Shown piece by piece: positions 1 through 64,000 of a stretch of 64,000 bases of DNA. Positions within the stretch are counted from its first letter, which is position 1; every line of letters starts with the position of its first letter. The notes below the pieces were generated by a model, which saw only the letters and a program-made list of their open reading frames with translations, was not told the origin of the DNA and searched no databases. This DNA comes from Flavobacteriaceae bacterium (lineage in GTDB: Bacteria; Bacteroidota; Bacteroidia; Flavobacteriales; Flavobacteriaceae), in contig JALRDO010000008.1 in NCBI GenBank assembly GCA_023262185.1, positions 1-64,000 of the forward strand, written 5' to 3'. The translations under genes were made by a program, and so were the position numbers.

Positions 1-640
1 GTGGCCTTTCGATGGTGATCCATCCGAAAAACCCAATGGTGCCCACAGTGCATGCCAACTGGAGGTATTTTGAGCTCTACAACTCAGCAGGTGAAGTCGT
101 AGACTCATGGTTCGGAGGGGGCCAAGATCTAACTCCCTATTACCTATTTGACGAGGATGCTGAGCATTTTCATAACATCTGCAAACGTGCCTGCGACGCC
201 CACGACCCTGATTTTTATAAAACCTACAAGAAACAATGCGACAACTATTTCTGGAACACCCATCGCAATGAGGCGAGAGGTATTGGAGGGCTTTTCTTTG
301 ACTACCTGAAAGCGCGACCTGAGCGCAGCATGCAGCAGTGGTACAACTTTGTGACTGAAGTGGGTAACAGTTTCATCGAAGCCTATGTTCCAATCGTTCG
401 GAAAAGAAAAGGTTTGAGTTACATGTCAGAACAAAAAGAATGGCAAGAAGTCCGCAGAGGTCGCTACGTAGAGTTCAATCTGGTACACGACAAGGGAACC
501 CTCTTTGGCCTTAAAACAAACGGACGCATCGAAAGTATCTTAATGAGCCTTCCGCCACATGTTCAATGGAAATACAACTACAGTCCTAGACCAGGCACTG
601 AAGAAGCGCGCCTTATAGAGGTCCTTGAAAAACCAAAAGC

Positions 641-650
<10 letters not shown>
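1..650 (+). CDS. hemF: Oxygen-dependent coproporphyrinogen III oxidase, C-terminal part
   Basis: This aerobic heme enzyme decarboxylates two propionate groups of coproporphyrinogen III to give protoporphyrinogen IX. The reading frame is open from the window edge, so the first ATG at 12 is internal; about 215 of the usual 300 residues are present. Family signatures seen are PTVHANWRYFE, FGGGQDLTPYY followed by conserved histidines, EARGIGGLFFDYL, and a C-terminal GRYVEFNLVHDKGT block with SLPP near the end. The stop overlaps the start of the PhzF gene by 10 bases, and hemB follows, so the three are probably one transcript. Confidence 0.96.
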
Positions 651-3794
<3,144 letters not shown>

Positions 3795-3868
3795 AATACA
3801 AGAAATATATAATAAATATCCTGTAAAATTTTGATCAATCCAAGGTATATAAGTTAAGGCCGTAACAA

Positions 3869-5089
3869 ATGCTCGAGAAAAAGAGAACCGTTTATGAAAG
3901 CAGTGTGCTCATCGGAGCAATTCACCGCAATCAGCCTGCTGAAAAGGTTGAAGAGTATCTAGACGAGCTCGAATTTTTGACCTATACCGCAGGAGGTGAG
4001 GTGAAAAAGCGGTTCGTGCAGCGCATTGATCTTCCCAACCCCAAAACGTATCTCGGCTCTGGTAAGATTGAAGAAATCGCACAGTACGTTGAAGAGCAAG
4101 AAATAGGCTCGGTGATCTTTGACGACGAGCTAACTCCTGCCCAGCAAAACAATATAGAGAAACTGCTTCGCTGCAAAATCCTCGACCGCACAGGACTCAT
4201 CTTAGACATCTTCGCACAACGTGCTCAAACCAGTTATGCGCGAACGCAGGTAGAGCTTGCACAATACGAATATTTATTACCCCGACTAACCGGACTGTGG
4301 ACCCACTTAGAGCGACAGCGTGGAGGTATCGGAATGCGCGGTCCTGGGGAGACTGAGATTGAGACTGACCGCAGAATTGTACGAGATCGCATCGCGCTTC
4401 TCAAAAAGAAATTAGAAAAGATCGATCGCCAGATGGAGACCCAGCGGGGCAATCGTGGCGCACTAGTCCGTGTGGCGCTTGTCGGTTACACCAACGTGGG
4501 TAAGTCAACCCTGATGAATGTGATTTCTAAAAGCGAGGTCTTCGCAGAAAACAAGCTGTTTGCTACACTAGATACCACAGTGCGCAAAGTAGTGCTAGGA
4601 AACCTGCCCTTCTTGTTAAGTGATACCGTAGGGTTTATCCGCAAGCTGCCTACCCAGCTGGTAGAAAGTTTCAAGAGCACCCTTGACGAGGTTCGGGAAG
4701 CAGATCTGTTATTGCATGTGGTGGACATATCTCATGGGCAGTTCATGGAACATATCGATGCAGTAAACCAAATTTTGCGTGAAATCGATTGTGAAGGAAA
4801 GCCAACCGTCATGGTCTTTAATAAAATTGATCAATACACACCAGAGGAGTTTGATGAAGACGATCTACTGGAGGAACGCGATGCGAGACATTACACCCTC
4901 GAAGAGTGGCAAAATACGTGGTACAATAAGATAGGCGACAAGGCAATTTTCATATCAGCCATCAACAAAGAAAACTTAGAGCACTTTAAGAAAAGTGTCT
5001 ATAAAGCCATCCGTGAAATTCACGTCACACGCTTCCCTTATAACAACTTCTTATACCCTGAACACTTAGATGAATACGGAGGTTCTTAA
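3869..5089 (+). CDS. hflX: GTPase HflX
   Basis: A 406-residue ribosome-associated GTPase of the Obg-HflX class, which in other bacteria binds the 50S subunit and splits stalled or stressed ribosomes. The N-terminal HflX domain is followed by the signature GGIGMRGPGETEIETDRR at about residues 148-165. The G domain has P-loop GYTNVGKSTLMN near 205, DTVGF near 252 and NKID near 316. The start chosen gives MLEKKRTVYESSVLIGA, matching the family N-terminus. It converges on the DUF2480 gene with only 2 bases between stops and no visible terminator. Confidence 0.96.
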   Translation: MLEKKRTVYESSVLIGAIHRNQPAEKVEEYLDELEFLTYTAGGEVKKRFVQRIDLPNPKTYLGSGKIEEIAQYVEEQEIGSVIFDDELTPAQQNNIEKLLRCKILDRTGLILDIFAQRAQTSYARTQVELAQYEYLLPRLTGLWTHLERQRGGIGMRGPGETEIETDRRIVRDRIALLKKKLEKIDRQMETQRGNRGALVRVALVGYTNVGKSTLMNVISKSEVFAENKLFATLDTTVRKVVLGNLPFLLSDTVGFIRKLPTQLVESFKSTLDEVREADLLLHVVDISHGQFMEHIDAVNQILREIDCEGKPTVMVFNKIDQYTPEEFDEDDLLEERDARHYTLEEWQNTWYNKIGDKAIFISAINKENLEHFKKSVYKAIREIHVTRFPYNNFLYPEHLDEYGGS

Positions 5090-5091
5090 GA

Positions 5092-5595
5092 CTAAAGCGG
5101 TACGGCCGAACAAGCCTCTCCGTACATCAGCTTTTTAGCGACCTTTTTTAAGGCCATAGCAGCGCTTACATAGGCCTGGTCTGGCACGGGTTTTTTTGAG
5201 CACCCTTTGAGGATAACTGGGACTTCTTTGTAGATCGAAAAATCAACTTTTGCAAGAGCGCGTTCATAAAGGACCACTTCGAGCTGCTCAAGATCTCCTA
5301 AAATTATAGTTTCAGCGATGGGCGATAATGTGGCGGTAACCAATGCGTAGGTCCATTGTGGAAGAATGATGTCGCTACTGCAATGCAGCGCAATATGCGC
5401 TCCTCTATACCTTTCAAAGTCTGCTGTCTTGAGTGCATTACGAAGAGTAGATTCTCTCAGCAATTCTCCCTCTTCGAACCATTGCGCGATATCTAAAGCC
5501 ATACGAGAACCCTCAACGTACAGCTCTTCAAGATCAAATGTCTTCAAGTGGCTGTTCGCCACCCGGTTTACAATGGGTTCTTTAGCGCTTGACAT
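5092..5595 (-). CDS. DUF2480 family protein
   Basis: A 167-residue protein matching the Bacteroidota-specific DUF2480 family: NRVANSHLKTFDLEELY at the N-terminus, DIAQWFEEGELLRES, then HCSSDIILPQWTYALVTATL and a C-terminal CSKKPVPDQAYV. Its biochemical function is unknown. It is the last gene of the SUF operon, 2 bases after the DUF59 gene, a position it commonly has in this phylum, so a link with iron-sulfur cluster assembly is a reasonable inference. No signal peptide or membrane segment is visible, so it is probably cytoplasmic. Confidence 0.8.
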   Translation of the reverse strand: MSSAKEPIVNRVANSHLKTFDLEELYVEGSRMALDIAQWFEEGELLRESTLRNALKTADFERYRGAHIALHCSSDIILPQWTYALVTATLSPIAETIILGDLEQLEVVLYERALAKVDFSIYKEVPVILKGCSKKPVPDQAYVSAAMALKKVAKKLMYGEACSAVPL

Positions 5596-5597
5596 GA

Positions 5598-5921
5598 CTA
5601 CAGCAATCCGAGCTCTAATTTGGCCTCTTCACTCATTAAGTCTTGTGTCCAAGGCGGGTCGAAAGTGATCTCTACCTCAACATCTTTAATCTCGTCTAGC
5701 GATTTTACCTTCTCCTCGACCTCAACAGGAAGGGTTTCGGCTACCGGACAGTTCGGAGAAGTCAATGTCATCAAAATACGCACCTCATTGTCTTCATTGA
5801 CGAGCACATCGTAAATCAATCCAAGTTCGTAGATGTCCACTGGAATCTCGGGATCAAAGATGGTTTTAAGCACCTTAACAATTTTTTCTCCTAAGGCTGA
5901 AGTGTCTTGTGTTTCACTCAT
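5598..5921 (-). CDS. DUF59/MIP18 family iron-sulfur assembly protein (SufT-like)
   Basis: A 107-residue DUF59 protein. The family includes eukaryotic MIP18, bacterial SufT and PaaD, which help place iron-sulfur clusters in target proteins. Seen here are FDPEIPVDIYELGLIYDV, the conserved TSPNCPVAETLP with the functional cysteine, and FDPPWTQDLMSEEAKLELGL. It lies 2 bases after sufE and 2 bases before DUF2480, so it is co-transcribed with the SUF genes. A late maturation role is the expected one. Confidence 0.9.
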   Translation of the reverse strand: MSETQDTSALGEKIVKVLKTIFDPEIPVDIYELGLIYDVLVNEDNEVRILMTLTSPNCPVAETLPVEVEEKVKSLDEIKDVEVEITFDPPWTQDLMSEEAKLELGLL

Positions 5922-5923
5922 GG

Positions 5924-6361
5924 CTATTCTTCAATTTGGGTTTGATAGGCAACGGCATAAAGCCTGATTTGTTTGATCATGCTCACAAGCCCATTAGCAC
6001 GGGTTGGAGACAAGTGTTCTTTGAGTCCGATCTGATCGATGAAATACAGCTCGGCGTCAAGGATGTCTTTAGGGTGTTGTCCGCTAAATACGCGCAGCAA
6101 TAATGCAATGATTCCTTTGGTAATGATGGCATCACTATCTGCGGTGAACTCTATCGTATTGTCTTTAAGCTCAGCAAACACCCATACTTTGCTTTGACAG
6201 CCTTTGATGGTGTATTCGTCTGTCTTGTACTGCTCATCTATCAGTTGTAACGACTTGCCAAGTTCGATCATGTATTCATAGCGCTGCATCCAATCATCGA
6301 ACATGCTAAATTCGTCTATGATTTCGTCTTGAATGTCGTTTATCGATTGATGTTGGCTCAT
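5924..6361 (-). CDS. sufE: Cysteine desulfuration protein SufE
   Basis: Accepts sulfur from the cysteine desulfurase SufS as a persulfide and passes it to the SufBCD scaffold. The protein is 145 residues, normal for SufE. It shows DEFSMFDDWMQRYEYMIELGK at the N-terminus and the active-cysteine segment IKGCQSKVWV near residue 54, followed by FTADSDAIITKGIIALLL and the C-terminal SPTRANGL. It sits 11 bases after sufS in the SUF operon. Confidence 0.96.
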   Translation of the reverse strand: MSQHQSINDIQDEIIDEFSMFDDWMQRYEYMIELGKSLQLIDEQYKTDEYTIKGCQSKVWVFAELKDNTIEFTADSDAIITKGIIALLLRVFSGQHPKDILDAELYFIDQIGLKEHLSPTRANGLVSMIKQIRLYAVAYQTQIEE

Positions 6362-6372
6362 GAATACGTCGT

Positions 6373-7599
6373 TTATTGCAGCATGCTTACGGCCTTTTTG
6401 ACCGCCTCTACTAAGCTATCAATTTCCTCTTTGGTATTGTAAAAGGCAAAGCTTGCCCTTACCGTTCCTGGTATTTGAAAATGGTGCATCACCGGCTGAG
6501 CGCAATGGTGCCCAGTTCGAACGGCTACTCCGAGTTTATCCAAAATAGCCCCTACATCATAAGGATGAATGCTGCCCACATTAAATGAGATTACTGAAGC
6601 CTTCTTCTCAGCCTCTCCGATAATGCGTAGTCCTTCAATCTGTTTCAATTGTTCAGTGGCATAGACCAAAAGCTCGTGTTCGTATGCGGCGATTCGCTCA
6701 AAGCCTATGGCATTCATGTAGTCAATAGCAGCCCCGAAGGCGATGCCTCCTGCGATATTAGGAGTCCCCGCTTCAAACTTGTGAGGAAGTCCGGCATAGG
6801 TGGTCTTCTCAAAGCTGACTTCGGCGATCATCTCGCCTCCGCCTTGGTAGGGCGGCAGCTTTTCAAGCCATTCACGCTTTCCGTAGAGGAGACCGACTCC
6901 TGTTGGTCCGCAAACCTTATGCGCTGAAATCGTATAGAAATCAACGTCTAGCTTTTGCACATCAGCCTTAAAGTGAGGCGCAGCTTGAGCGCCATCAATC
7001 AATACGGCGGCGCCAACAGCATGTGCTTTATTGATAATCTCTTCAATAGGATTTATCGATCCTAAAGCGTTCGAAACATGATTGCAAAAGACAAGTTTCG
7101 TCTTTGAATTTAAGAGCTTGTCGAAGGCTTCCATGTCAAGCTCTCCACGCCCATTCATCGGAACAACCTTCAGGTTTGAGCCCGTTTTCTCACACAACAT
7201 TTGCCAAGGGACTATATTCGAATGGTGTTCCATTTCAGAGACCATAAGCTCGTCGTCTGGCCCTAGCAATGCCTGAAAACCATTCGCAACCAGATTGATC
7301 GAATGGGTGGTACCCGAGGTAAATATGATTTCTGAAGCTTCTTTCGCATTCAAATGCACCCTCAAGGTTTCTCTTGCCCTTTCGTAGGCATCCGTTGCCT
7401 CTTGTGAGAGCGTATGAACTCCACGATGTATATTGGCGTTGTAGCGTGAATAGTAGTCTACTATAACGTCAATAACCTGCTTTGGAGTCTGAGAAGTAGC
7501 GGCATTGTCAAAATAGACCAACGGTCTTCCATTGACCTCGCGATTCAGAATCGGAAAGTCTTTGCGGATAGCCTGAACGTCAAACGTCGTTTTGGTCAT
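6373..7599 (-). CDS. sufS: Cysteine desulfurase SufS
   Basis: A PLP enzyme that removes sulfur from cysteine to feed SUF cluster assembly. The 408-residue protein has FDNAATSQTPKQV near the start, IFTSGTTHSINLVA, IDGAQAAPH, the PLP lysine in SAHKVCGPTG near residue 223, and the catalytic cysteine in RTGHHCAQPV near 361. I start it at the ATG at 7599; the frame extends 6 bases to a TTG at 7605, but MTKTTFDVQAIRKDFPIL is the normal beginning. It follows sufD by 9 bases. Confidence 0.97.
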   Translation of the reverse strand: MTKTTFDVQAIRKDFPILNREVNGRPLVYFDNAATSQTPKQVIDVIVDYYSRYNANIHRGVHTLSQEATDAYERARETLRVHLNAKEASEIIFTSGTTHSINLVANGFQALLGPDDELMVSEMEHHSNIVPWQMLCEKTGSNLKVVPMNGRGELDMEAFDKLLNSKTKLVFCNHVSNALGSINPIEEIINKAHAVGAAVLIDGAQAAPHFKADVQKLDVDFYTISAHKVCGPTGVGLLYGKREWLEKLPPYQGGGEMIAEVSFEKTTYAGLPHKFEAGTPNIAGGIAFGAAIDYMNAIGFERIAAYEHELLVYATEQLKQIEGLRIIGEAEKKASVISFNVGSIHPYDVGAILDKLGVAVRTGHHCAQPVMHHFQIPGTVRASFAFYNTKEEIDSLVEAVKKAVSMLQ

Positions 7600-7608
7600 A
7601 AGCAACTT

Positions 7609-8925
7609 TTAAAGGTCGAATCCTAATCGAACACCAAGCTTGTCTGCGATGACTTGCTTTACGCGGCGCTCTAAAGCATTGTTTTTCACCGACTCGAGAA
7701 CGTTGTTCGCAAAGGCATACATCAACAACGCACGAGACTCTTTCTCTGGAATCCCTCTTGATCTCAAATAGAACAGGGCGTCTTCGTCAAGTTGACCAAT
7801 GGTACATCCGTGCGAACAGCGCACATCGTCTGCGAAGATCTCGAGCTGTGGTTTGGTATTAATCGTCGCCTTGTCATTGATCAACAGGTTGTTGTTCTGC
7901 TGAAAGGCATTGATTTTTTGTGCAATCTGATCGACAATAATCTTTCCGTTGAATACCCCGACAGAACGATCGTCGTAAACTCCCTTGTAATCTTGGTGGC
8001 TCTCGCAATTAGGCTGGGCGTGGTGGACCAAAGTGTAATGATCGATATGCTGACGCTCAGATGCCAAGGTAACCCCTTTCAACACAGAGTTACAGTGCTC
8101 TCCATTTTGATAGAAATTCAGGTTGTTTCGAACCAGTTTGTTTCCAAAAGACAAGGTGTGTACGCGCACTTCACTGCCTTCTTTTTGGTCGATGTAGGTG
8201 TTGTCAACTAGTGATGCCGTAAGTTGGTCGTTTTGAAACTTATAGTAATCGAGTATGACATTCTTACCTGCATAAATCTCGGTAACCGAATTCGTGAAGG
8301 CCTCAATCGGTGCAAGGGCTTGATGGCGCTCTATGATTTGAGCCTCTGCCCCCTCCTCTAAAACGATGAGGTTTCTTGGCTGTAGCAAAATCTGAGGGGT
8401 TGCCCCAGTCGCGAAGTGCACAATTTCAATAGGCTTTAGCGGAGCCTTGCCTTTAGGAATAAAAATATAGGCTCCTTCGTTCGCAAATGAGGTGTTGAGG
8501 TTGGTGAGGGCGTCTTTTTGATTCGCCACCTTATTGAAATACGCGTCTACAACATGCTTGTATTTCGGCTTTTCAATCGCAGCACTGAACAAACAGACGT
8601 CTACTCCGTCGTGGGTGGTTTCTGATAGAAATGAACTGTATTGCCCGTCTACAAAAACGATCTTGAAGGTCTCTATTTCGTGTAAAAAATATTGACGAAC
8701 ATTGGCGTATTCTAGGGCACATTTTGACTTCGGAAAAATACTGTAATCTGTTGCCAACAGTTCTTGCAATGAGGTATACTTCCACGCTTCAAGCTTCTTG
8801 TTTGGGAACCCCTGCTTCTCAAAACGCTTCAGTGCTTCAGTGCGAATTTCGTGGACCGGATCGTTTACATTGACCTGGTCTTCAAAGGCAATGAAAGACG
8901 ATAAGAGCTTATCTGTAAGATCCAT
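7609..8925 (-). CDS. sufD: Fe-S cluster assembly protein SufD
   Basis: A scaffold subunit that forms the SufBC2D complex with SufB and SufC. The 438-residue protein has the N-terminal KRFEKQGFPNKKLEAWKYTS motif and the C-terminal SufBD core: beta-helix region, DVRCSHGCTIGQLDEDALFYLRSRGI with the conserved Cys/His segment, and the ESRALLMYAFANNVL tail. It follows sufC with 2 bases between. Sequence and operon context agree fully. Confidence 0.96.
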   Translation of the reverse strand: MDLTDKLLSSFIAFEDQVNVNDPVHEIRTEALKRFEKQGFPNKKLEAWKYTSLQELLATDYSIFPKSKCALEYANVRQYFLHEIETFKIVFVDGQYSSFLSETTHDGVDVCLFSAAIEKPKYKHVVDAYFNKVANQKDALTNLNTSFANEGAYIFIPKGKAPLKPIEIVHFATGATPQILLQPRNLIVLEEGAEAQIIERHQALAPIEAFTNSVTEIYAGKNVILDYYKFQNDQLTASLVDNTYIDQKEGSEVRVHTLSFGNKLVRNNLNFYQNGEHCNSVLKGVTLASERQHIDHYTLVHHAQPNCESHQDYKGVYDDRSVGVFNGKIIVDQIAQKINAFQQNNNLLINDKATINTKPQLEIFADDVRCSHGCTIGQLDEDALFYLRSRGIPEKESRALLMYAFANNVLESVKNNALERRVKQVIADKLGVRLGFDL

Positions 8926-8927
8926 AA

Positions 8928-9677
8928 TTAGTCGTTTTCTGCTTTGATCCAGTCGTATCCTTTTTCTTCTAGCTCTTTGGCCAGCTCTTTGGTTCCAGAT
9001 TTAACGATGCGACCATTGTACAACACGTGAACGTGATCTGGAACGATATAATCCAACAGGCGCTGATAGTGGGTGATGACCACAATAGCGTTGTCTTTGT
9101 TTCTCAATTTATTGACCCCGTTTGCCACAATGCGAAGGGCGTCGATATCCAGGCCTGAGTCGGTCTCATCAAGAATGGCAAGCTTTGGCTCAAGCATCGC
9201 CATTTGAAAAATTTCGTTGCGCTTCTTTTCTCCTCCCGAGAATCCTTCGTTCAAAGAGCGCGATAAAAATTTGCGGTCAATTTCGAGCAGCGCAGATTTC
9301 TCTCGGATTTTAGAGAGCATCTCGTTAGCCGGCATCTCTTCAAGACCTCTTGCCTTGCGAGATTCATTGATCGATGCCTTGATGAAGTTCGTTACCGTGA
9401 CTCCGGGTATTTCAACAGGGTATTGAAACGAAAGAAAAACACCTGCGTGGGCGCGCTCTTCTGGGTCAAGATCAAGCAAGTCTTGTTGGTCTAGGCTTAC
9501 CTTTCCGTCTGTCACCTCGAAGTCTTCGCGACCCGCAATGACCGATGCCAAGGTGCTTTTTCCTGAACCGTTCGGACCCATTATAGCGTGTACCTCTCCT
9601 GGCTTTACGTCTAGGCTAATTCCTTTTAATATTTCTTTTTCTTCAACTCTTGCGTGAAGGTTTTCAATGTGCAACAT
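8928..9677 (-). CDS. sufC: Fe-S cluster assembly ATPase SufC
   Basis: The ABC-type ATPase of the SufBC2D complex. Walker A is GPNGSGKST near residue 34, the signature is FSGGEKKRNE near 147, and Walker B is LAILDETDSGLD, the SufC-specific form. Length is 249 residues from the ATG at 9677; a TTG two codons earlier is possible but unlikely, since MLHIENLHARVEEKEIL is the normal start. There is no membrane segment, as expected for this soluble ABC protein. It lies 12 bases downstream of sufB. Confidence 0.97.
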   Translation of the reverse strand: MLHIENLHARVEEKEILKGISLDVKPGEVHAIMGPNGSGKSTLASVIAGREDFEVTDGKVSLDQQDLLDLDPEERAHAGVFLSFQYPVEIPGVTVTNFIKASINESRKARGLEEMPANEMLSKIREKSALLEIDRKFLSRSLNEGFSGGEKKRNEIFQMAMLEPKLAILDETDSGLDIDALRIVANGVNKLRNKDNAIVVITHYQRLLDYIVPDHVHVLYNGRIVKSGTKELAKELEEKGYDWIKAEND

Positions 9678-9689
9678 GGTCAATCTTAT

Positions 9690-11135
9690 TTATCCTACTG
9701 AGCCTTCAAGGCTGATTTCTAACAATTTTTGGGCTTCTACTGCAAACTCCATCGGCAGCTTATTCAACACCTCTTTGCTGAATCCGTTTACAATCAAGGC
9801 AATGGCCTTTTCGGTGTCTATTCCGCGCTGATTGCAATAGAAGATCTGATCTTCTCCGATTTTACTTGTTGTCGCCTCGTGCTCAATTTGGGCCGACTTG
9901 TTTTTGGCCTCGATATATGGGAAGGTGTGTGCGCCACACTGATTTCCCATGAGTAGCGAATCACATTGCGAGAAGTTTCTGGCGTTCTCGGCTCTAGATT
10001 GGATTTGTACCAATCCGCGGTAACTGTTTTGAGAGCGTCCGGCAGAGATTCCTTTCGATATAATCGTGCTTTTGGTGTTCTTTCCGAGGTGAACCATTTT
10101 GGTTCCGGTATCGGCTTGCTGGAAATTATTGGTCACCGCTATCGAGTAAAACTCTCCGATAGAGTTGTCACCTTTTAAGATACAAGACGGATACTTCCAG
10201 GTAACGGCAGAACCCGTTTCAACTTGTGTCCAAGAAATCTTAGCGTTGCGCTCGCAAAGCCCCCTCTTCGTTACAAAATTGTACACCCCTCCTTTTCCTT
10301 CTTTGTCTCCTGGGAACCAGTTTTGAACCGTAGAATATTTAATTTCAGCGTCGTCTAATGCGATGAGCTCTACCACCGCCGCATGCAGTTGATTTTCGTC
10401 GCGAGAAGGGGCGGTACAGCCTTCTAAATAACTCACGTAACTCCCCTGATCAGCAATTACCAAGGTGCGCTCGAACTGTCCGGTACCTGCCTGATTAATT
10501 CTGAAGTAGGTCGAAAGTTCCATCGGACATTTCACCCCTTTCGGAATGTAGCAGAAGCTTCCGTCTGAGAACACTGCAGAGTTTAGGGCTGCGTAGAAAT
10601 TGTCTCTTGGCGGAACTACAGAGCCAATGTATTTTTTCACGAGCTCAGGATGTTCTTTGATGGCTTCTGAAATCGAACAGAAAATGATTCCTTTTTCGGC
10701 CAAGGTCTTTTTAAAAGTGGTTGCTACCGAGACCGAATCCATCACTACGTCCACCGCTACACCTGCGAGCTTCTTTTGCTCATCAAGCGAAATCCCAAGT
10801 CTCTTGAAGGTGTCTAAAAGCTCGGGGTCTACCTCGTCAAGGCTGTCGTATTTTGGTTTTTTGTTCGGTGCAGAATAGTAAGAGATGTCTTGAAAATCTG
10901 GCTTAGCATAGTGCACGTTCGCCCATTCAGGCTCGGTCATTTTCTGCCACTGCTTGAAGGCCTCTAGGCGCCATTCGGTCATCCATTTTGGCTCTTCTTT
11001 CTTTTCTGAGATTGCACGAACAATTTCTTCGTTGAGCCCCTTTGGAAAGGTTTCAGATTCTATATCGGTGTAAAATCCGTACGCGTATTCCTTGGTCTCT
11101 AACTCTTTCTTTAATTCTTCTTCTGTATAGGCCAT
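9690..11135 (-). CDS. sufB: Fe-S cluster assembly protein SufB
   Basis: The main scaffold on which the nascent cluster forms. The 481-residue protein shows the usual [19 protein letters not shown] start, [64 protein letters not shown] and the C-terminal [19 protein letters not shown] segment with conserved His, Glu and Cys. It is the second gene of the SUF operon, 21 bases after sufA. Confidence 0.98.
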
Positions 11136-11156
11136 AGCGTTTTTTTAAGGGGCTGG

Positions 11157-11486
11157 CTAGAGTGAAAAGCTCTCTCCACATCCGCAGGTTCGCTGTGCAT
11201 TAGGATTGTTGAACACAAATCCTTTACCGTTTAATCCACCCGAATACTCTAGGGTGGTGCCTACCAAATAGAGAAAACTCTTTTTGTCAACGGCAATGCG
11301 CACATCGTTGTCTTCGAATACTTTATCGCTCTCATCGAGCGAGTTGTCAAACTTAAGTTCATAGGTAAGGCCGCTGCATCCGCCACTTTTCACCCCAACT
11401 CTCACAAAGTCGGTAGCGGCATCAAACCCTTCTTCTGTCATCAGGGTTCGAACTTTATCGCGAGCCGAAGTAGCAACTTTGATCAT
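11157..11486 (-). CDS. sufA: HesB/IscA-type iron-sulfur carrier (SufA-like)
   Basis: An A-type carrier of 109 residues. The three conserved cysteines are visible: one in KSGGCSGLTYELKFD and two in the C-terminal RTCGCGESF. The frame continues upstream to 11552, but I choose the ATG at 11486 (MIKVATSARDKVRTLM) because it is the family start and because a TAnnTTTG promoter box lies between the two positions. It heads the SUF operon. The symbol rests on operon position; it could equally be called erpA/iscA-like. Confidence 0.92.
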   Translation of the reverse strand: MIKVATSARDKVRTLMTEEGFDAATDFVRVGVKSGGCSGLTYELKFDNSLDESDKVFEDNDVRIAVDKKSFLYLVGTTLEYSGGLNGKGFVFNNPNAQRTCGCGESFSL

Positions 11487-11509
11487 AAAATTTGATTTTT
11501 TCGACACTG

Positions 11510-11517
11510 CAAAGATA
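11510..11517 (-). promoter_or_regulatory. -7 box of the SUF operon promoter
   Basis: TATCTTTG on the minus strand, a perfect match to the Bacteroidota -7 consensus TAnnTTTG. It ends 23 bases before the sufA ATG, giving a short leader. No clear -33 TTG is visible at the usual spacing. It supports the internal sufA start rather than the longer frame. Confidence 0.65.
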
Positions 11518-11575
11518 AACCAAAGCCCTGTTTTTTCACAGGTTTTGAACAAAACGGCTGCATTATTTAATGTGG

Positions 11576-11583
11576 TATTTTTG
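11576..11583 (+). promoter_or_regulatory. -7 box of thiL promoter
   Basis: TATTTTTG, a perfect TAnnTTTG match, ending 17 bases before the thiL ATG. It is divergent from the SUF operon promoter about 60 bases away. No TPP riboswitch is visible in the short leader. Confidence 0.55.
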
Positions 11584-11600
11584 CGTCAAGTAAAGCCCAA

Positions 11601-12641
11601 ATGACTGAAGAGAAAAACCAACCGCTTAGATCTATCGAAGAATTAGGCGAATTTGCCTTAATCGACCATCTTACTAAAGCGTTTAAAGCCACCCGAAGCG
11701 AGACCCTGAAAGGGATCGGAGACGACGCGGCGCTTCTTGAGATGGGAAATGAAAAAACAGTGATCAGCACTGATATGCTCGTAGAAGGCATACATTTCAA
11801 TCTCAGTTACATGCCCATGAGGCATTTGGGTTATAAGGCGGTGGTTGTAAATCTATCAGATATCTGCGCGATGAATGCGCGACCCACACACATCACGGTT
11901 TCAATTTCGGTGTCAAATCGTTTCACGCTTGAAGCGTTAGAGGCCTTTTATCAAGGCGTACAAGATGCTTGTGAGACCTACAAGGTTGACTTGGTTGGAG
12001 GCGATACCACTGCATCACTCAAAGGCATGACTATTTCGGTCACCGCTATCGGAAAAGTGGCCGAAAACAAAGTGGCTTATCGCAGCGGGGCCAAAGAAAA
12101 CGATTTGCTTGTAGTGAGTGGTGATTTAGGTGGTGCCTATCTAGGGTTTCAGGTGTTAGAACGCGAGCGTCAAGTCTTTGAAGCCAACCCAAAGCATCAG
12201 CCCGACCTAGAGCCCTACCATTACATCGTTCAGCGTCAACTCAAGCCCGAAGCACGCCTAGACATCGTAGAGCTTCTAGAGGCGCTTGAGGTTACGCCCA
12301 CAGCGATGATCGATATCAGTGACGGCCTTTCTTCAGAGGCATTGCATCTGCATAAAGAGTCTGGGGTCGGGGTCGTGATCTACGAAGAAAAGCTGCCTAT
12401 TGACCCTACCGTCATCTCGGTAAGCGATGAGTTCGGATTAAACCCCACCACAACGGTGTTGAACGGCGGTGAAGACTACGAATTACTCTTCAGCATTCGT
12501 CAAGAAGACTATTCGAAGATCAAAGCGAACCCCAATTTGAGCGTGATTGGTCATGTTGCAGAAAAAAACAAGGGGGCTCAACTCGTTTTACGCTCTGGAG
12601 AACAGTCAGAATTGAAGGCACAGGGATGGACTTCGTTCTAG
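11601..12641 (+). CDS. thiL: Thiamine-monophosphate kinase
   Basis: Phosphorylates thiamine monophosphate to thiamine pyrophosphate, the last step of the pathway. The 346-residue protein has the ThiL/PurM fold signatures: GIGDDAALLEMGNEKTVISTDMLVEGIHF, DICAMNARPTH, VGGDTTASLKGMTISVTAIG, then IDISDGLSSEALHL and NGGEDYELLF. It stands alone, divergent from the SUF operon, with no other thiamine genes in view. Confidence 0.96.
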   Translation: MTEEKNQPLRSIEELGEFALIDHLTKAFKATRSETLKGIGDDAALLEMGNEKTVISTDMLVEGIHFNLSYMPMRHLGYKAVVVNLSDICAMNARPTHITVSISVSNRFTLEALEAFYQGVQDACETYKVDLVGGDTTASLKGMTISVTAIGKVAENKVAYRSGAKENDLLVVSGDLGGAYLGFQVLERERQVFEANPKHQPDLEPYHYIVQRQLKPEARLDIVELLEALEVTPTAMIDISDGLSSEALHLHKESGVGVVIYEEKLPIDPTVISVSDEFGLNPTTTVLNGGEDYELLFSIRQEDYSKIKANPNLSVIGHVAEKNKGAQLVLRSGEQSELKAQGWTSF

Positions 12642-12679
12642 TACTATTTTAACTTAACGAATAGATATACCGAACGGTA

Positions 12680-13981
12680 TTATACCTTTCGGTTGTTCAT
12701 GAGTTCTTCTATCTCTTCAGCCTCAATCGGAATAGATTTCATGAGGTTTTTAGGCGCTCCTTGTTCTTGAACCACCACATTGTCCTCTAGGCGCACACCA
12801 AAACCTTCTTCTGGAATATAGATTCCTGGCTCTACGGTAAAAACCATGTTGGCCGTAATTGGGGTCTTGAGCTCCCCGTAGTCGTGGGTATTCAGTCCCA
12901 AATGATGGCATGTTCCGTGCATGAAGTATTTCTTGTACGCAGGTCTGTCTTCAGACTGCCCCTGAACATCTGCCTTGTCTAAGAGGCCTAACTCTAGGAG
13001 TTCTGCCGTCATAATCTTGCCGACCTCTTTATGATGTTCAGCCCATAGAATGCCTGGGCGCAGCAATTCGGTAGCCTGGTTTTTGACGCGCAATACCGCT
13101 TCATAGACTTGGCGCTGTCTTTCGCTGAATTTACCACTGACCGGTATCGTGCGGGTCATATCGCTAGAATAATTGGCGTATTCAGCAGCAACATCCATGA
13201 GCAGCAACTCTCCTGCCTGGCACTGTTTGTTGTTTTCGATGTAATGCAGAATGTTTGCCGCATTGCCAGAGGCAATAATCGGTGTATAAGCAAATCCTTT
13301 AGACCTGTTGCAGACAAACTCATGCAAGTACTCCGCTTCAATCTCATACTCCCAGACGCCTGGCTGAACAAAGCCCAATACGCGCCTAAATCCTTTTTCG
13401 GTGACGCCGCATGCGTGCGCAATAAGCGCTACTTCTTCAGGTTCTTTAACCCCTCTGATTGCGTTTAAGATCGGAAAGCTCTTGGCAGCCGTGTGCGCCG
13501 GATAGTGCTCTTTTACCTTTTTGATAAAACGCTCTTCACGCGTCTCCGTCTCTACCGCTTGCCGGTAATGCTCGTTGGTGTTAAAATATACCGTGTCTGC
13601 CTCACTCATGAGATCGGCAAAAACGCTTTCGAATTGATGAGTCCAATATACCGTCTCTATGCCCGAAACCGCAGTGGCTTGATCTTTGTCAAGTTTGGGC
13701 CCTTCCCATACCGCAATATGCTCATTCGTTTCGCGAACAAACAGAACCTCTCTGTGCTTGGGGTTTACAGCACCCGGAAAAAGCACTAGAATACTCTCTT
13801 CTTGGTCTACACCAGTGAGGTAAAACAAGTCGCGCTGCTGCTCAAACGGAAAAGTGGCATCAGCACCGATAGGATACATGTCGTTTGAATTGAAAACGGC
13901 AAGGCTTTTGCCTTTCATTTGGGCAACAAACTTTGCGCGGTTTTTCTCAAAAAGCGCCTGTGGCAATTGGTGGTATTTCAT
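12680..13981 (-). CDS. pepP: Xaa-Pro aminopeptidase (aminopeptidase P family, M24B)
   Basis: Removes N-terminal residues preceding proline. The 433-residue protein has the N-terminal aminopeptidase P domain (FPFEQQRDLFYLTGVDQEES) and a C-terminal pita-bread domain. The five metal ligands can be placed in MDVAAEYANYSSDMTRTIP (two Asp), FMHGTCHHLGLNTHD (His), FTVEPGIY (Glu) and GVRLEDNVVV (Glu). No signal peptide is visible, so it is cytoplasmic. Its start overlaps the GH16 stop by one base (TAATG), so the two genes are translationally linked although functionally unrelated. Confidence 0.94.
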   Translation of the reverse strand: MKYHQLPQALFEKNRAKFVAQMKGKSLAVFNSNDMYPIGADATFPFEQQRDLFYLTGVDQEESILVLFPGAVNPKHREVLFVRETNEHIAVWEGPKLDKDQATAVSGIETVYWTHQFESVFADLMSEADTVYFNTNEHYRQAVETETREERFIKKVKEHYPAHTAAKSFPILNAIRGVKEPEEVALIAHACGVTEKGFRRVLGFVQPGVWEYEIEAEYLHEFVCNRSKGFAYTPIIASGNAANILHYIENNKQCQAGELLLMDVAAEYANYSSDMTRTIPVSGKFSERQRQVYEAVLRVKNQATELLRPGILWAEHHKEVGKIMTAELLELGLLDKADVQGQSEDRPAYKKYFMHGTCHHLGLNTHDYGELKTPITANMVFTVEPGIYIPEEGFGVRLEDNVVVQEQGAPKNLMKSIPIEAEEIEELMNNRKV

Positions 13982-14865
13982 TAGTCGTTTAGTTGAAAAA
14001 CGCGTACGTAATCGATTTCCATTTGGTCTGCTTCAAAGCTTGCGGGAACATCTCCACCAAGGCTGCCTCCCATGGCGACATTTAATAACAAGTAGTGCGG
14101 ATTGTCAAACGGCACATTAGCGGCATTGTTCATGCGGACCACTAATTTGTCATCGACATAAATATCCATGCGATCGGCGTCCCATATCAAGATGTAGTTG
14201 TGAAAACTACTGGTTGAGGTAGGCGCTGATGTTTTAAGACCATAGGTTCCATAAGCGTTGGTTCCGGTATCGTGCCAGTGAAAGGTGCCCAGGGTCTCGT
14301 TTTTGTTTGACCCCAATTGCTCCATAATGTCCATTTCTCCTGCATATGGCCATCCCACACTTCCGCGCGTGTTGCCGAAATAGTTTCCTTTCTCATCAAT
14401 GTTCGAGCCCAGTGTCCAAATGGCCGGCCAGGTTCCGGCAGAAGAAGGAAGCTTTGCACGCACCTCAATCTTTCCGTATTGGAAATCGTATTTTGAATTC
14501 AATCGTGCAGAGGTATATTCTTTGGTCAATCCTGCATATTCATAGGTCTCGCGCTTTGCTACGATTTTCAAAGTTCCGTCGCTTACGTAGGCATTGTCTT
14601 CTCGGCTCGTGTAATGCTGAAGTTCGTTATTTGCCCACCCGTTATCGGTAATGGGTTCTGTTTGAAAGTGCCATTTTGCTGCGTCTGGTGTGCCTTCATA
14701 GTCAAACTCATCTCCCCAAACCAATTCGTACTCTGGGGTCTTAGGGGCTTCGTTCGCCGAGGTGTCAGGGGTGCTTGTGTCGGCATTAACCGGTTGGTCT
14801 GAAGAAGAGTAAGAGGTCATAGCCCCAATCAAAAGCAGTGTCAATGTTAAAGTTGAAGATTTCAT
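13981..14865 (-). CDS. Glycoside hydrolase family 16 (laminarinase/beta-glucanase type)
   Basis: A 294-residue secreted GH16 enzyme, probably cleaving beta-1,3- or mixed beta-1,3/1,4-glucans such as algal laminarin. A signal-like N-terminus (LTLTLLLIGAMTSYSS) is followed by a Ser/Thr/Asp-rich linker to about residue 45, then the jelly-roll domain beginning YELVWGDEFDYEGTPD. The catalytic motif EMDIME lies near 176-181, with both acidic residues in place, and W-rich substrate strands surround it. A lipoprotein would be expected here, but the lipobox position holds tyrosine rather than cysteine. Exact substrate is not determinable. Confidence 0.92.
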   Translation of the reverse strand: MKSSTLTLTLLLIGAMTSYSSSDQPVNADTSTPDTSANEAPKTPEYELVWGDEFDYEGTPDAAKWHFQTEPITDNGWANNELQHYTSREDNAYVSDGTLKIVAKRETYEYAGLTKEYTSARLNSKYDFQYGKIEVRAKLPSSAGTWPAIWTLGSNIDEKGNYFGNTRGSVGWPYAGEMDIMEQLGSNKNETLGTFHWHDTGTNAYGTYGLKTSAPTSTSSFHNYILIWDADRMDIYVDDKLVVRMNNAANVPFDNPHYLLLNVAMGGSLGGDVPASFEADQMEIDYVRVFQLND

Positions 14866-14923
14866 AGCTATATTTAGTTGTTTTTCAATTCAAATTTCAA
14901 CGTTCTCGTAAAGGTATTATAAA

Positions 14924-17704
14924 ATGATCCGAACTCGAATTCTCTCTGCGCTGCTTTCTATAAGCCTTGGTTTTTCTGCATTTGCTCAACATAAGTTTGA
15001 AGCCATAGACTTCAGCCTTATCGGCCCAAGCGTCATGAGCGGAAGAGTAGTTGACCTCGAAGTAAATCCAGAAGACCCCACAGAATTTTACGTGGCCTAT
15101 GCCTCTGGAGGCTTGTGGTACACTACAGATAACGGCACTTCGTTTACACCCATTTTCGACAACACACCAACTCAAAATCTCGGTGACATCGCGATGCATT
15201 GGCCCAGCAGAACGCTTTATGTCGGAACAGGAGAAAACAATTCGTCTCGCTCTTCATACGCGGGAATTGGTCTTTTCAAAACCACAGACAATGGTGATTC
15301 ATGGACTCATATTGGCCTAAAAGACAGTCATCATGTTGGTCGCATTGTGGTAGATCCTTCTAATCCTGATCACGTGGTGGTTGGGGTAATCGGACACCTT
15401 TACACTCCCAATCAAGAGCGCGGCGTGTTTCGCTCAACAGACGGCGGAGCTACTTGGAACAAAACCCTCTTTATAAACGAAAACACAGGTATTATTGATC
15501 TTGCACAAGATCCGTCAGACTTCAATACGCTATATGCGGCAGCCTGGGAGCGCGAGCGCAAGGCATGGAATTTTAACGGAAGCGGAGTTGGATCGGGAAT
15601 CTATAAAAGCTCAGACGCAGGACAAACATGGGTCAAAATCAGCACTCCAGATAGCGGATTTCCGCAGGGAGAAGGCGTGGGTCGCATTGGATTAAGCGTT
15701 TTTGATTCGAAAACACTTTATGCGGTGCTCGACAATCAGGCCAGACGCCCGAACGAACCCAAAAAAGCCAACGAAGGTTTGGTTAAAGACGACTTTAAAA
15801 GCATGAGCAACGAGGCACTACTCGCCCTTGACAACAAAAAACTCAATGACTTTTTAAAGACGAATGGCTTTCAAGAAAAATACCGTGCTGAAAACGTAAA
15901 ACAATTGGTGCGTGATGGTGTGGTCGTTCCTAAAGATTTGGCTACCTACCTCGAAGACGCCAACGCGATGCTGTTTGACACTCCGGTAATCGGTGCTGAG
16001 GTTTACCGCAGTGACGATGGTGGAGAAAGCTGGACGAGAACACACGAAGAATTTATAGACGGTCTGTTTTACAGTTACGGTTATTACTTTTCCCAGGTGC
16101 GCGTCGATCCTAGCGACAAAGACAACATTTATCTCGCAGGGGTGCCTCTGATTCAATCAAAAGATGGCGGAAAAACGTTCGCCAACATTGACAAAGGAAA
16201 CGTACACGCAGACCACCACGCATTATGGATTAACCCTAACCGTCCAGGACATTTAGTCAACGGAAACGACGGCGGCATCAACATCACCTATGACGATGGT
16301 GCGCATTGGACCAAAAACAACAGTCCGTCCGTTGGACAATTTTATGCGATTCAAGTAGACAACCAAAATCCCTACAACGTCTATGGGGGCCTTCAAGACA
16401 ATGGGGTGTGGAAGGCTGTTCACACTACTAGAGACAACACAGATTGGTTAGCATCAGGACTCAATCCTTGGCAGGAGCTGATTGGCGGTGATGGTATGCA
16501 AGTAGAGGTAGACCCTCGAGGAGCTTCGAAGGTGTTCACCGGATATCAATTCGGAAACTATTTTAGAATCGATCAAGCGGGCAAGCTCACGTATATCACC
16601 CCTAAGCACACCTTAGGAGAGGCGCCTTATCGCTTCAATTGGCAAACCCCGATTTTGTTGTCAAAACACCATCCGGACGTCTTGTATATGGGAAGCAATA
16701 AACTGCACCGCTCACTCAATCAAGGCGACGATTGGGAGACGCTCTCAGACGAGCTCACCCAAGGCGGCAAAAAAGGAAATGTGGCCTACGGCACACTCAC
16801 CACGCTCAGCGAGTCTAGCTCTCAATTCGGCATGCTCTACACGGGTAGCGATGACGGTCTTATACACCTAACTCAAGACGGGGGTCACAGCTTTAAGCGT
16901 ATATCAGATGCCCTTCCGCAAAACCTTTGGGTCAGTCGTGTGGCTGCTTCAACCCACAAGAAGGCGCGCGTGTACGCTACGCTCAATGCATATAGAAACG
17001 ACGACTTTACGCCTCATGTATACGTCAGCGAAAACCATGGTGAAACCTGGAAAAACATTAGTGCTAACCTCCCGCAGTCTCCGGTGAACGTCATCGTAGA
17101 AGATCTGGTGAACGAGAACCTTCTTTTTGTGGGATTAGACAACGGACTTTACGTAAGTCTCGATCGTGGAGATTCGTGGAGTTTGCTCGATCAAGGCCTT
17201 GTGCCCGTGGCGGTTCATGACCTCAAAATTCAAGCAGAAGCTTCACATCTAGTTGCCGGAACACACGGTCGAAGCATTTATGTGGCCGACATTTCGGCCC
17301 TCCAAAAGGCGACCCCCAACATACTAGCTCAGTCCCTTCATATGTTCGAAGTTCAGCCTGTCAAAAGATCAAACCGATGGGGAAGTGCACGCTCTTTGTT
17401 CGCTGAAGCCTACACCCCTAGCTTGTCAATAACCTTCTACAGCGACACAGACAAGAATGCCACACTAAGTGTTAGCAATGAAAAAAGTGAGTTGTACAGC
17501 GTCGTGCTTGAGGCCAAAAAGGGCTTCAATAGTGTTTCTTATCCGCTAGAACTTCAAGCCTCAAAATTTTCGCGCCTTTCTAAAAAAGACAGGTCGTTGT
17601 TCACTAAGGCGGCAAACGGCTCTTATTACCTCCCTAAAGGCAGTTATAGCTTGTCTTTAATCTCGTCTGATGGCAAAAGCACTCAGGTCTTGAAGGTAGA
17701 GTAA
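14924..17704 (+). CDS. Secreted VPS10/sortilin-like BNR-repeat beta-propeller protein
   Basis: A 926-residue secreted protein with a signal peptide (LSALLSISLGFSAFAQ). Many BNR/Asp-box repeats are visible: STDGGATWNKT, SSDAGQTWVKI, SDDGGESWTRT, SKDGGKTFANI, YDDGAHWTKN, TQDGGHSFKRI, SENHGETWKNI, SLDRGDSWSLL. These form one or two large propellers. A charged insert at about residues 285-345 interrupts the pattern. The last 120 residues look like a beta-sandwich. Similar proteins are common in Bacteroidota and are annotated as glycosyl hydrolases or sortilin-like, but no catalytic function can be claimed. It stands alone between GH16 and sdhC. Confidence 0.85.
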   Translation: MIRTRILSALLSISLGFSAFAQHKFEAIDFSLIGPSVMSGRVVDLEVNPEDPTEFYVAYASGGLWYTTDNGTSFTPIFDNTPTQNLGDIAMHWPSRTLYVGTGENNSSRSSYAGIGLFKTTDNGDSWTHIGLKDSHHVGRIVVDPSNPDHVVVGVIGHLYTPNQERGVFRSTDGGATWNKTLFINENTGIIDLAQDPSDFNTLYAAAWERERKAWNFNGSGVGSGIYKSSDAGQTWVKISTPDSGFPQGEGVGRIGLSVFDSKTLYAVLDNQARRPNEPKKANEGLVKDDFKSMSNEALLALDNKKLNDFLKTNGFQEKYRAENVKQLVRDGVVVPKDLATYLEDANAMLFDTPVIGAEVYRSDDGGESWTRTHEEFIDGLFYSYGYYFSQVRVDPSDKDNIYLAGVPLIQSKDGGKTFANIDKGNVHADHHALWINPNRPGHLVNGNDGGINITYDDGAHWTKNNSPSVGQFYAIQVDNQNPYNVYGGLQDNGVWKAVHTTRDNTDWLASGLNPWQELIGGDGMQVEVDPRGASKVFTGYQFGNYFRIDQAGKLTYITPKHTLGEAPYRFNWQTPILLSKHHPDVLYMGSNKLHRSLNQGDDWETLSDELTQGGKKGNVAYGTLTTLSESSSQFGMLYTGSDDGLIHLTQDGGHSFKRISDALPQNLWVSRVAASTHKKARVYATLNAYRNDDFTPHVYVSENHGETWKNISANLPQSPVNVIVEDLVNENLLFVGLDNGLYVSLDRGDSWSLLDQGLVPVAVHDLKIQAEASHLVAGTHGRSIYVADISALQKATPNILAQSLHMFEVQPVKRSNRWGSARSLFAEAYTPSLSITFYSDTDKNATLSVSNEKSELYSVVLEAKKGFNSVSYPLELQASKFSRLSKKDRSLFTKAANGSYYLPKGSYSLSLISSDGKSTQVLKVE

Positions 17705-17754
17705 TCAAGAATTGATTTAAATAAGGAAGCCTTGTTTTATTGAACCGCTCTTCT

Positions 17755-17785
17755 TTGCAGAATAAGCGTTCGAGGCTTAATTTTG
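17755..17785 (+). promoter_or_regulatory. Promoter of sdhCAB
   Basis: A TTG (17755-17757) and TAATTTTG (17778-17785) separated by 20 bases fit the Bacteroidota -33/-7 arrangement. The -7 box ends 34 bases before the sdhC ATG. This is one of the few promoters here with both elements. Confidence 0.65.
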
Positions 17786-17819
17786 TGCCGTTAAATCACT
17801 ATAGGCAAACAACATTCAC

Positions 17820-18479
17820 ATGTTTAGTTCTTCGCTGTTGCGTAAGTTGGTTATGGCCCTGTCAGGGCTGTTCCTTATCTCTTTTTTGGCGCTTCACCTC
17901 GCCATCAATTTAGCCTCAGTTTTTTCGGTTGAGTTGTACAACGAGTGGTCACACTTCATGGGGTACAACAAAATCGTACAGCTCTTGCTTCAGCCCATAC
18001 TCGTCGCTGGTGTTGTCGTTCACTTCGTGATGGGCTTTGTGCTTGAAATCCAAAACCGCAAGGCAAGAGGCGCTCAAGGTTACGCGGTCAAAGGCGGAGG
18101 CACCAACAGCAGTTGGTTGTCTAGAAACATGATCCTTTCAGGGGCGGTAGTTTTAGCGTTCATTGGGCTGCACATGTATGACTTCTGGTTGCACGAAATG
18201 ACCTACAAATATGTAGAGCAGTTACCTGTAGACACTGAGCGCTACCACGAATTTACCGTTGCAAAATTCAGTACTATAGCAAGAACGGCCATATACAGCT
18301 TGTCTTTCGTTTTACTCGCCATGCACCTCTATCACGGTTTTGCCTCTTCAATGCAAACCATCGGATTAGACAACAAATACGGTAAAGCTATCCAGGCCTT
18401 TGCAAAGGTGTTTGCCATTGCGGTTCCGGCCGGCTTTATCTTCATCGCATTATACCACCATTTTAATCCTCTTCAATAA
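17820..18479 (+). CDS. sdhC: Succinate dehydrogenase cytochrome b subunit
   Basis: The single membrane anchor of the B-type succinate:menaquinone complex. The 219-residue protein has five hydrophobic segments, with heme-ligand histidines in [34 protein letters not shown] and LAMHLYHGF. The N-terminus [19 protein letters not shown] is typical for Bacteroidota. sdhA starts one base after its stop. The complex takes electrons from succinate to menaquinone in the inner membrane. Confidence 0.96.
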
Positions 18480-18480
18480 T

Positions 18481-20484
18481 ATGGCTTTACTCGATTCGAA
18501 AGTTCCTCAGGGCCCATTAGCCGAGAAGTGGAGCAAACACAAAAATGACATTCGCCTGGTCAATCCGGCAAACAAAAGAAACATTGACGTTATCGTGGTA
18601 GGAACCGGACTCGCCGGGGCCTCTGCATCAGCCACACTAGCAGAGCTTGGATACAACGTCAAGACGTTTTGCTACCAAGACTCGCCTCGTCGTGCGCACT
18701 CAATTGCAGCTCAGGGGGGAGTAAACGCCGCGAAAAACTATCAGGGTGATGGAGACTCGGTTTACCGACTGTTCTACGACACCATTAAAGGAGGAGACTA
18801 CCGCTCAAGAGAGGCCAACGTTCATCGTTTGGCTGAGGTGTCGACAAGCATTATTGACCAATGTGTAGCCCAAGGTGTTCCATTCGCTCGTGAATACGGA
18901 GGACTTTTAGATAACCGCTCTTTCGGGGGGGTTCAGGTGTCGCGCACCTTTTATGCCAAAGGACAAACCGGTCAGCAGCTTTTGTTAGGGGCCTACTCGG
19001 CAATGAACCGTCAGATTCAGCGTGGAAAAATCAAGTCGTACACACGTCACGAAATGATGGACCTCGTCTTGGTTGACGGAAAAGCAAGAGGAATTATCGC
19101 GCGCAACCTGGTAACCGGGGAGATCGAAAGACACGGCGCACACGCGGTGGTTCTTGCCACAGGCGGATACGGAAACGTGTTTTTCTTATCAACTTACTGT
19201 ATGGGGGCAAATGTAATGGCGGCTTGGAGAGCGCACCGAAGAGGGGCGCTGTTTGCTAATCCGTGCTTTACCCAAATTCACCCTACGTGTATTCCGGTGT
19301 CTGGAGACCATCAATCAAAACTCACCCTTATGTCAGAGTCGCTCAGAAACGACGGTCGTATTTGGGTGCCTAAGAAACTAGAGGATGCTCAAGCGATTCG
19401 TGAAGGCAAATTGAAGCCAACTCAAATTGCAGAAGAAGACCGCGATTACTATCTAGAGCGTCGTTATCCTGCATTCGGCAACCTTGTGCCGCGCGACGTC
19501 GCCTCGAGAGCAGCAAAAGAACGCTGCGATGCCGGTTATGGGGTGAACAAAACAGGAGAGGCCGTTTACCTTGATTTCGACTCGGCCATCATGCGTTACG
19601 GCCGTGAGAAAGCTAATACCATGGGGCTCAAAGATGCCGACGACAAAACGGTTCGAGATCTTGGAGAGAAAATCGTAGAGGCCAAATACGGAAACCTCTT
19701 TCAGATGTACGAGAAAATCGTAGATGAAAACCCCTACAAGACTCCAATGAAGATCTACCCAGCCGTTCACTATGCGATGGGGGGGCTTTGGGTAGATTAC
19801 AACCTGATGACTACTATTCCCGGTTGCTATGCAGCAGGAGAAGCCAACTTTAGCGATCACGGAGCCAACCGTCTTGGAGCTTCTGCGCTTATGCAAGGTC
19901 TTGCAGATGGTTATTTCGTGTTGCCTTACACCATAGGTGACTACCTAGCCAATGACATTCAAACCGGCGCGATCGACACCAACAGTGTCGCCTTTGACGA
20001 GGCTGAGAAGGCCGTCAAAGAAAAGCTAGAGCGTCTCATGAAGGGCTCTGGGCAGCACTCGGTAGACTACTACCACAAGAAGCTCGGAAAGATCATGTGG
20101 AACAAATGCGGTATGTCGCGTAACGCCAAAGAACTACAAGAAGCCATCGAAGAAATCGCCGCATTGCGCAAAGACTTCTATGAGAATGTTCGCGTAACGG
20201 GTTATGCCGATAGCAAGAATCAAGAGCTAGAGAAGGCCGGACGCGTTGCCGACTTCTTAGAGCTAGGAGAGCTTTTTGCGCTCGACGCTTTCAATCGAAA
20301 CGAATCTTGCGGTGGTCACTTTAGAGAAGAGTACCAAACCGAAGACGGAGAGGCGCTTAGAGACGACGAAAACTACCGATACGTGGCTGCCTGGGAATAC
20401 AAAGGTGAGCCAAAAGATGCCGTTCTTCACAAAGAAGAGTTGGTGTACGAAAACATTGAACTGAAAACAAGATCTTACAAATAA
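18481..20484 (+). CDS. sdhA: Succinate dehydrogenase flavoprotein subunit
   Basis: The catalytic subunit, 667 residues. Visible are the FAD dinucleotide motif [20 protein letters not shown], the covalent FAD site in [21 protein letters not shown] and the active-site region [13 protein letters not shown], and [21 protein letters not shown]. The C-terminal helical domain ends [11 protein letters not shown]. The frame extends upstream to 18400 within sdhC, but the ATG at 18481, one base after the sdhC stop, gives the normal N-terminus. sdhB follows after 4 bases. Confidence 0.98.
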
Positions 20485-20488
20485 GGCT

Positions 20489-21235
20489 ATGAAAATTCAT
20501 CTTAAAGTTTGGCGCCAAAAGGACGCGAATTCTAGAGGACATTTTGAGTCGTATGACCTTGACCACATCGAGGCCGACATGTCTTTTTTAGAGATGCTAG
20601 ACGTCCTCAACGAGTCTCTGATCAATCAAGGAAAAGAGCCTGTTGAATTTGACCACGATTGTAGAGAAGGTATCTGCGGAACGTGTTCTATGGTTATTAA
20701 CGGTAAACCTCATGGCCCACAAAAGCGCACGACTACCTGCCAGCTGCACATGAGAAGTTTCAAGGACGGAGACAGCATTACTATCGAGCCGTTTAGAGCG
20801 CAAGCCTTTCCTGTGATTAAAGACCTTATTGTCGATCGCTCTGCCTTTGACCGCATTCAGCAAGCAGGGGGATACATTTCGGTAAACACTTCGGGTCGTC
20901 CGGTAGATGCAAACGCTATCCCTATTGAAAAAGAGTATGCAGACGCCTCTTTCAATGCAGCGACCTGTATCGGGTGCGGTGCTTGTGTGGCGGCGTGTAA
21001 GAACGCGAGCGCTATGCTCTTTACTTCTGCGAAGGTGTCGCAGTACGCGCTCCTTCCTCAAGGAAGAGTCGAGGCTACAACACGTGTCTTGAACATGGTA
21101 AAACAAATGGACTCGGAAGGTTTTGGTAACTGTACCAATACCGGAGCCTGTGAGGTAGAGTGTCCTAAAGGCATTTCTCTTGAGAACATAGCGAGAATGA
21201 ATCGCGAATACTTAGGTGCAGTAGCAAAAGGATAA
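20489..21235 (+). CDS. sdhB: Succinate dehydrogenase iron-sulfur subunit
   Basis: Carries electrons from the flavin to the membrane anchor through three clusters. In 248 residues the ligands are clear: [13 protein letters not shown] plus a later Cys for [2Fe-2S], [15 protein letters not shown] for [4Fe-4S], and [15 protein letters not shown] for [3Fe-4S] and the last ligand. The operon order sdhC-sdhA-sdhB is standard for the phylum. A strong terminator follows. Confidence 0.98.
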
Positions 21236-21254
21236 CTAAACCCCTTTTCTTCAT

Positions 21255-21284
21255 AAAAAAAGCCCGGAAACACCGGGCTTTTTT
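21255..21284. terminator. Bidirectional rho-independent terminator between sdhB and accC
   Basis: A perfect hairpin, GCCCGG-AAACA-CCGGGC (21262-21278), with A-run on the left and T-run on the right, so the stem extends through A/T pairs. It works on both strands and separates the convergent sdhCAB and acc operons. The last part touches the accC end at 21287. Confidence 0.92.
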
Positions 21285-21286
21285 AG

Positions 21287-22636
21287 TTAGTTCTCAATGG
21301 GTTTCATCTTAAAACCTTCCATAAACTTAGTGGTGTAGTTCCCTGAGATATAATCAGGATGGTCCATTAGTTGACGGTGGAAAGGAATTGTGGTTTGAAC
21401 CCCCTCAATGACAAACTCGTCTAATGCGCGTTTCATCTTGTTAATCGCCTCTTCTCTTGTACGCGCCGTAGTGATCAGCTTGGCAATCATCGAATCGTAA
21501 TTCGGCGGAATCACATACCCGCTATACACATGTGTATCAAGACGCACTCCGTGACCTCCTGGCATATGTAAGGTCGTAATCCGGCCTGGTGATGGTCTGA
21601 AACCATTGTATGGATCTTCGGCATTGATTCTACATTCTATTGAGTGCAACTTTGGCTCGTAATTATTTCCTGAGATTTTCTCTCCAGCCGCAACCAAAAT
21701 CTGCTCTCTAATCAAATCAAAATCAATGACTTCTTCTGTAATCGGATGCTCTACCTGAATTCTGGTATTCATCTCCATAAAGTAGAAGTTAGCGTCTTTA
21801 TCTACAAGAAACTCAACCGTTCCTGCGCCTTCGTATCCAATGAATTCGGCGGCCTTAATAGCGGCTTCTCCCATCTTCTTGCGAAGCTTAGCAGTCATAA
21901 ACGGCGAAGGCGTTTCTTCGGTTAGTTTTTGGTGGCGACGTTGCACAGAGCAGTCACGTTCAGACAAGTGACAGGCACGGCCATACTGGTCGCCTACCAC
22001 CTGTATTTCGATGTGACGAGGTTCAAGGATAAGCTTTTCCATGTACATTCCGCCGTTACCGAAAGAGGCGGTGGCCTCTTGTACCGCTCCAGCAAATTGT
22101 GCCTCCATCTCTTCTTCCTTGAAGATGGCGCGCATTCCTTTACCTCCACCTCCTGCAGTAGCCTTAATCATGACCGGATAGCCCATTTTCTTAGCTACCT
22201 TTTTGGCGTCGGCTAAATCTTTCAATAGTCCGTCTGAACCAGGAACTGTAGGAACCCCAGCTTCGATCATGGTTCTCTTGGCGCTTGCCTTGTCTCCCAT
22301 GCGCTCAATGTGCTCTGGAGATGCGCCTATAAACTTAATGCCGTGCTCTGCACAGATTTTTGAAAACTTGGCGTTTTCTGACAAGAATCCGTAACCTGGA
22401 TGAATAGCATCCGCATTCGTTATCTCAGCAGCTGCAATGATGTTAGGAATCTTGAGGTACGATTCCCTACTCGGAGCTGGGCCTATACAGACAGCTTCGT
22501 CGGCAAAGCGCACATGCAGACTTTCTTCGTCGGCCTTCGAATACACGGCGACAGTCTTAATGCCCATCTCTTTGCAGGTTCGAATGACACGAAGCGCAAT
22601 TTCTCCGCGGTTAGCGATGAGTATCTTTTTGAACAT
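21287..22636 (-). CDS. accC: Acetyl-CoA carboxylase, biotin carboxylase subunit
   Basis: ATP-dependent carboxylation of biotin on AccB, the first half-reaction of malonyl-CoA formation. The 449-residue protein shows [34 protein letters not shown], the glycine-rich ATP loop [32 protein letters not shown] and [16 protein letters not shown]. It is the last gene of the minus-strand set and lies 10 bases after accB. Confidence 0.97.
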
Positions 22637-22646
22637 ACCGAAGGGT

Positions 22647-23150
22647 TTAAGAAGGATCTACCAAGAAGAGCGGCTGATCGAATTCAACAGGACTAGAATC
22701 TTCAACTAAGACCTTTACAATCTTACCTGAAACTTCTGATTCAATATCGTTGAAAAGCTTCATCGCCTCAATGACACAGAGGGTGTCTCCTGTGCTCACC
22801 TGAGAACCAACCTCAACAAAATTCGGTTTGTCTGGAGCGGGTTTTCTATAGAAGGTACCAATGATAGGAGATTTAATAACCGTGTACTTGCTCTCGTCTT
22901 TTTCAGCAGCGGGAGCTTCGGCTGCAGGCGCTGCAGGTGCAGCGGCTTGAGCCGGTTGGGCTGCCACAGGCGAAGTCATTACTGTATGACCTGCTACAGG
23001 CATCTGATGCAATACCGCTCCCTCAGAAGAGGCGGTGCTTTCAGGAGTGGTTTTAATGGTGATTTTAACATCCTCCATTTCAAGGCTAACTTCGCTAGCC
23101 CCGGACTTTGCAACGAATCGTATGAGACTCTGAATTTCTTTAATGTCCAT
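22647..23150 (-). CDS. accB: Acetyl-CoA carboxylase, biotin carboxyl carrier protein
   Basis: Carries biotin between biotin carboxylase and carboxyltransferase. The 167-residue protein has an N-terminal helical part ([16 protein letters not shown]), a flexible Ala/Pro-rich linker at about residues 60-82, and a C-terminal biotinyl domain with the lysine in [12 protein letters not shown] near residue 130. It lies 12 bases after fabH and just before accC; the carboxyltransferase genes are not in the window. Confidence 0.96.
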
Positions 23151-23162
23151 TTATGTGTTGTT

Positions 23163-24164
23163 TTAGTCTTTCGAATTGTAGGCCCATTTCAACAGTGCAG
23201 CGCCCCATGTAAAGCCTGCCCCGAAGGCTGAAACTACGATATTATCCCCTTTTTTAAAAAGGTCTTCGTAATCATTTAATAACAAAGGTATGGTAGCTGC
23301 TGTTGTATTCCCATAGCGTTCTATGTTCATTAATACTTTTTCTTCAACAATTCCCATGCGTCTTGCGGTAGCATCAATAATGCGCTTATTTGCTTGATGC
23401 GAGACCAAGTATTGAACGTCTTTGTTGGTCAACTCATTGCGCAACATGATTTGCTCTGCAGCATCGGCCATGTGTGTTACTGCAAACTTGAACACTACCT
23501 GCCCGTCTTGATAAATATAGTGCTTCTTTTCTGCAACGGTTTGCGAAGAAGCGGGCATTACAGACCCCCCTGCCTCTATGCCTAGGTGGTTTTTTCCAAC
23601 GCCGTCACTTCGCAAATACTCATCTAGGTATCCGTTGCCCTCGTGGTTAGGCTCTAAGAGTACAGCGCCAGCGCCGTCTCCGAAAAGCACGCATGTGGTG
23701 CGGTCTTCGTAATTGACGATAGACGACATCATGTCTGCCCCTATGAGTAACACTTTACTATATCGGCCACTCTCAATGTAAGCCGATGCGGTAGACAGAC
23801 CGTATAAAAATCCTGAGCACGCCGCCTCAAGGTCGTAGCCAAAAGCCTTGGTCGCCCCAATAGCCGTGATGACCTGGGCCGCCGTAGCGACAACAGGCAT
23901 GTCTGGTGTGGCAGTCGCCACAATGATCAGATCAATTTCTTTAGGGTCTAAGCCTGTTTTTTGAAGTAGATTTTCTGCTGCCTTAGTTGCCATAAAGGCT
24001 GTTGCTTTGTTTGGCTCTTTTAAAATCCGGCGCTCTTTAATTCCTGTGCGGGTCACAATCCACTCGTCGTTGGTGTCGACCATCTGTTCTAGGGTCTTGT
24101 TGTCTAGGATGGTCTCTGGGAGAAAAGCTCCAACAGCCGTAATCGCTGCACGTGTTTTTAGCAT
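23163..24164 (-). CDS. fabH: Beta-ketoacyl-ACP synthase III
   Basis: Starts fatty-acid elongation by condensing acyl-CoA with malonyl-ACP. The 333-residue protein has the complete Cys-His-Asn triad: AACSGFLYGLSTA (Cys near 113), SHQANKRI (His near 244) and ERYGNTTAATIP (Asn near 274). The N-terminus has TNDEWIVTRTGIKERR. It lies downstream of rpmF, with a hairpin between them; the usual plsX of the rpmF-plsX-fabH arrangement is absent. Confidence 0.96.
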   Translation of the reverse strand: MLKTRAAITAVGAFLPETILDNKTLEQMVDTNDEWIVTRTGIKERRILKEPNKATAFMATKAAENLLQKTGLDPKEIDLIIVATATPDMPVVATAAQVITAIGATKAFGYDLEAACSGFLYGLSTASAYIESGRYSKVLLIGADMMSSIVNYEDRTTCVLFGDGAGAVLLEPNHEGNGYLDEYLRSDGVGKNHLGIEAGGSVMPASSQTVAEKKHYIYQDGQVVFKFAVTHMADAAEQIMLRNELTNKDVQYLVSHQANKRIIDATARRMGIVEEKVLMNIERYGNTTAATIPLLLNDYEDLFKKGDNIVVSAFGAGFTWGAALLKWAYNSKD

Positions 24165-24183
24165 GACATTAAATTAGGCGCAT

Positions 24184-24212
24184 AAAAAAACTCTTGTTTA
24201 AGAAAACAAGAG
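24184..24212 (-). terminator. Rho-independent terminator after rpmF
   Basis: On the minus strand a 9-bp stem (24191-24199 with 24204-24212, CTCTTGTTT type, 4-base loop) is followed by seven T. It lies between the rpmF stop and the fabH start, so some rpmF transcripts should end here and fabH-accB-accC would be read by partial read-through or from a separate start. Confidence 0.8.
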
Positions 24213-24237
24213 TTCAAAATAATCTCTCCATTAAAGG

Positions 24238-24432
24238 CTATGCCTCTTCAGCTACGGCGTCGATAAGCACTTTACCTCTGTAGTAAAGCTTGCCTTCATG
24301 CCAGTGCGCGCGGTGCATAAGGTGCACTTCTCCGGTAGTGGCGTCTTTTGCTAAAGTAGGCGCTACCGCTTTATAATGCGTACGGCGCTTGTCTCTGCGC
24401 GTTTTAGATATTTTTCTTTTAGGATGTGCCAT
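24238..24432 (-). CDS. rpmF: 50S ribosomal protein L32
   Basis: A 64-residue basic ribosomal protein. The N-terminus [20 protein letters not shown] is the L32 signature. The later [19 protein letters not shown] lacks the zinc-binding Cys pairs seen in some L32 proteins, so this is the zinc-free form. It follows the DUF177 gene, a pairing conserved widely in bacteria. Confidence 0.97.
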
Positions 24433-24453
24433 TTTTATTTGTTTTTGTAACCC

Positions 24454-24984
24454 TTATAATAATTTCTTCAGAGCGTCCCATCTAGGGTCGCCTTCTTCTT
24501 TGTCTGGTTCTTCTGTATTCGAGTCTTTGAGGCTTAATTCTTCTAAGCGCGAAAGTGCCTTTGAAGTTGATGTGCCTGCAACAACGTCAGGATGAATTCT
24601 TTTCTTGGGAGCGCCTAACACCACCATTTCATAAACGTATTGGGCAATGTTAAACACATACTCTCCATGTGGAAGAATTAATAGCTCATCGTCTTCGTCG
24701 TTAAAGGTTTCACCGAACTTGATTAACAATTCGAGCTCACCATTAACATTCATGTCAAACGGCTCATTGCTAAGATCACAATCAACCCCAACAGTACCTT
24801 TTGACTTCAACGAGAGCTCCATGGTAGTGCTGTTTTTCATCAGCGAGGCGTTAACCTCTATGACCACATTGGTAAACTCTTTATAGTCAAACCATTCAAA
24901 GAACGTGTCGTCGAGCGTATACTCAAACGCGTGTTTTCCTTGTTTCAGACCCTTAAAGGATATATCAAACTCCTTTAACTTCAT
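24454..24984 (-). CDS. DUF177/YceD family protein
   Basis: A 176-residue protein of the DUF177 (YceD) family, usually encoded just before rpmF. It shows MKNSTTMELSLKSKGTVGVDC and DLSNEPFDMNVNGELELL in the middle, with the conserved Cys and acidic pattern, and the HGEYVFNIAQYVYEMVVLGAPKKR region; plant and bacterial relatives are linked to 23S rRNA processing or accumulation. The gene starts 36 bases after a good -7 box and heads the DUF177-rpmF-fabH-accB-accC transcript. Confidence 0.88.
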   Translation of the reverse strand: MKLKEFDISFKGLKQGKHAFEYTLDDTFFEWFDYKEFTNVVIEVNASLMKNSTTMELSLKSKGTVGVDCDLSNEPFDMNVNGELELLIKFGETFNDEDDELLILPHGEYVFNIAQYVYEMVVLGAPKKRIHPDVVAGTSTSKALSRLEELSLKDSNTEEPDKEEGDPRWDALKKLL

Positions 24985-25019
24985 GATTTTCTGAATCGTA
25001 CAGCCTTCATCAAGGGCTG

Positions 25020-25027
25020 CAAATATA
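25020..25027 (-). promoter_or_regulatory. -7 box upstream of DUF177-rpmF
   Basis: TATATTTG on the minus strand, a perfect TAnnTTTG match in the 74-base gap between pdxA and the DUF177 gene. It would drive the ribosomal protein and fatty-acid genes independently of pdxA. Confidence 0.6.
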
Positions 25028-25058
25028 CTGCTAAATTAGAAAATTCAAAGCCTCAATG

Positions 25059-26123
25059 TTAGGCGTTGCGTTCTTTGGGAGCTTTTTTTTGACTGGGCTT
25101 CAATTTATTGGCTTCGTACTCTAGGTGTGTGCTCCTTCTTTTTACGATATCAATGGCCGCATATATGGCTTGGGTAAACGAGGTGGGGTCTGCTTCTCCC
25201 TTTCCGGCAATGCCATAGGCTGTGCCGTGATCTGGCGAGGTTCTCACTTTAGAAAGACCCGCCGTATAGTTTACTCCCTGACCGAAAGAAAGGGTTTTAA
25301 ATGCAACCAGTCCTTGATCGTGATAGGCCGCAATTACGCCGTCAAATCTGGTATAGGAAGAAGAACCAAAAAATCCATCAGCCGCATACGGACCGAACGC
25401 CATGATTCCTTCTTCAAAGAGCGATTGAATCGCTGGGCGCATGATGTTGTCGTCTTCGCTTCCGATGGTACCCTCGTCTCCGCTGTGAGGGTTGATCCCA
25501 AGCAGGGCAATTCGTGGTCGGACAATGCCAAAGTCTTGGATGAGCGACTGGTTCATAATTTTCACCTTATCTCTAATTCGCTTTGTAGTGATGGCATTCG
25601 CTACCTCTGAAACGGCGATGTGATCTGTGAGTAATCCGACCCGCAGTCCCTCTGATATCATAAACATTAAGGCTTCTCCTTCGAGTTCCTTGGCTAGGTA
25701 GTCGGTATGTCCCGGAAAACTGAAGCGCTCAGATTGCACGTTGCTTTTATTAATCGGCGCTGTAACCAGCGCGTCTATCTCTCCGTCCTTTAGGGCCTTG
25801 GTGGCGGCCTCTAACGAGGCTACAGCTAACCTGCCTGCTTCTGGAGTGCTCGTTCCGAACGCCACTTCAAAATCCTCTTGAAAAACTGACAACACATTGA
25901 CCTTTCCGTGCTCTACCTTATCAAGGCTTCTAATGCCGTGGAACTTGAGGTCAATGTTGAACGTCTGCTTTTGAAAGGCAATCGTTTTGTTCGAGGCGAA
26001 AAATATAGGGGTGCAACTCGTCAAAATACGAGCATCTTGCAAGCTTTTAAGGGCAACTTCGCATCCAACTCCATTTAGATCCCCGACAGAAATACCTAAT
26101 TTTACGGGATGTTGTTGCTTCAT
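25059..26123 (-). CDS. pdxA: 4-hydroxythreonine-4-phosphate dehydrogenase
   Basis: An NAD-dependent enzyme of the DXP-dependent pyridoxal phosphate pathway. The 354-residue protein has GISVGDLNGVGCEVALK at the start, TAPINKSNV, FPGHTDYLAKEL with a metal histidine, LGINPHSGDEGTIG, and AAYHDQGLVAFK with the third metal histidine, ending with VRTSPDHGTAYGIAGKG. It is divergent from ribE. The last residues are a lysine-rich tail (KPSQKKAPKERNA). Confidence 0.96.
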   Translation of the reverse strand: MKQQHPVKLGISVGDLNGVGCEVALKSLQDARILTSCTPIFFASNKTIAFQKQTFNIDLKFHGIRSLDKVEHGKVNVLSVFQEDFEVAFGTSTPEAGRLAVASLEAATKALKDGEIDALVTAPINKSNVQSERFSFPGHTDYLAKELEGEALMFMISEGLRVGLLTDHIAVSEVANAITTKRIRDKVKIMNQSLIQDFGIVRPRIALLGINPHSGDEGTIGSEDDNIMRPAIQSLFEEGIMAFGPYAADGFFGSSSYTRFDGVIAAYHDQGLVAFKTLSFGQGVNYTAGLSKVRTSPDHGTAYGIAGKGEADPTSFTQAIYAAIDIVKRRSTHLEYEANKLKPSQKKAPKERNA

Positions 26124-26174
26124 AATCGTCTTAATTAACGCGGGTACTAAGGTACTGAAAATTCATCCCCTCTA

Positions 26175-26765
26175 ATGTTCACCGGAATCATAGAAACAGT
26201 AGGCAAAGTTCTCCGCTTAGAGCGCGAACAAACCAATCTTCACCTTGAAATTGAATCGCCTTTATCGGCTTCTTTGAAAATAGATCAAAGCCTTGCCCAC
26301 AATGGGGTGTGCCTAACGGTAGTGGCTTGTAGCGAGTCTCATTATACCGTAACTGCCATTGACGAAACGCTTCAAAAAACAAACCTCAACGATCTTAAGG
26401 TGGGCGATCCGGTAAATCTAGAGCGCGCTATGCAATTGGGTGCAAGACTCGACGGTCATCTCGTACAAGGGCATGTTGACACCACCGCTACCTGTGTAAA
26501 GGCTGAAGAGCGCGACGGAAGTTGGTGGTTTAGTTTTGAATATGAGGCGCGGCCAGAATGGGTGACCATTGAGAAGGGTTCCATCACCGTAGACGGCACC
26601 TCGCTTACAGTTGTAGGCTCAAAAGAGGATGGATTTAGCGTAGCTATCATCCCCTACACTTACGAGAATACGCGCTTCAAGCACTACCAAGTCGGCACGC
26701 GCGTCAACCTAGAGTTTGACCTTATCGGCAAGTACGTTGCGCGCTTGACTCGACCGACTAGCTAA
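26175..26765 (+). CDS. ribE: Riboflavin synthase alpha subunit
   Basis: Dismutates two 6,7-dimethyl-8-ribityllumazines to riboflavin. The 196-residue protein contains the two homologous barrel repeats: MFTGIIETVGKVLRLE opens the first, and LDGHLVQGHVDTTA opens the second; SLAHNGVCLTVV and ITVDGTSLTVV are the paired substrate loops. It stands alone with no FMN riboswitch visible in the 50-base gap from pdxA. The stop overlaps the convergent symporter by 8 bases. Confidence 0.95.
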   Translation: MFTGIIETVGKVLRLEREQTNLHLEIESPLSASLKIDQSLAHNGVCLTVVACSESHYTVTAIDETLQKTNLNDLKVGDPVNLERAMQLGARLDGHLVQGHVDTTATCVKAEERDGSWWFSFEYEARPEWVTIEKGSITVDGTSLTVVGSKEDGFSVAIIPYTYENTRFKHYQVGTRVNLEFDLIGKYVARLTRPTS

Positions 26766-28524
26766 AGCTTGTTTTCTTGACCGCTTTTCGCAGGGCTATT
26801 CCTGCTGCAACAGCCGCCAAAAATAGCCATGTGGCCTGAGTATAATTCTGATATAGCAACTGGCCCACGGCAAAGAGCATTCCATACACCAAAACACATC
26901 CGTAGAGCATAGAAAGTATTCCGCGCGATAAAAATCCACTGCTTTTACGGTCAGTAATCGCCTTCCATCCCGGGCCCGAAAGCTCGAGTTGATCTACAAA
27001 CTTCTTAAGGGTTTCACGATTTTCGGCTGGGGTCATAAAGGTTACCGCTACCCAGGTAGCCGTCGTTACCAAAACGATAAACGGATATTGCATATACCCG
27101 GGCATGATTCCTTCTGAACCGAAAAGCATTGGCCCTACGGCAGTGAAGGCGAGCAGCATAGAAACCACTCCAGAGATGATCATGGCGCTAATCTCAGACC
27201 AAGCATTAATCCGCCACCAGAACCAGCGCATCATAAAGAGTAGTCCTGTTCCTGCGCCGAACATCAGAATAACATCAAAAAGTTGTTTGGCGTTCTGAAG
27301 TTGTAAGGCTACAAATCCACTCACTGCCATAAGGAGTAAGGTGGCGAACTGCCCCATACGAACCTTGGTTTTCTCTGAGGCCTCTGGACGATGTTTCGCA
27401 TATACATCATAAACCAGGTAAGAAGCTCCCCAATTAAGATGACTCGACAGTGTTGAAATATAGGCCGCTCCTAACGAGGCAAGCACGAGACCCAAGAGAC
27501 CTGTCGGAAGCTGCGTAAGCATGGCAGAATACGCCAGGTCGTTTCCGAGTTTTGAAGCCTCAACCGCCGGAAAGGCCGCTGAAATTGCCGCAATATCCGG
27601 GTAACGTATCAACGAGGCCAAGGCCACCAAAATCCATGGCCAAGGTCTGAATGCATAATGCATGATGTTAAAAAAGAAGGTTGCTCCAACGGCATGCGAT
27701 TCGTCTTTTGCAGCAAGCATGCGCTGTGCGACATACCCTCCACCACCCGGTTCGGCGCCTGGATACCAAGTGCTCCACCACTGAATGGCCAGGGGGATGA
27801 TGAGTAACAGAATAAGGCTTTCTGTGTCGCTGAAATCAGGAAGCATCCCAAGTTTTGGCGCTACATTTTCGTGAGTGATTAGGGCTTGTAATCCGCCTAT
27901 GTCTGGCTGGTTCACAATAAAATAGGCCGCGCCAATCGAACCGGCCATTGCTGCAATAAACAGAATGAAATCGGTATAGATGACTCCTTTGAATCCGCCC
28001 AGGGCGCTAAAAAAGACGGTAACAAGGCCCGCCACAACAACAACAGTAACTGGGCTTATGCCCAGCATCACCTGGCCAATCTTGATAGCGGCCAGGGTTA
28101 CCCCCGACATGGCGAGTACATTAAAGATTAATCCGAGATAAACGGCCCTAAACTCATGTAAAAACGAAGCTGCCTTGCCAGAATAACGCAACTGATAAAA
28201 CCCCATGTCGGTGTCTACCCCGCTTTTTCTCCAGAGACGGGCAAAAACGAACACGGTCAAGAGTCCGGTAAGCAAGAATGCCCACCATACCCAGTTTCCG
28301 GCAACTCCTTGGGCGCGTACAATGTCGGTCACAAGATTAGGTGTGTCAGTAGAAAAGGTGGTGGCCACCATTGAGAACCCCAATAGCCACCACGGCATGC
28401 TACGTCCAGACAAGAAAAATTCAGAAGTGTTTTTGGAAGCTGATCTTGAAGTGTAGAGGCCAATGCCTAGAATCACTAGCAAAAATCCGCCAATAATCAG
28501 GTAGTCGATAAACCCTATATGCAT
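26758..28524 (-). CDS. Sodium:solute symporter (SSS family)
   Basis: A 588-residue inner-membrane transporter with about 14 hydrophobic segments. The first is FIDYLIIGGFLLVILGIGLY, followed by SRSASKNTSEFFLSGRSMPWWLLGFSMVATTFS, the usual SSS N-terminal sodium-site region. SHLNWGASYLVYDVY occurs later. Family members couple Na+ to uptake of sugars, amino acids or vitamins; the substrate here cannot be told. Bacteroidota members of this long type are often near carbohydrate genes, and an esterase and a sugar porter lie 450 bases away on the other strand. Confidence 0.9.
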   Translation of the reverse strand: MHIGFIDYLIIGGFLLVILGIGLYTSRSASKNTSEFFLSGRSMPWWLLGFSMVATTFSTDTPNLVTDIVRAQGVAGNWVWWAFLLTGLLTVFVFARLWRKSGVDTDMGFYQLRYSGKAASFLHEFRAVYLGLIFNVLAMSGVTLAAIKIGQVMLGISPVTVVVVAGLVTVFFSALGGFKGVIYTDFILFIAAMAGSIGAAYFIVNQPDIGGLQALITHENVAPKLGMLPDFSDTESLILLLIIPLAIQWWSTWYPGAEPGGGGYVAQRMLAAKDESHAVGATFFFNIMHYAFRPWPWILVALASLIRYPDIAAISAAFPAVEASKLGNDLAYSAMLTQLPTGLLGLVLASLGAAYISTLSSHLNWGASYLVYDVYAKHRPEASEKTKVRMGQFATLLLMAVSGFVALQLQNAKQLFDVILMFGAGTGLLFMMRWFWWRINAWSEISAMIISGVVSMLLAFTAVGPMLFGSEGIMPGYMQYPFIVLVTTATWVAVTFMTPAENRETLKKFVDQLELSGPGWKAITDRKSSGFLSRGILSMLYGCVLVYGMLFAVGQLLYQNYTQATWLFLAAVAAGIALRKAVKKTSFS

Positions 28525-28580
28525 AGTTAGGTGCGTTTACCGCTAAATATAAGTAAAGATGGCGTAGGGCCAAGACCTTC

Positions 28581-28839
28581 TTAGTGCGAGATGCTGTCTA
28601 TGATCTTAACACGAACTTGGTCTGTGCCGAGGCTGTCAATCTTCACATGCATGCGAGCATGTTTCTGTCGATGGATGTTGAGGTGAGTGCCAGACATTCC
28701 TGACATGACCGCCTTGATCTGTTCAGGGCTGGCATTTTGCGAAAATTCAACCTTTGCCTCTATTTCTTTAGGAAAACAAACAGAGACGCCGCTGCTAAGT
28801 AGCGCGGCCGCACCAAGAGCAAAAAAAGAAAGCCTTCAT
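28581..28839 (-). pseudogene. Small secreted protein gene broken by a one-base homopolymer shift
   Basis: An ATG at 28839 opens MKAFFF, but a run of seven T (plus-strand A at 28821-28827) puts the rest out of frame and translation stops after 14 codons. With six T the product would be an 85-residue protein with a signal peptide (FFFALGAAALLSSGVS), a body with EIEAKVEFSQNASPEQIK and MSGMSGTHLNIHRQKH, and a stop at 28581. The downstream 79 codons are free of stops. I do not recognise the family. It may be a recent mutation, a phase-variable run or a sequencing error. An inverted repeat (28840-28857) lies directly upstream of the start. Confidence 0.65.
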
Positions 28840-28973
28840 CTTTAAATAGTTTTAAAGATAGACGATGGGGGCTCGTGTTTTTTACAGCCCTATGATTTTA
28901 ATATTCTTAGTAACGGGTAGTCAAACTTGATGGCTTTTGTGTACATTGAATCGATTTAAAAACATCCTAAACC

Positions 28974-29831
28974 ATGAAAAAACAGCTTTTTCTGTGTCTT
29001 TTTACGGCCTTTTTTGCCATCAGTAATGCTCAAAGCTTCATTTCTGAGCGCCTTACTGTGCCTAGTAAGATCTTGAAACAAGACAGAAACTACTCTATAT
29101 ATCTGCCCGAGGGCTACGAATCTTCTTCAAGGGATTATCCGGTTTTGTATCTCTTGCACGGCTATTCTGATAATCACACGGGGTGGGTACAATTCGGAGA
29201 GGTTCAGCATATTGCAGATAAAGCTATCGCTTCAGGAGAAGCCACTCCGATGATCATTGTAATGCCCGATGCAGATACCACGCGCCCAGGTTACACCAAC
29301 AGCCTTGACGGCAAATACAATTACGAGGACTTCTTCTTTAATGAGTTAATTCCTCATGTTGAGAACACCTATCGCATCAGAAAAGAAAAGCGTTACCGAG
29401 CCGTCTCAGGGCTTTCAATGGGAGGGGGCGGAACCTTAGTGTATGCCATGCATAGGCCTGACCTTTTCTCTGCAGCAGCGCCGCTAAGCGCATGGTTCGG
29501 ACCCCAAACAATAGAAGAGCTCAAAGGCTGGGCAGAACGCAGCGGAGCATCATGGGATGAAAGCAAAGCTGAGGCTTATCTGAAGGCATACAATCCGCTA
29601 GAACTCGTGAAGAGTGTCAACAAAGAACAACTGAACAGTGTGAGATGGTACATGGATTGTGGCGACGATGACTTCTTGTATGAAGGAAACGCCAAGCTCC
29701 ACATTGCTATGCGCCAACTGGGCATCAATCACGAGTACCGCGTAAGAGACGGGGGACACACCTGGGTGTATTGGAGAACCGCACTGCCTACCGTTTTAAA
29801 CTTTGTAAGCAAAGGCTTTCACCAATTCTAA
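28974..29831 (+). CDS. Secreted alpha/beta-hydrolase esterase (esterase D / feruloyl esterase type)
   Basis: A 285-residue secreted serine esterase. It has a signal peptide (LFLCLFTAFFAISNAQ), YPVLYLLHGYSDNHTGW, the nucleophile in SGLSMGGGG near residue 148, MDCGDDDFLYEGN with the likely catalytic acid, and the histidine in RDGGHTWVYW near 262. The family includes S-formylglutathione hydrolase, mycolyltransferases and feruloyl or acetyl-xylan esterases. Being secreted and only 6 bases from a sugar porter gene, it probably acts on esterified carbohydrate, which is inference. Confidence 0.9.
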   Translation: MKKQLFLCLFTAFFAISNAQSFISERLTVPSKILKQDRNYSIYLPEGYESSSRDYPVLYLLHGYSDNHTGWVQFGEVQHIADKAIASGEATPMIIVMPDADTTRPGYTNSLDGKYNYEDFFFNELIPHVENTYRIRKEKRYRAVSGLSMGGGGTLVYAMHRPDLFSAAAPLSAWFGPQTIEELKGWAERSGASWDESKAEAYLKAYNPLELVKSVNKEQLNSVRWYMDCGDDDFLYEGNAKLHIAMRQLGINHEYRVRDGGHTWVYWRTALPTVLNFVSKGFHQF

Positions 29832-29837
29832 CACCTT

Positions 29838-31175
29838 ATGAATCAAAAGAAACTCTATTTCTATAGTATAGTCGTCGCTTTAGCCGGATTCTTATTCGGC
29901 TTTGACACCGTGGTGGTGTCTGGAGCCGACCAGCCTTTAGCCAAGATGTGGTCTAACTTTACCTTATTTGGCACCGCAGACGCCTTTCACGGTGTAGTGG
30001 TAATGTCTTCGGCTCTTTGGGGAACGGTAGTTGGTGCTGTGTTCGGTGCGTGGCCGACCAACCGCTATGGCCGCAAAAACACCTTGGTGTTCATCGGTCT
30101 CTTTTTCTTGATCTCTGCGATCGGTTCTGCAGTGGTAAGCGACCCATACTCTTTTGCCTTGTTTAGATTCTTAGGCGGACTAGGTGTAGGCGCGTCAACT
30201 ATTGCGGCTCCTGCGTACATCGCAGAAATTGCTCCCTCTGCACAGCGCGGACGTTTAGTGGTGCTCTACCAATCTAACCTTGTTTTAGGAATTTTGATCG
30301 CATTCTTGTCAAACTTCTTGATCAATGATCTTGTCGCTATAGATGCTTGGCGTTATATGTTGGGCGCAGAGGCCGTACCCGCCTTATTGTATAGCATCTT
30401 GGTCATGCGTGTACCAAAAAGTCCAAGATGGTTGTTGTCTAAAGGACGTTCTTCTCAGGCGCAAGAGGTATTAGGGCAGCTTTATAGCCCAAAAGACGCC
30501 GCCGATCAATTAAAAACGATAGAGAGCGACCTCAACTCCTCTTCAGGAGAGTCGGTTTTTCAAAAGAAGTACCGCCGCCAGCTCTTATTGGTGATTGCAT
30601 TAGCTGCATTCAATCAGTTTTCTGGAATCAATGCCTTTTTGTATTATTCGCCCCGCATTTTTGAAATGGCCGGTCTTGGAGAGAGTGCGGCCCTGCTAAG
30701 CAGCATCGGCGTCGGTGTGGTGAACCTTGTCTTCACCCTTGTAGGCATGGCCTTGATCGATCGCTCAGGGAGAAAGCGTCTCATGCTCATTGGCTCATTA
30801 GGCTATATCGTGTCTCTAGGGCTTGTCACCTACAGCTTTTCGACCAACTGGCTTGGACTGCACATCCCATTTTTCTTTTTCCTGTTCATTGCGTCTCACG
30901 CAATCGGCCAAGGTGCTGTGATTTGGGTTTTTATTTCGGAGATCTTTCCGAACAAGCAGCGAGCCCAAGGGCAAGCGGTCGGAACTTCAACGCACTGGGT
31001 ATTAGCGGCGATCATCCCCGCATTGGTCCCCCTGCTGTTTTCGTCAATAGGAGCACCTGTAGTCTTCGGAATATTTACGTTTATGATGGTCTTGCAGCTG
31101 CTTTGGGTACTATTTGTTATGCCAGAAACTAAAGGAGTAGCGCTTGAAGAGTTAAGCAAGTCGCTGAGCAGCTAG
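29838..31175 (+). CDS. MFS sugar porter (sugar:H+ symporter)
   Basis: A 445-residue member of the major facilitator sugar-porter family with 12 membrane segments. Signatures are GFLFGFDTVVVSGAD in helix 1, NRYGRKNTL between helices 2 and 3, RFLGGLGVGASTIAAPAYIAEIAP, QFSGINAFLYYSPRIFE, DRSGRKRLML and the closing PETKG. Relatives import xylose, glucose or arabinose with protons. It follows the esterase gene by 6 bases, so uptake of the released sugar is plausible. Confidence 0.93.
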   Translation: MNQKKLYFYSIVVALAGFLFGFDTVVVSGADQPLAKMWSNFTLFGTADAFHGVVVMSSALWGTVVGAVFGAWPTNRYGRKNTLVFIGLFFLISAIGSAVVSDPYSFALFRFLGGLGVGASTIAAPAYIAEIAPSAQRGRLVVLYQSNLVLGILIAFLSNFLINDLVAIDAWRYMLGAEAVPALLYSILVMRVPKSPRWLLSKGRSSQAQEVLGQLYSPKDAADQLKTIESDLNSSSGESVFQKKYRRQLLLVIALAAFNQFSGINAFLYYSPRIFEMAGLGESAALLSSIGVGVVNLVFTLVGMALIDRSGRKRLMLIGSLGYIVSLGLVTYSFSTNWLGLHIPFFFFLFIASHAIGQGAVIWVFISEIFPNKQRAQGQAVGTSTHWVLAAIIPALVPLLFSSIGAPVVFGIFTFMMVLQLLWVLFVMPETKGVALEELSKSLSS

Positions 31176-31187
31176 ATTTTTTTATTC

Positions 31188-31195
31188 TACTTTTG
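31188..31195 (+). promoter_or_regulatory. -7 box of the 31212 gene
   Basis: TACTTTTG, a perfect TAnnTTTG match after a T-rich stretch, ending 16 bases before the ATG at 31212. It suggests the envelope protein gene is transcribed separately from the sugar porter gene. Confidence 0.5.
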
Positions 31196-31211
31196 GCCCC
31201 TCAATCAGGCC

Positions 31212-31847
31212 ATGAATAAATTCTTTTTAATCCTCGCTGTAGCTTTTTTTACTTTTCAAGTCAATGCGCAATACGGCTCTGTAGAGCTGAGCAGTGGCGG
31301 CTTTTCGTTTATCCCAGATTTTACTTCTAGGGATCCTCACTTCATCTTACGCGCAGGAACCGGAACAGGCGGGCGTCTGTCTGCTCACTTTTTATCTCTA
31401 ATCCGCACAGACAATCTGACGCCTAGAACCGTCATTTTCATCACCAGATACCAGCTGATCGATAAGCGTTTTAAGCTTTCTGTTGGGACGCATCTGCCCG
31501 GTTTTCAAATCAAAGACGATTTTACGGTCGACAGTTTTTTTGGACAAGAGGCGCTTACCACCTATCGTGTGAACGACAAATGGTCTATTCGCAGCATGTA
31601 CTTGCACGGCAAGGGGCGCAATCTCGACTTAGAGATGAATTTCTTTACATCAGGGGCTGCTTATGCTAAAGGAAAGATTAATACTTATTCACAGTTTTGG
31701 ATTCTCGATCTTGACAATGCGGTCGGAATTTCACAGTCTGTTGAATACCAGCTCGCTCCGCACTACTCCCTTAGGCTCTTTGCCAACCAAACCCTAACTG
31801 GAGAGAAAGACTTTATAGCAACCATAGGTCTTAATCGGTCGTTTTAG
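31212..31847 (+). CDS. Unknown outer-membrane beta-barrel-like protein
   Basis: A 211-residue secreted protein, not assigned to a family. It has a signal peptide (FFLILAVAFFTFQVNAQ). The rest consists of alternating short strands with aromatic residues (HFILRAGTGTGGRL, RFKLSVGTHLPGFQI, WSIRSMYLHGKGRN, HYSLRLFANQTLTG) and ends in phenylalanine, as many outer-membrane barrels do. A small porin-like or barrel protein is likely. Its end overlaps the convergent next gene by 17 bases. Confidence 0.7.
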   Translation: MNKFFLILAVAFFTFQVNAQYGSVELSSGGFSFIPDFTSRDPHFILRAGTGTGGRLSAHFLSLIRTDNLTPRTVIFITRYQLIDKRFKLSVGTHLPGFQIKDDFTVDSFFGQEALTTYRVNDKWSIRSMYLHGKGRNLDLEMNFFTSGAAYAKGKINTYSQFWILDLDNAVGISQSVEYQLAPHYSLRLFANQTLTGEKDFIATIGLNRSF

Positions 31848-32589
31848 GCTTGCCATCAAGGTTTTTGATGAAAAGACTTAGTGGGCCCATTCGGTGTCTT
31901 GTGGCAAAAGGCACACCACTAACTATTTCATAGTCTTCCCAGCTGGCCTTCACTCCTCCTATAGGAATAATAGACACCCACATTTTAAATGCGGTCGGAC
32001 GATAGGTGTCATCCAGTAGCCATAAATAGCTATCTCCTGGGGTTACCCCGCCAGTGGTATGGGTTACCAGTAAGGCTTTTGTGCCGTTTTCTGTGTTAAC
32101 GACTCTTCGCTCAACCCCCTTATCGTACACTTTGTAGGGAGCCGCAAGCCAATAGCTGTCGTTGTAGAAATACGCAATGGCTTTGTCGATCAACGCCTGC
32201 TTCTTTTCGACGGCCTTTCCGTTTTGATAAGCCTCTGAATTTGAAAGGTCGTCTAGGTCTAAAGCAGCTTGATAATCGCCCCATGAAACATCAACCTTGT
32301 TTGCTGCTTTATTCCACAGATAGTAGTGTCCGCCATAAGAGAACGAGATCGTCTTGAGTTGATTGAACCCCTCCACATTAAGAGCGCTTAACATCTGATT
32401 AGCGAGCGCGTCAGCTTCGGGCCCTTCGGTTCCTTCGGGTATAGGGGCCGATAATGCATAGACTAATAGTGCACCTACCACTATTAGGCTCAAAAAGATG
32501 GCTGCGGCCTTTTTTAAATTTTTTCCCAATTTGCTTGCCACACCTACAGGTTGGGTGTTTTTATGTCGGAGTTGATTTTTTATTCCCAT
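31831..32589 (-). CDS. Unknown membrane-anchored periplasmic protein
   Basis: A 252-residue protein with a basic N-terminus and one membrane segment near residues 30-50 (AAAIFLSLIVVGALLVYAL), leaving about 200 residues outside. The outer part has strands such as ISFSYGGHYYLWNKAANKV, DSYLWLLDDTYRPTAFKMWV and GVPFATRHRMG, in the style of LolA/LppX-like lipid-binding folds, but I cannot assign a family. There is no lipobox. No operon partner is visible: the gene converges on the barrel protein and lies 64 bases from DUF418. Confidence 0.7.
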   Translation of the reverse strand: MGIKNQLRHKNTQPVGVASKLGKNLKKAAAIFLSLIVVGALLVYALSAPIPEGTEGPEADALANQMLSALNVEGFNQLKTISFSYGGHYYLWNKAANKVDVSWGDYQAALDLDDLSNSEAYQNGKAVEKKQALIDKAIAYFYNDSYWLAAPYKVYDKGVERRVVNTENGTKALLVTHTTGGVTPGDSYLWLLDDTYRPTAFKMWVSIIPIGGVKASWEDYEIVSGVPFATRHRMGPLSLFIKNLDGKPKTTD

Positions 32590-32652
32590 GGAAAATCCTT
32601 TGGTTCGAGTCCATCAGGAGGAGCAACTTATAATGATATAACCGTTATACTT

Positions 32653-33813
32653 TTATGGTGAGGCGGGTTTTCTTTTTTGAGTTTTTCTATAAACCATCTC
32701 GACTGATTCCCTCCAAATAAATTCAACAGGGCCACGTTTAAATTTTTTAAGCCAGAAATAACTAAACAATGATTGTATTCCAAAAAACACAATAGCTACA
32801 AAGTAAGTTTCACCAATTGTGAGTTTTCCAAATAAATTAAACGTATTAGTTAGGTGATAAAAGAACAATAAATAGAGAAGTGACTGAAAAATATAATTTG
32901 TTAAAGCGGTTTTACCTACATAAACAAACACCTTTATCCCCTTTTTAATTAGTGTGCTTTGATACAAGAACCTTATTAGCGCTAAATAAAATAAACTATG
33001 AAAAACCATTCCTCCAGCAATGACAGGAGGAATCCATAATAAGTTTACAGATAATTCTAGTTGACTACTAACTACTAAATGAAAAATATAGCTTGATGAA
33101 AAGCCGATAAGTCCTGTAATTATAAAAAACTTTAATTGGTTTTGATTGAACCCTTTATTAGTAAAAAAATTAAATTTTCCAAGGATTATGCCTACGGCCA
33201 TGTTTCCTAAAGCATAGGAAAATGTTATTGGAAGGTCTTTCAAGAAATTAGACCAGGGGTTCATTATAAAATTAATTTGAAGATATCGCATTAAAGAGTT
33301 TGTTAAAGGAAATTCGTCATTTAGGGCGTAATCATAGTCATAGATTTGCCATCCCAAAGCACTATTAGCAATAAACAAGAACCCGGTGACAATTACTATT
33401 AATATTGAAGATAAAATCACGAGTCTTTTTACGGACCAATTTCTTAAAAGAAGAAGTATTACTCCGCTTGTTGCATAGGTCATAATGATGTCGCCATTCC
33501 ACAATAAATAAGAGTGAACGGTAGCTATAATCATGAGGACAACCATTCTAATTATAAAGTAATTACTGAATTGTTTTCCTTTTGTTTTGTGATTTGAGTA
33601 TTGAACATAAAACCCAAACCCAAATAGCATTGAAAAAATAGCTATGAATTTTTTTGCAATTAAAAAATTAGATAAAAAGAGAAAGGTTTCATCTAACGTT
33701 CCGCTTATTAGGTTTGGAGCAATAGGAATATTTGCTAATAAAACTCCCAAAAGAGCAATTCCTCGAATTGAATCAACAAGTTCAATTCTACTAATATTTG
33801 AATTGGTCTTCAT
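32653..33813 (-). CDS. DUF418 family membrane protein
   Basis: A 386-residue inner-membrane protein with about 10 hydrophobic segments. It opens RIELVDSIRGIALLGVLLAN, the typical DUF418 start, and ends with the C-terminal DUF418 core VGKTALTNYIFQSLLYLLFF, then SYFWLKKFKRGPVEFIWRE. Its function is unknown; the family belongs near membrane acyltransferases. The gene is strikingly AT-rich compared with its neighbours (many AAA, TTA, ATT codons) and lies beside tRNA-Met, so it was probably acquired. Confidence 0.88.
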   Translation of the reverse strand: MKTNSNISRIELVDSIRGIALLGVLLANIPIAPNLISGTLDETFLFLSNFLIAKKFIAIFSMLFGFGFYVQYSNHKTKGKQFSNYFIIRMVVLMIIATVHSYLLWNGDIIMTYATSGVILLLLRNWSVKRLVILSSILIVIVTGFLFIANSALGWQIYDYDYALNDEFPLTNSLMRYLQINFIMNPWSNFLKDLPITFSYALGNMAVGIILGKFNFFTNKGFNQNQLKFFIITGLIGFSSSYIFHLVVSSQLELSVNLLWIPPVIAGGMVFHSLFYLALIRFLYQSTLIKKGIKVFVYVGKTALTNYIFQSLLYLLFFYHLTNTFNLFGKLTIGETYFVAIVFFGIQSLFSYFWLKKFKRGPVEFIWRESVEMVYRKTQKRKPASP

Positions 33814-33829
33814 AGAAATTAAGTTTTAA

Positions 33830-34133
33830 AATTATTTGTGCTGCACCTTTGAATCCCCGGGGAGGTTAATTAATAATAGCCCTTCAAATCATACCCCACA
33901 AATTTCTGCATTAATTCATCACAAACTCATGTTGTTCCCGTGTTTATGTACACATTTTAATCAGAAGGATTCTTAGAATTATAAGACCGGTCCCAAATGG
34001 GACCGAAACTTTAGTGTTCTCTGGTTGGTTCGGGACCAAAATGAGCCATATCTAAATCTTTTCCCGAATGAAAATCAATGAGTTGAGCGCCTATTATTGA
34101 TACCCATAGTGATACCTAAATCACATTTTCGGG
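33830..34133. other. Non-coding AT-rich stretch between DUF418 and tRNA-Met
   Basis: About 300 bases with no supportable gene. It contains CCCCGGGG near 33856, a perfect inverted repeat CGGTCCC-AAAT-GGGACCG at 33988-34005, and a further GGGACC about 25 bases later. On the minus strand a 34-codon stretch without stops ends at 34011 (DFHSGKDLDMAHFGPEPTREH); it has no ATG at a sensible place and could be a gene remnant. Confidence 0.5.
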
Positions 34134-34177
34134 AAAAAAAGAACCCTAACTTCCTCATCTGTAAGGAGTTAGGGTTT
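34134..34177 (-). terminator. Rho-independent terminator after tRNA-Met
   Basis: On the minus strand a 10-bp perfect stem (34142-34151 with 34167-34176, AACCCTAACT type) is followed closely by seven T. It begins 8 bases after the tRNA 3' end. Confidence 0.85.
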
Positions 34178-34185
34178 CTCTTGGG

Positions 34186-34259
34186 TGGTCCCACCTGGGC
34201 TCGAACCAGGGACCAACTGATTATGAGTCAGCTACTCTAACCAACTGAGCTATAGGACC
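34186..34259 (-). tRNA. tRNA-Met (CAT anticodon)
   Basis: The minus strand folds as a complete cloverleaf of 74 bases: acceptor GGTCCTA with TGGGACC, D-arm GCTCAGTTGGTTAGAGT, anticodon stem CTGA with TCAG around the loop CTCATAA (anticodon CAT), and T-arm CCTGGTTCGAGCCCAGG. CCA is not encoded in full (CCC follows A). The CAT anticodon could also be the isoleucine tRNA modified by TilS; elongator methionine is more likely from the overall sequence. It is not an initiator, because the first acceptor pair is G-C. Confidence 0.93.
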
Positions 34260-34342
34260 AAGCGGGCGCCAAAATTAGTGTTATTTTTTTCGTGTTCCAA
34301 GACTAAAAACCGTGCTCACTGAACGAGGACGCTTATTATCGC

Positions 34343-34350
34343 TATTTTTG
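34343..34350 (+). promoter_or_regulatory. -7 box of rbfA, ending 4 bases before the start
   Basis: TATTTTTG ends only 4 bases before the rbfA ATG at 34355. The transcription start would fall at about the A of the ATG, so the mRNA should be leaderless. Confidence 0.55.
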
Positions 34351-34354
34351 CCCC

Positions 34355-34747
34355 ATGGAAAGTGAAAGACAGCGAAAAGTCGCATCTGTAATCCAGAGAG
34401 ACCTGGCCGACATCTTTAGAAAATCGGCAAGTGAGTATCCAGGAAAGGGGTTGCTTATATCGGTTTCAGCCGTCAAAGTCACGGTCGACATGGCGATCGC
34501 TAAAGTGTATTTAAGCATCTTTCCGACTGATGGGGCGAAGAGCATACTTGAAGGTATCACTTCTAACGCTCCACTCATCAAACACGAGCTAGCTCAGCGC
34601 ACAAAAAACCAAATGAGACGGGTGCCTGAATTGCTCTTCTACATTGACGACTCTATTGAGCTGGCCGAAAAAGTAGAACGATCTCTTAAAGGAGCCGACA
34701 ACCCCATTCAAGATCCTTCGCTTCTCGTAAGACGCAAGAAAAAGTGA
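34355..34747 (+). CDS. rbfA: 30S ribosome-binding factor A
   Basis: Binds the 30S subunit late in assembly and helps mature 16S rRNA. The 130-residue protein has ESERQRKVASVIQRDLADIF at the start, then VSAVKVTVDMAIAKVYLSIFP, HELAQRTKNQMRRVPELLFYID and the acidic DDSIELAEKVERSL, all typical of RbfA. Its stop overlaps the GTG start of the next gene (GTGA), coupling the two. Confidence 0.95.
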   Translation: MESERQRKVASVIQRDLADIFRKSASEYPGKGLLISVSAVKVTVDMAIAKVYLSIFPTDGAKSILEGITSNAPLIKHELAQRTKNQMRRVPELLFYIDDSIELAEKVERSLKGADNPIQDPSLLVRRKKK

Positions 34748-35925
34748 AGGCGGCTGTTTACATCGCCTGGCGTTATCTCTTCTCAAAAAGCCAACAAAGC
34801 GTTGTTAATCTTATTGCTTACATCACGCTATCGGTGATCGTTGTGGCCACCGCCGCACTGCTAATTGTGCTTTCTGCTTTTAGTGGACTCAAAGAATACA
34901 GCCTGTCTTATGCAGAACAGAGCGGTCCTGAATATACTGTGGTTGGCGAAAAAAATGGGGTGTTTGAGATAGCGCCCGAACAAGTTGGGTGGCTCATAGA
35001 TGCGGACATAGAGGTTACTCCGCTTCTTAAAAAACAGGCGGTGATCCAATGGGACGAAGGTACTGCGGTTGGTTGGTTTGAGGGGTATCCGCTGGGTGCA
35101 GGTGCTAGTGGTGCGCTACTCTATGGCGTTTCTGAACCCTCTAAAGATAGTTTGCTCATTAATCTGGCTCTTTATCGACAAAGTGGGCTTCATCCTGACG
35201 ACTCAAGAGCGCTTTCTGTGAGCGTGCCCAAGCGCAGCGATCGCGCACTTTCTGTTGGGGTCGGAAGCTCACCCCTCAATACAGCCTCTGGACGCGTTAG
35301 TGGCGTGTTTCAATCCGCTGCGTCCGACCAGGCCCCTATTGTTGTGTTAGATTATTCAAGAGCGTTAGGTCTGCTGGGGCTTAATCAGGGATGGTGGGTT
35401 ACGCAGCTCAATTTGTCAAACCCCTCGCTTGACGAAAGTGAATTAAGGGTTTTGGTGGCACAAGTCTTTGGCGAAGCGGTTGTGCTGCGATCAAGAGCAG
35501 AGTCTAATGCGGCCCTCTTTAAGCTGCTCAATTCTGAATATGTCGCTACCTATGTCATCTTTACCCTCATTTTGATCTTGGCGCTATTTAATCTGGCCGG
35601 CGCTCTAAACGTAATTCTCTTAGACAAACAACAGCAGCTACCTGTATTTAAACAGCTTGGAATGACTCCGGCGGCCATACGAACGGTGTTCTTTTTGCTC
35701 GGATGGTTTCAGGTGGCCTTTGGAACCCTTGTGGGTGTCTTGCTAGGGGCTTCAATCGTTTGGATGCAAGCTCTTTTTGGGTGGGTCAAGGTGGCGCCAG
35801 GTTTAGCGTATCCGGTATCGTTAGAGTTTTCTCAGATCAGCTTAGTGGCCGTAACCTTGTTGGTTCTTGGAGCTATAAGCTCTTCTGTGGCCCTTCTCGT
35901 GGCCCCGCCGCTTAAACGGTGCTAA
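34744..35925 (+). CDS. FtsX-like ABC transporter permease (LolC/LolE type)
   Basis: A 393-residue inner-membrane protein with one membrane segment near residues 20-45, a long periplasmic domain of about 200 residues, and three C-terminal segments starting near 265, the FtsX/MacB/LolC layout. N-terminal ARYLFSK-like AWRYLFSKSQQSVVNLIAYI is typical of LolC/E-type permeases, which move lipoproteins to the outer membrane. No ATPase gene is adjacent. It starts with GTG, overlapping the rbfA stop. It overlaps the convergent dusB by 14 bases. Confidence 0.85.
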   Translation: MKAAVYIAWRYLFSKSQQSVVNLIAYITLSVIVVATAALLIVLSAFSGLKEYSLSYAEQSGPEYTVVGEKNGVFEIAPEQVGWLIDADIEVTPLLKKQAVIQWDEGTAVGWFEGYPLGAGASGALLYGVSEPSKDSLLINLALYRQSGLHPDDSRALSVSVPKRSDRALSVGVGSSPLNTASGRVSGVFQSAASDQAPIVVLDYSRALGLLGLNQGWWVTQLNLSNPSLDESELRVLVAQVFGEAVVLRSRAESNAALFKLLNSEYVATYVIFTLILILALFNLAGALNVILLDKQQQLPVFKQLGMTPAAIRTVFFLLGWFQVAFGTLVGVLLGASIVWMQALFGWVKVAPGLAYPVSLEFSQISLVAVTLLVLGAISSSVALLVAPPLKRC

Positions 35926-36916
35926 CTGAAAAGTCGTGGTCGGCAAACCTCATGCGCGCCTCCTCTAGGGCTTCAAATACTTCTTCAGAGGTTTCTGAGC
36001 TGACCATCTTCATGCGAAGCTCTTTAAAGTTCGGAATGCCTTTGAAATAGTTGGTGTAATGTCTTCGCGTCTCGTAAACAGCGAGCTTCTCACCCTTCCA
36101 GTCTATAGACATCTGAAGGTGTCTCTTGGCTGCTTCAACCCGAGCCTCCATGTCTACTGGTGCTAAATAAGTGTTGTGTTTTAAATAGTGCTTAACCTCT
36201 GCGAAAAACCATGGGTTGCCAATCGAGGCGCGTCCTATCATGGCGCCGTCGAGTCCGAATTCGTCTCGCATGCTCTTGGCGGCCTCGGGGGTTGCAACAT
36301 CGCCATTTCCGAAAACCGGAATATGCATTCTTGGGTTGTTTTTAACCTCTGCGATCGGCTTCCAGTCGGCATCACCCTTATACATCTGAACCCTCGTTCT
36401 TCCGTGAATAGAGATCGCTTTTATTCCGACGTCTTGCAGGCGTTCGGCCACCTCTACAATTCGAATAGAGTCACTATCCCAGCCCAATCTTGTTTTCACG
36501 GTTATCGGCAACTTGGTGCGCTTGACAATCGCCTCTGTCAACTTCACCATCAGCGGAATGTCTCTCAAGATTCCTGCACCTGCGTTTTTACAGACGACCT
36601 TTTTTACAGGGCACCCGAAGTTAATGTCTATAATGTCTGGTCCGGTCTGCTCTACGATGTCTACAGCCTCTAACATGGAGTCTAGCTCGGCACCAAAGAT
36701 TTGAATGCCTACTGGCCGTTCTTTTTCATAAATGTCAAGCTTGATAGTAGACTTCGAGGCGTTACGAATAAGCCCTTCTGAAGAAATAAACTCGGTGTAC
36801 ACCAAGTCTGCCCCTTGCTCTTTACACAGCGTCCGAAACGGAGGGTCGCTCACGTCTTCCATCGGCGCTAGCAATAGCGAGAATTCTGGCAAACTTATTT
36901 CTCCGATTTTTGGCAA
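35912..36916 (-). CDS. dusB: tRNA-dihydrouridine synthase B
   Basis: A flavin enzyme that reduces uridines in the D-loop of tRNA. The 334-residue protein has LLAPMEDVSDPPFRTLCKEQGADL, then DINFGCPVKKVVCKNAGAG with the catalytic cysteine, KTRLGWDSDS, SIHGRTRVQMYKGDADW and FGNGDVATPEAAKSM. It starts with TTG (MPKIGEISLPEF); an in-frame ATG exists only at the internal APMED, which is too late. It is divergent from lepA. Confidence 0.94.
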   Translation of the reverse strand: MPKIGEISLPEFSLLLAPMEDVSDPPFRTLCKEQGADLVYTEFISSEGLIRNASKSTIKLDIYEKERPVGIQIFGAELDSMLEAVDIVEQTGPDIIDINFGCPVKKVVCKNAGAGILRDIPLMVKLTEAIVKRTKLPITVKTRLGWDSDSIRIVEVAERLQDVGIKAISIHGRTRVQMYKGDADWKPIAEVKNNPRMHIPVFGNGDVATPEAAKSMRDEFGLDGAMIGRASIGNPWFFAEVKHYLKHNTYLAPVDMEARVEAAKRHLQMSIDWKGEKLAVYETRRHYTNYFKGIPNFKELRMKMVSSETSEEVFEALEEARMRFADHDFSVSTV

Positions 36917-36933
36917 GAGCTCAAGATTTACCG

Positions 36934-36941
36934 CAAAATTA
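36934..36941 (-). promoter_or_regulatory. -7 box of dusB
   Basis: TAATTTTG on the minus strand, 17 bases upstream of the dusB TTG start and only 5 bases from the oppositely oriented lepA box, so the two promoters overlap. Confidence 0.5.
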
Positions 36942-36946
36942 TGGAT

Positions 36947-36954
36947 TATCTTTG
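36947..36954 (+). promoter_or_regulatory. -7 box of lepA
   Basis: TATCTTTG, ending 33 bases before the lepA ATG. It is back to back with the dusB box at 36934-36941. Confidence 0.55.
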
Positions 36955-36987
36955 TTCCCCTGAAGAATAGCGCTATTGGCGACTTGT

Positions 36988-38784
36988 ATGAAGAACATTC
37001 GCAACTTTTGTATCATCGCTCATATTGACCATGGAAAAAGCACCTTGGCCGATCGCTTATTAGATTCGACGGGCTCTGTAACAGAGCGTGAGAAGCAAGA
37101 TCAGCTTCTCGACAACATGGACCTAGAACGAGAGCGCGGTATCACCATCAAGAGTCACGCGATTCAAATGAATTACACTTATAAGGGAGAGCACTACGTG
37201 CTCAACCTCATCGATACCCCTGGTCACGTTGACTTCTCTTATGAAGTTTCGCGATCAATCGCTGCCTGTGAAGGGGCGCTTTTGATTGTTGATGCCGCAC
37301 AAAGCATACAAGCACAAACCATTTCTAACCTTTATCTAGCCTTAGAAAATGACCTTGAAATCATTCCGGTGCTTAATAAAGTTGATTTGCCGAGTGCTAA
37401 TCCCGAAGAGGTAACCGATGATATTGTTAATCTTTTGGGCTGTTCTCCAGATGAGGTGATCCACGCGAGCGGAAAAACCGGGTTCGGAATAGAAGATGTG
37501 TTGGCGGCCATTATTGAGCGTATTCCTGCTCCTAAAGGAGACCCTGAGGCGCCTCTTCAAGCTCTGGTGTTTGACTCAGTATACAATCCGTTTAGGGGCG
37601 TAGAGACCTATTTCAGGGTCATCAACGGAAGCATTAAAACTGGTGGGCGCATCAAATTCATGGCGACGGGAAAAAGTTATTTCGCAGATGAAATTGGGGC
37701 CCTTAAGCTAAAGCAGGAGAAACGAAGCGAAGTAAACACGGGTGATGTAGGCTATCTCATCACCGGGATCAAAGATGCGCGCGAGGTAAAGGTGGGTGAT
37801 ACCATTACGTTAACAGAGCGTCCTTCTACCGAAATGATCTCGGGTTTTGAAGAAGTAAAACCTATGGTGTTTGCAGGAATCTACCCTGTTGATACCGAAG
37901 ATTACGAAGAATTGCGCTCTTCTATGGAGAAGCTGCAGCTCAATGACGCCTCGCTTGTGTTTGCTCCTGAAAGCTCTGCGGCCCTTGGGTTCGGATTTCG
38001 TTGCGGATTCCTAGGCATGTTGCACATGGAGATTGTTCAAGAGCGCCTTGAACGCGAATTTGACATGACCGTGATCACCACCGTTCCCAACGTGAGTTAT
38101 CACGCCTACACCAAAAAGGATCCTGAAAAGGCTGTAATCGTAAACAATCCGTCAGACCTTCCTGAGCCTTCGGTGCTCGACCGGGTCGAAGAGCCCTACA
38201 TTAAAGCTTCGATTATTACCAAGGCTGATTTTGTCGGAAATGTAATGTCACTGTGCATCGACAAGCGCGGTGTGATCACCAACCAGTCTTATTTAACCCC
38301 AGAGCGCGTAGAGCTGAACTTTGACATGCCGTTAGCTGAGATCGTTTTTGATTTTTACGATCGTCTGAAAACCATTTCTAAGGGCTACGCCTCTTTTGAC
38401 TACAGCCCTATCGGAATGCGGGAGTCTAAGTTGGTGCGGGTTGACATTCTTCTCAACGCACAATCGGTTGACGCTTTGTCGGCGCTAGTACACTTCGACA
38501 ACGCCCACAACATCGGCAAAAAGATGTGTGAAAAACTCAAAGAGCTGATTCCAAGACAGCAGTTTGACATTCCTATTCAGGCTGCTATCGGAGCAAAGAT
38601 CATTTCTCGAGAAACGATAAAGGCCTTGAGAAAAGATGTTACTGCCAAGTGTTACGGGGGGGATATTTCAAGAAAACGCAAACTGCTTGAAAAACAAAAG
38701 AAGGGTAAAAAGCGCATGCGCCAAATTGGTAATGTAGAGATTCCTCAGCAAGCCTTTATGGCCGTATTAAAGCTTAACGACTAA
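36988..38784 (+). CDS. lepA: Elongation factor 4 (LepA)
   Basis: A ribosome-associated GTPase, able to back-translocate the ribosome. The 598-residue protein has [16 protein letters not shown] (P-loop), [34 protein letters not shown], and the LepA-specific C-terminal domain ending [17 protein letters not shown] use the ATG at 36988 (MKNIRNFC), the family start, not the TTG 12 bases earlier. Confidence 0.98.
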
Positions 38785-38829
38785 GCAATATTTAGTACCT
38801 TCAGAAACTCGCTGAAAAAGCTGTTTCTA

Positions 38830-39720
38830 ATGTCTGTTAGCACAAATTCTTCTTCTCCCGTACTGTTCAAAAAGGTGCTTTTTGGGTTTGCTTTTTCGCC
38901 AAACCTTGAAAACAATTTATACGAGGTGTTCAGGGTGTGTCGCTTTCTGGGCGCTGAACTCACGCTTTTACACGTGGGGGCCTGCACCGAAAATAAGAAG
39001 GTTGCGCTGTCTGCTTTACTCCATCAAATACCCGACGCTCAAGTGGTGAGCGAGGTGCTGTGGAAAGAGGGAGACCCTTTTCAAACGATTTACAATCAAT
39101 GTGTCGTCCTCGATATCGACCTCCTTATGATTGGCGCTCAGCGCCATGAGGCTCTTTTTAGATTTTATGTGGGGTCGGTCGCCCGAAAACTCACCCGCCG
39201 AGTAAATTGTTCGGTGCTGTTGTTGACCAATGCTTCACGAGAGCGTGTTCCATGCAAGCATGTAGTGGTTAATGGGGTACTTTCAGACTACACTGCCGAC
39301 GCCATCAATGCCGCCTTCTTTGTAGGGCAACGACTCGGTGCACGCCAACTCACCATCGTAGAAGAAATCGCGCCAAACAAAGTTCAAGTAGCTGTTGACG
39401 ACGACCGGTCTCTAGTGAAATCTCTGCGAAAAAAACATCAACTAGAGCTACAAGAAGATGAGAGGGTGCGTTCTATTGTGTCGGCAGTTCCGACGTCTTA
39501 TAAAGAAGGCCTCTCGTATAGAACACAGCCTATATTCGGTAAAAGGGGCTATTCTATAGGTCATTATGCCGAAATAAGTCGAGCAGATCTGCTGGTGTTG
39601 AACGCTGAAAAACACACCTCAATATTCAAGCGAATAATTACGCGGGACATTGAGTTTATATTGTCTGACCTTCCCTGTGAGCTACTAATCATCAGGCCTA
39701 AAAAAGAGCAGAATGCCTAA
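38830..39720 (+). CDS. Universal stress protein family, two tandem domains
   Basis: A 296-residue cytoplasmic protein with two USP domains. The first begins VLFGFAFSPNLENNLYEV and has LLMIGAQRHEALFRFYVGSVARKLTRRVNCSVLLL, the nucleotide-loop region of USPs. The second is weaker (HVVVNGVLSDYTADAINAAF) and ends DLPCELLIIRP. It overlaps the SulP transporter by 8 bases, an arrangement also seen elsewhere in the phylum, suggesting it regulates or serves the transporter; this is inference. ATP binding by each domain cannot be judged from sequence alone. Confidence 0.87.
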   Translation: MSVSTNSSSPVLFKKVLFGFAFSPNLENNLYEVFRVCRFLGAELTLLHVGACTENKKVALSALLHQIPDAQVVSEVLWKEGDPFQTIYNQCVVLDIDLLMIGAQRHEALFRFYVGSVARKLTRRVNCSVLLLTNASRERVPCKHVVVNGVLSDYTADAINAAFFVGQRLGARQLTIVEEIAPNKVQVAVDDDRSLVKSLRKKHQLELQEDERVRSIVSAVPTSYKEGLSYRTQPIFGKRGYSIGHYAEISRADLLVLNAEKHTSIFKRIITRDIEFILSDLPCELLIIRPKKEQNA

Positions 39721-41908
39721 AACGTCTTTCATAGGTAGTCTGCACAAAAATGTTTTTGCGGGGTTTGTGGTGTCGCTGATCGCGCTCCCCCTTGGGCTGA
39801 GCCTTGCCATTGCAAGCGGCCTGCCGCCGAGCGCTGGCATTGTGTCTGCAATAGTTGGTGGGGTGGTCGTTGCGTTGTTCGGAGGGTCACATGTTACTAT
39901 TGCGGGGCCCGGATACAGTTTGGTGGTTGTGATTTTAACCGCTGTCACTACTCTTGCAGGAGAAGATTACTATCAAGGCTATTTACTGACCCTGTCGGCC
40001 ATAGTGCTCGCGGGGGTTATTATGTTTGTATTAGGCCTGTTGAGGATGGGCGGGCTGGCAGCGTTCTTTCCGTCTTCGGCTATCGAAGGCATGATGGCCG
40101 CCATTGGATTAAGCCTCATTGCCAAACAGTTTCACGTTATGTTAGGGGTTGACCCCTCAAACAAGGGCGCTTTAGAGTTGTTGGCTGAAATTCCCTCACA
40201 AGTGGCGGCCTTCATTGCGCTTGCGTCCCAAGACGCCGGCGTTTTGGTCACAGGAAGCCTAGGATTAATTTCGCTTTTTATTTTGCTTTTCAACTCTTCA
40301 ATCCGCAATAGTTTTTATCAACGTATTCCTGCGCCGATGTGGGTGCTGCTCATTGCCATTGCTCTCAGTTATTACTATGAGTTCACCGGTTTTGAAAACC
40401 CTATACCCAAGACAGCTTTGATCTCGCTGCCAAACAGCATTGAACAGTTAGTGGTTTTTCCGGATTTTAACTTTACCTGGTCCATTGTTTCTGTCGCGCT
40501 AACCATTGCCTTTGTCGGAAGTATAGAGTCGCTCCTCTCGATTAAGGCGGTTGACAAGCTAGACATCTTTCGTCGGCGCTCTAATGCTAGCAAAGACTTA
40601 CGGGCGCTAGGGTTGGCAACCTCTATCAGTGGTTTGTTCGGAGGGCTTAATGTCGTTACGGTCATTTCGAGAAGTTCGGTCAATGTGACACAGGGTGCGA
40701 CCAACCGCTCTTCAAACTTCTTCCATGGCGTGTTTTTGGTGCTGTTTGTGCTCGTTTTTAGTCAAACCCTTAACAGAGTCCCGCTGTCGGCCCTAGCGGC
40801 TATCTTGGTTTATACTGGATACAAGCTCGCTCATCCGCTAAAGTTTGTTTCTGCCTATAATATCGGCTTCGAGCAGCTACTGCTTTTTTGTGTAACCCTA
40901 ATTGCAACCCTGAGCACCAACATTGTACTCGGAGTGCTCATTGGCGCACTGTCGACTTTGATTTCACACATTATAATCACGCGAGACCCGTTGCTTTTCT
41001 TTTTAAACGTTTTCAAACCCAATGTTTTGGCCTTTAAAGAGCCCGAAGAAGACACCTATTTCGTGAGTGTCAAGCACTACTGTACTTTTTTAAACTTTTA
41101 CAAGCTTCAAAAGAAGCTAGACGCGATTGGATATACTAAAAAGGTGGTGCTCGACTTTTCGCTTTGTCGCTTTGTAGATCACACTGCGATGGAAGGGGTT
41201 GAAAGCTATGTTCAGTACTACGAGAAGAAAGGTGGGCTGGTTGAGGTGGTAGGGCTAGACACCTTGGGTGCCACGTCTACGCATCCGTTTGCTGTTCGAA
41301 AAGTGGGCCAAAACCCTCTTTCGCGCGTGCTCACCCGAAGACAGAAGCAGCTTGGTGAAATGGCCGAAGAATACGGCTGGAGTTTTAGCGCTGGCGCCCA
41401 ACAATTAACAGCCTCTCTTGGCTCCTTTGTGTTCTTTGCGACGAGAAGCCTCAATAAATCGTATAACAAGCTTGTAGATGCCGAGCAGCGCTGCGTCATC
41501 TTCGATGTTGAATACAGTGAAGGAGAGTTTATTGCCAAAGAAGACGTCAAGTGTACCGTGATGTCGTTGCAGTTGAATGGTGAGATTCCGGCCTTTACCC
41601 TCAGCCGAGAAGGCTTATTAGAGCGGCTTTATGCGCTGGCTGGATATCAAGACATTCAGGTGCCCAACCACAAAGAATTCAACAAGAGATTTCACTTGAG
41701 CGGACCCAACGAAGAAAAAATCCTGAAGCTATTCAACGATCAACTCGTGCTATTTCTTGAAAGCAATACCGTGTACCACATTGAGGCTTCTGAAAATCGT
41801 TTATTAGTCTTTAAAAACGAACGCTTGCTCTCTCCTAGCGAGATCAAGGCTATGGCCTATTTTGGGCGTGAACTCGTATCTTTGATAGAATGCAACTTTA
41901 CCTCGTAG
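39713..41908 (+). CDS. SulP/SLC26 family anion transporter with C-terminal extension
   Basis: A 731-residue inner-membrane anion transporter. Residues 1-430 hold about 12-14 membrane segments with FVVSLIALPLGLSLAIASGLPPSAGIVSAI at the start and LFGGLNVVTVISRSSVNVTQGATNRSSNF, the SulP core. A STAS domain follows near 445-530 (VVLDFSLCRFVDHTAMEGV). A further 200 residues after the STAS domain look like an extra globular domain. Members move sulfate, bicarbonate or other anions; bicarbonate is common in marine bacteria but is not proven here. It overlaps the metallo-hydrolase by 19 bases. Confidence 0.92.
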   Translation: MPKTSFIGSLHKNVFAGFVVSLIALPLGLSLAIASGLPPSAGIVSAIVGGVVVALFGGSHVTIAGPGYSLVVVILTAVTTLAGEDYYQGYLLTLSAIVLAGVIMFVLGLLRMGGLAAFFPSSAIEGMMAAIGLSLIAKQFHVMLGVDPSNKGALELLAEIPSQVAAFIALASQDAGVLVTGSLGLISLFILLFNSSIRNSFYQRIPAPMWVLLIAIALSYYYEFTGFENPIPKTALISLPNSIEQLVVFPDFNFTWSIVSVALTIAFVGSIESLLSIKAVDKLDIFRRRSNASKDLRALGLATSISGLFGGLNVVTVISRSSVNVTQGATNRSSNFFHGVFLVLFVLVFSQTLNRVPLSALAAILVYTGYKLAHPLKFVSAYNIGFEQLLLFCVTLIATLSTNIVLGVLIGALSTLISHIIITRDPLLFFLNVFKPNVLAFKEPEEDTYFVSVKHYCTFLNFYKLQKKLDAIGYTKKVVLDFSLCRFVDHTAMEGVESYVQYYEKKGGLVEVVGLDTLGATSTHPFAVRKVGQNPLSRVLTRRQKQLGEMAEEYGWSFSAGAQQLTASLGSFVFFATRSLNKSYNKLVDAEQRCVIFDVEYSEGEFIAKEDVKCTVMSLQLNGEIPAFTLSREGLLERLYALAGYQDIQVPNHKEFNKRFHLSGPNEEKILKLFNDQLVLFLESNTVYHIEASENRLLVFKNERLLSPSEIKAMAYFGRELVSLIECNFTS

Positions 41909-42741
41909 AAACAGGCAATTTTAAGCTTGATGGTGGTGCCATGTTTGGGGTTGTTCCTAAAAATATTTGGCAACGAACCAATCCTGCTGACGATTCAAAT
42001 CGCATCGACTTGGCGGCCCGCTCTTTGCTTATTGAAGAGGGTGATCGCCTAATTCTTGTCGATTGTGGCATGGGAGACAAACAAAGCGATAAATTCTTTT
42101 CTCATTACCACATGTGGGGGCCTCATAGCTTAACTGGTTCGTTGAAGGCTTTAGGGTTTTCGCCAGATGACATTACCGATGTTTTTTTAACTCACCTGCA
42201 TTTTGATCATGTCGGAGGAGGAGTGCGATGGAACGCTTCTAGAGACGGTTATGAGCTTACTTTTAAAAATGCACGCTATTGGTCTAATCGCTCGCATTGG
42301 GGTTGGGCAACTGCCCCTAACGCTCGTGAAAAAGCCTCATTCTTGTCAGAAAACATCCTTCCTATTGAAGCCTCGGGGCAGCTCTATTTCACCGACGACC
42401 ACGCTGCTGAGGCGGCGCGACTTCCGTTTGAAATTCTCTATGTAGACGGACACACTGAAAAGCAAATGCTCCCCATCTTACGCTACAAAGGAAAGACGCT
42501 AGCTTATGTGGCTGACCTAATCGCCACCGCCGGACATATTCCGCTCCCCTACGTAATGGGGTACGACACACGGCCATTGCTTACGCTTTCTGAGAAGGCT
42601 GCTTTTTTAGAGCGAGCTGTTTCAGAAGACATTTTGTTGCTTTTTGAGCACGATGCTCATAACGAACTCGTTTCTGTCAAACCTACCGAAAAAGGGGCTC
42701 GCCTGAACGAGGTTTTTGAATTTAACGCCTATTTTTCATGA
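41890..42741 (+). CDS. Metallo-beta-lactamase fold hydrolase
   Basis: A 283-residue MBL-fold protein. The zinc motif FLTHLHFDHVGG lies near residue 100, with ILVDCGMGDKQSDKF before it, VDGHTEKQMLPIL and a final FEHDAHNELV giving later metal ligands. It resembles the quorum-quenching lactonase/ AttM-like subfamily and also broad unassigned hydrolases; no specific substrate can be given. It overlaps the SulP gene by 19 bases and the subtilase by 4, so it belongs to this operon. Confidence 0.88.
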   Translation: MQLYLVETGNFKLDGGAMFGVVPKNIWQRTNPADDSNRIDLAARSLLIEEGDRLILVDCGMGDKQSDKFFSHYHMWGPHSLTGSLKALGFSPDDITDVFLTHLHFDHVGGGVRWNASRDGYELTFKNARYWSNRSHWGWATAPNAREKASFLSENILPIEASGQLYFTDDHAAEAARLPFEILYVDGHTEKQMLPILRYKGKTLAYVADLIATAGHIPLPYVMGYDTRPLLTLSEKAAFLERAVSEDILLLFEHDAHNELVSVKPTEKGARLNEVFEFNAYFS

Positions 42742-44315
42742 ACATCTCACGTTATCAACTAATAACGGCTTTGGGAATAAGCCTATTGCTTTCCTCTTGT
42801 TCTAGCCTCAAGGTGCTCGAGCCCCAGGCCCCCATTTTGGGTGCTGAGCTTGTGGCAAAAAGCCAAGCGCTTTCTGAAAGCGACCTTCAGCAGTGGCTGG
42901 CGTCGGATCCTCAGCTCGACTCTATACCTGGTATTAGCCTAAACAGAGTAACCTCTTCCCTTAAAGCCCGGCCCAAAAAACCTGTTGTGGTTGCAATTAT
43001 TGATTCTGGTGTAGACCTAAATCACGAAGGTTTCGCGTCCGTTTTTTGGGTGAACGAAGACGAGATCCCCAATAACGGAATAGATGACGACAACAACGGG
43101 TACATCGACGATATTAACGGATACAATTTTTTGGGCGAAACCTATTACGAGCAGATGGAGTATGTGCGTATGCTTGCCCGAGGTATTGGCACTGAAGAAG
43201 ATTTGGAAAAAGCAAAGAAAATTCACGCTTCTGAGCTAGAAAAGGCACAAGAGAACAAGTCGCAATACAAGCGCTTGTATAACGTAGCCAAAACTGCAGT
43301 CGACACCTTAGCCTCAGTGCTAAAAACTCAACATTTTGATTCAGAAATCTTGGGCGCCTATACGCCAGAAACCGCATATATGGCCCAACAAAAAGCCGTT
43401 CTGTCTCAACTTTTCACTTACGTCGACAATGCAGAAGGCCTGCTTAGCGAGCTTTCTTCGGGGCTGTCGTATTTTACCGAGCGCTACGACTACAACCTCA
43501 ACCTTGATCTCACTGCTCGTGATGTGTTGGGTGACGATCCATACGATTTCAATGACCGTATTTACGGAGACGGTGACCCTCAAATACGCAACGAAGACGA
43601 ATCGCACGGTACACATGTTGCGGGCATCATTCAAAAGATTGCTCCCTTTGCTCAGCTCATGTTTATAAGAGCCGTTCCAGCGGGTGACGAATACGACAAA
43701 GATGTTGCGCTGGCTATTCGATATGCCGTTGACAATGGGGCGAACATTATCAACTGTAGCTTCGGTAAGTCTTTCTCTCCGGGGGCCGAATGGGTTTGGG
43801 ACGCCTTGCGTTATGCAGAACAGAACGATGTGCTAGTTGTTCATGCCGCAGGCAATGACGGCAAAGACTTAGATGCACCTAACGCCAAAAACTATCCCGA
43901 CGACGACACTCCTGAGGGCATTGAAATGGTGTCAAATTTTATTTCTGTTGGGGCCCTAGCTCCTTCGCTTGACCAAGGGCTTGTGACCAACTACTCGAAT
44001 TATGGACGATCTAAAGTAGATGTGTTTGCTCCCGGGGACGAGATCTATTCATTCATGCCCAACAACACTTATGAATTTCAGGGTGGCACCTCTATGGCTG
44101 CTCCAGTAGTCAGTGCCACAGCGGCTTGGCTTAAAGCTTATTTTCCTAAAAAGTCTGCGGCTCAGATAAAGCAGATTTTGCTCGATTCAAGCATTCGACT
44201 ACCTTTAGAGGTGGTTGTTCCAGGTAGCCAACTAATAGCGCCTTTTAGGGGGTTGAGCAAAACAGGAGGAATCTTAAATCTATACAACGCGCTATTAAGC
44301 GCTCAACGTCGTTAA
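42738..44315 (+). CDS. Subtilisin-like S8 serine peptidase, lipoprotein
   Basis: A 525-residue subtilase. The N-terminus ends in a lipobox (ISLLLSSCSSL), so it is probably an outer-membrane lipoprotein. The triad is visible: Asp in VVAIIDSGVDLNHEGF near 87, His in DESHGTHVAGII near 288, Ser in GGTSMAAPVVSA near 449. The 200 residues between Asp and His are much longer than in simple subtilisins and include a helical segment (EDLEKAKKIHASELEKAQ). Typical of Bacteroidota S8 proteins. It overlaps the MBL gene by 4 bases and is 5 bases from the M1 peptidase. Confidence 0.94.
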   Translation: MNISRYQLITALGISLLLSSCSSLKVLEPQAPILGAELVAKSQALSESDLQQWLASDPQLDSIPGISLNRVTSSLKARPKKPVVVAIIDSGVDLNHEGFASVFWVNEDEIPNNGIDDDNNGYIDDINGYNFLGETYYEQMEYVRMLARGIGTEEDLEKAKKIHASELEKAQENKSQYKRLYNVAKTAVDTLASVLKTQHFDSEILGAYTPETAYMAQQKAVLSQLFTYVDNAEGLLSELSSGLSYFTERYDYNLNLDLTARDVLGDDPYDFNDRIYGDGDPQIRNEDESHGTHVAGIIQKIAPFAQLMFIRAVPAGDEYDKDVALAIRYAVDNGANIINCSFGKSFSPGAEWVWDALRYAEQNDVLVVHAAGNDGKDLDAPNAKNYPDDDTPEGIEMVSNFISVGALAPSLDQGLVTNYSNYGRSKVDVFAPGDEIYSFMPNNTYEFQGGTSMAAPVVSATAAWLKAYFPKKSAAQIKQILLDSSIRLPLEVVVPGSQLIAPFRGLSKTGGILNLYNALLSAQRR

Positions 44316-44320
44316 CGCAT

Positions 44321-46162
44321 ATGAAGTCTTGTTTTTTCGCATTTTTTTCTTTGTTTGCCTTTAGCCTCACAGCTCAAAAAGACAAAGGTTATTGGCAACA
44401 GCACATCGCCTATAAAATGAATGTAGACATGAATGTTTCTGACTACACCTATTCAGGAACATCAGAGGTCACCTATACCAATCATTCTCCCGATACGCTG
44501 AATCGAGTGTTTTTTCATTTGTATTTCAATGCCTTTCGTCCAGGAAGCGACATGGATCATAGGCTTCAATCGATTTCTGATCCGGATAGGCGCATGGTCG
44601 ACGAAAATGGTCTAAGCAGAATAGCCGCTCTGAATGAAGACGAAATGGGAATGCTTCGTTTGACCTCAGCCAGCCAAAACGAAACTGCGCTAAACCTGTC
44701 ACATGAAGAAACTATTGTCGTGGTCGACCTAGCAGAGCCCCTTTTGCCAAACAGCACAACCGTACTAAGCCTTTCGTTTGAAGGGCAAGTGCCTTTACAA
44801 ATTCGACGTTCGGGGCGTAATAGCGCTGAGGGCGTTGCGCTCTCTATGAGTCAGTGGTATCCTAAAATGGTAGAGTACGACCACGAAGGGTGGCATGATT
44901 ATCCGTACATAGCCAGAGAATTTCATGGTGTTTGGGGAGATTTCGACGTAACCTTAACCTTAGACAAGAATTACACTGTTGCCGCAACAGGGTACCTGCA
45001 AAACCCAGAAGAAATAGGACACGGATACAGCAAAACGACGCCTCGAATCAAAAAAAGCCAGAAAACATTAAGTTGGAACTTTAAGGCCGAGAATGTTCAT
45101 GATTTTATGTGGGCAGCAGACCCTGAATATGTTCACGACACCTTGGTTACCGAAGAGGGGGTGACGCTTAATTTTTTCTACAAAAATCGCCCTGAGCTTC
45201 AAGAGAACTGGAAAAACCTTCAGGCTAAAACAGCAGAAGCGATGGCTTTCTTTAATCGCCACATAGGCACATATCCCTACAAGCAATACAGCATTGTTCA
45301 AGGGGGCGATGGGGGTATGGAGTACGCCATGGCCACGCTTATTACAGGCGATCGTTCTTATGAAAATCTCGTTGGTGTAATGGTACACGAATTCGCCCAC
45401 TCTTGGTTTCAGCACATTTTAGCGACCAATGAAGGAAAGCACGCGTGGATGGATGAAGGCTTTACGTCTTACATCAGCAGTTTGTGTATGAACGAGTTGA
45501 TGGAGCGCAACAACCCTAGACCTTATGTCGCAAGTTACCGCGGTTACTACGCTTTGGTTAAGTCTGGACTAGAAGAACCTCAGACAACGCATTCTGACCG
45601 CTACGACACCAACTTTGCATACAGCATCGCCGCCTATTCAAAAGGGGCTGTTTTCTTAGCACAACTGGGTTATATTATCGGTGATGAGGCTCTAGCACAA
45701 ACGCTTAAAGCTTATTACGCCCGCTTTAAATTCACCCATCCTACTCCAAATGATTTTATTCGAACTGCTGAAAAGATAAGTGGTGCGCATTTGGGGTGGT
45801 ACCTCAATGATTTCACAAAGACGGCCAAAACAATAGATTATGCTGTTGGCGAGGTGAGTGCGAATGGCGACACTACAACTGTAACATTAGAGCGTAAAGG
45901 AGCGATAGCTATGCCCATTGACCTCGTGGTGACTCACACTGACCAAAGTGTTCGTTACTACTATATTCCTCTATCCGAAATGCGGGCAGAGAAACCGAAT
46001 GAAACAGCGGATGAGCGAGTGGTGCTGAGTGATTGGAGCTGGGCAAAGCCTTCGTATACATTCGAATTGCCTATTGATCTAAGTCACATTGAGAAAATAC
46101 AAATAGACCCCACAGGCCGAATGGCTGATGTTGATGCCTCAAATAATGCCTTCAACCCATAG
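44321..46162 (+). CDS. M1 family metallopeptidase
   Basis: A 613-residue secreted zinc aminopeptidase. A signal peptide (FFAFFSLFAFSLTAQ) is followed by the M1 N-terminal sandwich, then GGDGGMEYAMATL (the GxMEN-like exopeptidase motif), HEFAHSWFQH near residue 355 and the third ligand in WMDEGFTSYISS. The C-terminal part has a short beta-sandwich. It lacks the long C-terminal helical domain of bigger M1 enzymes. Probably periplasmic. Its stop overlaps the start of rnpA. Confidence 0.94.
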   Translation: MKSCFFAFFSLFAFSLTAQKDKGYWQQHIAYKMNVDMNVSDYTYSGTSEVTYTNHSPDTLNRVFFHLYFNAFRPGSDMDHRLQSISDPDRRMVDENGLSRIAALNEDEMGMLRLTSASQNETALNLSHEETIVVVDLAEPLLPNSTTVLSLSFEGQVPLQIRRSGRNSAEGVALSMSQWYPKMVEYDHEGWHDYPYIAREFHGVWGDFDVTLTLDKNYTVAATGYLQNPEEIGHGYSKTTPRIKKSQKTLSWNFKAENVHDFMWAADPEYVHDTLVTEEGVTLNFFYKNRPELQENWKNLQAKTAEAMAFFNRHIGTYPYKQYSIVQGGDGGMEYAMATLITGDRSYENLVGVMVHEFAHSWFQHILATNEGKHAWMDEGFTSYISSLCMNELMERNNPRPYVASYRGYYALVKSGLEEPQTTHSDRYDTNFAYSIAAYSKGAVFLAQLGYIIGDEALAQTLKAYYARFKFTHPTPNDFIRTAEKISGAHLGWYLNDFTKTAKTIDYAVGEVSANGDTTTVTLERKGAIAMPIDLVVTHTDQSVRYYYIPLSEMRAEKPNETADERVVLSDWSWAKPSYTFELPIDLSHIEKIQIDPTGRMADVDASNNAFNP

Positions 46163-46484
46163 ACTTCCTAAAACGACGAGACTTTCTTCTAGTCTTGCCA
46201 TAGAAGACCTTTTTAAAAGAGGACGCTCGTTTCACAAAGGGTCTTTGCGGTTCTATTATATTCCAAGCGAGCACACACAGGTGCTTTTCATGGCACCTAA
46301 ACGGGTGTATAAGAAGGCTGTAGATCGCAATCGTGCTAAACGATTGTTACGGGAGGCTTTTCGAACAACAGACAGTAAACCTTCTCAACATTTTCATCTG
46401 GGCATTATGATTGTTAAGCCCATAGATTTAATGGACGCTGCTCGAATAAGAAAATGGGTAAACGAAGGCTTAACTGAATTGTAA
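46146..46484 (+). CDS. rnpA: Ribonuclease P protein component
   Basis: The protein subunit of RNase P, which matures the 5' ends of tRNAs. About 112 residues from the ATG at 46146 (MPSTHRLPKTTRLSSS); an earlier ATG at 46128 is also possible. It has FKRGRSFHKGSLRFYY and the RNR signature KKAVDRNRAKRLLREAFR. It lies at the end of a peptidase operon and not beside rpmH. It overlaps the convergent acetyltransferase by 15 bases. Confidence 0.95.
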   Translation: MPSTHRLPKTTRLSSSLAIEDLFKRGRSFHKGSLRFYYIPSEHTQVLFMAPKRVYKKAVDRNRAKRLLREAFRTTDSKPSQHFHLGIMIVKPIDLMDAARIRKWVNEGLTEL

Positions 46485-46907
46485 GCGCATTTTAAAGTGT
46501 GGTAGATTGTCTTCATAATAACGCTCTCCTTCTGCCACAAAACCAAAGCTTGAATAAAACGCTAGCAGGTATTCCTGAGCGCTAATCGTAATGTCTTGAC
46601 TTCCATAAATCGCCCGACACTGTTCAATCGCCGCTTTCATTAGTGTAATTCCATAACCTTTTCTGCGCTGGCTGGCTGGAGTAAGAACCCTGCCAATATG
46701 AGATTCTGATCCGTCTTTATAAAGCCTTGCGTAGCTAAGGACGTTCTTGTTTTGATCCGTCTCATACAAATGATAGGCCTCGTAGTCGATACGGTCTAGA
46801 TCTAGGTAATTACAGTCTTGCTCAATAACAAACACCTCTTGTCTTAGGCGAAGTAATTCGTAGAGCTCTGTTTTATCAAGCTCGGCAAAACGCTTACAAT
46901 TCATCAT
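46470..46907 (-). CDS. GNAT acetyltransferase, ElaA type
   Basis: A 145-residue GNAT enzyme of the ElaA group. The start MNCKRFAELDKTELYELLRLRQEVFVIEQDC and YLDLDRIDYEAYHLYE are typical, followed by the acetyl-CoA loop LTPASQRRKGYGITLMKAAI. The substrate is unknown. Its first codon overlaps the rpiB stop (ATGA), so the two are coupled. Confidence 0.92.
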   Translation of the reverse strand: MMNCKRFAELDKTELYELLRLRQEVFVIEQDCNYLDLDRIDYEAYHLYETDQNKNVLSYARLYKDGSESHIGRVLTPASQRRKGYGITLMKAAIEQCRAIYGSQDITISAQEYLLAFYSSFGFVAEGERYYEDNLPHFKMRLQFS

Positions 46908-47335
46908 GATTGCACTATTTTATCAACCCTTCTTGAGTGTCTACCACCTTCAAAATTCGTTTCAAAAAATACTTTGACCATCTCTAAAGCAAGTGTATTC
47001 GAAACAAAGCGTGCAGGTATAGCAATGACGTTGGCGTTGTTGTGTTGTCTAGCAAGTGCAGTTATCTCAGTAGTCCAGCATAAGGCAGACCTTACACCTG
47101 GATATTTGTTTACCGTAATATTTACCCCATTGCCACTACCACAAATTACTACTCCCATCTCTGTTTCGTTTTCATTAACCATTTTTCCTACCTGGTGCGC
47201 AAAATCAGGATAATCTACAGACTCATCTGAATCTGTTCCAACATTAATAACGGTATGATTGTTTTCTTCTAAATAGCGTAAGACTTGCTGTTTTAATTCT
47301 GTTCCTGCGTGATCGTTACCTATAGCTATTTTCAT
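46904..47335 (-). CDS. rpiB: Ribose 5-phosphate isomerase B
   Basis: Interconverts ribose 5-phosphate and ribulose 5-phosphate. The 143-residue protein has IAIGNDHAGTELKQQVLRYL, VDYPDFAHQVGKMV, VVICGSGNGVNITVNKYPGVRSA (with the catalytic cysteine) and TRE-like WTTEITALARQHNNANVIAIPARFVS. It is followed by the ElaA gene with 4 bases overlap. Confidence 0.96.
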   Translation of the reverse strand: MKIAIGNDHAGTELKQQVLRYLEENNHTVINVGTDSDESVDYPDFAHQVGKMVNENETEMGVVICGSGNGVNITVNKYPGVRSALCWTTEITALARQHNNANVIAIPARFVSNTLALEMVKVFFETNFEGGRHSRRVDKIVQS

Positions 47336-47734
47336 GTTGAGAGGATGTTAGTAATTCAAACTTAAGTGTTAAGAACTTATAATAAGAAAAACTTGTGTTT
47401 TCTATATATAAATGTAATGTGATAAATCAGTGTAAAAAGCAAAAATAACTTTGAAATTCTATCGACTATTTATCAGCACTGCTTAATGAGATATAAACAT
47501 CAAAAACTGTTTAAAAATTTCAACAATTAATTAGCGAAAATCATATGAACAATACGTTTATAACCAAATCAAAAAATTGATATAGAAATATTTAGCTTCA
47601 TATAGTGTTGTGTATAAAATCTAATAAGTGAAGAATCTAAAGAAAGGGTAAAAAGTTATTCTACTTACGAACAAGCTATAATAATACCCATATCTTCGAA
47701 TAGAAATAGAAATAGAGTATTCTATTATTAACAG
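47336..47734. other. 400-base very AT-rich intergenic region upstream of rnr
   Basis: No gene is supportable. The region is markedly more AT-rich than most of the window and carries runs such as TATATATAAATG and TTTAAAAATTT. One perfect DnaA-box-like sequence TGTGTATAA (47609-47617) and one single-mismatch box (TTATTAACA, just before rnr) are visible. A repeat TAGAAATAGAAATAGAG lies at about 47701-47717. Its role, whether an origin, a promoter region or acquired sequence, cannot be decided. Confidence 0.5.
47357..47364 (-). promoter_or_regulatory. -7 box of rpiB
   Basis: TAAGTTTG on the minus strand, a perfect TAnnTTTG match ending 21 bases before the rpiB ATG. Confidence 0.5.
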
Positions 47735-49924
47735 ATGTCAAAAAAGAAAGGAAAGAAGAAAGGGCGAAGAGATTACGGTTTAACAAAAGCCCTCTATACT
47801 TTACTTGAAAAAACCCCCGATAAAAAGTATAGCTTTAAAGAAATTGCTTCTACCCTCAATTTACGGGAAACCTCAGAACGTAATAAACTTATAACACTTA
47901 TAGGTGAGCTTAAAGCTAAAGGAAAACTAAAAGAACCTATCAGCGGTAGGTTCATGTTAGCGACTTCAAACCAACCTACTTATACAGGAACGATAGATAT
48001 GACACAGTCTGGTAACGCATATGTGGTATCAGAAGAATTGGATGATGATTTCTTTGTTCATAAGAGTAAATTAAAAGGAGCACTTCATAAAGATGAGGTA
48101 AGATTTAGTTTGCATTCGCGAGGATCAAAATCTAAACCTGAAGCAAAAGTAATTAACGTTGCAAAACGCTTTAAGACACGATTTGTAGGAGAGGTAGAAG
48201 AAAGCGAACACTTCTATTTTATCAAGGTTTCTGACAATCGCATGAACCAGGATATTTTTATTTCTAAACCTAGTGAGGTTCAAATAACAGAGGGTGATAA
48301 AGTTGTAGTAGAGATAGTTGTGTGGGGCACAGAACACCAAGCACCTGAAGGAAAGATTATTGAAAACCTAGGAGAAGGAGGTTTACATCAGACTGAAATT
48401 CATGCTATTCTTGCTGAATATGACCTACCTGCTCGATTTTCAAAAGAAGTAGAAGATTATGCGAATAGAATTGACACCTCTATTCAAGCTGATCAAATAA
48501 AACAGAGAAGAGATTTCAGAGAGACGTTAACCTTCACTATTGACCCTAAGGACGCAAAAGATTTTGACGACGCGCTCTCCTTTAAGGTTTTAGAAAACGG
48601 TGCTTATGAAATAGGTGTACATATAGCAGATGTATCTCATTATTTAGAAGAAAACAGTTTATTAGATGAAGAGGCATATGAGCGTGCTACCTCTGTTTAT
48701 TTAGTAGATAGAGTTGTTCCAATGCTCCCAGAAATTTTATCTAACCAGGCGTGTTCGTTACGACCTCATGAAGAAAAATACACCTTCTCAGCGGTCTTCG
48801 AATTAAATGCTAAAGGTGAACTTTTAAATCAATGGTTTGGTAGAACAGTTATTTGTTCTCAAGAACGCTTCGCTTATGAAGAGGCAGAGCATATTCTATC
48901 CACAAACGAAGCTGAAATACCTGAAGAAGTTTCTATTCGTGGAGAAGCATATACAGTTTCAGAACAGGTGGTAGAAGCATTGTTAGCTATGAATAGTTTA
49001 GCAAAGCAATTCAGAGCGAAAAGAATGGCTTCTGGGGCTATTTCTTTTGATAAAGAAGAGGTGAGATTTAATTTGGACACCAATAATGAACCACTAGGGG
49101 TGTATTTTAAGCGTTCAGGGCAATCGAACAAATTGATAGAAGAATTCATGCTCTTGGCCAACCGTAAAGTGGCAGAATTTATAGGTAAGCAGAAAAAAAC
49201 TTTTGTTTATCGTATACACGATGAACCGGACTTAGAAAAATTAGAAGCGTTGAACGGAGTAGTACAGCGGTTTGGTCATCGTCTTGATCTTAGTAGCACC
49301 AAAAAAATTGTCTCTTCTATCAACAAACTTCTAGCTGATGTTTCAGGTAAAACGGAGCAGCAATTAGTAGACACCTTAACCATTCGAAGCATGAGTAAAG
49401 CGGTATACTCTACTGAGAACATTGGGCATTACGGTTTAGCATTTGATTATTACACGCATTTTACCTCTCCTATTCGTCGTTATCCTGATGTAATGGTTCA
49501 TCGTTTACTTCAAGCTTATCTCGATCAAAAACCTTCAGCAAAGCAAGAGGAATTTGAAGAGCGTTGCTCGCACTGTTCTTCAAGAGAGGTGTTAGCTGCA
49601 AATGCAGAAAGAGACTCTATCAAGTACATGCAAGTAAAGTTCATGCAGCGCTATGTTGGACAAACTTTCGCCGGTGTAGTCTCTGGGGTTACAGACTGGG
49701 GTGTATTTGTAGAAATGGATGAAAATAAATGTGAAGGAATGGTCCGTATTAGAGACTTTAAAGACGACACGTATTATTTTGATCAGTCAGAATATGCCTT
49801 AGTAGGACACAGGACAGGAAATCAATTACAATTAGGAGAAAAGGTAAAAGTGATGATAAAGTCTGCAGATTTAGAGAAGCGGCAGTTAGATTTAGCTTTT
49901 ATCTCTAAAGTGTTGGAAGAATAA
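47735..49924 (+). CDS. rnr: Ribonuclease R
   Basis: A 3'-5' exoribonuclease that degrades structured RNA. The 729-residue protein begins with a Lys-rich patch (KKKGKKKGRRDYG), then cold-shock domains, the RNB catalytic core with TIDPKDAKDFDDALSFKV near residues 270-290, YTHFTSPIRRYPDVMVHRLL, and a C-terminal S1 domain (GVVSGVTDWGVFVEMDENKCEGMVRI). Codons are more AT-rich than in most neighbours. The gene converges on tRNA-Cys without a visible terminator. Confidence 0.97.
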   Translation: MSKKKGKKKGRRDYGLTKALYTLLEKTPDKKYSFKEIASTLNLRETSERNKLITLIGELKAKGKLKEPISGRFMLATSNQPTYTGTIDMTQSGNAYVVSEELDDDFFVHKSKLKGALHKDEVRFSLHSRGSKSKPEAKVINVAKRFKTRFVGEVEESEHFYFIKVSDNRMNQDIFISKPSEVQITEGDKVVVEIVVWGTEHQAPEGKIIENLGEGGLHQTEIHAILAEYDLPARFSKEVEDYANRIDTSIQADQIKQRRDFRETLTFTIDPKDAKDFDDALSFKVLENGAYEIGVHIADVSHYLEENSLLDEEAYERATSVYLVDRVVPMLPEILSNQACSLRPHEEKYTFSAVFELNAKGELLNQWFGRTVICSQERFAYEEAEHILSTNEAEIPEEVSIRGEAYTVSEQVVEALLAMNSLAKQFRAKRMASGAISFDKEEVRFNLDTNNEPLGVYFKRSGQSNKLIEEFMLLANRKVAEFIGKQKKTFVYRIHDEPDLEKLEALNGVVQRFGHRLDLSSTKKIVSSINKLLADVSGKTEQQLVDTLTIRSMSKAVYSTENIGHYGLAFDYYTHFTSPIRRYPDVMVHRLLQAYLDQKPSAKQEEFEERCSHCSSREVLAANAERDSIKYMQVKFMQRYVGQTFAGVVSGVTDWGVFVEMDENKCEGMVRIRDFKDDTYYFDQSEYALVGHRTGNQLQLGEKVKVMIKSADLEKRQLDLAFISKVLEE

Positions 49925-49929
49925 AAAAG

Positions 49930-50000
49930 AGGCATCGAGCGGATTCGAACCGCTGTACAAGCTTTTGCAGAGCTGTGCCTAGCCACTCGGCCACGATGCC
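49930..50000 (-). tRNA. tRNA-Cys (GCA anticodon)
   Basis: The minus strand gives a 71-base cloverleaf: acceptor GGCATCG with CGATGCC, D-arm GGCCGAGTGGCTAGGC, anticodon loop CTGCAAA (GCA), T-arm CAGCGGTTCGAATCCGCT, discriminator T. CCA is not encoded. Its 3' end is 5 bases from the convergent rnr stop. Confidence 0.94.
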
Positions 50001-50052
50001 TTTGTAAGCCGCGAAGTTAAGGCAAAATTTCGGCTTCTTAAAGTTAGTAAAA

Positions 50053-50403
50053 CTACCTGCTTAGGGTTACAGAAACGCTTTCTACATGCGCTCCGACAGG
50101 CGGGGCTATTTTCTCAACGCAGACTTCAGCTTTGTCTAAACTCTTGAATGCCTCAAAAAGCCCATCCAAAATACGCTGTGCTACGTGCTCTAATAGCTTA
50201 GAGCGTTGGTTCATCTCTCGGGTAACTACCGCGGTAGCAGTGACGTAATCAAGCGTGTCTTCTAGAGCGTCACTTTCACATGATTTTTCGAGTGAAGCCC
50301 AGAGACGAAGGTTCACAATATAATCACTACCTATTATTGCCTCTTCATCGAGACAGCCATGGTAGGCATAAACCTTAATATTGTTGACCTTGATTTCTCC
50401 CAT
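50053..50403 (-). CDS. folB: Dihydroneopterin aldolase
   Basis: A folate-pathway enzyme that cleaves dihydroneopterin to 6-hydroxymethyl-dihydropterin. The 116-residue protein has IKVNNIKVYAYHGCLDEEAIIGSDYIVN at the start, the family signature with the active-site glutamate, then DTLDYVTATAVVTREM and KLLEHVAQRILDGLFEAF with the conserved second glutamate. It is alone on the minus strand and divergent from glnS. Confidence 0.95.
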   Translation of the reverse strand: MGEIKVNNIKVYAYHGCLDEEAIIGSDYIVNLRLWASLEKSCESDALEDTLDYVTATAVVTREMNQRSKLLEHVAQRILDGLFEAFKSLDKAEVCVEKIAPPVGAHVESVSVTLSR

Positions 50404-50407
50404 TTCA

Positions 50408-50415
50408 CAAAAGTA
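50408..50415 (-). promoter_or_regulatory. -7 box of folB, ending 4 bases before the start
   Basis: TACTTTTG on the minus strand, 4 bases before the folB ATG at 50403, predicting a leaderless transcript. The glnS box lies 8 bases away on the other strand. Confidence 0.55.
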
Positions 50416-50423
50416 AGAAACGC

Positions 50424-50431
50424 TAACTTTG
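50424..50431 (+). promoter_or_regulatory. -7 box of glnS
   Basis: TAACTTTG, a perfect TAnnTTTG match 22 bases before the glnS ATG, back to back with the folB box. Confidence 0.5.
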
Positions 50432-50453
50432 CCACCAGCAGTAATCTAATTTC

Positions 50454-52139
50454 ATGGAGTCACAGAAGCGCTCATTAAACTTTATTGAGTTAATCATTGA
50501 AGAGGATCTTAAAGCCAAAACCCACTTGAAAGAGGGTTTGCGTTTTCGTTTTCCTCCAGAACCCAACGGATATCTTCACATCGGTCACGCGAGCTCTATT
50601 TGCTTGAATTTTGGGTTGGGCCTCAAATACCAAGCTCCTGTGAATTTGAGATTTGACGATACTAACCCGAGCAAAGAGGAGCAAGAATACGTAGACGCTA
50701 TCAAACGCGACGTAGAATGGCTAGGATTTAAATGGGACCGCGAATGTTATGCGTCAGATTATTTTGAACAGCTGTACAAGTGGGCGGTACTTTTGATTGA
50801 TAAAGGATTGGCCTACGTCGATTCACAGGCTTCTGAAGAAATTGCCGCTCAGAAAGGAACGCCTACCGAGCCGGGTGCCCATAGCCCGTTTCGCAACCGA
50901 AGCGTGGAAGAAAACAGGAGATTGTTTGCTGAGATGAAAAACGGTGAACACCCCGACGGCAGTCACGTTTTGAGGGCAAAAATCGATATGAGCTCGTCAA
51001 ACATGCTGATGCGTGACCCTATACTCTACCGTATTATGCACCGCTCACATCACCGCACCGGAGACAAGTGGTGTTTATACCCAATGTACGATTGGGCTCA
51101 CGGTCAGAGTGATTTCATTGAAGGGATTTCACATTCCCTTTGTACACTTGAATTTGTTATGCACCGAGAGCTCTACGACTGGTGCCTAGATCATATTGTT
51201 GCTGAAGATCAAAAGCGACCAAAACAACGAGAATTTGCACGCCGCAATTTCTCCCATACCGTTGTGAGCAAGCGAAAACTGCTTCAGCTCGTCGAAAACA
51301 AGGTGGTAGACGGATGGGACGATCCGCGTATGCCCACCATTTCTGGTATGAAAAGAAGGGGATATCCGCCACAAGCCATACAGAATTTCGCCGAGACTAT
51401 CGGAATCGCAAAGAGAGAGAATCTCGTTGACCTTTCTTTGCTTGAGTTTCATGTGAGAGAAGAGCTGAACAAGACCGCAGACCGCGTAATGGCGGTTCTT
51501 GACCCAGTCAAGCTAATCATCACCAACTACCCAGAAGGTCAAGAGGAGTGGCTGGACGCCGAAAACAACCCTGAAGATGACAGCAGGGGCTTTAGAAAGA
51601 TTCCTTTTTCAAGGGAGCTTTATATTGAAAGAGAAGATTTTAGAGAAGAAGCATCACGCAAATTCTTCAGACTAAAACTAGGTGGAGAGGCGCGTCTTAA
51701 AAACGGATATATTATACAGGCGAACGACTGTGTTAAGGACGAACACGGAAATATTATAGAAATACACGCCACCTATGACCCTAAAAGCAAAAGCGGCAGC
51801 GGCAGCGAAGAAAGCCTTAGGAAAGTTAAAGGCACCCTACACTGGGTGTCAATTTCGCATGCAGTAGAAGCAAAAGCAAGGCTATATGACCGCCTTTTTT
51901 CTCACGAATCTCCTGACACACAGAAAGATAGAGATTTTTTAGAATTTTTAAACCCGAATTCACTGACCACGGTTACAGCCTATTGTGAGCCGGCATTATC
52001 ACAAACAAAGCCAGGAGAAGTGTATCAGTTTCAGCGCCTAGGATATTTTGCGGTAGACGAAAGTTCAAGCCCTAACAGCCTGTTGTTTAATCGGACCACA
52101 CAACTTAGAGATACCTGGGCGAAACTATCAGAAGCTTAG
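50454..52139 (+). CDS. glnS: Glutaminyl-tRNA synthetase
   Basis: Charges tRNA-Gln with glutamine. The 561-residue class I enzyme has RFPPEPNGYLHIGHASSICLNF (HIGH motif near residue 41), DDTNPSKEEQEYVDAIKRDVEWLGF, DWAHGQSDFIEGISHSLCTLEF and the KMSKS-type VVSKRKLLQLV near 270. The C-terminal anticodon domains are complete. It converges on gltX with a 4-base stop overlap. Confidence 0.97.
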   Translation: MESQKRSLNFIELIIEEDLKAKTHLKEGLRFRFPPEPNGYLHIGHASSICLNFGLGLKYQAPVNLRFDDTNPSKEEQEYVDAIKRDVEWLGFKWDRECYASDYFEQLYKWAVLLIDKGLAYVDSQASEEIAAQKGTPTEPGAHSPFRNRSVEENRRLFAEMKNGEHPDGSHVLRAKIDMSSSNMLMRDPILYRIMHRSHHRTGDKWCLYPMYDWAHGQSDFIEGISHSLCTLEFVMHRELYDWCLDHIVAEDQKRPKQREFARRNFSHTVVSKRKLLQLVENKVVDGWDDPRMPTISGMKRRGYPPQAIQNFAETIGIAKRENLVDLSLLEFHVREELNKTADRVMAVLDPVKLIITNYPEGQEEWLDAENNPEDDSRGFRKIPFSRELYIEREDFREEASRKFFRLKLGGEARLKNGYIIQANDCVKDEHGNIIEIHATYDPKSKSGSGSEESLRKVKGTLHWVSISHAVEAKARLYDRLFSHESPDTQKDRDFLEFLNPNSLTTVTAYCEPALSQTKPGEVYQFQRLGYFAVDESSSPNSLLFNRTTQLRDTWAKLSEA

Positions 52140-53626
52140 GGCTTAAGCTGAGCTATTGCGCGTTTAATGCGCTCAGCGGTCTCGTTTTTGCCGAGAAACG
52201 TCATTAGACTATAAACAGAAGGCCCTTTTAATGACCCCACAAGGGCTATGCGAAGTGGCGCCATAACTTTGCCTATACCAAGCTCCCTTGAGCTTACATA
52301 TTCTTTAAGACGCCCCTCAAGCGCAGACTCCTCAAAAGAGGTTGTTTGTGCTAGGGCCATAAAGCCTTCTAAAAGCTCAGCGGTCTCTTCTTTCCATTGT
52401 TTCGCAACGGCGCTTTCGTCGTAAACCCCAGGAGCGTTGAAGAAGTATCCGTGTTCTGTATCAAGGTCTGCTGGAAAAATCAGGCGCTCTTTGACAAACA
52501 CAAGAGCCTTTTTAAGCCGATCATACGGAACGTCTTGTAGTTTAGGCGCCCCTATTATGCACTGTTCTATAAGCGCATTGTCGTCCATTTTTTGTAGGTG
52601 TTGTTGGTTAAACCAACGCAGCTTTTCTACGTCAAATCGCGCTCCTGCCTTTTGAATACCATCCATCGAAAAGGAGTCGATCATTTCTTGAAGGTCTAAC
52701 ACCTCTTCGTCGGTTTTGTTGCTCCACCCAAGCAGGGCTAAGAAATTTAACAGGGACGCTGGAAGATATCCTTCTTCTTTAAAACCTTTAATGCCACTCC
52801 AGGTTAAGGGGTAAACAGGAAACCCTCCGGCCTCGCCGTCGCGCTTGCTTAACTTTCCTTTTCCGTTCGGCTTAAGAATCAGAGGTAAATGCGCAAACTT
52901 TGGCGGCTCCCACCCAAAAGCTTCGTACAGCAGAAAGTGAAGAGGCAAAGAAGGGAGCCATTCTTCTCCGCGAATAACATCAGTGATCTCCATAAGGTGG
53001 TCGTCAACAACGTTCGCAAGGTGATAAGTGGGCATTCCGTCGCTTTTGAACAGCACCTTGTCGTCAAGAGTATTGGTGTTTACGGTAACCGCTTGACGCA
53101 CCTCGTCACTAATGGTTAAGATGCGATCGGCCTCCATTTTAAAGCGAACAACGTAAGGAACCCCTTCTTCTAACAATTGGGCTACAGCAGTCTTCTCAAG
53201 GGTTAGGCTATTACGCATGTTCATGCGCGTGTGACAACCATAACTGAAATGTCCTTTATTCTCAGTTGCTTTTTGGCGCTCCTTTTCAAGGTCCTCGGCA
53301 CTGTCAAATGCATAATAAGCCTTTCCCTGCTCCAAAAGTTGAGTTACATATTCGCTGTAGACAGAGAGCCTTTCGCTTTGACGGTAAGGACCAAAGCTTC
53401 CATGGTGTTCAGGGCTCTCGTCTGGAGGAATCCCAGCCCAAGCTAGCGCGCGCTGGATATACTCTTCAGCCCCCTCTACGTAGCGATTTTGATCGGTGTC
53501 TTCTATGCGCAAAATAAAGGCGCCGCCCTTTTGTTTGGCAAGGAGGTAATTGTATAAAGCAGTTCTCAACCCTCCAATGTGTAAGGGTCCGGTTGGGCTC
53601 GGGGCAAATCGTACGCGTACCGACAT
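52136..53626 (-). CDS. gltX: Glutamyl-tRNA synthetase
   Basis: Charges tRNA-Glu with glutamate. The 496-residue protein has RFAPSPTGPLHIGGLRTALYNYL (HIGH region), LRIEDTDQNRYVEGAEEYI, PTYHLANVVDDHLMEITDVIRGEEWLPS and the KMSKS-type KGKLSKRDGEA near residue 260. The C-terminal domain with SALEGRLKEYV is present. Presence of a separate GlnRS suggests this enzyme is specific for tRNA-Glu, which is inference. Confidence 0.97.
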   Translation of the reverse strand: MSVRVRFAPSPTGPLHIGGLRTALYNYLLAKQKGGAFILRIEDTDQNRYVEGAEEYIQRALAWAGIPPDESPEHHGSFGPYRQSERLSVYSEYVTQLLEQGKAYYAFDSAEDLEKERQKATENKGHFSYGCHTRMNMRNSLTLEKTAVAQLLEEGVPYVVRFKMEADRILTISDEVRQAVTVNTNTLDDKVLFKSDGMPTYHLANVVDDHLMEITDVIRGEEWLPSLPLHFLLYEAFGWEPPKFAHLPLILKPNGKGKLSKRDGEAGGFPVYPLTWSGIKGFKEEGYLPASLLNFLALLGWSNKTDEEVLDLQEMIDSFSMDGIQKAGARFDVEKLRWFNQQHLQKMDDNALIEQCIIGAPKLQDVPYDRLKKALVFVKERLIFPADLDTEHGYFFNAPGVYDESAVAKQWKEETAELLEGFMALAQTTSFEESALEGRLKEYVSSRELGIGKVMAPLRIALVGSLKGPSVYSLMTFLGKNETAERIKRAIAQLKP

Positions 53627-53640
53627 GGGTAATCTTTTTT

Positions 53641-53648
53641 CAAAGGTA
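53641..53648 (-). promoter_or_regulatory. -7 box of gltX
   Basis: TACCTTTG on the minus strand, ending 14 bases before the gltX ATG at 53626. It is divergent from the ybeY box about 23 bases away. Confidence 0.5.
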
Positions 53649-53671
53649 ATACTATCAAAATGATCAATTGG

Positions 53672-53679
53672 TATCTTTG
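53672..53679 (+). promoter_or_regulatory. -7 box of ybeY, ending 4 bases before a GTG start
   Basis: TATCTTTG at 53672-53679 lies inside the frame that starts at the ATG at 53660, but 4 bases before an in-frame GTG at 53684. This favours the GTG as the real start and a leaderless transcript. Confidence 0.5.
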
Positions 53680-53683
53680 TGCG

Positions 53684-54106
53684 GTGGAAAGCCTTGTGTT
53701 TTTTGATGGTTTACCTCCCACAGCTGTCTCTTCAAGAAATTGGAAAGATCGGATTGGGAGGGCTATGGCTTTTCTTGACCTCGAGCTCGAGGTTTTCTAC
53801 AAGTTCATTACAGACGAAGAAATGCTTGTTGAAAACAACCGATTTCTAAATCACGACACCTATACCGACATCATTACGTTTGATTTACGCAATGATGGAC
53901 TCAACGAGGCTAATATTTTCATTAGTTATGAGCGGGTTAAAGAAAACGCTGAGGAGTTCAAAAGTCCATTCGAGACAGAGCTGTTCAGAACTATGGTGCA
54001 CGGCCTTCTTCATCTTACAGGACAAGGAGACAAGACCGCAGACGACGAAGCGCTGATGCGAAAGAAAGAAGACGAATTAATCCAAATGTTTCACGTGGAA
54101 CATTGA
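53684..54106 (+). CDS. ybeY: Endoribonuclease YbeY
   Basis: A zinc-dependent RNase for rRNA maturation and ribosome quality control. The protein is 140 residues from the GTG at 53684, or 148 from the ATG at 53660; the promoter box between them favours the GTG ([12 protein letters not shown]). Motifs are [14 protein letters not shown] and [14 protein letters not shown], the Bacteroidota form of HGxLHLxGxDH, in which the third ligand is less clear. The last codons (MFHVEH) are written by a parS-like site. Confidence 0.9.
54087..54102. promoter_or_regulatory. parS-like ParB-binding site
   Basis: TGTTTCACGTGGAACA is a 16-bp palindrome matching the conserved parS consensus (TGTTnCACGTGnAACA). It lies at the very end of ybeY, encoding MFHVEH. 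ParB binds such sites near the origin and seeds chromosome partition. A second site lies 1.9 kb downstream. Confidence 0.85.
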
Positions 54107-54110
54107 CGCT

Positions 54111-55979
54111 ATGTTTGAAGAATTTTACGACGTTATAGTGGTTGGTGCAGGCCATGCAGGCGCAGAAGCCGCCGCCGCCTCTGCTAATATGGGCATGAAG
54201 ACGCTTTTGATCACCATGAATCTGCAGACTATAGGCCAAATGTCTTGTAACCCGGCCATGGGAGGAATCGCCAAAGGCCAAATCGTTCGAGAAATTGATG
54301 CTCTTGGTGGCTATAGCGGTCTAGTTAGCGACGAAAGCGCCATACAGTTTAAGATGTTGAACCGCTCTAAGGGCCCTGCCATGTGGAGCCCGAGAACCCA
54401 GAATGACCGCATGCTTTTCGCAGAGTCCTGGCGCATTCGACTCGAGCGCACACCAAACTTAGACTTCTATCAAGAAATGGTGACCAGCCTCTTGGTCGAG
54501 GGAGAGTCTGTTGTGGGCGTTGCAACCACTCTTGGTATTCATATACGGGCGAAAAGGGTGGTACTCACGAACGGCACCTTTCTCAACGGGCTTATTCATA
54601 TTGGAGAGAAAAACTTTGGCGGCGGAAGGGCTGGAGAAAAGGCCTCTTTTGGAATTACCGAACAGCTGGTTGATCTCGGCTTCGACGCCGGGCGCATGAA
54701 GACCGGAACCCCTCCACGGGTCGATAGTCGGTCTTTAGACTATTCTGTGATGATCCCCCAACCCGGAGACGAACGCCCAGGACACTTTAGTTATTTGAAG
54801 GAATTCACCTTGGATCGCCAAATCGACTGCCATTTGACACACACCTCAGAAGAGGTCCACGACCTATTGCGATCAGGCTTTGATCGATCGCCGATGTTTA
54901 ATGGGAACATACAATCAATCGGGCCACGCTATTGCCCTTCAATTGAAGATAAGATCAATCGCTTTGCTGAAAAGGATAGTCACCAAATTTTTGTAGAGCC
55001 TGAGGGATGGAAGACCGTCGAAGTTTATGTTAACGGATTTAGCACCTCGCTTCCGGAGGATGTTCAATACACCGCCTTGAGAAAGGTAAGGGGGTTTGAA
55101 AAGGTTAAGTTTTTTAGGCCGGGTTACGCTATTGAGTACGACTACTTCCCTCCTACCCAACTTAAGAACACCCTAGAAACAAAACTGATTAAAGGGCTCT
55201 ATTTTGCCGGTCAAATCAATGGCACAACGGGGTATGAAGAAGCGGCTAGCCAGGGGATTATGGCAGGGATCAATGCTGCCCTTAGCATTCAAGAAAAGGA
55301 ACCGTTTGTTTTAAGGCGCGACGAGGCCTATATAGGGGTGCTCATAGACGACCTTATCACCAAAGGAACAGAAGAACCTTATCGCATGTTTACCTCGCGG
55401 GCTGAATACCGAACCCTGTTGCGTCAAGACAATGCCGACCTAAGGCTTACAGAGCGCTCTTATGAAATGGGGCTTTCCAAGTCAGATCGAATGAAGGCTA
55501 TGGAGATCAAGTTGCAAGAGACTGAAGCGCTCATGAAGTTTTTCACAAACACCTCGTATCCGCACCAAGAGGCTAACACGCTTTTGTCTTCAGTTGATTC
55601 GGCCTTGGTGAAGCAAGACGACAAGCTGTACAAACTTTTGTCAAGACCCAAATTGACCCTTGAACACATGAAGACCCTTAGCCCTGTTGCCGACTATTTT
55701 GCAACACACAACCCTAGCGAGGACGCGGTGGAACAGGTAGAAGTAGGCATTAAGTATGCTGGCTATATTGACAAAGAAAAGGCGAATGCCGACAAACTTA
55801 CCCGGCTAGAACACGTTAAAATTCCTGAAGGATTTGACTACACCCTACTTAAGTCGTTGTCTTTTGAGGCGCGAGAAAAACTAGGCGCAATTAAACCTTC
55901 AACGGTTTCACAAGCCTCCAGAATTAGCGGCGTTTCGCCTTCTGATATAAGTATATTGTTGGTTCACCTAGGACGATAG
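54111..55979 (+). CDS. mnmG: tRNA uridine 5-carboxymethylaminomethyl modification enzyme MnmG
   Basis: An FAD enzyme that, with MnmE, modifies U34 of certain tRNAs. The 622-residue protein has [20 protein letters not shown] (FAD motif), [56 protein letters not shown], and the C-terminal helical domain with [10 protein letters not shown]. mnmG (gidA) is a classical origin-proximal gene in many bacteria. It lies between the two parS-like sites, 4 bases after ybeY. Confidence 0.98.
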
Positions 55980-55994
55980 GTTCCACGTGAAACA
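55979..55994. promoter_or_regulatory. Second parS-like site
   Basis: GGTTCCACGTGAAACA differs from the classical TGTTCCACGTGAAACA at the first base only. It fills the gap between mnmG and the methyltransferase, whose start codon touches its last base. With the site at 54087 it brackets mnmG. Confidence 0.8.
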
Positions 55995-56806
55995 TGTTTA
56001 TGGAGATTACAGATCATTTTTTGTCAAAGGAGCGCTTCGAACTCGTCTATGATCAGGAGATAAAGGCGTATAAAACAACCCCAGCGCCCAGCAATCTTAC
56101 AGCCTATTACAACACCCCAAACTATTATTCCCACAACAACAAAGGCCTGTCGCTGACCGAAAGGCTTTACAGTGTTGCCAAGCGTTTTCGGAATCGCCAG
56201 AAATGGAAGCTTGTGACGCGCTCAATCAATGTCTCAAGTCGCCCAATATACGCCTTAGACTTTGGAAGCGGAGACGGCACTTTTATTGCAACGGCCCCCA
56301 CCGCAGTGAACGCTTTTGGTGTCGACCCCCTCTCTCCTAAGAACGCAACCTTTAAGACGCTAGAAGACGCCAAGACACCGACTCGTCGCTACGACATTAT
56401 CACGGCATGGCACAGCCTAGAACACACCCATAACCCGAAGGAGGTTTTGAGAGCAATGGTCGAGCTTCTGGAAGAAGATGGCCGTATTCACATTGCGGTT
56501 CCGAATTATAATTCTTGGGACGCACAACACTATGGCCATTTTTGGGCCGGATACGATGTGCCAAGACACTTGTGGCATTTTTCTAAAGAAAGTTTTGTGA
56601 CGCTTGCTGCTCAGCTTGATTTGGAAATTGGCGAAATAAGACCCCAGTGGTTTGACGCTTTTTACGTGAGCTATTTGTCTGAAGCTTACAAAGGCAACCC
56701 TAAACCCCTTTTAAAGGGCGCCTACGAGACCACAAAGGCCCTTTTCACCCTAAAAGCCCTTAAACAACCTTCTGCACTCTATTTGCAATTGAAAAAAGCA
56801 AAATAA
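55994..56806 (+). CDS. Class I SAM-dependent methyltransferase
   Basis: A 270-residue protein with a Rossmann methyltransferase domain. Motif I is LDFGSGDGTF near residue 94, followed by ITAWHSLEHTHNPKEVLRAM, LLEEDGRIHIAVPNYNSWDA and a further FWAGYDVPRHLWHFSKESF, as in sugar or polyketide-type methyltransferases. The N-terminal 60 residues have YYNTPNYYSHNN and may be a substrate-binding part. Substrate unknown. Starts may be the ATG at 55994 or at 56000. It follows mnmG, separated by the parS-like site. Confidence 0.85.
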   Translation: MFMEITDHFLSKERFELVYDQEIKAYKTTPAPSNLTAYYNTPNYYSHNNKGLSLTERLYSVAKRFRNRQKWKLVTRSINVSSRPIYALDFGSGDGTFIATAPTAVNAFGVDPLSPKNATFKTLEDAKTPTRRYDIITAWHSLEHTHNPKEVLRAMVELLEEDGRIHIAVPNYNSWDAQHYGHFWAGYDVPRHLWHFSKESFVTLAAQLDLEIGEIRPQWFDAFYVSYLSEAYKGNPKPLLKGAYETTKALFTLKALKQPSALYLQLKKAK

Positions 56807-56941
56807 AGCCCTCTGCCGTCTTTTTGGAGGGCGCCCGCCACTTGTACACCTAAAATTTTCGAAACACGCTTAAAATGAAGCATAGCGCCCCACTCACACA
56901 TAAGGAAACCTTATGGAAGGACAAAACACAATAAGAAAGCC
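56807..56941. other. Short gap with hairpins after the methyltransferase
   Basis: The gap contains three inverted repeats: GCCCTC/GAGGGC at 56808-56832, ATAAGG-AAA-CCTTAT at 56900-56914, and ACAATAAG-AAAGC-CTTATTGT at about 56929-56949 overlapping the DoxX-like stop. The last, followed by a T-rich stretch on the minus strand, could terminate the DoxX-like transcript. Confidence 0.45.
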
Positions 56942-57331
56942 TTATTGTTGAAAGCGCTCAAGGATAATCCAAAAAAGAAGGGTGGGGATGAGGTAGACGA
57001 CGATGGTCATGGCGCCTGTATAATCTTTTGCAATCCGCTGTCCTAGAAGAAGGCATAAAAGAGAAGAGGCGCCCAAGAGGCCTGCAATTTTTGCAAAGCC
57101 AAAATAATGGACACGGTAAATTTCTGTGATGGCGATAAGTGAAATTAAAGCCGTCGCGATCTCGAGCAACATGATTGCAACAAGCATGAGAGGAACCGCG
57201 TTGCGCAGTATGGTTTTTTCAAAGTGTGAAGTTAGAAACGACAACTCTTCCTTGAAGTTCAGGGCCTTGTCAAGGCCGCTTTGTCCGAAAACGATACAGA
57301 AGAAAACGAGAATGATGTAAATCGATGTCAT
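56942..57331 (-). CDS. DoxX-like membrane protein
   Basis: A 129-residue protein with four hydrophobic segments: IYIILVFFCIVFGQSGLDKAL, VPLMLVAIMLLEIATALISL, KIAGLLGASSLLCLLLGQRI and MTIVVYLIPTLLFWIILERF. FGQSGLDKALNF at the start is typical of the DoxX/DoxD group. Function unknown. Its start overlaps holB by 4 bases, so it is co-transcribed with it. Confidence 0.8.
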   Translation of the reverse strand: MTSIYIILVFFCIVFGQSGLDKALNFKEELSFLTSHFEKTILRNAVPLMLVAIMLLEIATALISLIAITEIYRVHYFGFAKIAGLLGASSLLCLLLGQRIAKDYTGAMTIVVYLIPTLLFWIILERFQQ

Positions 57332-58455
57332 GGTGAAGTAGAGGCGCGCTTTGGTTTGTGAATGAGTTTGGTCATTTGCAATGCCATGTCGCTGAAGAGC
57401 AACTTCGTGTTGGCATTGCGTGAGTGATTGTATAGAGCTTCTTCTAAAAAGGCGTTAAGGTCTAGGGTGTTTTCTTCATGAACAAAAGGAGCAAATCGCT
57501 CTAGCAAGAATCCGTCTGCTAGCTCTTTTTTGGCAACAAGACGCTCAGCCCCGTATTGAAGCAGCATGGCTGAACGAATCTGCCGTTGCGCAAAGCGCAG
57601 AAAACGGCGCTGATGCTCTTTAGACATTGAAGCCAAACGCTCGGCCCAATCGAGCAAGACACCGACTGCAGAGGGGTCTTTTTTAACCTTAAAGGCAGAG
57701 CGAACCCATTCGACAAAAAACCGCTCAAAAACCTCTTCAGCATCGTCTTCTGCGAGCATAGAAAGGGCAACACTAAGGCTTCCTTCTGCGCGCAAAGCAA
57801 TTTCTTTAGCACGTTCATTTGACATACCTCGTTTTTGGATATAACCAACAAGGACGTCGAAGGGCTCAGGACGCACAACCAACCTCTGGCAACGAGAGCT
57901 TATGGTTTGAAGCATACGCTCTTCGCGCTGAACAAGAAGCAAGAAATGGGTGTTTTTGGGCGGCTCTTCGATCACCTTAAGCAACTTGTTTGCCGCCTCA
58001 GTATTCATTTGCTCGGCCCCCCATATAACTATAATTCTAGAATGGTGTTGCACCGGCTTCAGAGCGGTGTGTTTCAATATTTCACGCGCCATGTCCACTT
58101 TGATGAGGGCCCCCTTATCTTCAATGCCGGCCGTGGCATACCACTGGTCTAGCGAAAGATGAGGGTTGTCGAGCACAGCTGCACGAAACAAATCCATGAA
58201 ATCCGAACAGAGCGGATCCTTTTTAACCAAAGGAGAATTGTTGATCGGAAAAACAAAGTGAACGTCAGGATGAAGCATGCGCTCAAAAGAAGGAGCGCGA
58301 TCGAGAAGCTCATTTACATACCAAAGGGCTAACGGAAGCGCCGACTGATTGTTTTGAGCTACTAATACCTGCGCATGCGGAACCCGACGGCTTTCAATGA
58401 CAGATTTGAGGTACGCTTTGCCACTCTCATATCCGTCAATCGTCGAAAAATCCAT
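57328..58455 (-). CDS. holB: DNA polymerase III subunit delta'
   Basis: A clamp-loader subunit. The 375-residue protein has the N-terminal YESGKAYLKSVIESRRVPHAQVL, lacks a Walker A motif as delta' does, and contains KVIEEPPKNTHFLLLVQREERMLQTISSRCQRL, the sensor 1/SRC region, with EAANKLLKVIEE. The zinc module of some delta' proteins is missing. It lies just downstream of a leaderless-type promoter. Confidence 0.9.
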   Translation of the reverse strand: MDFSTIDGYESGKAYLKSVIESRRVPHAQVLVAQNNQSALPLALWYVNELLDRAPSFERMLHPDVHFVFPINNSPLVKKDPLCSDFMDLFRAAVLDNPHLSLDQWYATAGIEDKGALIKVDMAREILKHTALKPVQHHSRIIVIWGAEQMNTEAANKLLKVIEEPPKNTHFLLLVQREERMLQTISSRCQRLVVRPEPFDVLVGYIQKRGMSNERAKEIALRAEGSLSVALSMLAEDDAEEVFERFFVEWVRSAFKVKKDPSAVGVLLDWAERLASMSKEHQRRFLRFAQRQIRSAMLLQYGAERLVAKKELADGFLLERFAPFVHEENTLDLNAFLEEALYNHSRNANTKLLFSDMALQMTKLIHKPKRASTSP

Positions 58456-58459
58456 GTCT

Positions 58460-58467
58460 CAAAGATA
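58460..58467 (-). promoter_or_regulatory. -7 box of holB, ending 4 bases before the start
   Basis: TATCTTTG on the minus strand ends 4 bases before the holB ATG at 58455, predicting a leaderless mRNA. It is divergent from the pgk box. Confidence 0.55.
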
Positions 58468-58476
58468 GTATTTCGT

Positions 58477-58484
58477 TACTTTTG
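58477..58484 (+). promoter_or_regulatory. -7 box of pgk
   Basis: TACTTTTG, a perfect TAnnTTTG match ending 22 bases before the pgk ATG. It lies 9 bases from the oppositely directed holB box. Confidence 0.55.
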
Positions 58485-58506
58485 AAAGAATCAAAAAACA
58501 CCAAGA

Positions 58507-59697
58507 ATGAAGACCGTATCTTCTTTCAATTTTAATAAAAAACGCGCGCTTATTCGAGTTGACTTTAATGTGCCTCTCGACGCTGAAAAGCAGATTACTG
58601 ACACAAGCCGAATCGAGGCGGCTAAGCCAACCATAGTTCACATTTTAGAACAAGGCGGAAGCGTTGTTCTTATGAGTCATTTAGGGCGTCCAGAAGGGAA
58701 GCCGTCGAGCGATTTTTCACTACGCCATATTGTTGATCGAGTCTCAGAAATCATTGGAGTAAGCGTTCAATTCAGTGAAGCCACCATAGGCGAACAGGCC
58801 GAGAAAGCCACTGCCGAATTAGCTCCAGGGCAGGTGTTGCTTCTTGAAAACCTAAGATTTTTTAACGAGGAGACCGACGGAGACCAAGCCTTTGCAGAAG
58901 CGCTGTCAAAGCTTGGAGACATTTATGTTAATGACGCTTTCGGAACGGCGCATCGCGCCCATGCATCTACCGCCATTATTGCCAAGTATTTTGGCGAAAA
59001 CAAATGTTTTGGCTTATTAATGGAAAAAGAAATCAGGGCCATTGAACAGGTATTAAAAACAGGCGAAAAGCCTATAACCGCTATCATGGGAGGCTCTAAG
59101 GTGTCGTCTAAAATCACAATAATCGAAAATGTTCTTCCGGCTATTGACCATCTCATTGTAGGAGGAGGTATGACCTATACCTTTGTTAAGGCATTAGGCG
59201 GATCTGTGGGGGACTCAATCTGCGAAAACGATAAACTAGACCTCGCGCTAAGCATCTTAGAGAAGGCCAAAGAACACAACGTTGCGGTGCACATACCAGT
59301 AGACGTAATAGCTGCCGACGACTTTTCTGAAAATGCCAACGCCAAGATTGTCGATTCAAACGCCATTGAGGCCGGATGGCAAGGCTTAGACGCAGGCCCG
59401 AAGACACTTGAACAATTTGAGAAGGTCATTTTGGCGTCTAAAACATTGTTGTGGAACGGCCCTGTAGGTGTTTTTGAAATGGACGCTTTTTCAGGCGGAA
59501 CCAAGGCCGTTGGTCGATTTGTTCAAGCAGCAACTGAAAATGGCGCCTTCTCTTTGGTAGGAGGAGGAGACTCGGTTGCCGCAGTAAAGCAATTCGGATT
59601 TAGCGATAAGGTAAGCTACGTCTCAACTGGAGGCGGCGCGATGCTAGAGAGCCTAGAAGGAAGAACGCTTCCGGGTGTTGCCGCGATTTTAGAATAA
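58507..59697 (+). CDS. pgk: Phosphoglycerate kinase
   Basis: Glycolytic kinase, 396 residues. Visible are RALIRVDFNVPLDAEKQITD, VVLMSHLGRPEG, VLLLENLRFFNEETDGD, YVNDAFGTAHRAHAST, the hinge region with MGGSKVSSKI, WNGPVGVFEMDAFSGGT and the nucleotide loop VGGGDSVAAVKQFG ending STGGGAMLESLEGRTLPG. It is complete and has the usual length. Confidence 0.98.
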   Translation: MKTVSSFNFNKKRALIRVDFNVPLDAEKQITDTSRIEAAKPTIVHILEQGGSVVLMSHLGRPEGKPSSDFSLRHIVDRVSEIIGVSVQFSEATIGEQAEKATAELAPGQVLLLENLRFFNEETDGDQAFAEALSKLGDIYVNDAFGTAHRAHASTAIIAKYFGENKCFGLLMEKEIRAIEQVLKTGEKPITAIMGGSKVSSKITIIENVLPAIDHLIVGGGMTYTFVKALGGSVGDSICENDKLDLALSILEKAKEHNVAVHIPVDVIAADDFSENANAKIVDSNAIEAGWQGLDAGPKTLEQFEKVILASKTLLWNGPVGVFEMDAFSGGTKAVGRFVQAATENGAFSLVGGGDSVAAVKQFGFSDKVSYVSTGGGAMLESLEGRTLPGVAAILE

Positions 59698-59702
59698 GCA
59701 TT

Positions 59703-61028
59703 ATGGTCAAAAAGGGGACAGCATTACTTTTAGGGATTATCGGTATCGCCTTTCAGGCAGAAGCCCAAGGCGGGCCTAAGGGCTCTGTCCGCGCTGATGA
59801 ACTCAAAGAGTTTGCTAAAGCCGCACTATATGCGGACGAAAAAAACCTTTCTTACGAGCTCCCCGATCTTTACCAGGCTTATCGATACGATTCATTGTGG
59901 TTAGAAGAGCTCGTTAAAGCGCGTAGCCTTTTCGTTAATATGCCGACGCCTACGAGCGAGTCAACGGAGAGCAACTTGAGCACAGATGATCTCAAAGCCC
60001 GACTTGTCTTGCTCAACGAAAAGACACCTTTTGACTTGGTATACAGCCCTATTCTTGAGCGTGAAATCGCACGCTATCTGAGAGGAGATGCGACACTTAT
60101 CAGAAAGATGAGGGATTTAAGCACCTTTTATTTTCCGCTTTTTGAAGAAGAGCTTGATAAAGAGAATATGCCGCTTGAGATGAAGTATTTGGCGATCGTT
60201 GAATCAGCCTTAGACCCCAGGGCTCAATCGTATGTAGGGGCGAAGGGGCTGTGGCAATTTATGTATCCGACCGCCAAGATGTTTGACCTCGAGATCAACA
60301 ACTATGTCGATGAAAGGATGAGCCCTTCAAAGTCTACCCAAGCAGCTGTCGCATACCTCAAGCAGTTATACGGCATCTTCGAAAACTGGGACCTGGCTTT
60401 GGCGGCGTACAATTCTGGGCCGGGAAACGTGTCTAAGGCCATACGCCGATCAGGTGGATATACCAACTACTGGAACATCCGCCCGTATTTGCCAAAAGAA
60501 ACGGCAGACTATGTTCCGAGATTTTATGCAGTGATGTATCTCTTTGAAAACGCCGCAGCCCACCAGCTGGCCCCGTCGCACAAGGGCAGAACGTATTTTG
60601 AAACAGATACGATTCACCTCAAACACAGCGTAGACTTTGCGCAGCTTTCAAAGCAACTGCCAATAACAGTCGAGCAGTTATCAGCACTGAATCCTGAATA
60701 CAAGCTCAACCTCATTCCGTATTCGAGCGACAATAAAAGGCCGCTAAGACTTCCTAAGGCGTTAATTGGCGCGTTTCTTGCGCAAGAACAAGAGGTGTAT
60801 GCGGCCGCAAAAGAGGCCGAGAACGCCAGAGAAAAACCGCTTCCTGAGCTCATCAACGCACCTGAGCGCCTGCGCTACCGCGTAAGGCCCGGCGACGCAT
60901 TAAGCATCATTGCTGAGCGCTATGGGGTGAGTGTTTCTCAGATCAAAACCTGGAACAACCTCAAAGGCAACACCATTCGCGTGGGCCAACGCTTAACCGT
61001 ATACCCGAGAAGACAGCCTAAATCTTAG
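59703..61028 (+). CDS. Membrane-bound lytic transglycosylase D-like protein with LysM
   Basis: A 441-residue peptidoglycan-cleaving enzyme. A signal-like N-terminus (ALLLGIIGIAFQAEAQ) precedes the SLT domain near residues 140-290: LAIVESALDPRAQSYVGAKGLWQFM contains the catalytic glutamate, and ALAAYNSGPGNVSKAI follows. A LysM domain occupies about 395-438 (YRVRPGDALSIIAERYGVSV) and a weaker LysM-like part lies near 300-345. The arrangement is that of MltD. DUF4837 follows after 5 bases. Confidence 0.92.
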   Translation: MVKKGTALLLGIIGIAFQAEAQGGPKGSVRADELKEFAKAALYADEKNLSYELPDLYQAYRYDSLWLEELVKARSLFVNMPTPTSESTESNLSTDDLKARLVLLNEKTPFDLVYSPILEREIARYLRGDATLIRKMRDLSTFYFPLFEEELDKENMPLEMKYLAIVESALDPRAQSYVGAKGLWQFMYPTAKMFDLEINNYVDERMSPSKSTQAAVAYLKQLYGIFENWDLALAAYNSGPGNVSKAIRRSGGYTNYWNIRPYLPKETADYVPRFYAVMYLFENAAAHQLAPSHKGRTYFETDTIHLKHSVDFAQLSKQLPITVEQLSALNPEYKLNLIPYSSDNKRPLRLPKALIGAFLAQEQEVYAAAKEAENAREKPLPELINAPERLRYRVRPGDALSIIAERYGVSVSQIKTWNNLKGNTIRVGQRLTVYPRRQPKS

Positions 61029-61033
61029 CCACG

Positions 61034-62035
61034 ATGAAGAAACACATGCTACCAATTTTCGCTATCGTCTTAATGGGGTTAAGCATTGCGGCTTGCGAGC
61101 AAAAAGAGGTTAAAAACTACCTTCCTGAATCGAACGGCCCTTTGAACGAGGTTATTGTAGTAGCTGACACCGACATTTTAGACGGGACGGCCGGAGGCGC
61201 ATTGAAATCGTACTTGTCACAACGGCAGTTAGGGCTTGGTGTTGATGAAGCGAAATACACTATTCGGCACTTGACTCCTGATCTTTTCAAGGGGGCGATC
61301 ATGCGTTCGAGATCAGTAGTTTACATGCAGCTCGACACCCTCTCTCGCGCTCACGTCAAAAGAGACATGTATGCGAGGCCGCAACACTTGGTGGTGATCA
61401 AGGGAAGAAATGAATTAGAGCTCGCTCAAAACGTAGATCAAATTATGCTTCAGGCCGTCGACAGTTTTCGACAAAGCGACCTACGAGTCGCTCAAGGCCG
61501 CTTCAAACGTTCTTTATATACAGAGCCTAGGCTTAATTCAACCTTCGGAATCGATCTTACGATACCCTCAATTTATCGCCCCGCAAAATTCACAGAAGAC
61601 TTTGCATGGATAGACCGTCCTATTGAAAATGGTACGATGAATCTTTTGGTGTACGCAGTAAACCCTGGGAAATTTTCAGATGAAAACACCTTCTTAGAAG
61701 ATTTGATTCGTATACGAGATTCGGTCGGAAGAGCCCAGGTTCCTGGTCCAGACATTGAAGGCGCTCAAACCTATATGCAAACCGAACCTATCTTTAGACC
61801 TTACGTTTTTGGAACAGAAGTAAACGGCTTCAGGGCCGCAGAAATGAGGGGAATGTGGGACATAAACGGCTATCCCATGGCAGGGCCCTTTATCACCTAT
61901 GTGATTAACGACACCATTAACAAGCGAAACCTTGTGCTTGAGGGGTTTGTGTTTGCACCAAACAAAGAAAAGAGAGATTACCTCTTTGAGTTAGAGGCAA
62001 TTATCAAAACGCTTAAAATTGAAAAAATAGACTAG
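61034..62035 (+). CDS. DUF4837 family lipoprotein
   Basis: A 333-residue lipoprotein (IVLMGLSIAACEQKE carries the lipobox cysteine). It belongs to the Bacteroidota family DUF4837, of unknown function, and shows NEVIVVADTDILDGTAGGAL and RSRSVVYMQLDTLSRAHVKRDMYARPQHLVVIKGRN. The late part has PYVFGTEVNGFRAAEMRGMWDINGYPMAGPF. It is downstream of a transglycosylase gene, which may place it in envelope biology. It converges on tatA. Confidence 0.82.
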   Translation: MKKHMLPIFAIVLMGLSIAACEQKEVKNYLPESNGPLNEVIVVADTDILDGTAGGALKSYLSQRQLGLGVDEAKYTIRHLTPDLFKGAIMRSRSVVYMQLDTLSRAHVKRDMYARPQHLVVIKGRNELELAQNVDQIMLQAVDSFRQSDLRVAQGRFKRSLYTEPRLNSTFGIDLTIPSIYRPAKFTEDFAWIDRPIENGTMNLLVYAVNPGKFSDENTFLEDLIRIRDSVGRAQVPGPDIEGAQTYMQTEPIFRPYVFGTEVNGFRAAEMRGMWDINGYPMAGPFITYVINDTINKRNLVLEGFVFAPNKEKRDYLFELEAIIKTLKIEKID

Positions 62036-62053
62036 AAGCAGTGAAGCTTAGTC

Positions 62054-62245
62054 CTATTTAGACCCTAGATTCTTGTCTTCTTTGTTTTTGTCTTCGGCAG
62101 AAGCGTCTTTGAACTCTTTAATTCCACTTCCTAGACCTCTCATGAGTTCTGGAATCTTCTTTCCTCCAAAAAGAAGAAGAACGATTATCACAACAAGGAC
62201 TATTTGCCAAGGACCTACTAGGCCTAATGAAATTGCGAATGACAT
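62054..62245 (-). CDS. tatA: Sec-independent protein translocase subunit TatA/TatE
   Basis: A 63-residue component of the twin-arginine export pore. One membrane helix (PWQIVLVVIIVLLLFGGKKI) is followed by the amphipathic helix with PELMRGLGSGIKEFKDA and a charged tail (SAEDKNKEDKNLGSK). The FGGKKIPELMRGLG motif is diagnostic. tatC is not in the window. No exact TAnnTTTG box is visible upstream. Confidence 0.93.
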   Translation of the reverse strand: MSFAISLGLVGPWQIVLVVIIVLLLFGGKKIPELMRGLGSGIKEFKDASAEDKNKEDKNLGSK

Positions 62246-62306
62246 ACTAAAGGTGTTTATAGAAATGTAAATGTAGTAAAATTAAAGTGTTTCGGGGGTC
62301 ATCGCG

Positions 62307-62314
62307 TATATTTG
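62307..62314 (+). promoter_or_regulatory. -7 box of the M23 peptidase, ending 5 bases before the start
   Basis: TATATTTG ends 5 bases before the ATG at 62320, again predicting a leaderless transcript. It lies between the upstream GTG at 62287 and the ATG, favouring the ATG as the real start. Confidence 0.55.
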
Positions 62315-62319
62315 TCTTC

Positions 62320-63192
62320 ATGGCAAAAGACACTTCAGATCAGCCCAAAGAACGGTCAAAGCTGTTCGACAAGATTAAGCTGGTGGTCGTAAACGACAGC
62401 ACCTTTGAAGAGTTGTATTCACAAAGCCTTAGCCGACTAAACGCTTACTCTATTATTGTCTTTTTTGTCGCCCTCATCGCCCTTTTCACTTTTGTGTTGA
62501 CAGCAACTACCCCGCTGAGGTATTTGATTCCGGGGATTGAGTCCTCTGAGGTTCAACGAGAGGTGGTAAGACTCGCACTACGCACAGACTCTATCTATCA
62601 AGTGATGGAGCGTGACAAGCGCTATATCAATCAAATTGGCAGCGTAGTTCGAGGCGAAGTAAGCTATGACGACCTCCCTAAAGACAGCCTTATTCTTGAT
62701 CAAACACTAGTGTTGTCAGACGCCGCCCTCGAGGCGCAAAAAAACGTAGCAATGCTGGCCTTAGAGCGAGAGGTAAGAAGAGAAGACCAGTACAACCCTT
62801 TAATTTCTGAAGACAGCTTTGAAAACCTTATGTTTTTCGTTCCTGTCGAAGGGGTGATCTCTCAAAATTACGATCCGCGTTCAGGACATTTAGCCACAGA
62901 CATTGCGGCCAGAACTGGGGCAGCAGTAAAAGCCGTTGCTGACGCTACTGTAATTCATGCAGAATGGTCAAGCGACACAGGATACAATCTTATCTTGATT
63001 CACCCAAACAACATGTTGTCGGTGTACAAGCACAACGGAGAGATATTTAAAAAACAAGGGGACGCTGTAAGGGCAGGCGAAGTGGTGGCTTTAGTGGGTG
63101 ACACTGGAGAGCTTTCGACAGGAGCACACCTTCACTTTGAACTTTGGAGAAACGGAAAGCCGGTTGACCCTCAAAACTATATCGACTTCTGA
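62320..63192 (+). CDS. M23 family metallopeptidase
   Basis: A 290-residue inner-membrane-anchored LytM-domain protein from the ATG at 62320. A cytoplasmic N-terminus of about 40 residues precedes one membrane segment near 45-65 (IIVFFVALIALFTFVLTATT), then a helical part, and the M23 domain from about 175. GHLATDIAA near 188 and HLHFEL near 270 contain the zinc ligands, so it is probably active in peptidoglycan hydrolysis. The stop overlaps the GH3-family start (TGATG). Confidence 0.92.
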   Translation: MAKDTSDQPKERSKLFDKIKLVVVNDSTFEELYSQSLSRLNAYSIIVFFVALIALFTFVLTATTPLRYLIPGIESSEVQREVVRLALRTDSIYQVMERDKRYINQIGSVVRGEVSYDDLPKDSLILDQTLVLSDAALEAQKNVAMLALEREVRREDQYNPLISEDSFENLMFFVPVEGVISQNYDPRSGHLATDIAARTGAAVKAVADATVIHAEWSSDTGYNLILIHPNNMLSVYKHNGEIFKKQGDAVRAGEVVALVGDTGELSTGAHLHFELWRNGKPVDPQNYIDF

Positions 63193-64000
63193 TGGGGCTT
63201 AAATCACTTTTGGCGAAGCCATATGCGAGATGGCAAGTGAGAAAAGAGCGGCAATGGGCGCAGCACCCTAAAGCCACCCAAGAAAAAGTGTTTGCACAGC
63301 TAGTGCAAGCCGCAGCAGCCACCGCTTTCGGAAAAGACCACGGCTTTGATCAGATCAAAAGCCACGCAGATTTTGTTGAGCGCGTCCCGGTTAGAGATTA
63401 CGAAGACCTTAAGCCTTATGTTGAACGCATCATAGGTGGAGAGAAAAGCGTGCTGTGGCCCGGACAGCCAGAGTATCTTGCCAAAACCTCAGGAACGACC
63501 TCAGGCGCTAAATATATCCCTATTACAAAGGCCTCAATGAAAGAGCAGGTCAAGTCTTCAAAGCTTGCGCTCCTGAACTATATCGTTGAAAGCGGCAACG
63601 CTAACTATGTAAGCGGGAAAATGATCTTTCTGCAAGGGAGCCCTGTATTGGGTAAAAAGGGGGCCATTAAATCCGGAAGGCTCTCGGGCATTTCAGCACA
63701 CTATTTGCCAAACTATTTGCTAAAAAATCGACTCCCAAGTTGGGAGACCAATTGTATTGAAGACTGGGAAACCAAGGTAGAGGCTGTGGTTGACGAAACA
63801 ATCACCCAAGACATGACGCTTATTGCAGGCATTCCATCATGGGTGCAAATGTACTTTGAGCGCCTCTTGGCCCGAACCGGAAAGACCGTGGGAAGCCTGT
63901 TTCCTAACTTTTCACTTTTTGTTTACGGAGGGGTGAATTTTGAACCCTATCGCCAAAAATTTGAGTCCCTCATCGGAAGAAAGGTCGACAGCGTCGAGCT
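63192..64000 (+). CDS. GH3 auxin-responsive promoter family protein, N-terminal part
   Basis: The gene runs off the window edge; 269 residues are seen. The N-terminus RWQVRKERQWAQHPKATQEK and the adenylate-forming motif YLAKTSGTTSGAKYIPIT match the GH3 acyl-adenylate family, whose plant members conjugate amino acids to hormones. Later MTLIAGIPSWVQMYFERLL and FVYGGVNFEPY also fit. In Bacteroidota the function is unknown. It follows the M23 gene with a one-base overlap. Confidence 0.88.
   Translation, partial: MGLKSLLAKPYARWQVRKERQWAQHPKATQEKVFAQLVQAAAATAFGKDHGFDQIKSHADFVERVPVRDYEDLKPYVERIIGGEKSVLWPGQPEYLAKTSGTTSGAKYIPITKASMKEQVKSSKLALLNYIVESGNANYVSGKMIFLQGSPVLGKKGAIKSGRLSGISAHYLPNYLLKNRLPSWETNCIEDWETKVEAVVDETITQDMTLIAGIPSWVQMYFERLLARTGKTVGSLFPNFSLFVYGGVNFEPYRQKFESLIGRKVDSVE

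Follow-up and report, generated by a model that had tools for sequence, protein, structure and literature searches.

Two parS-like sites flank mnmG

The window (the whole 64 kb stretch of DNA that was analysed, from a Flavobacteriaceae bacterium) carries mnmG, also known as gidA, between ybeY and a methyltransferase gene, and a parS-like palindrome lies at each of the two gene junctions. The features of the locus are as follows.

53660-54106, + strand: ybeY, rRNA maturation RNase (TIGR00043; PF02130 over residues 39-142)
54087-54102, no strand assigned: putative parS site 1, TGTTTCACGTGGAACA, over the last six codons of ybeY
54111-55979, + strand: mnmG (gidA), between the two sites (TIGR00136, 837.6 bits)
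55979-55994, no strand assigned: putative parS site 2, GGTTCCACGTGAAACA, with one mismatch, at its first base
55994-56806, + strand: class I SAM methyltransferase, immediately downstream of site 2 (PF13489)

Compared with the degenerate 16-bp consensus TGTTNCACGTGNAACA, site 1 has no mismatch and site 2 has one, and both fit the 16-bp palindrome TGTTTCACGTGAAACA if one or two changes are allowed. The distance from the start of site 1 to the start of site 2 is 1892 bp. An earlier sequence-only reading had proposed two parS-like sites around mnmG, 1.9 kb apart, and its coordinates and mismatch counts (0 and 1) are confirmed. The 3' end of ybeY reads ATG TTT CAC GTG GAA CAT TGA, encoding MFHVEH, and site 1 extends from the second base of the Met codon to the second base of the His codon; the same reading was thus correct that a DNA site and a protein end share these bases. 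The PF02130 match in YbeY extends to residue 142, just short of the tail encoded by parS, and the TIGR00043 match reaches residue 147. The first base of site 2, the mismatch, is the G that forms the third base of the mnmG TAG stop, and its last base coincides with the A of the listed ATG start of the methyltransferase ORF.

Both sites are rare in the genome. Within the 64 kb window they are the only matches at up to two mismatches, and two or more such matches were seen in just 1 of 100 shuffles of the window. The draft genome that was searched comprises 1,644,868 bases in 87 contigs and is 93.84% complete. At up to two mismatches, TGTTNCACGTGNAACA was found at six places in the whole draft, compared with two for a control pattern read backwards. 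At up to one mismatch it was found at three, namely the two window sites and C87:34681 (TGTTGCACATGTAACA), which lies within an unrelated ORF and is three mismatches away from the stricter pattern TGTTYCACGTGRAACA. A search of the 1.64 Mb draft for TGTTYCACGTGRAACA itself, again at up to one mismatch, left just the window pair, 1.9 kb apart, and the control gave none. The random scatter around the genome that would speak against parS was therefore not seen in this one-mismatch search: with TGTTYCACGTGRAACA the sites are few and clustered, and the looser pattern containing N adds one distant place. By our own arithmetic, the chance of two randomly placed sites falling within 1.9 kb of each other is about 0.2%. 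At 94% completeness, the draft may lack another site.

The pair is conserved at the same gene junctions in relatives

A set of 59 genomes, the window's own included, was analysed for the presence of the sites. A site with up to one mismatch was found in 54 of them (112 sites in total, against 11 control matches), and three of the remaining five (G026, G040, G046) have two-mismatch versions beside mnmG. At the level of the class, 358 of 395 genomes have a site.

The position of the sites relative to mnmG was assessed in 133 loci, of which 56 come from the 59 genomes and 77 are named loci. Absent are G007 and G015, with no mnmG match, and G025, where mnmG is split over two contigs. The named loci are 80 stretches minus the duplicates L155, L158 and L172, and because those 80 are the best-scoring of at least 589 confirmed stretches, they lean to Flavobacteriaceae. 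Sites were scanned for up to 400 bp upstream of the MnmG GxGHAG motif and, downstream, over the last 20 bp before the stop codon and the 400 bp that follow it. At up to one mismatch, a site lies upstream of mnmG in 110 of 130 assessable loci (20 without) and downstream in 97 of 130 (33 without), and both sides are marked in 88 of the 127 loci that were fully assessable. Allowing two mismatches, the number of loci with both sides marked rises to 97 of 127, and 7 have a site on neither side. A reversed-letter control gave 0/130 matches upstream and 0/130 downstream, and no site was found inside mnmG in any of the 127 loci. These counts are not independent events, because the 133 loci are related. 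Grouped by genus within the relatives set (up to two mismatches), both sites occur in at least one genome for 31 of 43 assessable genera and at least one site in 41, the two exceptions being the genera of G033 and G050. Where both sites are present (101 loci), they are 1888-2153 bp apart (median 1911), a distance that corresponds closely to the length of mnmG. In 102 of 130 assessable loci, mnmG is followed by a homologue of the methyltransferase.

Among the best 80 of at least 589 stretches, the MnmG closest to that of the window (86% identical) is encoded by L155, a Flavobacteriaceae MAG, which is the same sequence as G003 and belongs to the same genus as the window organism. In four Flavobacterium records (L187, L188, L190, L223) and in L175, the 400 bp upstream of mnmG hold not one but two to five parS-like sites at up to two mismatches, as would be seen after a local multiplication of parS. 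L175 carries the record title of a Limnohabitans MAG, a name at odds with its MnmG. An extra one-mismatch site away from mnmG was also seen in three genomes of the same genus as the window organism (G007:C24:9222, G002:C45:7816 and G006:C48:6113). The first of these (L113 9222) falls between the rpiB/rnr side and lepA, where the window has no match at up to two mismatches.

In sampled relatives, the sites lie close to the GC-skew switch

Since parS sites cluster around the origin, the sequence-only reading had judged the window to be probably within a few tens of kb of oriC; gidA is indeed known as an origin-associated gene, according to the accessible part of PMC2099444. Cumulative GC skew was sampled in five of nine long-contig genomes (G034, G035, G037 and G046 were left out), from 20 stretches per genome, each 20 kb long and more closely spaced around the sites, which gives a resolution of tens of kb. 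The five are single contigs of 2.6-4.4 Mb, and in each of them the sites lie near the interpolated skew minimum, at 12.5 kb in G033, 43 kb in G024, 79 kb in G031, 80 kb in G048 and 60 kb in G052, so that all five fall within 12-80 kb. On the window's own contig (82,209 bp) the cumulative minimum is at 37.4 kb, 17 kb from site 1; 10 of the 12 three-kb bins before 36 kb are negative and 7 of 12 from 48 kb are positive. This signal is consistent with a nearby origin, although weak. The proposed proximity to oriC is therefore supported at 12-80 kb in five relatives and is plausible for the organism's own 87-contig draft, and a skew minimum far from the sites was not seen in the relatives. Overall, the sites most likely mark the replication-origin region of the chromosome.

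In the nine long-contig genomes, treated as circles, dnaA lies 0.54-1.92 Mb from the mnmG/parS locus, and it looks a poor origin marker in this group. The single contigs of G024 and G046 open at dnaA, 0.93 and 0.54 Mb from the locus, respectively. A search of the window for DnaA boxes gave 9 matches at up to one mismatch where 12.6 were expected, and therefore oriC is not placed by boxes. An AT-rich segment of about 400 bp (47336-47734), between the divergent rpiB and rnr and 6.4 kb from site 1, is a possible oriC region; it holds only one DnaA-box-like word (47609, one mismatch).

In G033, mnmG and the sites have parted. Its mnmG lies at 1277 kb with no site nearby, 280 kb from three exact sites at 997-999 kb, which surround a gene homologous to the methyltransferase gene of the window, near rnr, and coincide with the skew switch. 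The simplest account is that mnmG moved away while the sites remained at the origin. Because these sites are at the skew switch without mnmG, they track the origin and not the gene, which argues that mnmG is a neighbour rather than the target of the sites, with room for a regulatory or spacing role given the conservation of the pair elsewhere.

Such a role could be the main reason for conservation if ParB, or another CACGTG-binding protein, sat at both ends of mnmG and controlled its expression within a ybeY-mnmG-methyltransferase operon, tying tRNA modification to the copying of the origin. The marking of both mnmG ends in 97 of 127 loci and the narrow range of spacing in the 101 loci with both sites speak for it. 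That spacing, however, is little else than the length of mnmG, the sites of G033 have stayed at the skew switch without the gene, and promoter-like sites show no excess over 53600-56900 (1 found, 3.9 expected). We consider it unlikely that regulation is what mainly preserves the sites.

The YbeY tail and the mnmG stop codon bear the imprint of the sites

The overlap of site 1 with ybeY raises the converse reading, that a functional C-terminal peptide, MFHVEH, is what is conserved and the palindrome is incidental. YbeY was found directly upstream of mnmG in 120 of the 133 loci. The site lies wholly within the ybeY ORF in 48 of these, over its end in 2 and only beyond its stop in 59, and there is none in 11. 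A C-terminus of the form FH[V/M][E/K] is present in 47 of the 120 YbeY proteins, which speaks for such a peptide; these belong to 44 of the 48 ORFs that enclose a site and to 3 of the 59 with a site only after the stop. In those three (L187, L188, L190) the end of ybeY lies outside the stretch scanned for sites.

The codons used in the 47 tails follow parS and not the amino acids. His is CAC in all, Glu or Lys is GAA or AAA in all, and Val is GTG in 45, with Met (ATG) replacing it in the other two (L189, L211). Phe alone wobbles, between TTT and TTC, exactly at the degenerate base (Y) of parS. For comparison, across ten CDSs of the window CAC makes up 0.59 of His codons, GTG 0.28 of Val codons and GAA 0.62 of Glu codons. 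Moreover, of the 59 ybeY genes with the site only beyond their stop, the other 56 have an intact site but no FH[V/M][E/K] tail, and three of the four site-bearing ORFs without the tail (L060, L216, L234) read the terminal site in a different frame; in the fourth, L099, a one-mismatch site lies 304 bases ahead of the stop. The tail also lies outside the Pfam match, and FHM occurs where the core of the site is CACATG. The invariant parS-compatible codons and the 56 tail-less genes with an intact site therefore show that the YbeY peptide follows the DNA. The MFHVEH tail is a by-product of the DNA site, and it is the DNA rather than the peptide that is under constraint; peptide conservation as the cause is contradicted and we give it next to no credence. 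The comparison of YbeY C-termini that the sequence-only reading had called for thus identifies MFHVEH-type tails as a consequence of the site.

L189 (a Kordia MAG) and L211 have several site copies upstream of mnmG with a CACATG core in place of CACGTG, and a YbeY tail of FHM instead of FHV. This concerted shift of parS may match a change in ParB.

A second imprint is seen at the downstream junction. In 14 loci the downstream site shares bases with the mnmG stop codon, which is TAG in all 14, and the off-consensus first base of the site is always an A or G supplied by that codon. In site 2 the mismatch thus reflects a trade-off between parS and the stop codon.

The palindromes could also be RNA elements (terminators or attenuators) or chance matches, since site 1 can form a short RNA hairpin; however, folding is no better than in shuffles (z of -0.64 and -0.11), no terminator-like match falls on either site and the reversed-letter control is empty on each side of mnmG, so that conservation and control counts rule both out almost completely.

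The genome encodes a ParB with parS-type specificity residues

One ParB scoring above the family cut-off was found in the draft genome. It contains the ParB_N and HTH_ParB domains and a GERRLRA motif, which we take to be the CTP-binding motif of ParB. A ParA gene lies beside it, and parAB is on a different contig from the window in the draft. Two genes on from ParB and ParA is what is presumably a dapB-like gene.

Four positions determine specificity, and in an alignment with a Noc chain, using the positions given in the accessible part of PMC7383237, they are R-Y-K-G in this ParB. The same part of that paper reports that R173 and G201 are absolutely conserved in ParB orthologs and are Q and R, respectively, in Noc. 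The genome therefore has a cognate ParB with parS-specific residues and an adjacent ParA. In NCBIfam the Noc model gave the top score for this protein (229.4 bits), a PDB search placed a Noc chain marginally above Spo0J/ParB chains, and K occupies the position of residue 184, as it does in Noc. These points would favour Noc-type binding sites (NBS), acting in nucleoid occlusion, over parS. Yet the Noc score falls short of the family cut-off (315), the residues aligned to 173 and 201 are R and G and not the Q and R of Noc, and the two sites lie together instead of being scattered. On these grounds the NBS reading was rejected as highly improbable.

ParB is present in 56 of the 59 genomes of the relatives set. 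Of the three others, G050, with a genome of 0.3 Mb, has neither ParB nor a site, and sites are present in G013 and G058 (80% and 83% complete) with no ParB found. The distance between ParB and the mnmG/parS locus is 0.17-1.5 Mb in the nine long-contig relatives. The parS identity put forward in the sequence-only reading is hence supported by genome-wide rarity, clustering, a matching ParB and the conservation of both positions in relatives.

Discussion

From these sequence comparisons, the two palindromes are very probably genuine chromosomal parS sites and apparently constitute the whole ParB-loading centromere, with selection acting on the DNA. ParB loads at parS, spreads on the neighbouring DNA and separates new origins together with ParA and SMC, according to the accessible part of PMC7333895. 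By analogy with known ParABS biology, ParB, encoded elsewhere beside ParA, would load on both sites as a clamp and spread over the ybeY-mnmG-methyltransferase segment from two loading points 1.9 kb apart. Together with ParA, and probably an SMC-type complex, it would then move the newly copied origin region. Selection acts on the DNA of the sites, and since the genes here adjoin so closely, one site is translated as the tail of YbeY and the other falls over the mnmG stop.

A more speculative extension is that parS-mnmG-parS is itself a selected unit. It would be a two-clamp centromere in which the spacing of about 1.9 kb, or the load of ParB over mnmG, has been held across many genera, whether to serve segregation or to couple tRNA modification with the copying of the origin; we regard this as doubtful.

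The mnmG-flanking parS pair allows the origin region to be recognised simply from sequence in a group where dnaA is distant (nine long-contig genomes). It would also be a clean natural case, judged at the sequence level, of a DNA-binding site that imposes its sequence on the end of a protein and meets a stop codon. Our literature searches, which covered work other than Livny et al. 2007, found no paper on parS flanking mnmG in Bacteroidota, and neither the two-sided placement around mnmG nor the imprint on the YbeY tail and the stop codon was seen in them. Livny et al. 2007 is reportedly the main comparative paper and the likeliest place for a prior record of the arrangement.

Among known systems, Noc and its NBS sites, as described in the accessible part of PMC7383237, share a paralogous DNA-binding fold with the ParB found here and differ in their specificity residues, which are Q and R instead of the parS-type R and G. 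Also close are the gut bacteria, Bacteroides included, in which parS clusters and Hi-C were used to place ori (PMC10197239, accessible part). There, as here, a parS cluster together with the GC-skew switch is taken as the origin and dnaA is not a reliable origin marker; neither mnmG nor gidA occurs in the accessible text of that paper, whereas in our loci the position is tied to mnmG. A further comparison is with chromosomal ParABS as described in the accessible part of PMC7333895, with which the present system shares the 16-bp parS consensus, a ParB with an adjacent ParA and one to a few origin-clustered sites. Unlike in that system, the two sites here keep the same gene junctions on either side of mnmG in 97 of 127 loci, and parAB lies apart from them, on another contig in the draft and with ParB 0.17-1.5 Mb away in the nine long-contig relatives. 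Origin-proximal parS is an already known kind of element, and what we describe is ordinary parS sites in a strikingly conserved arrangement.
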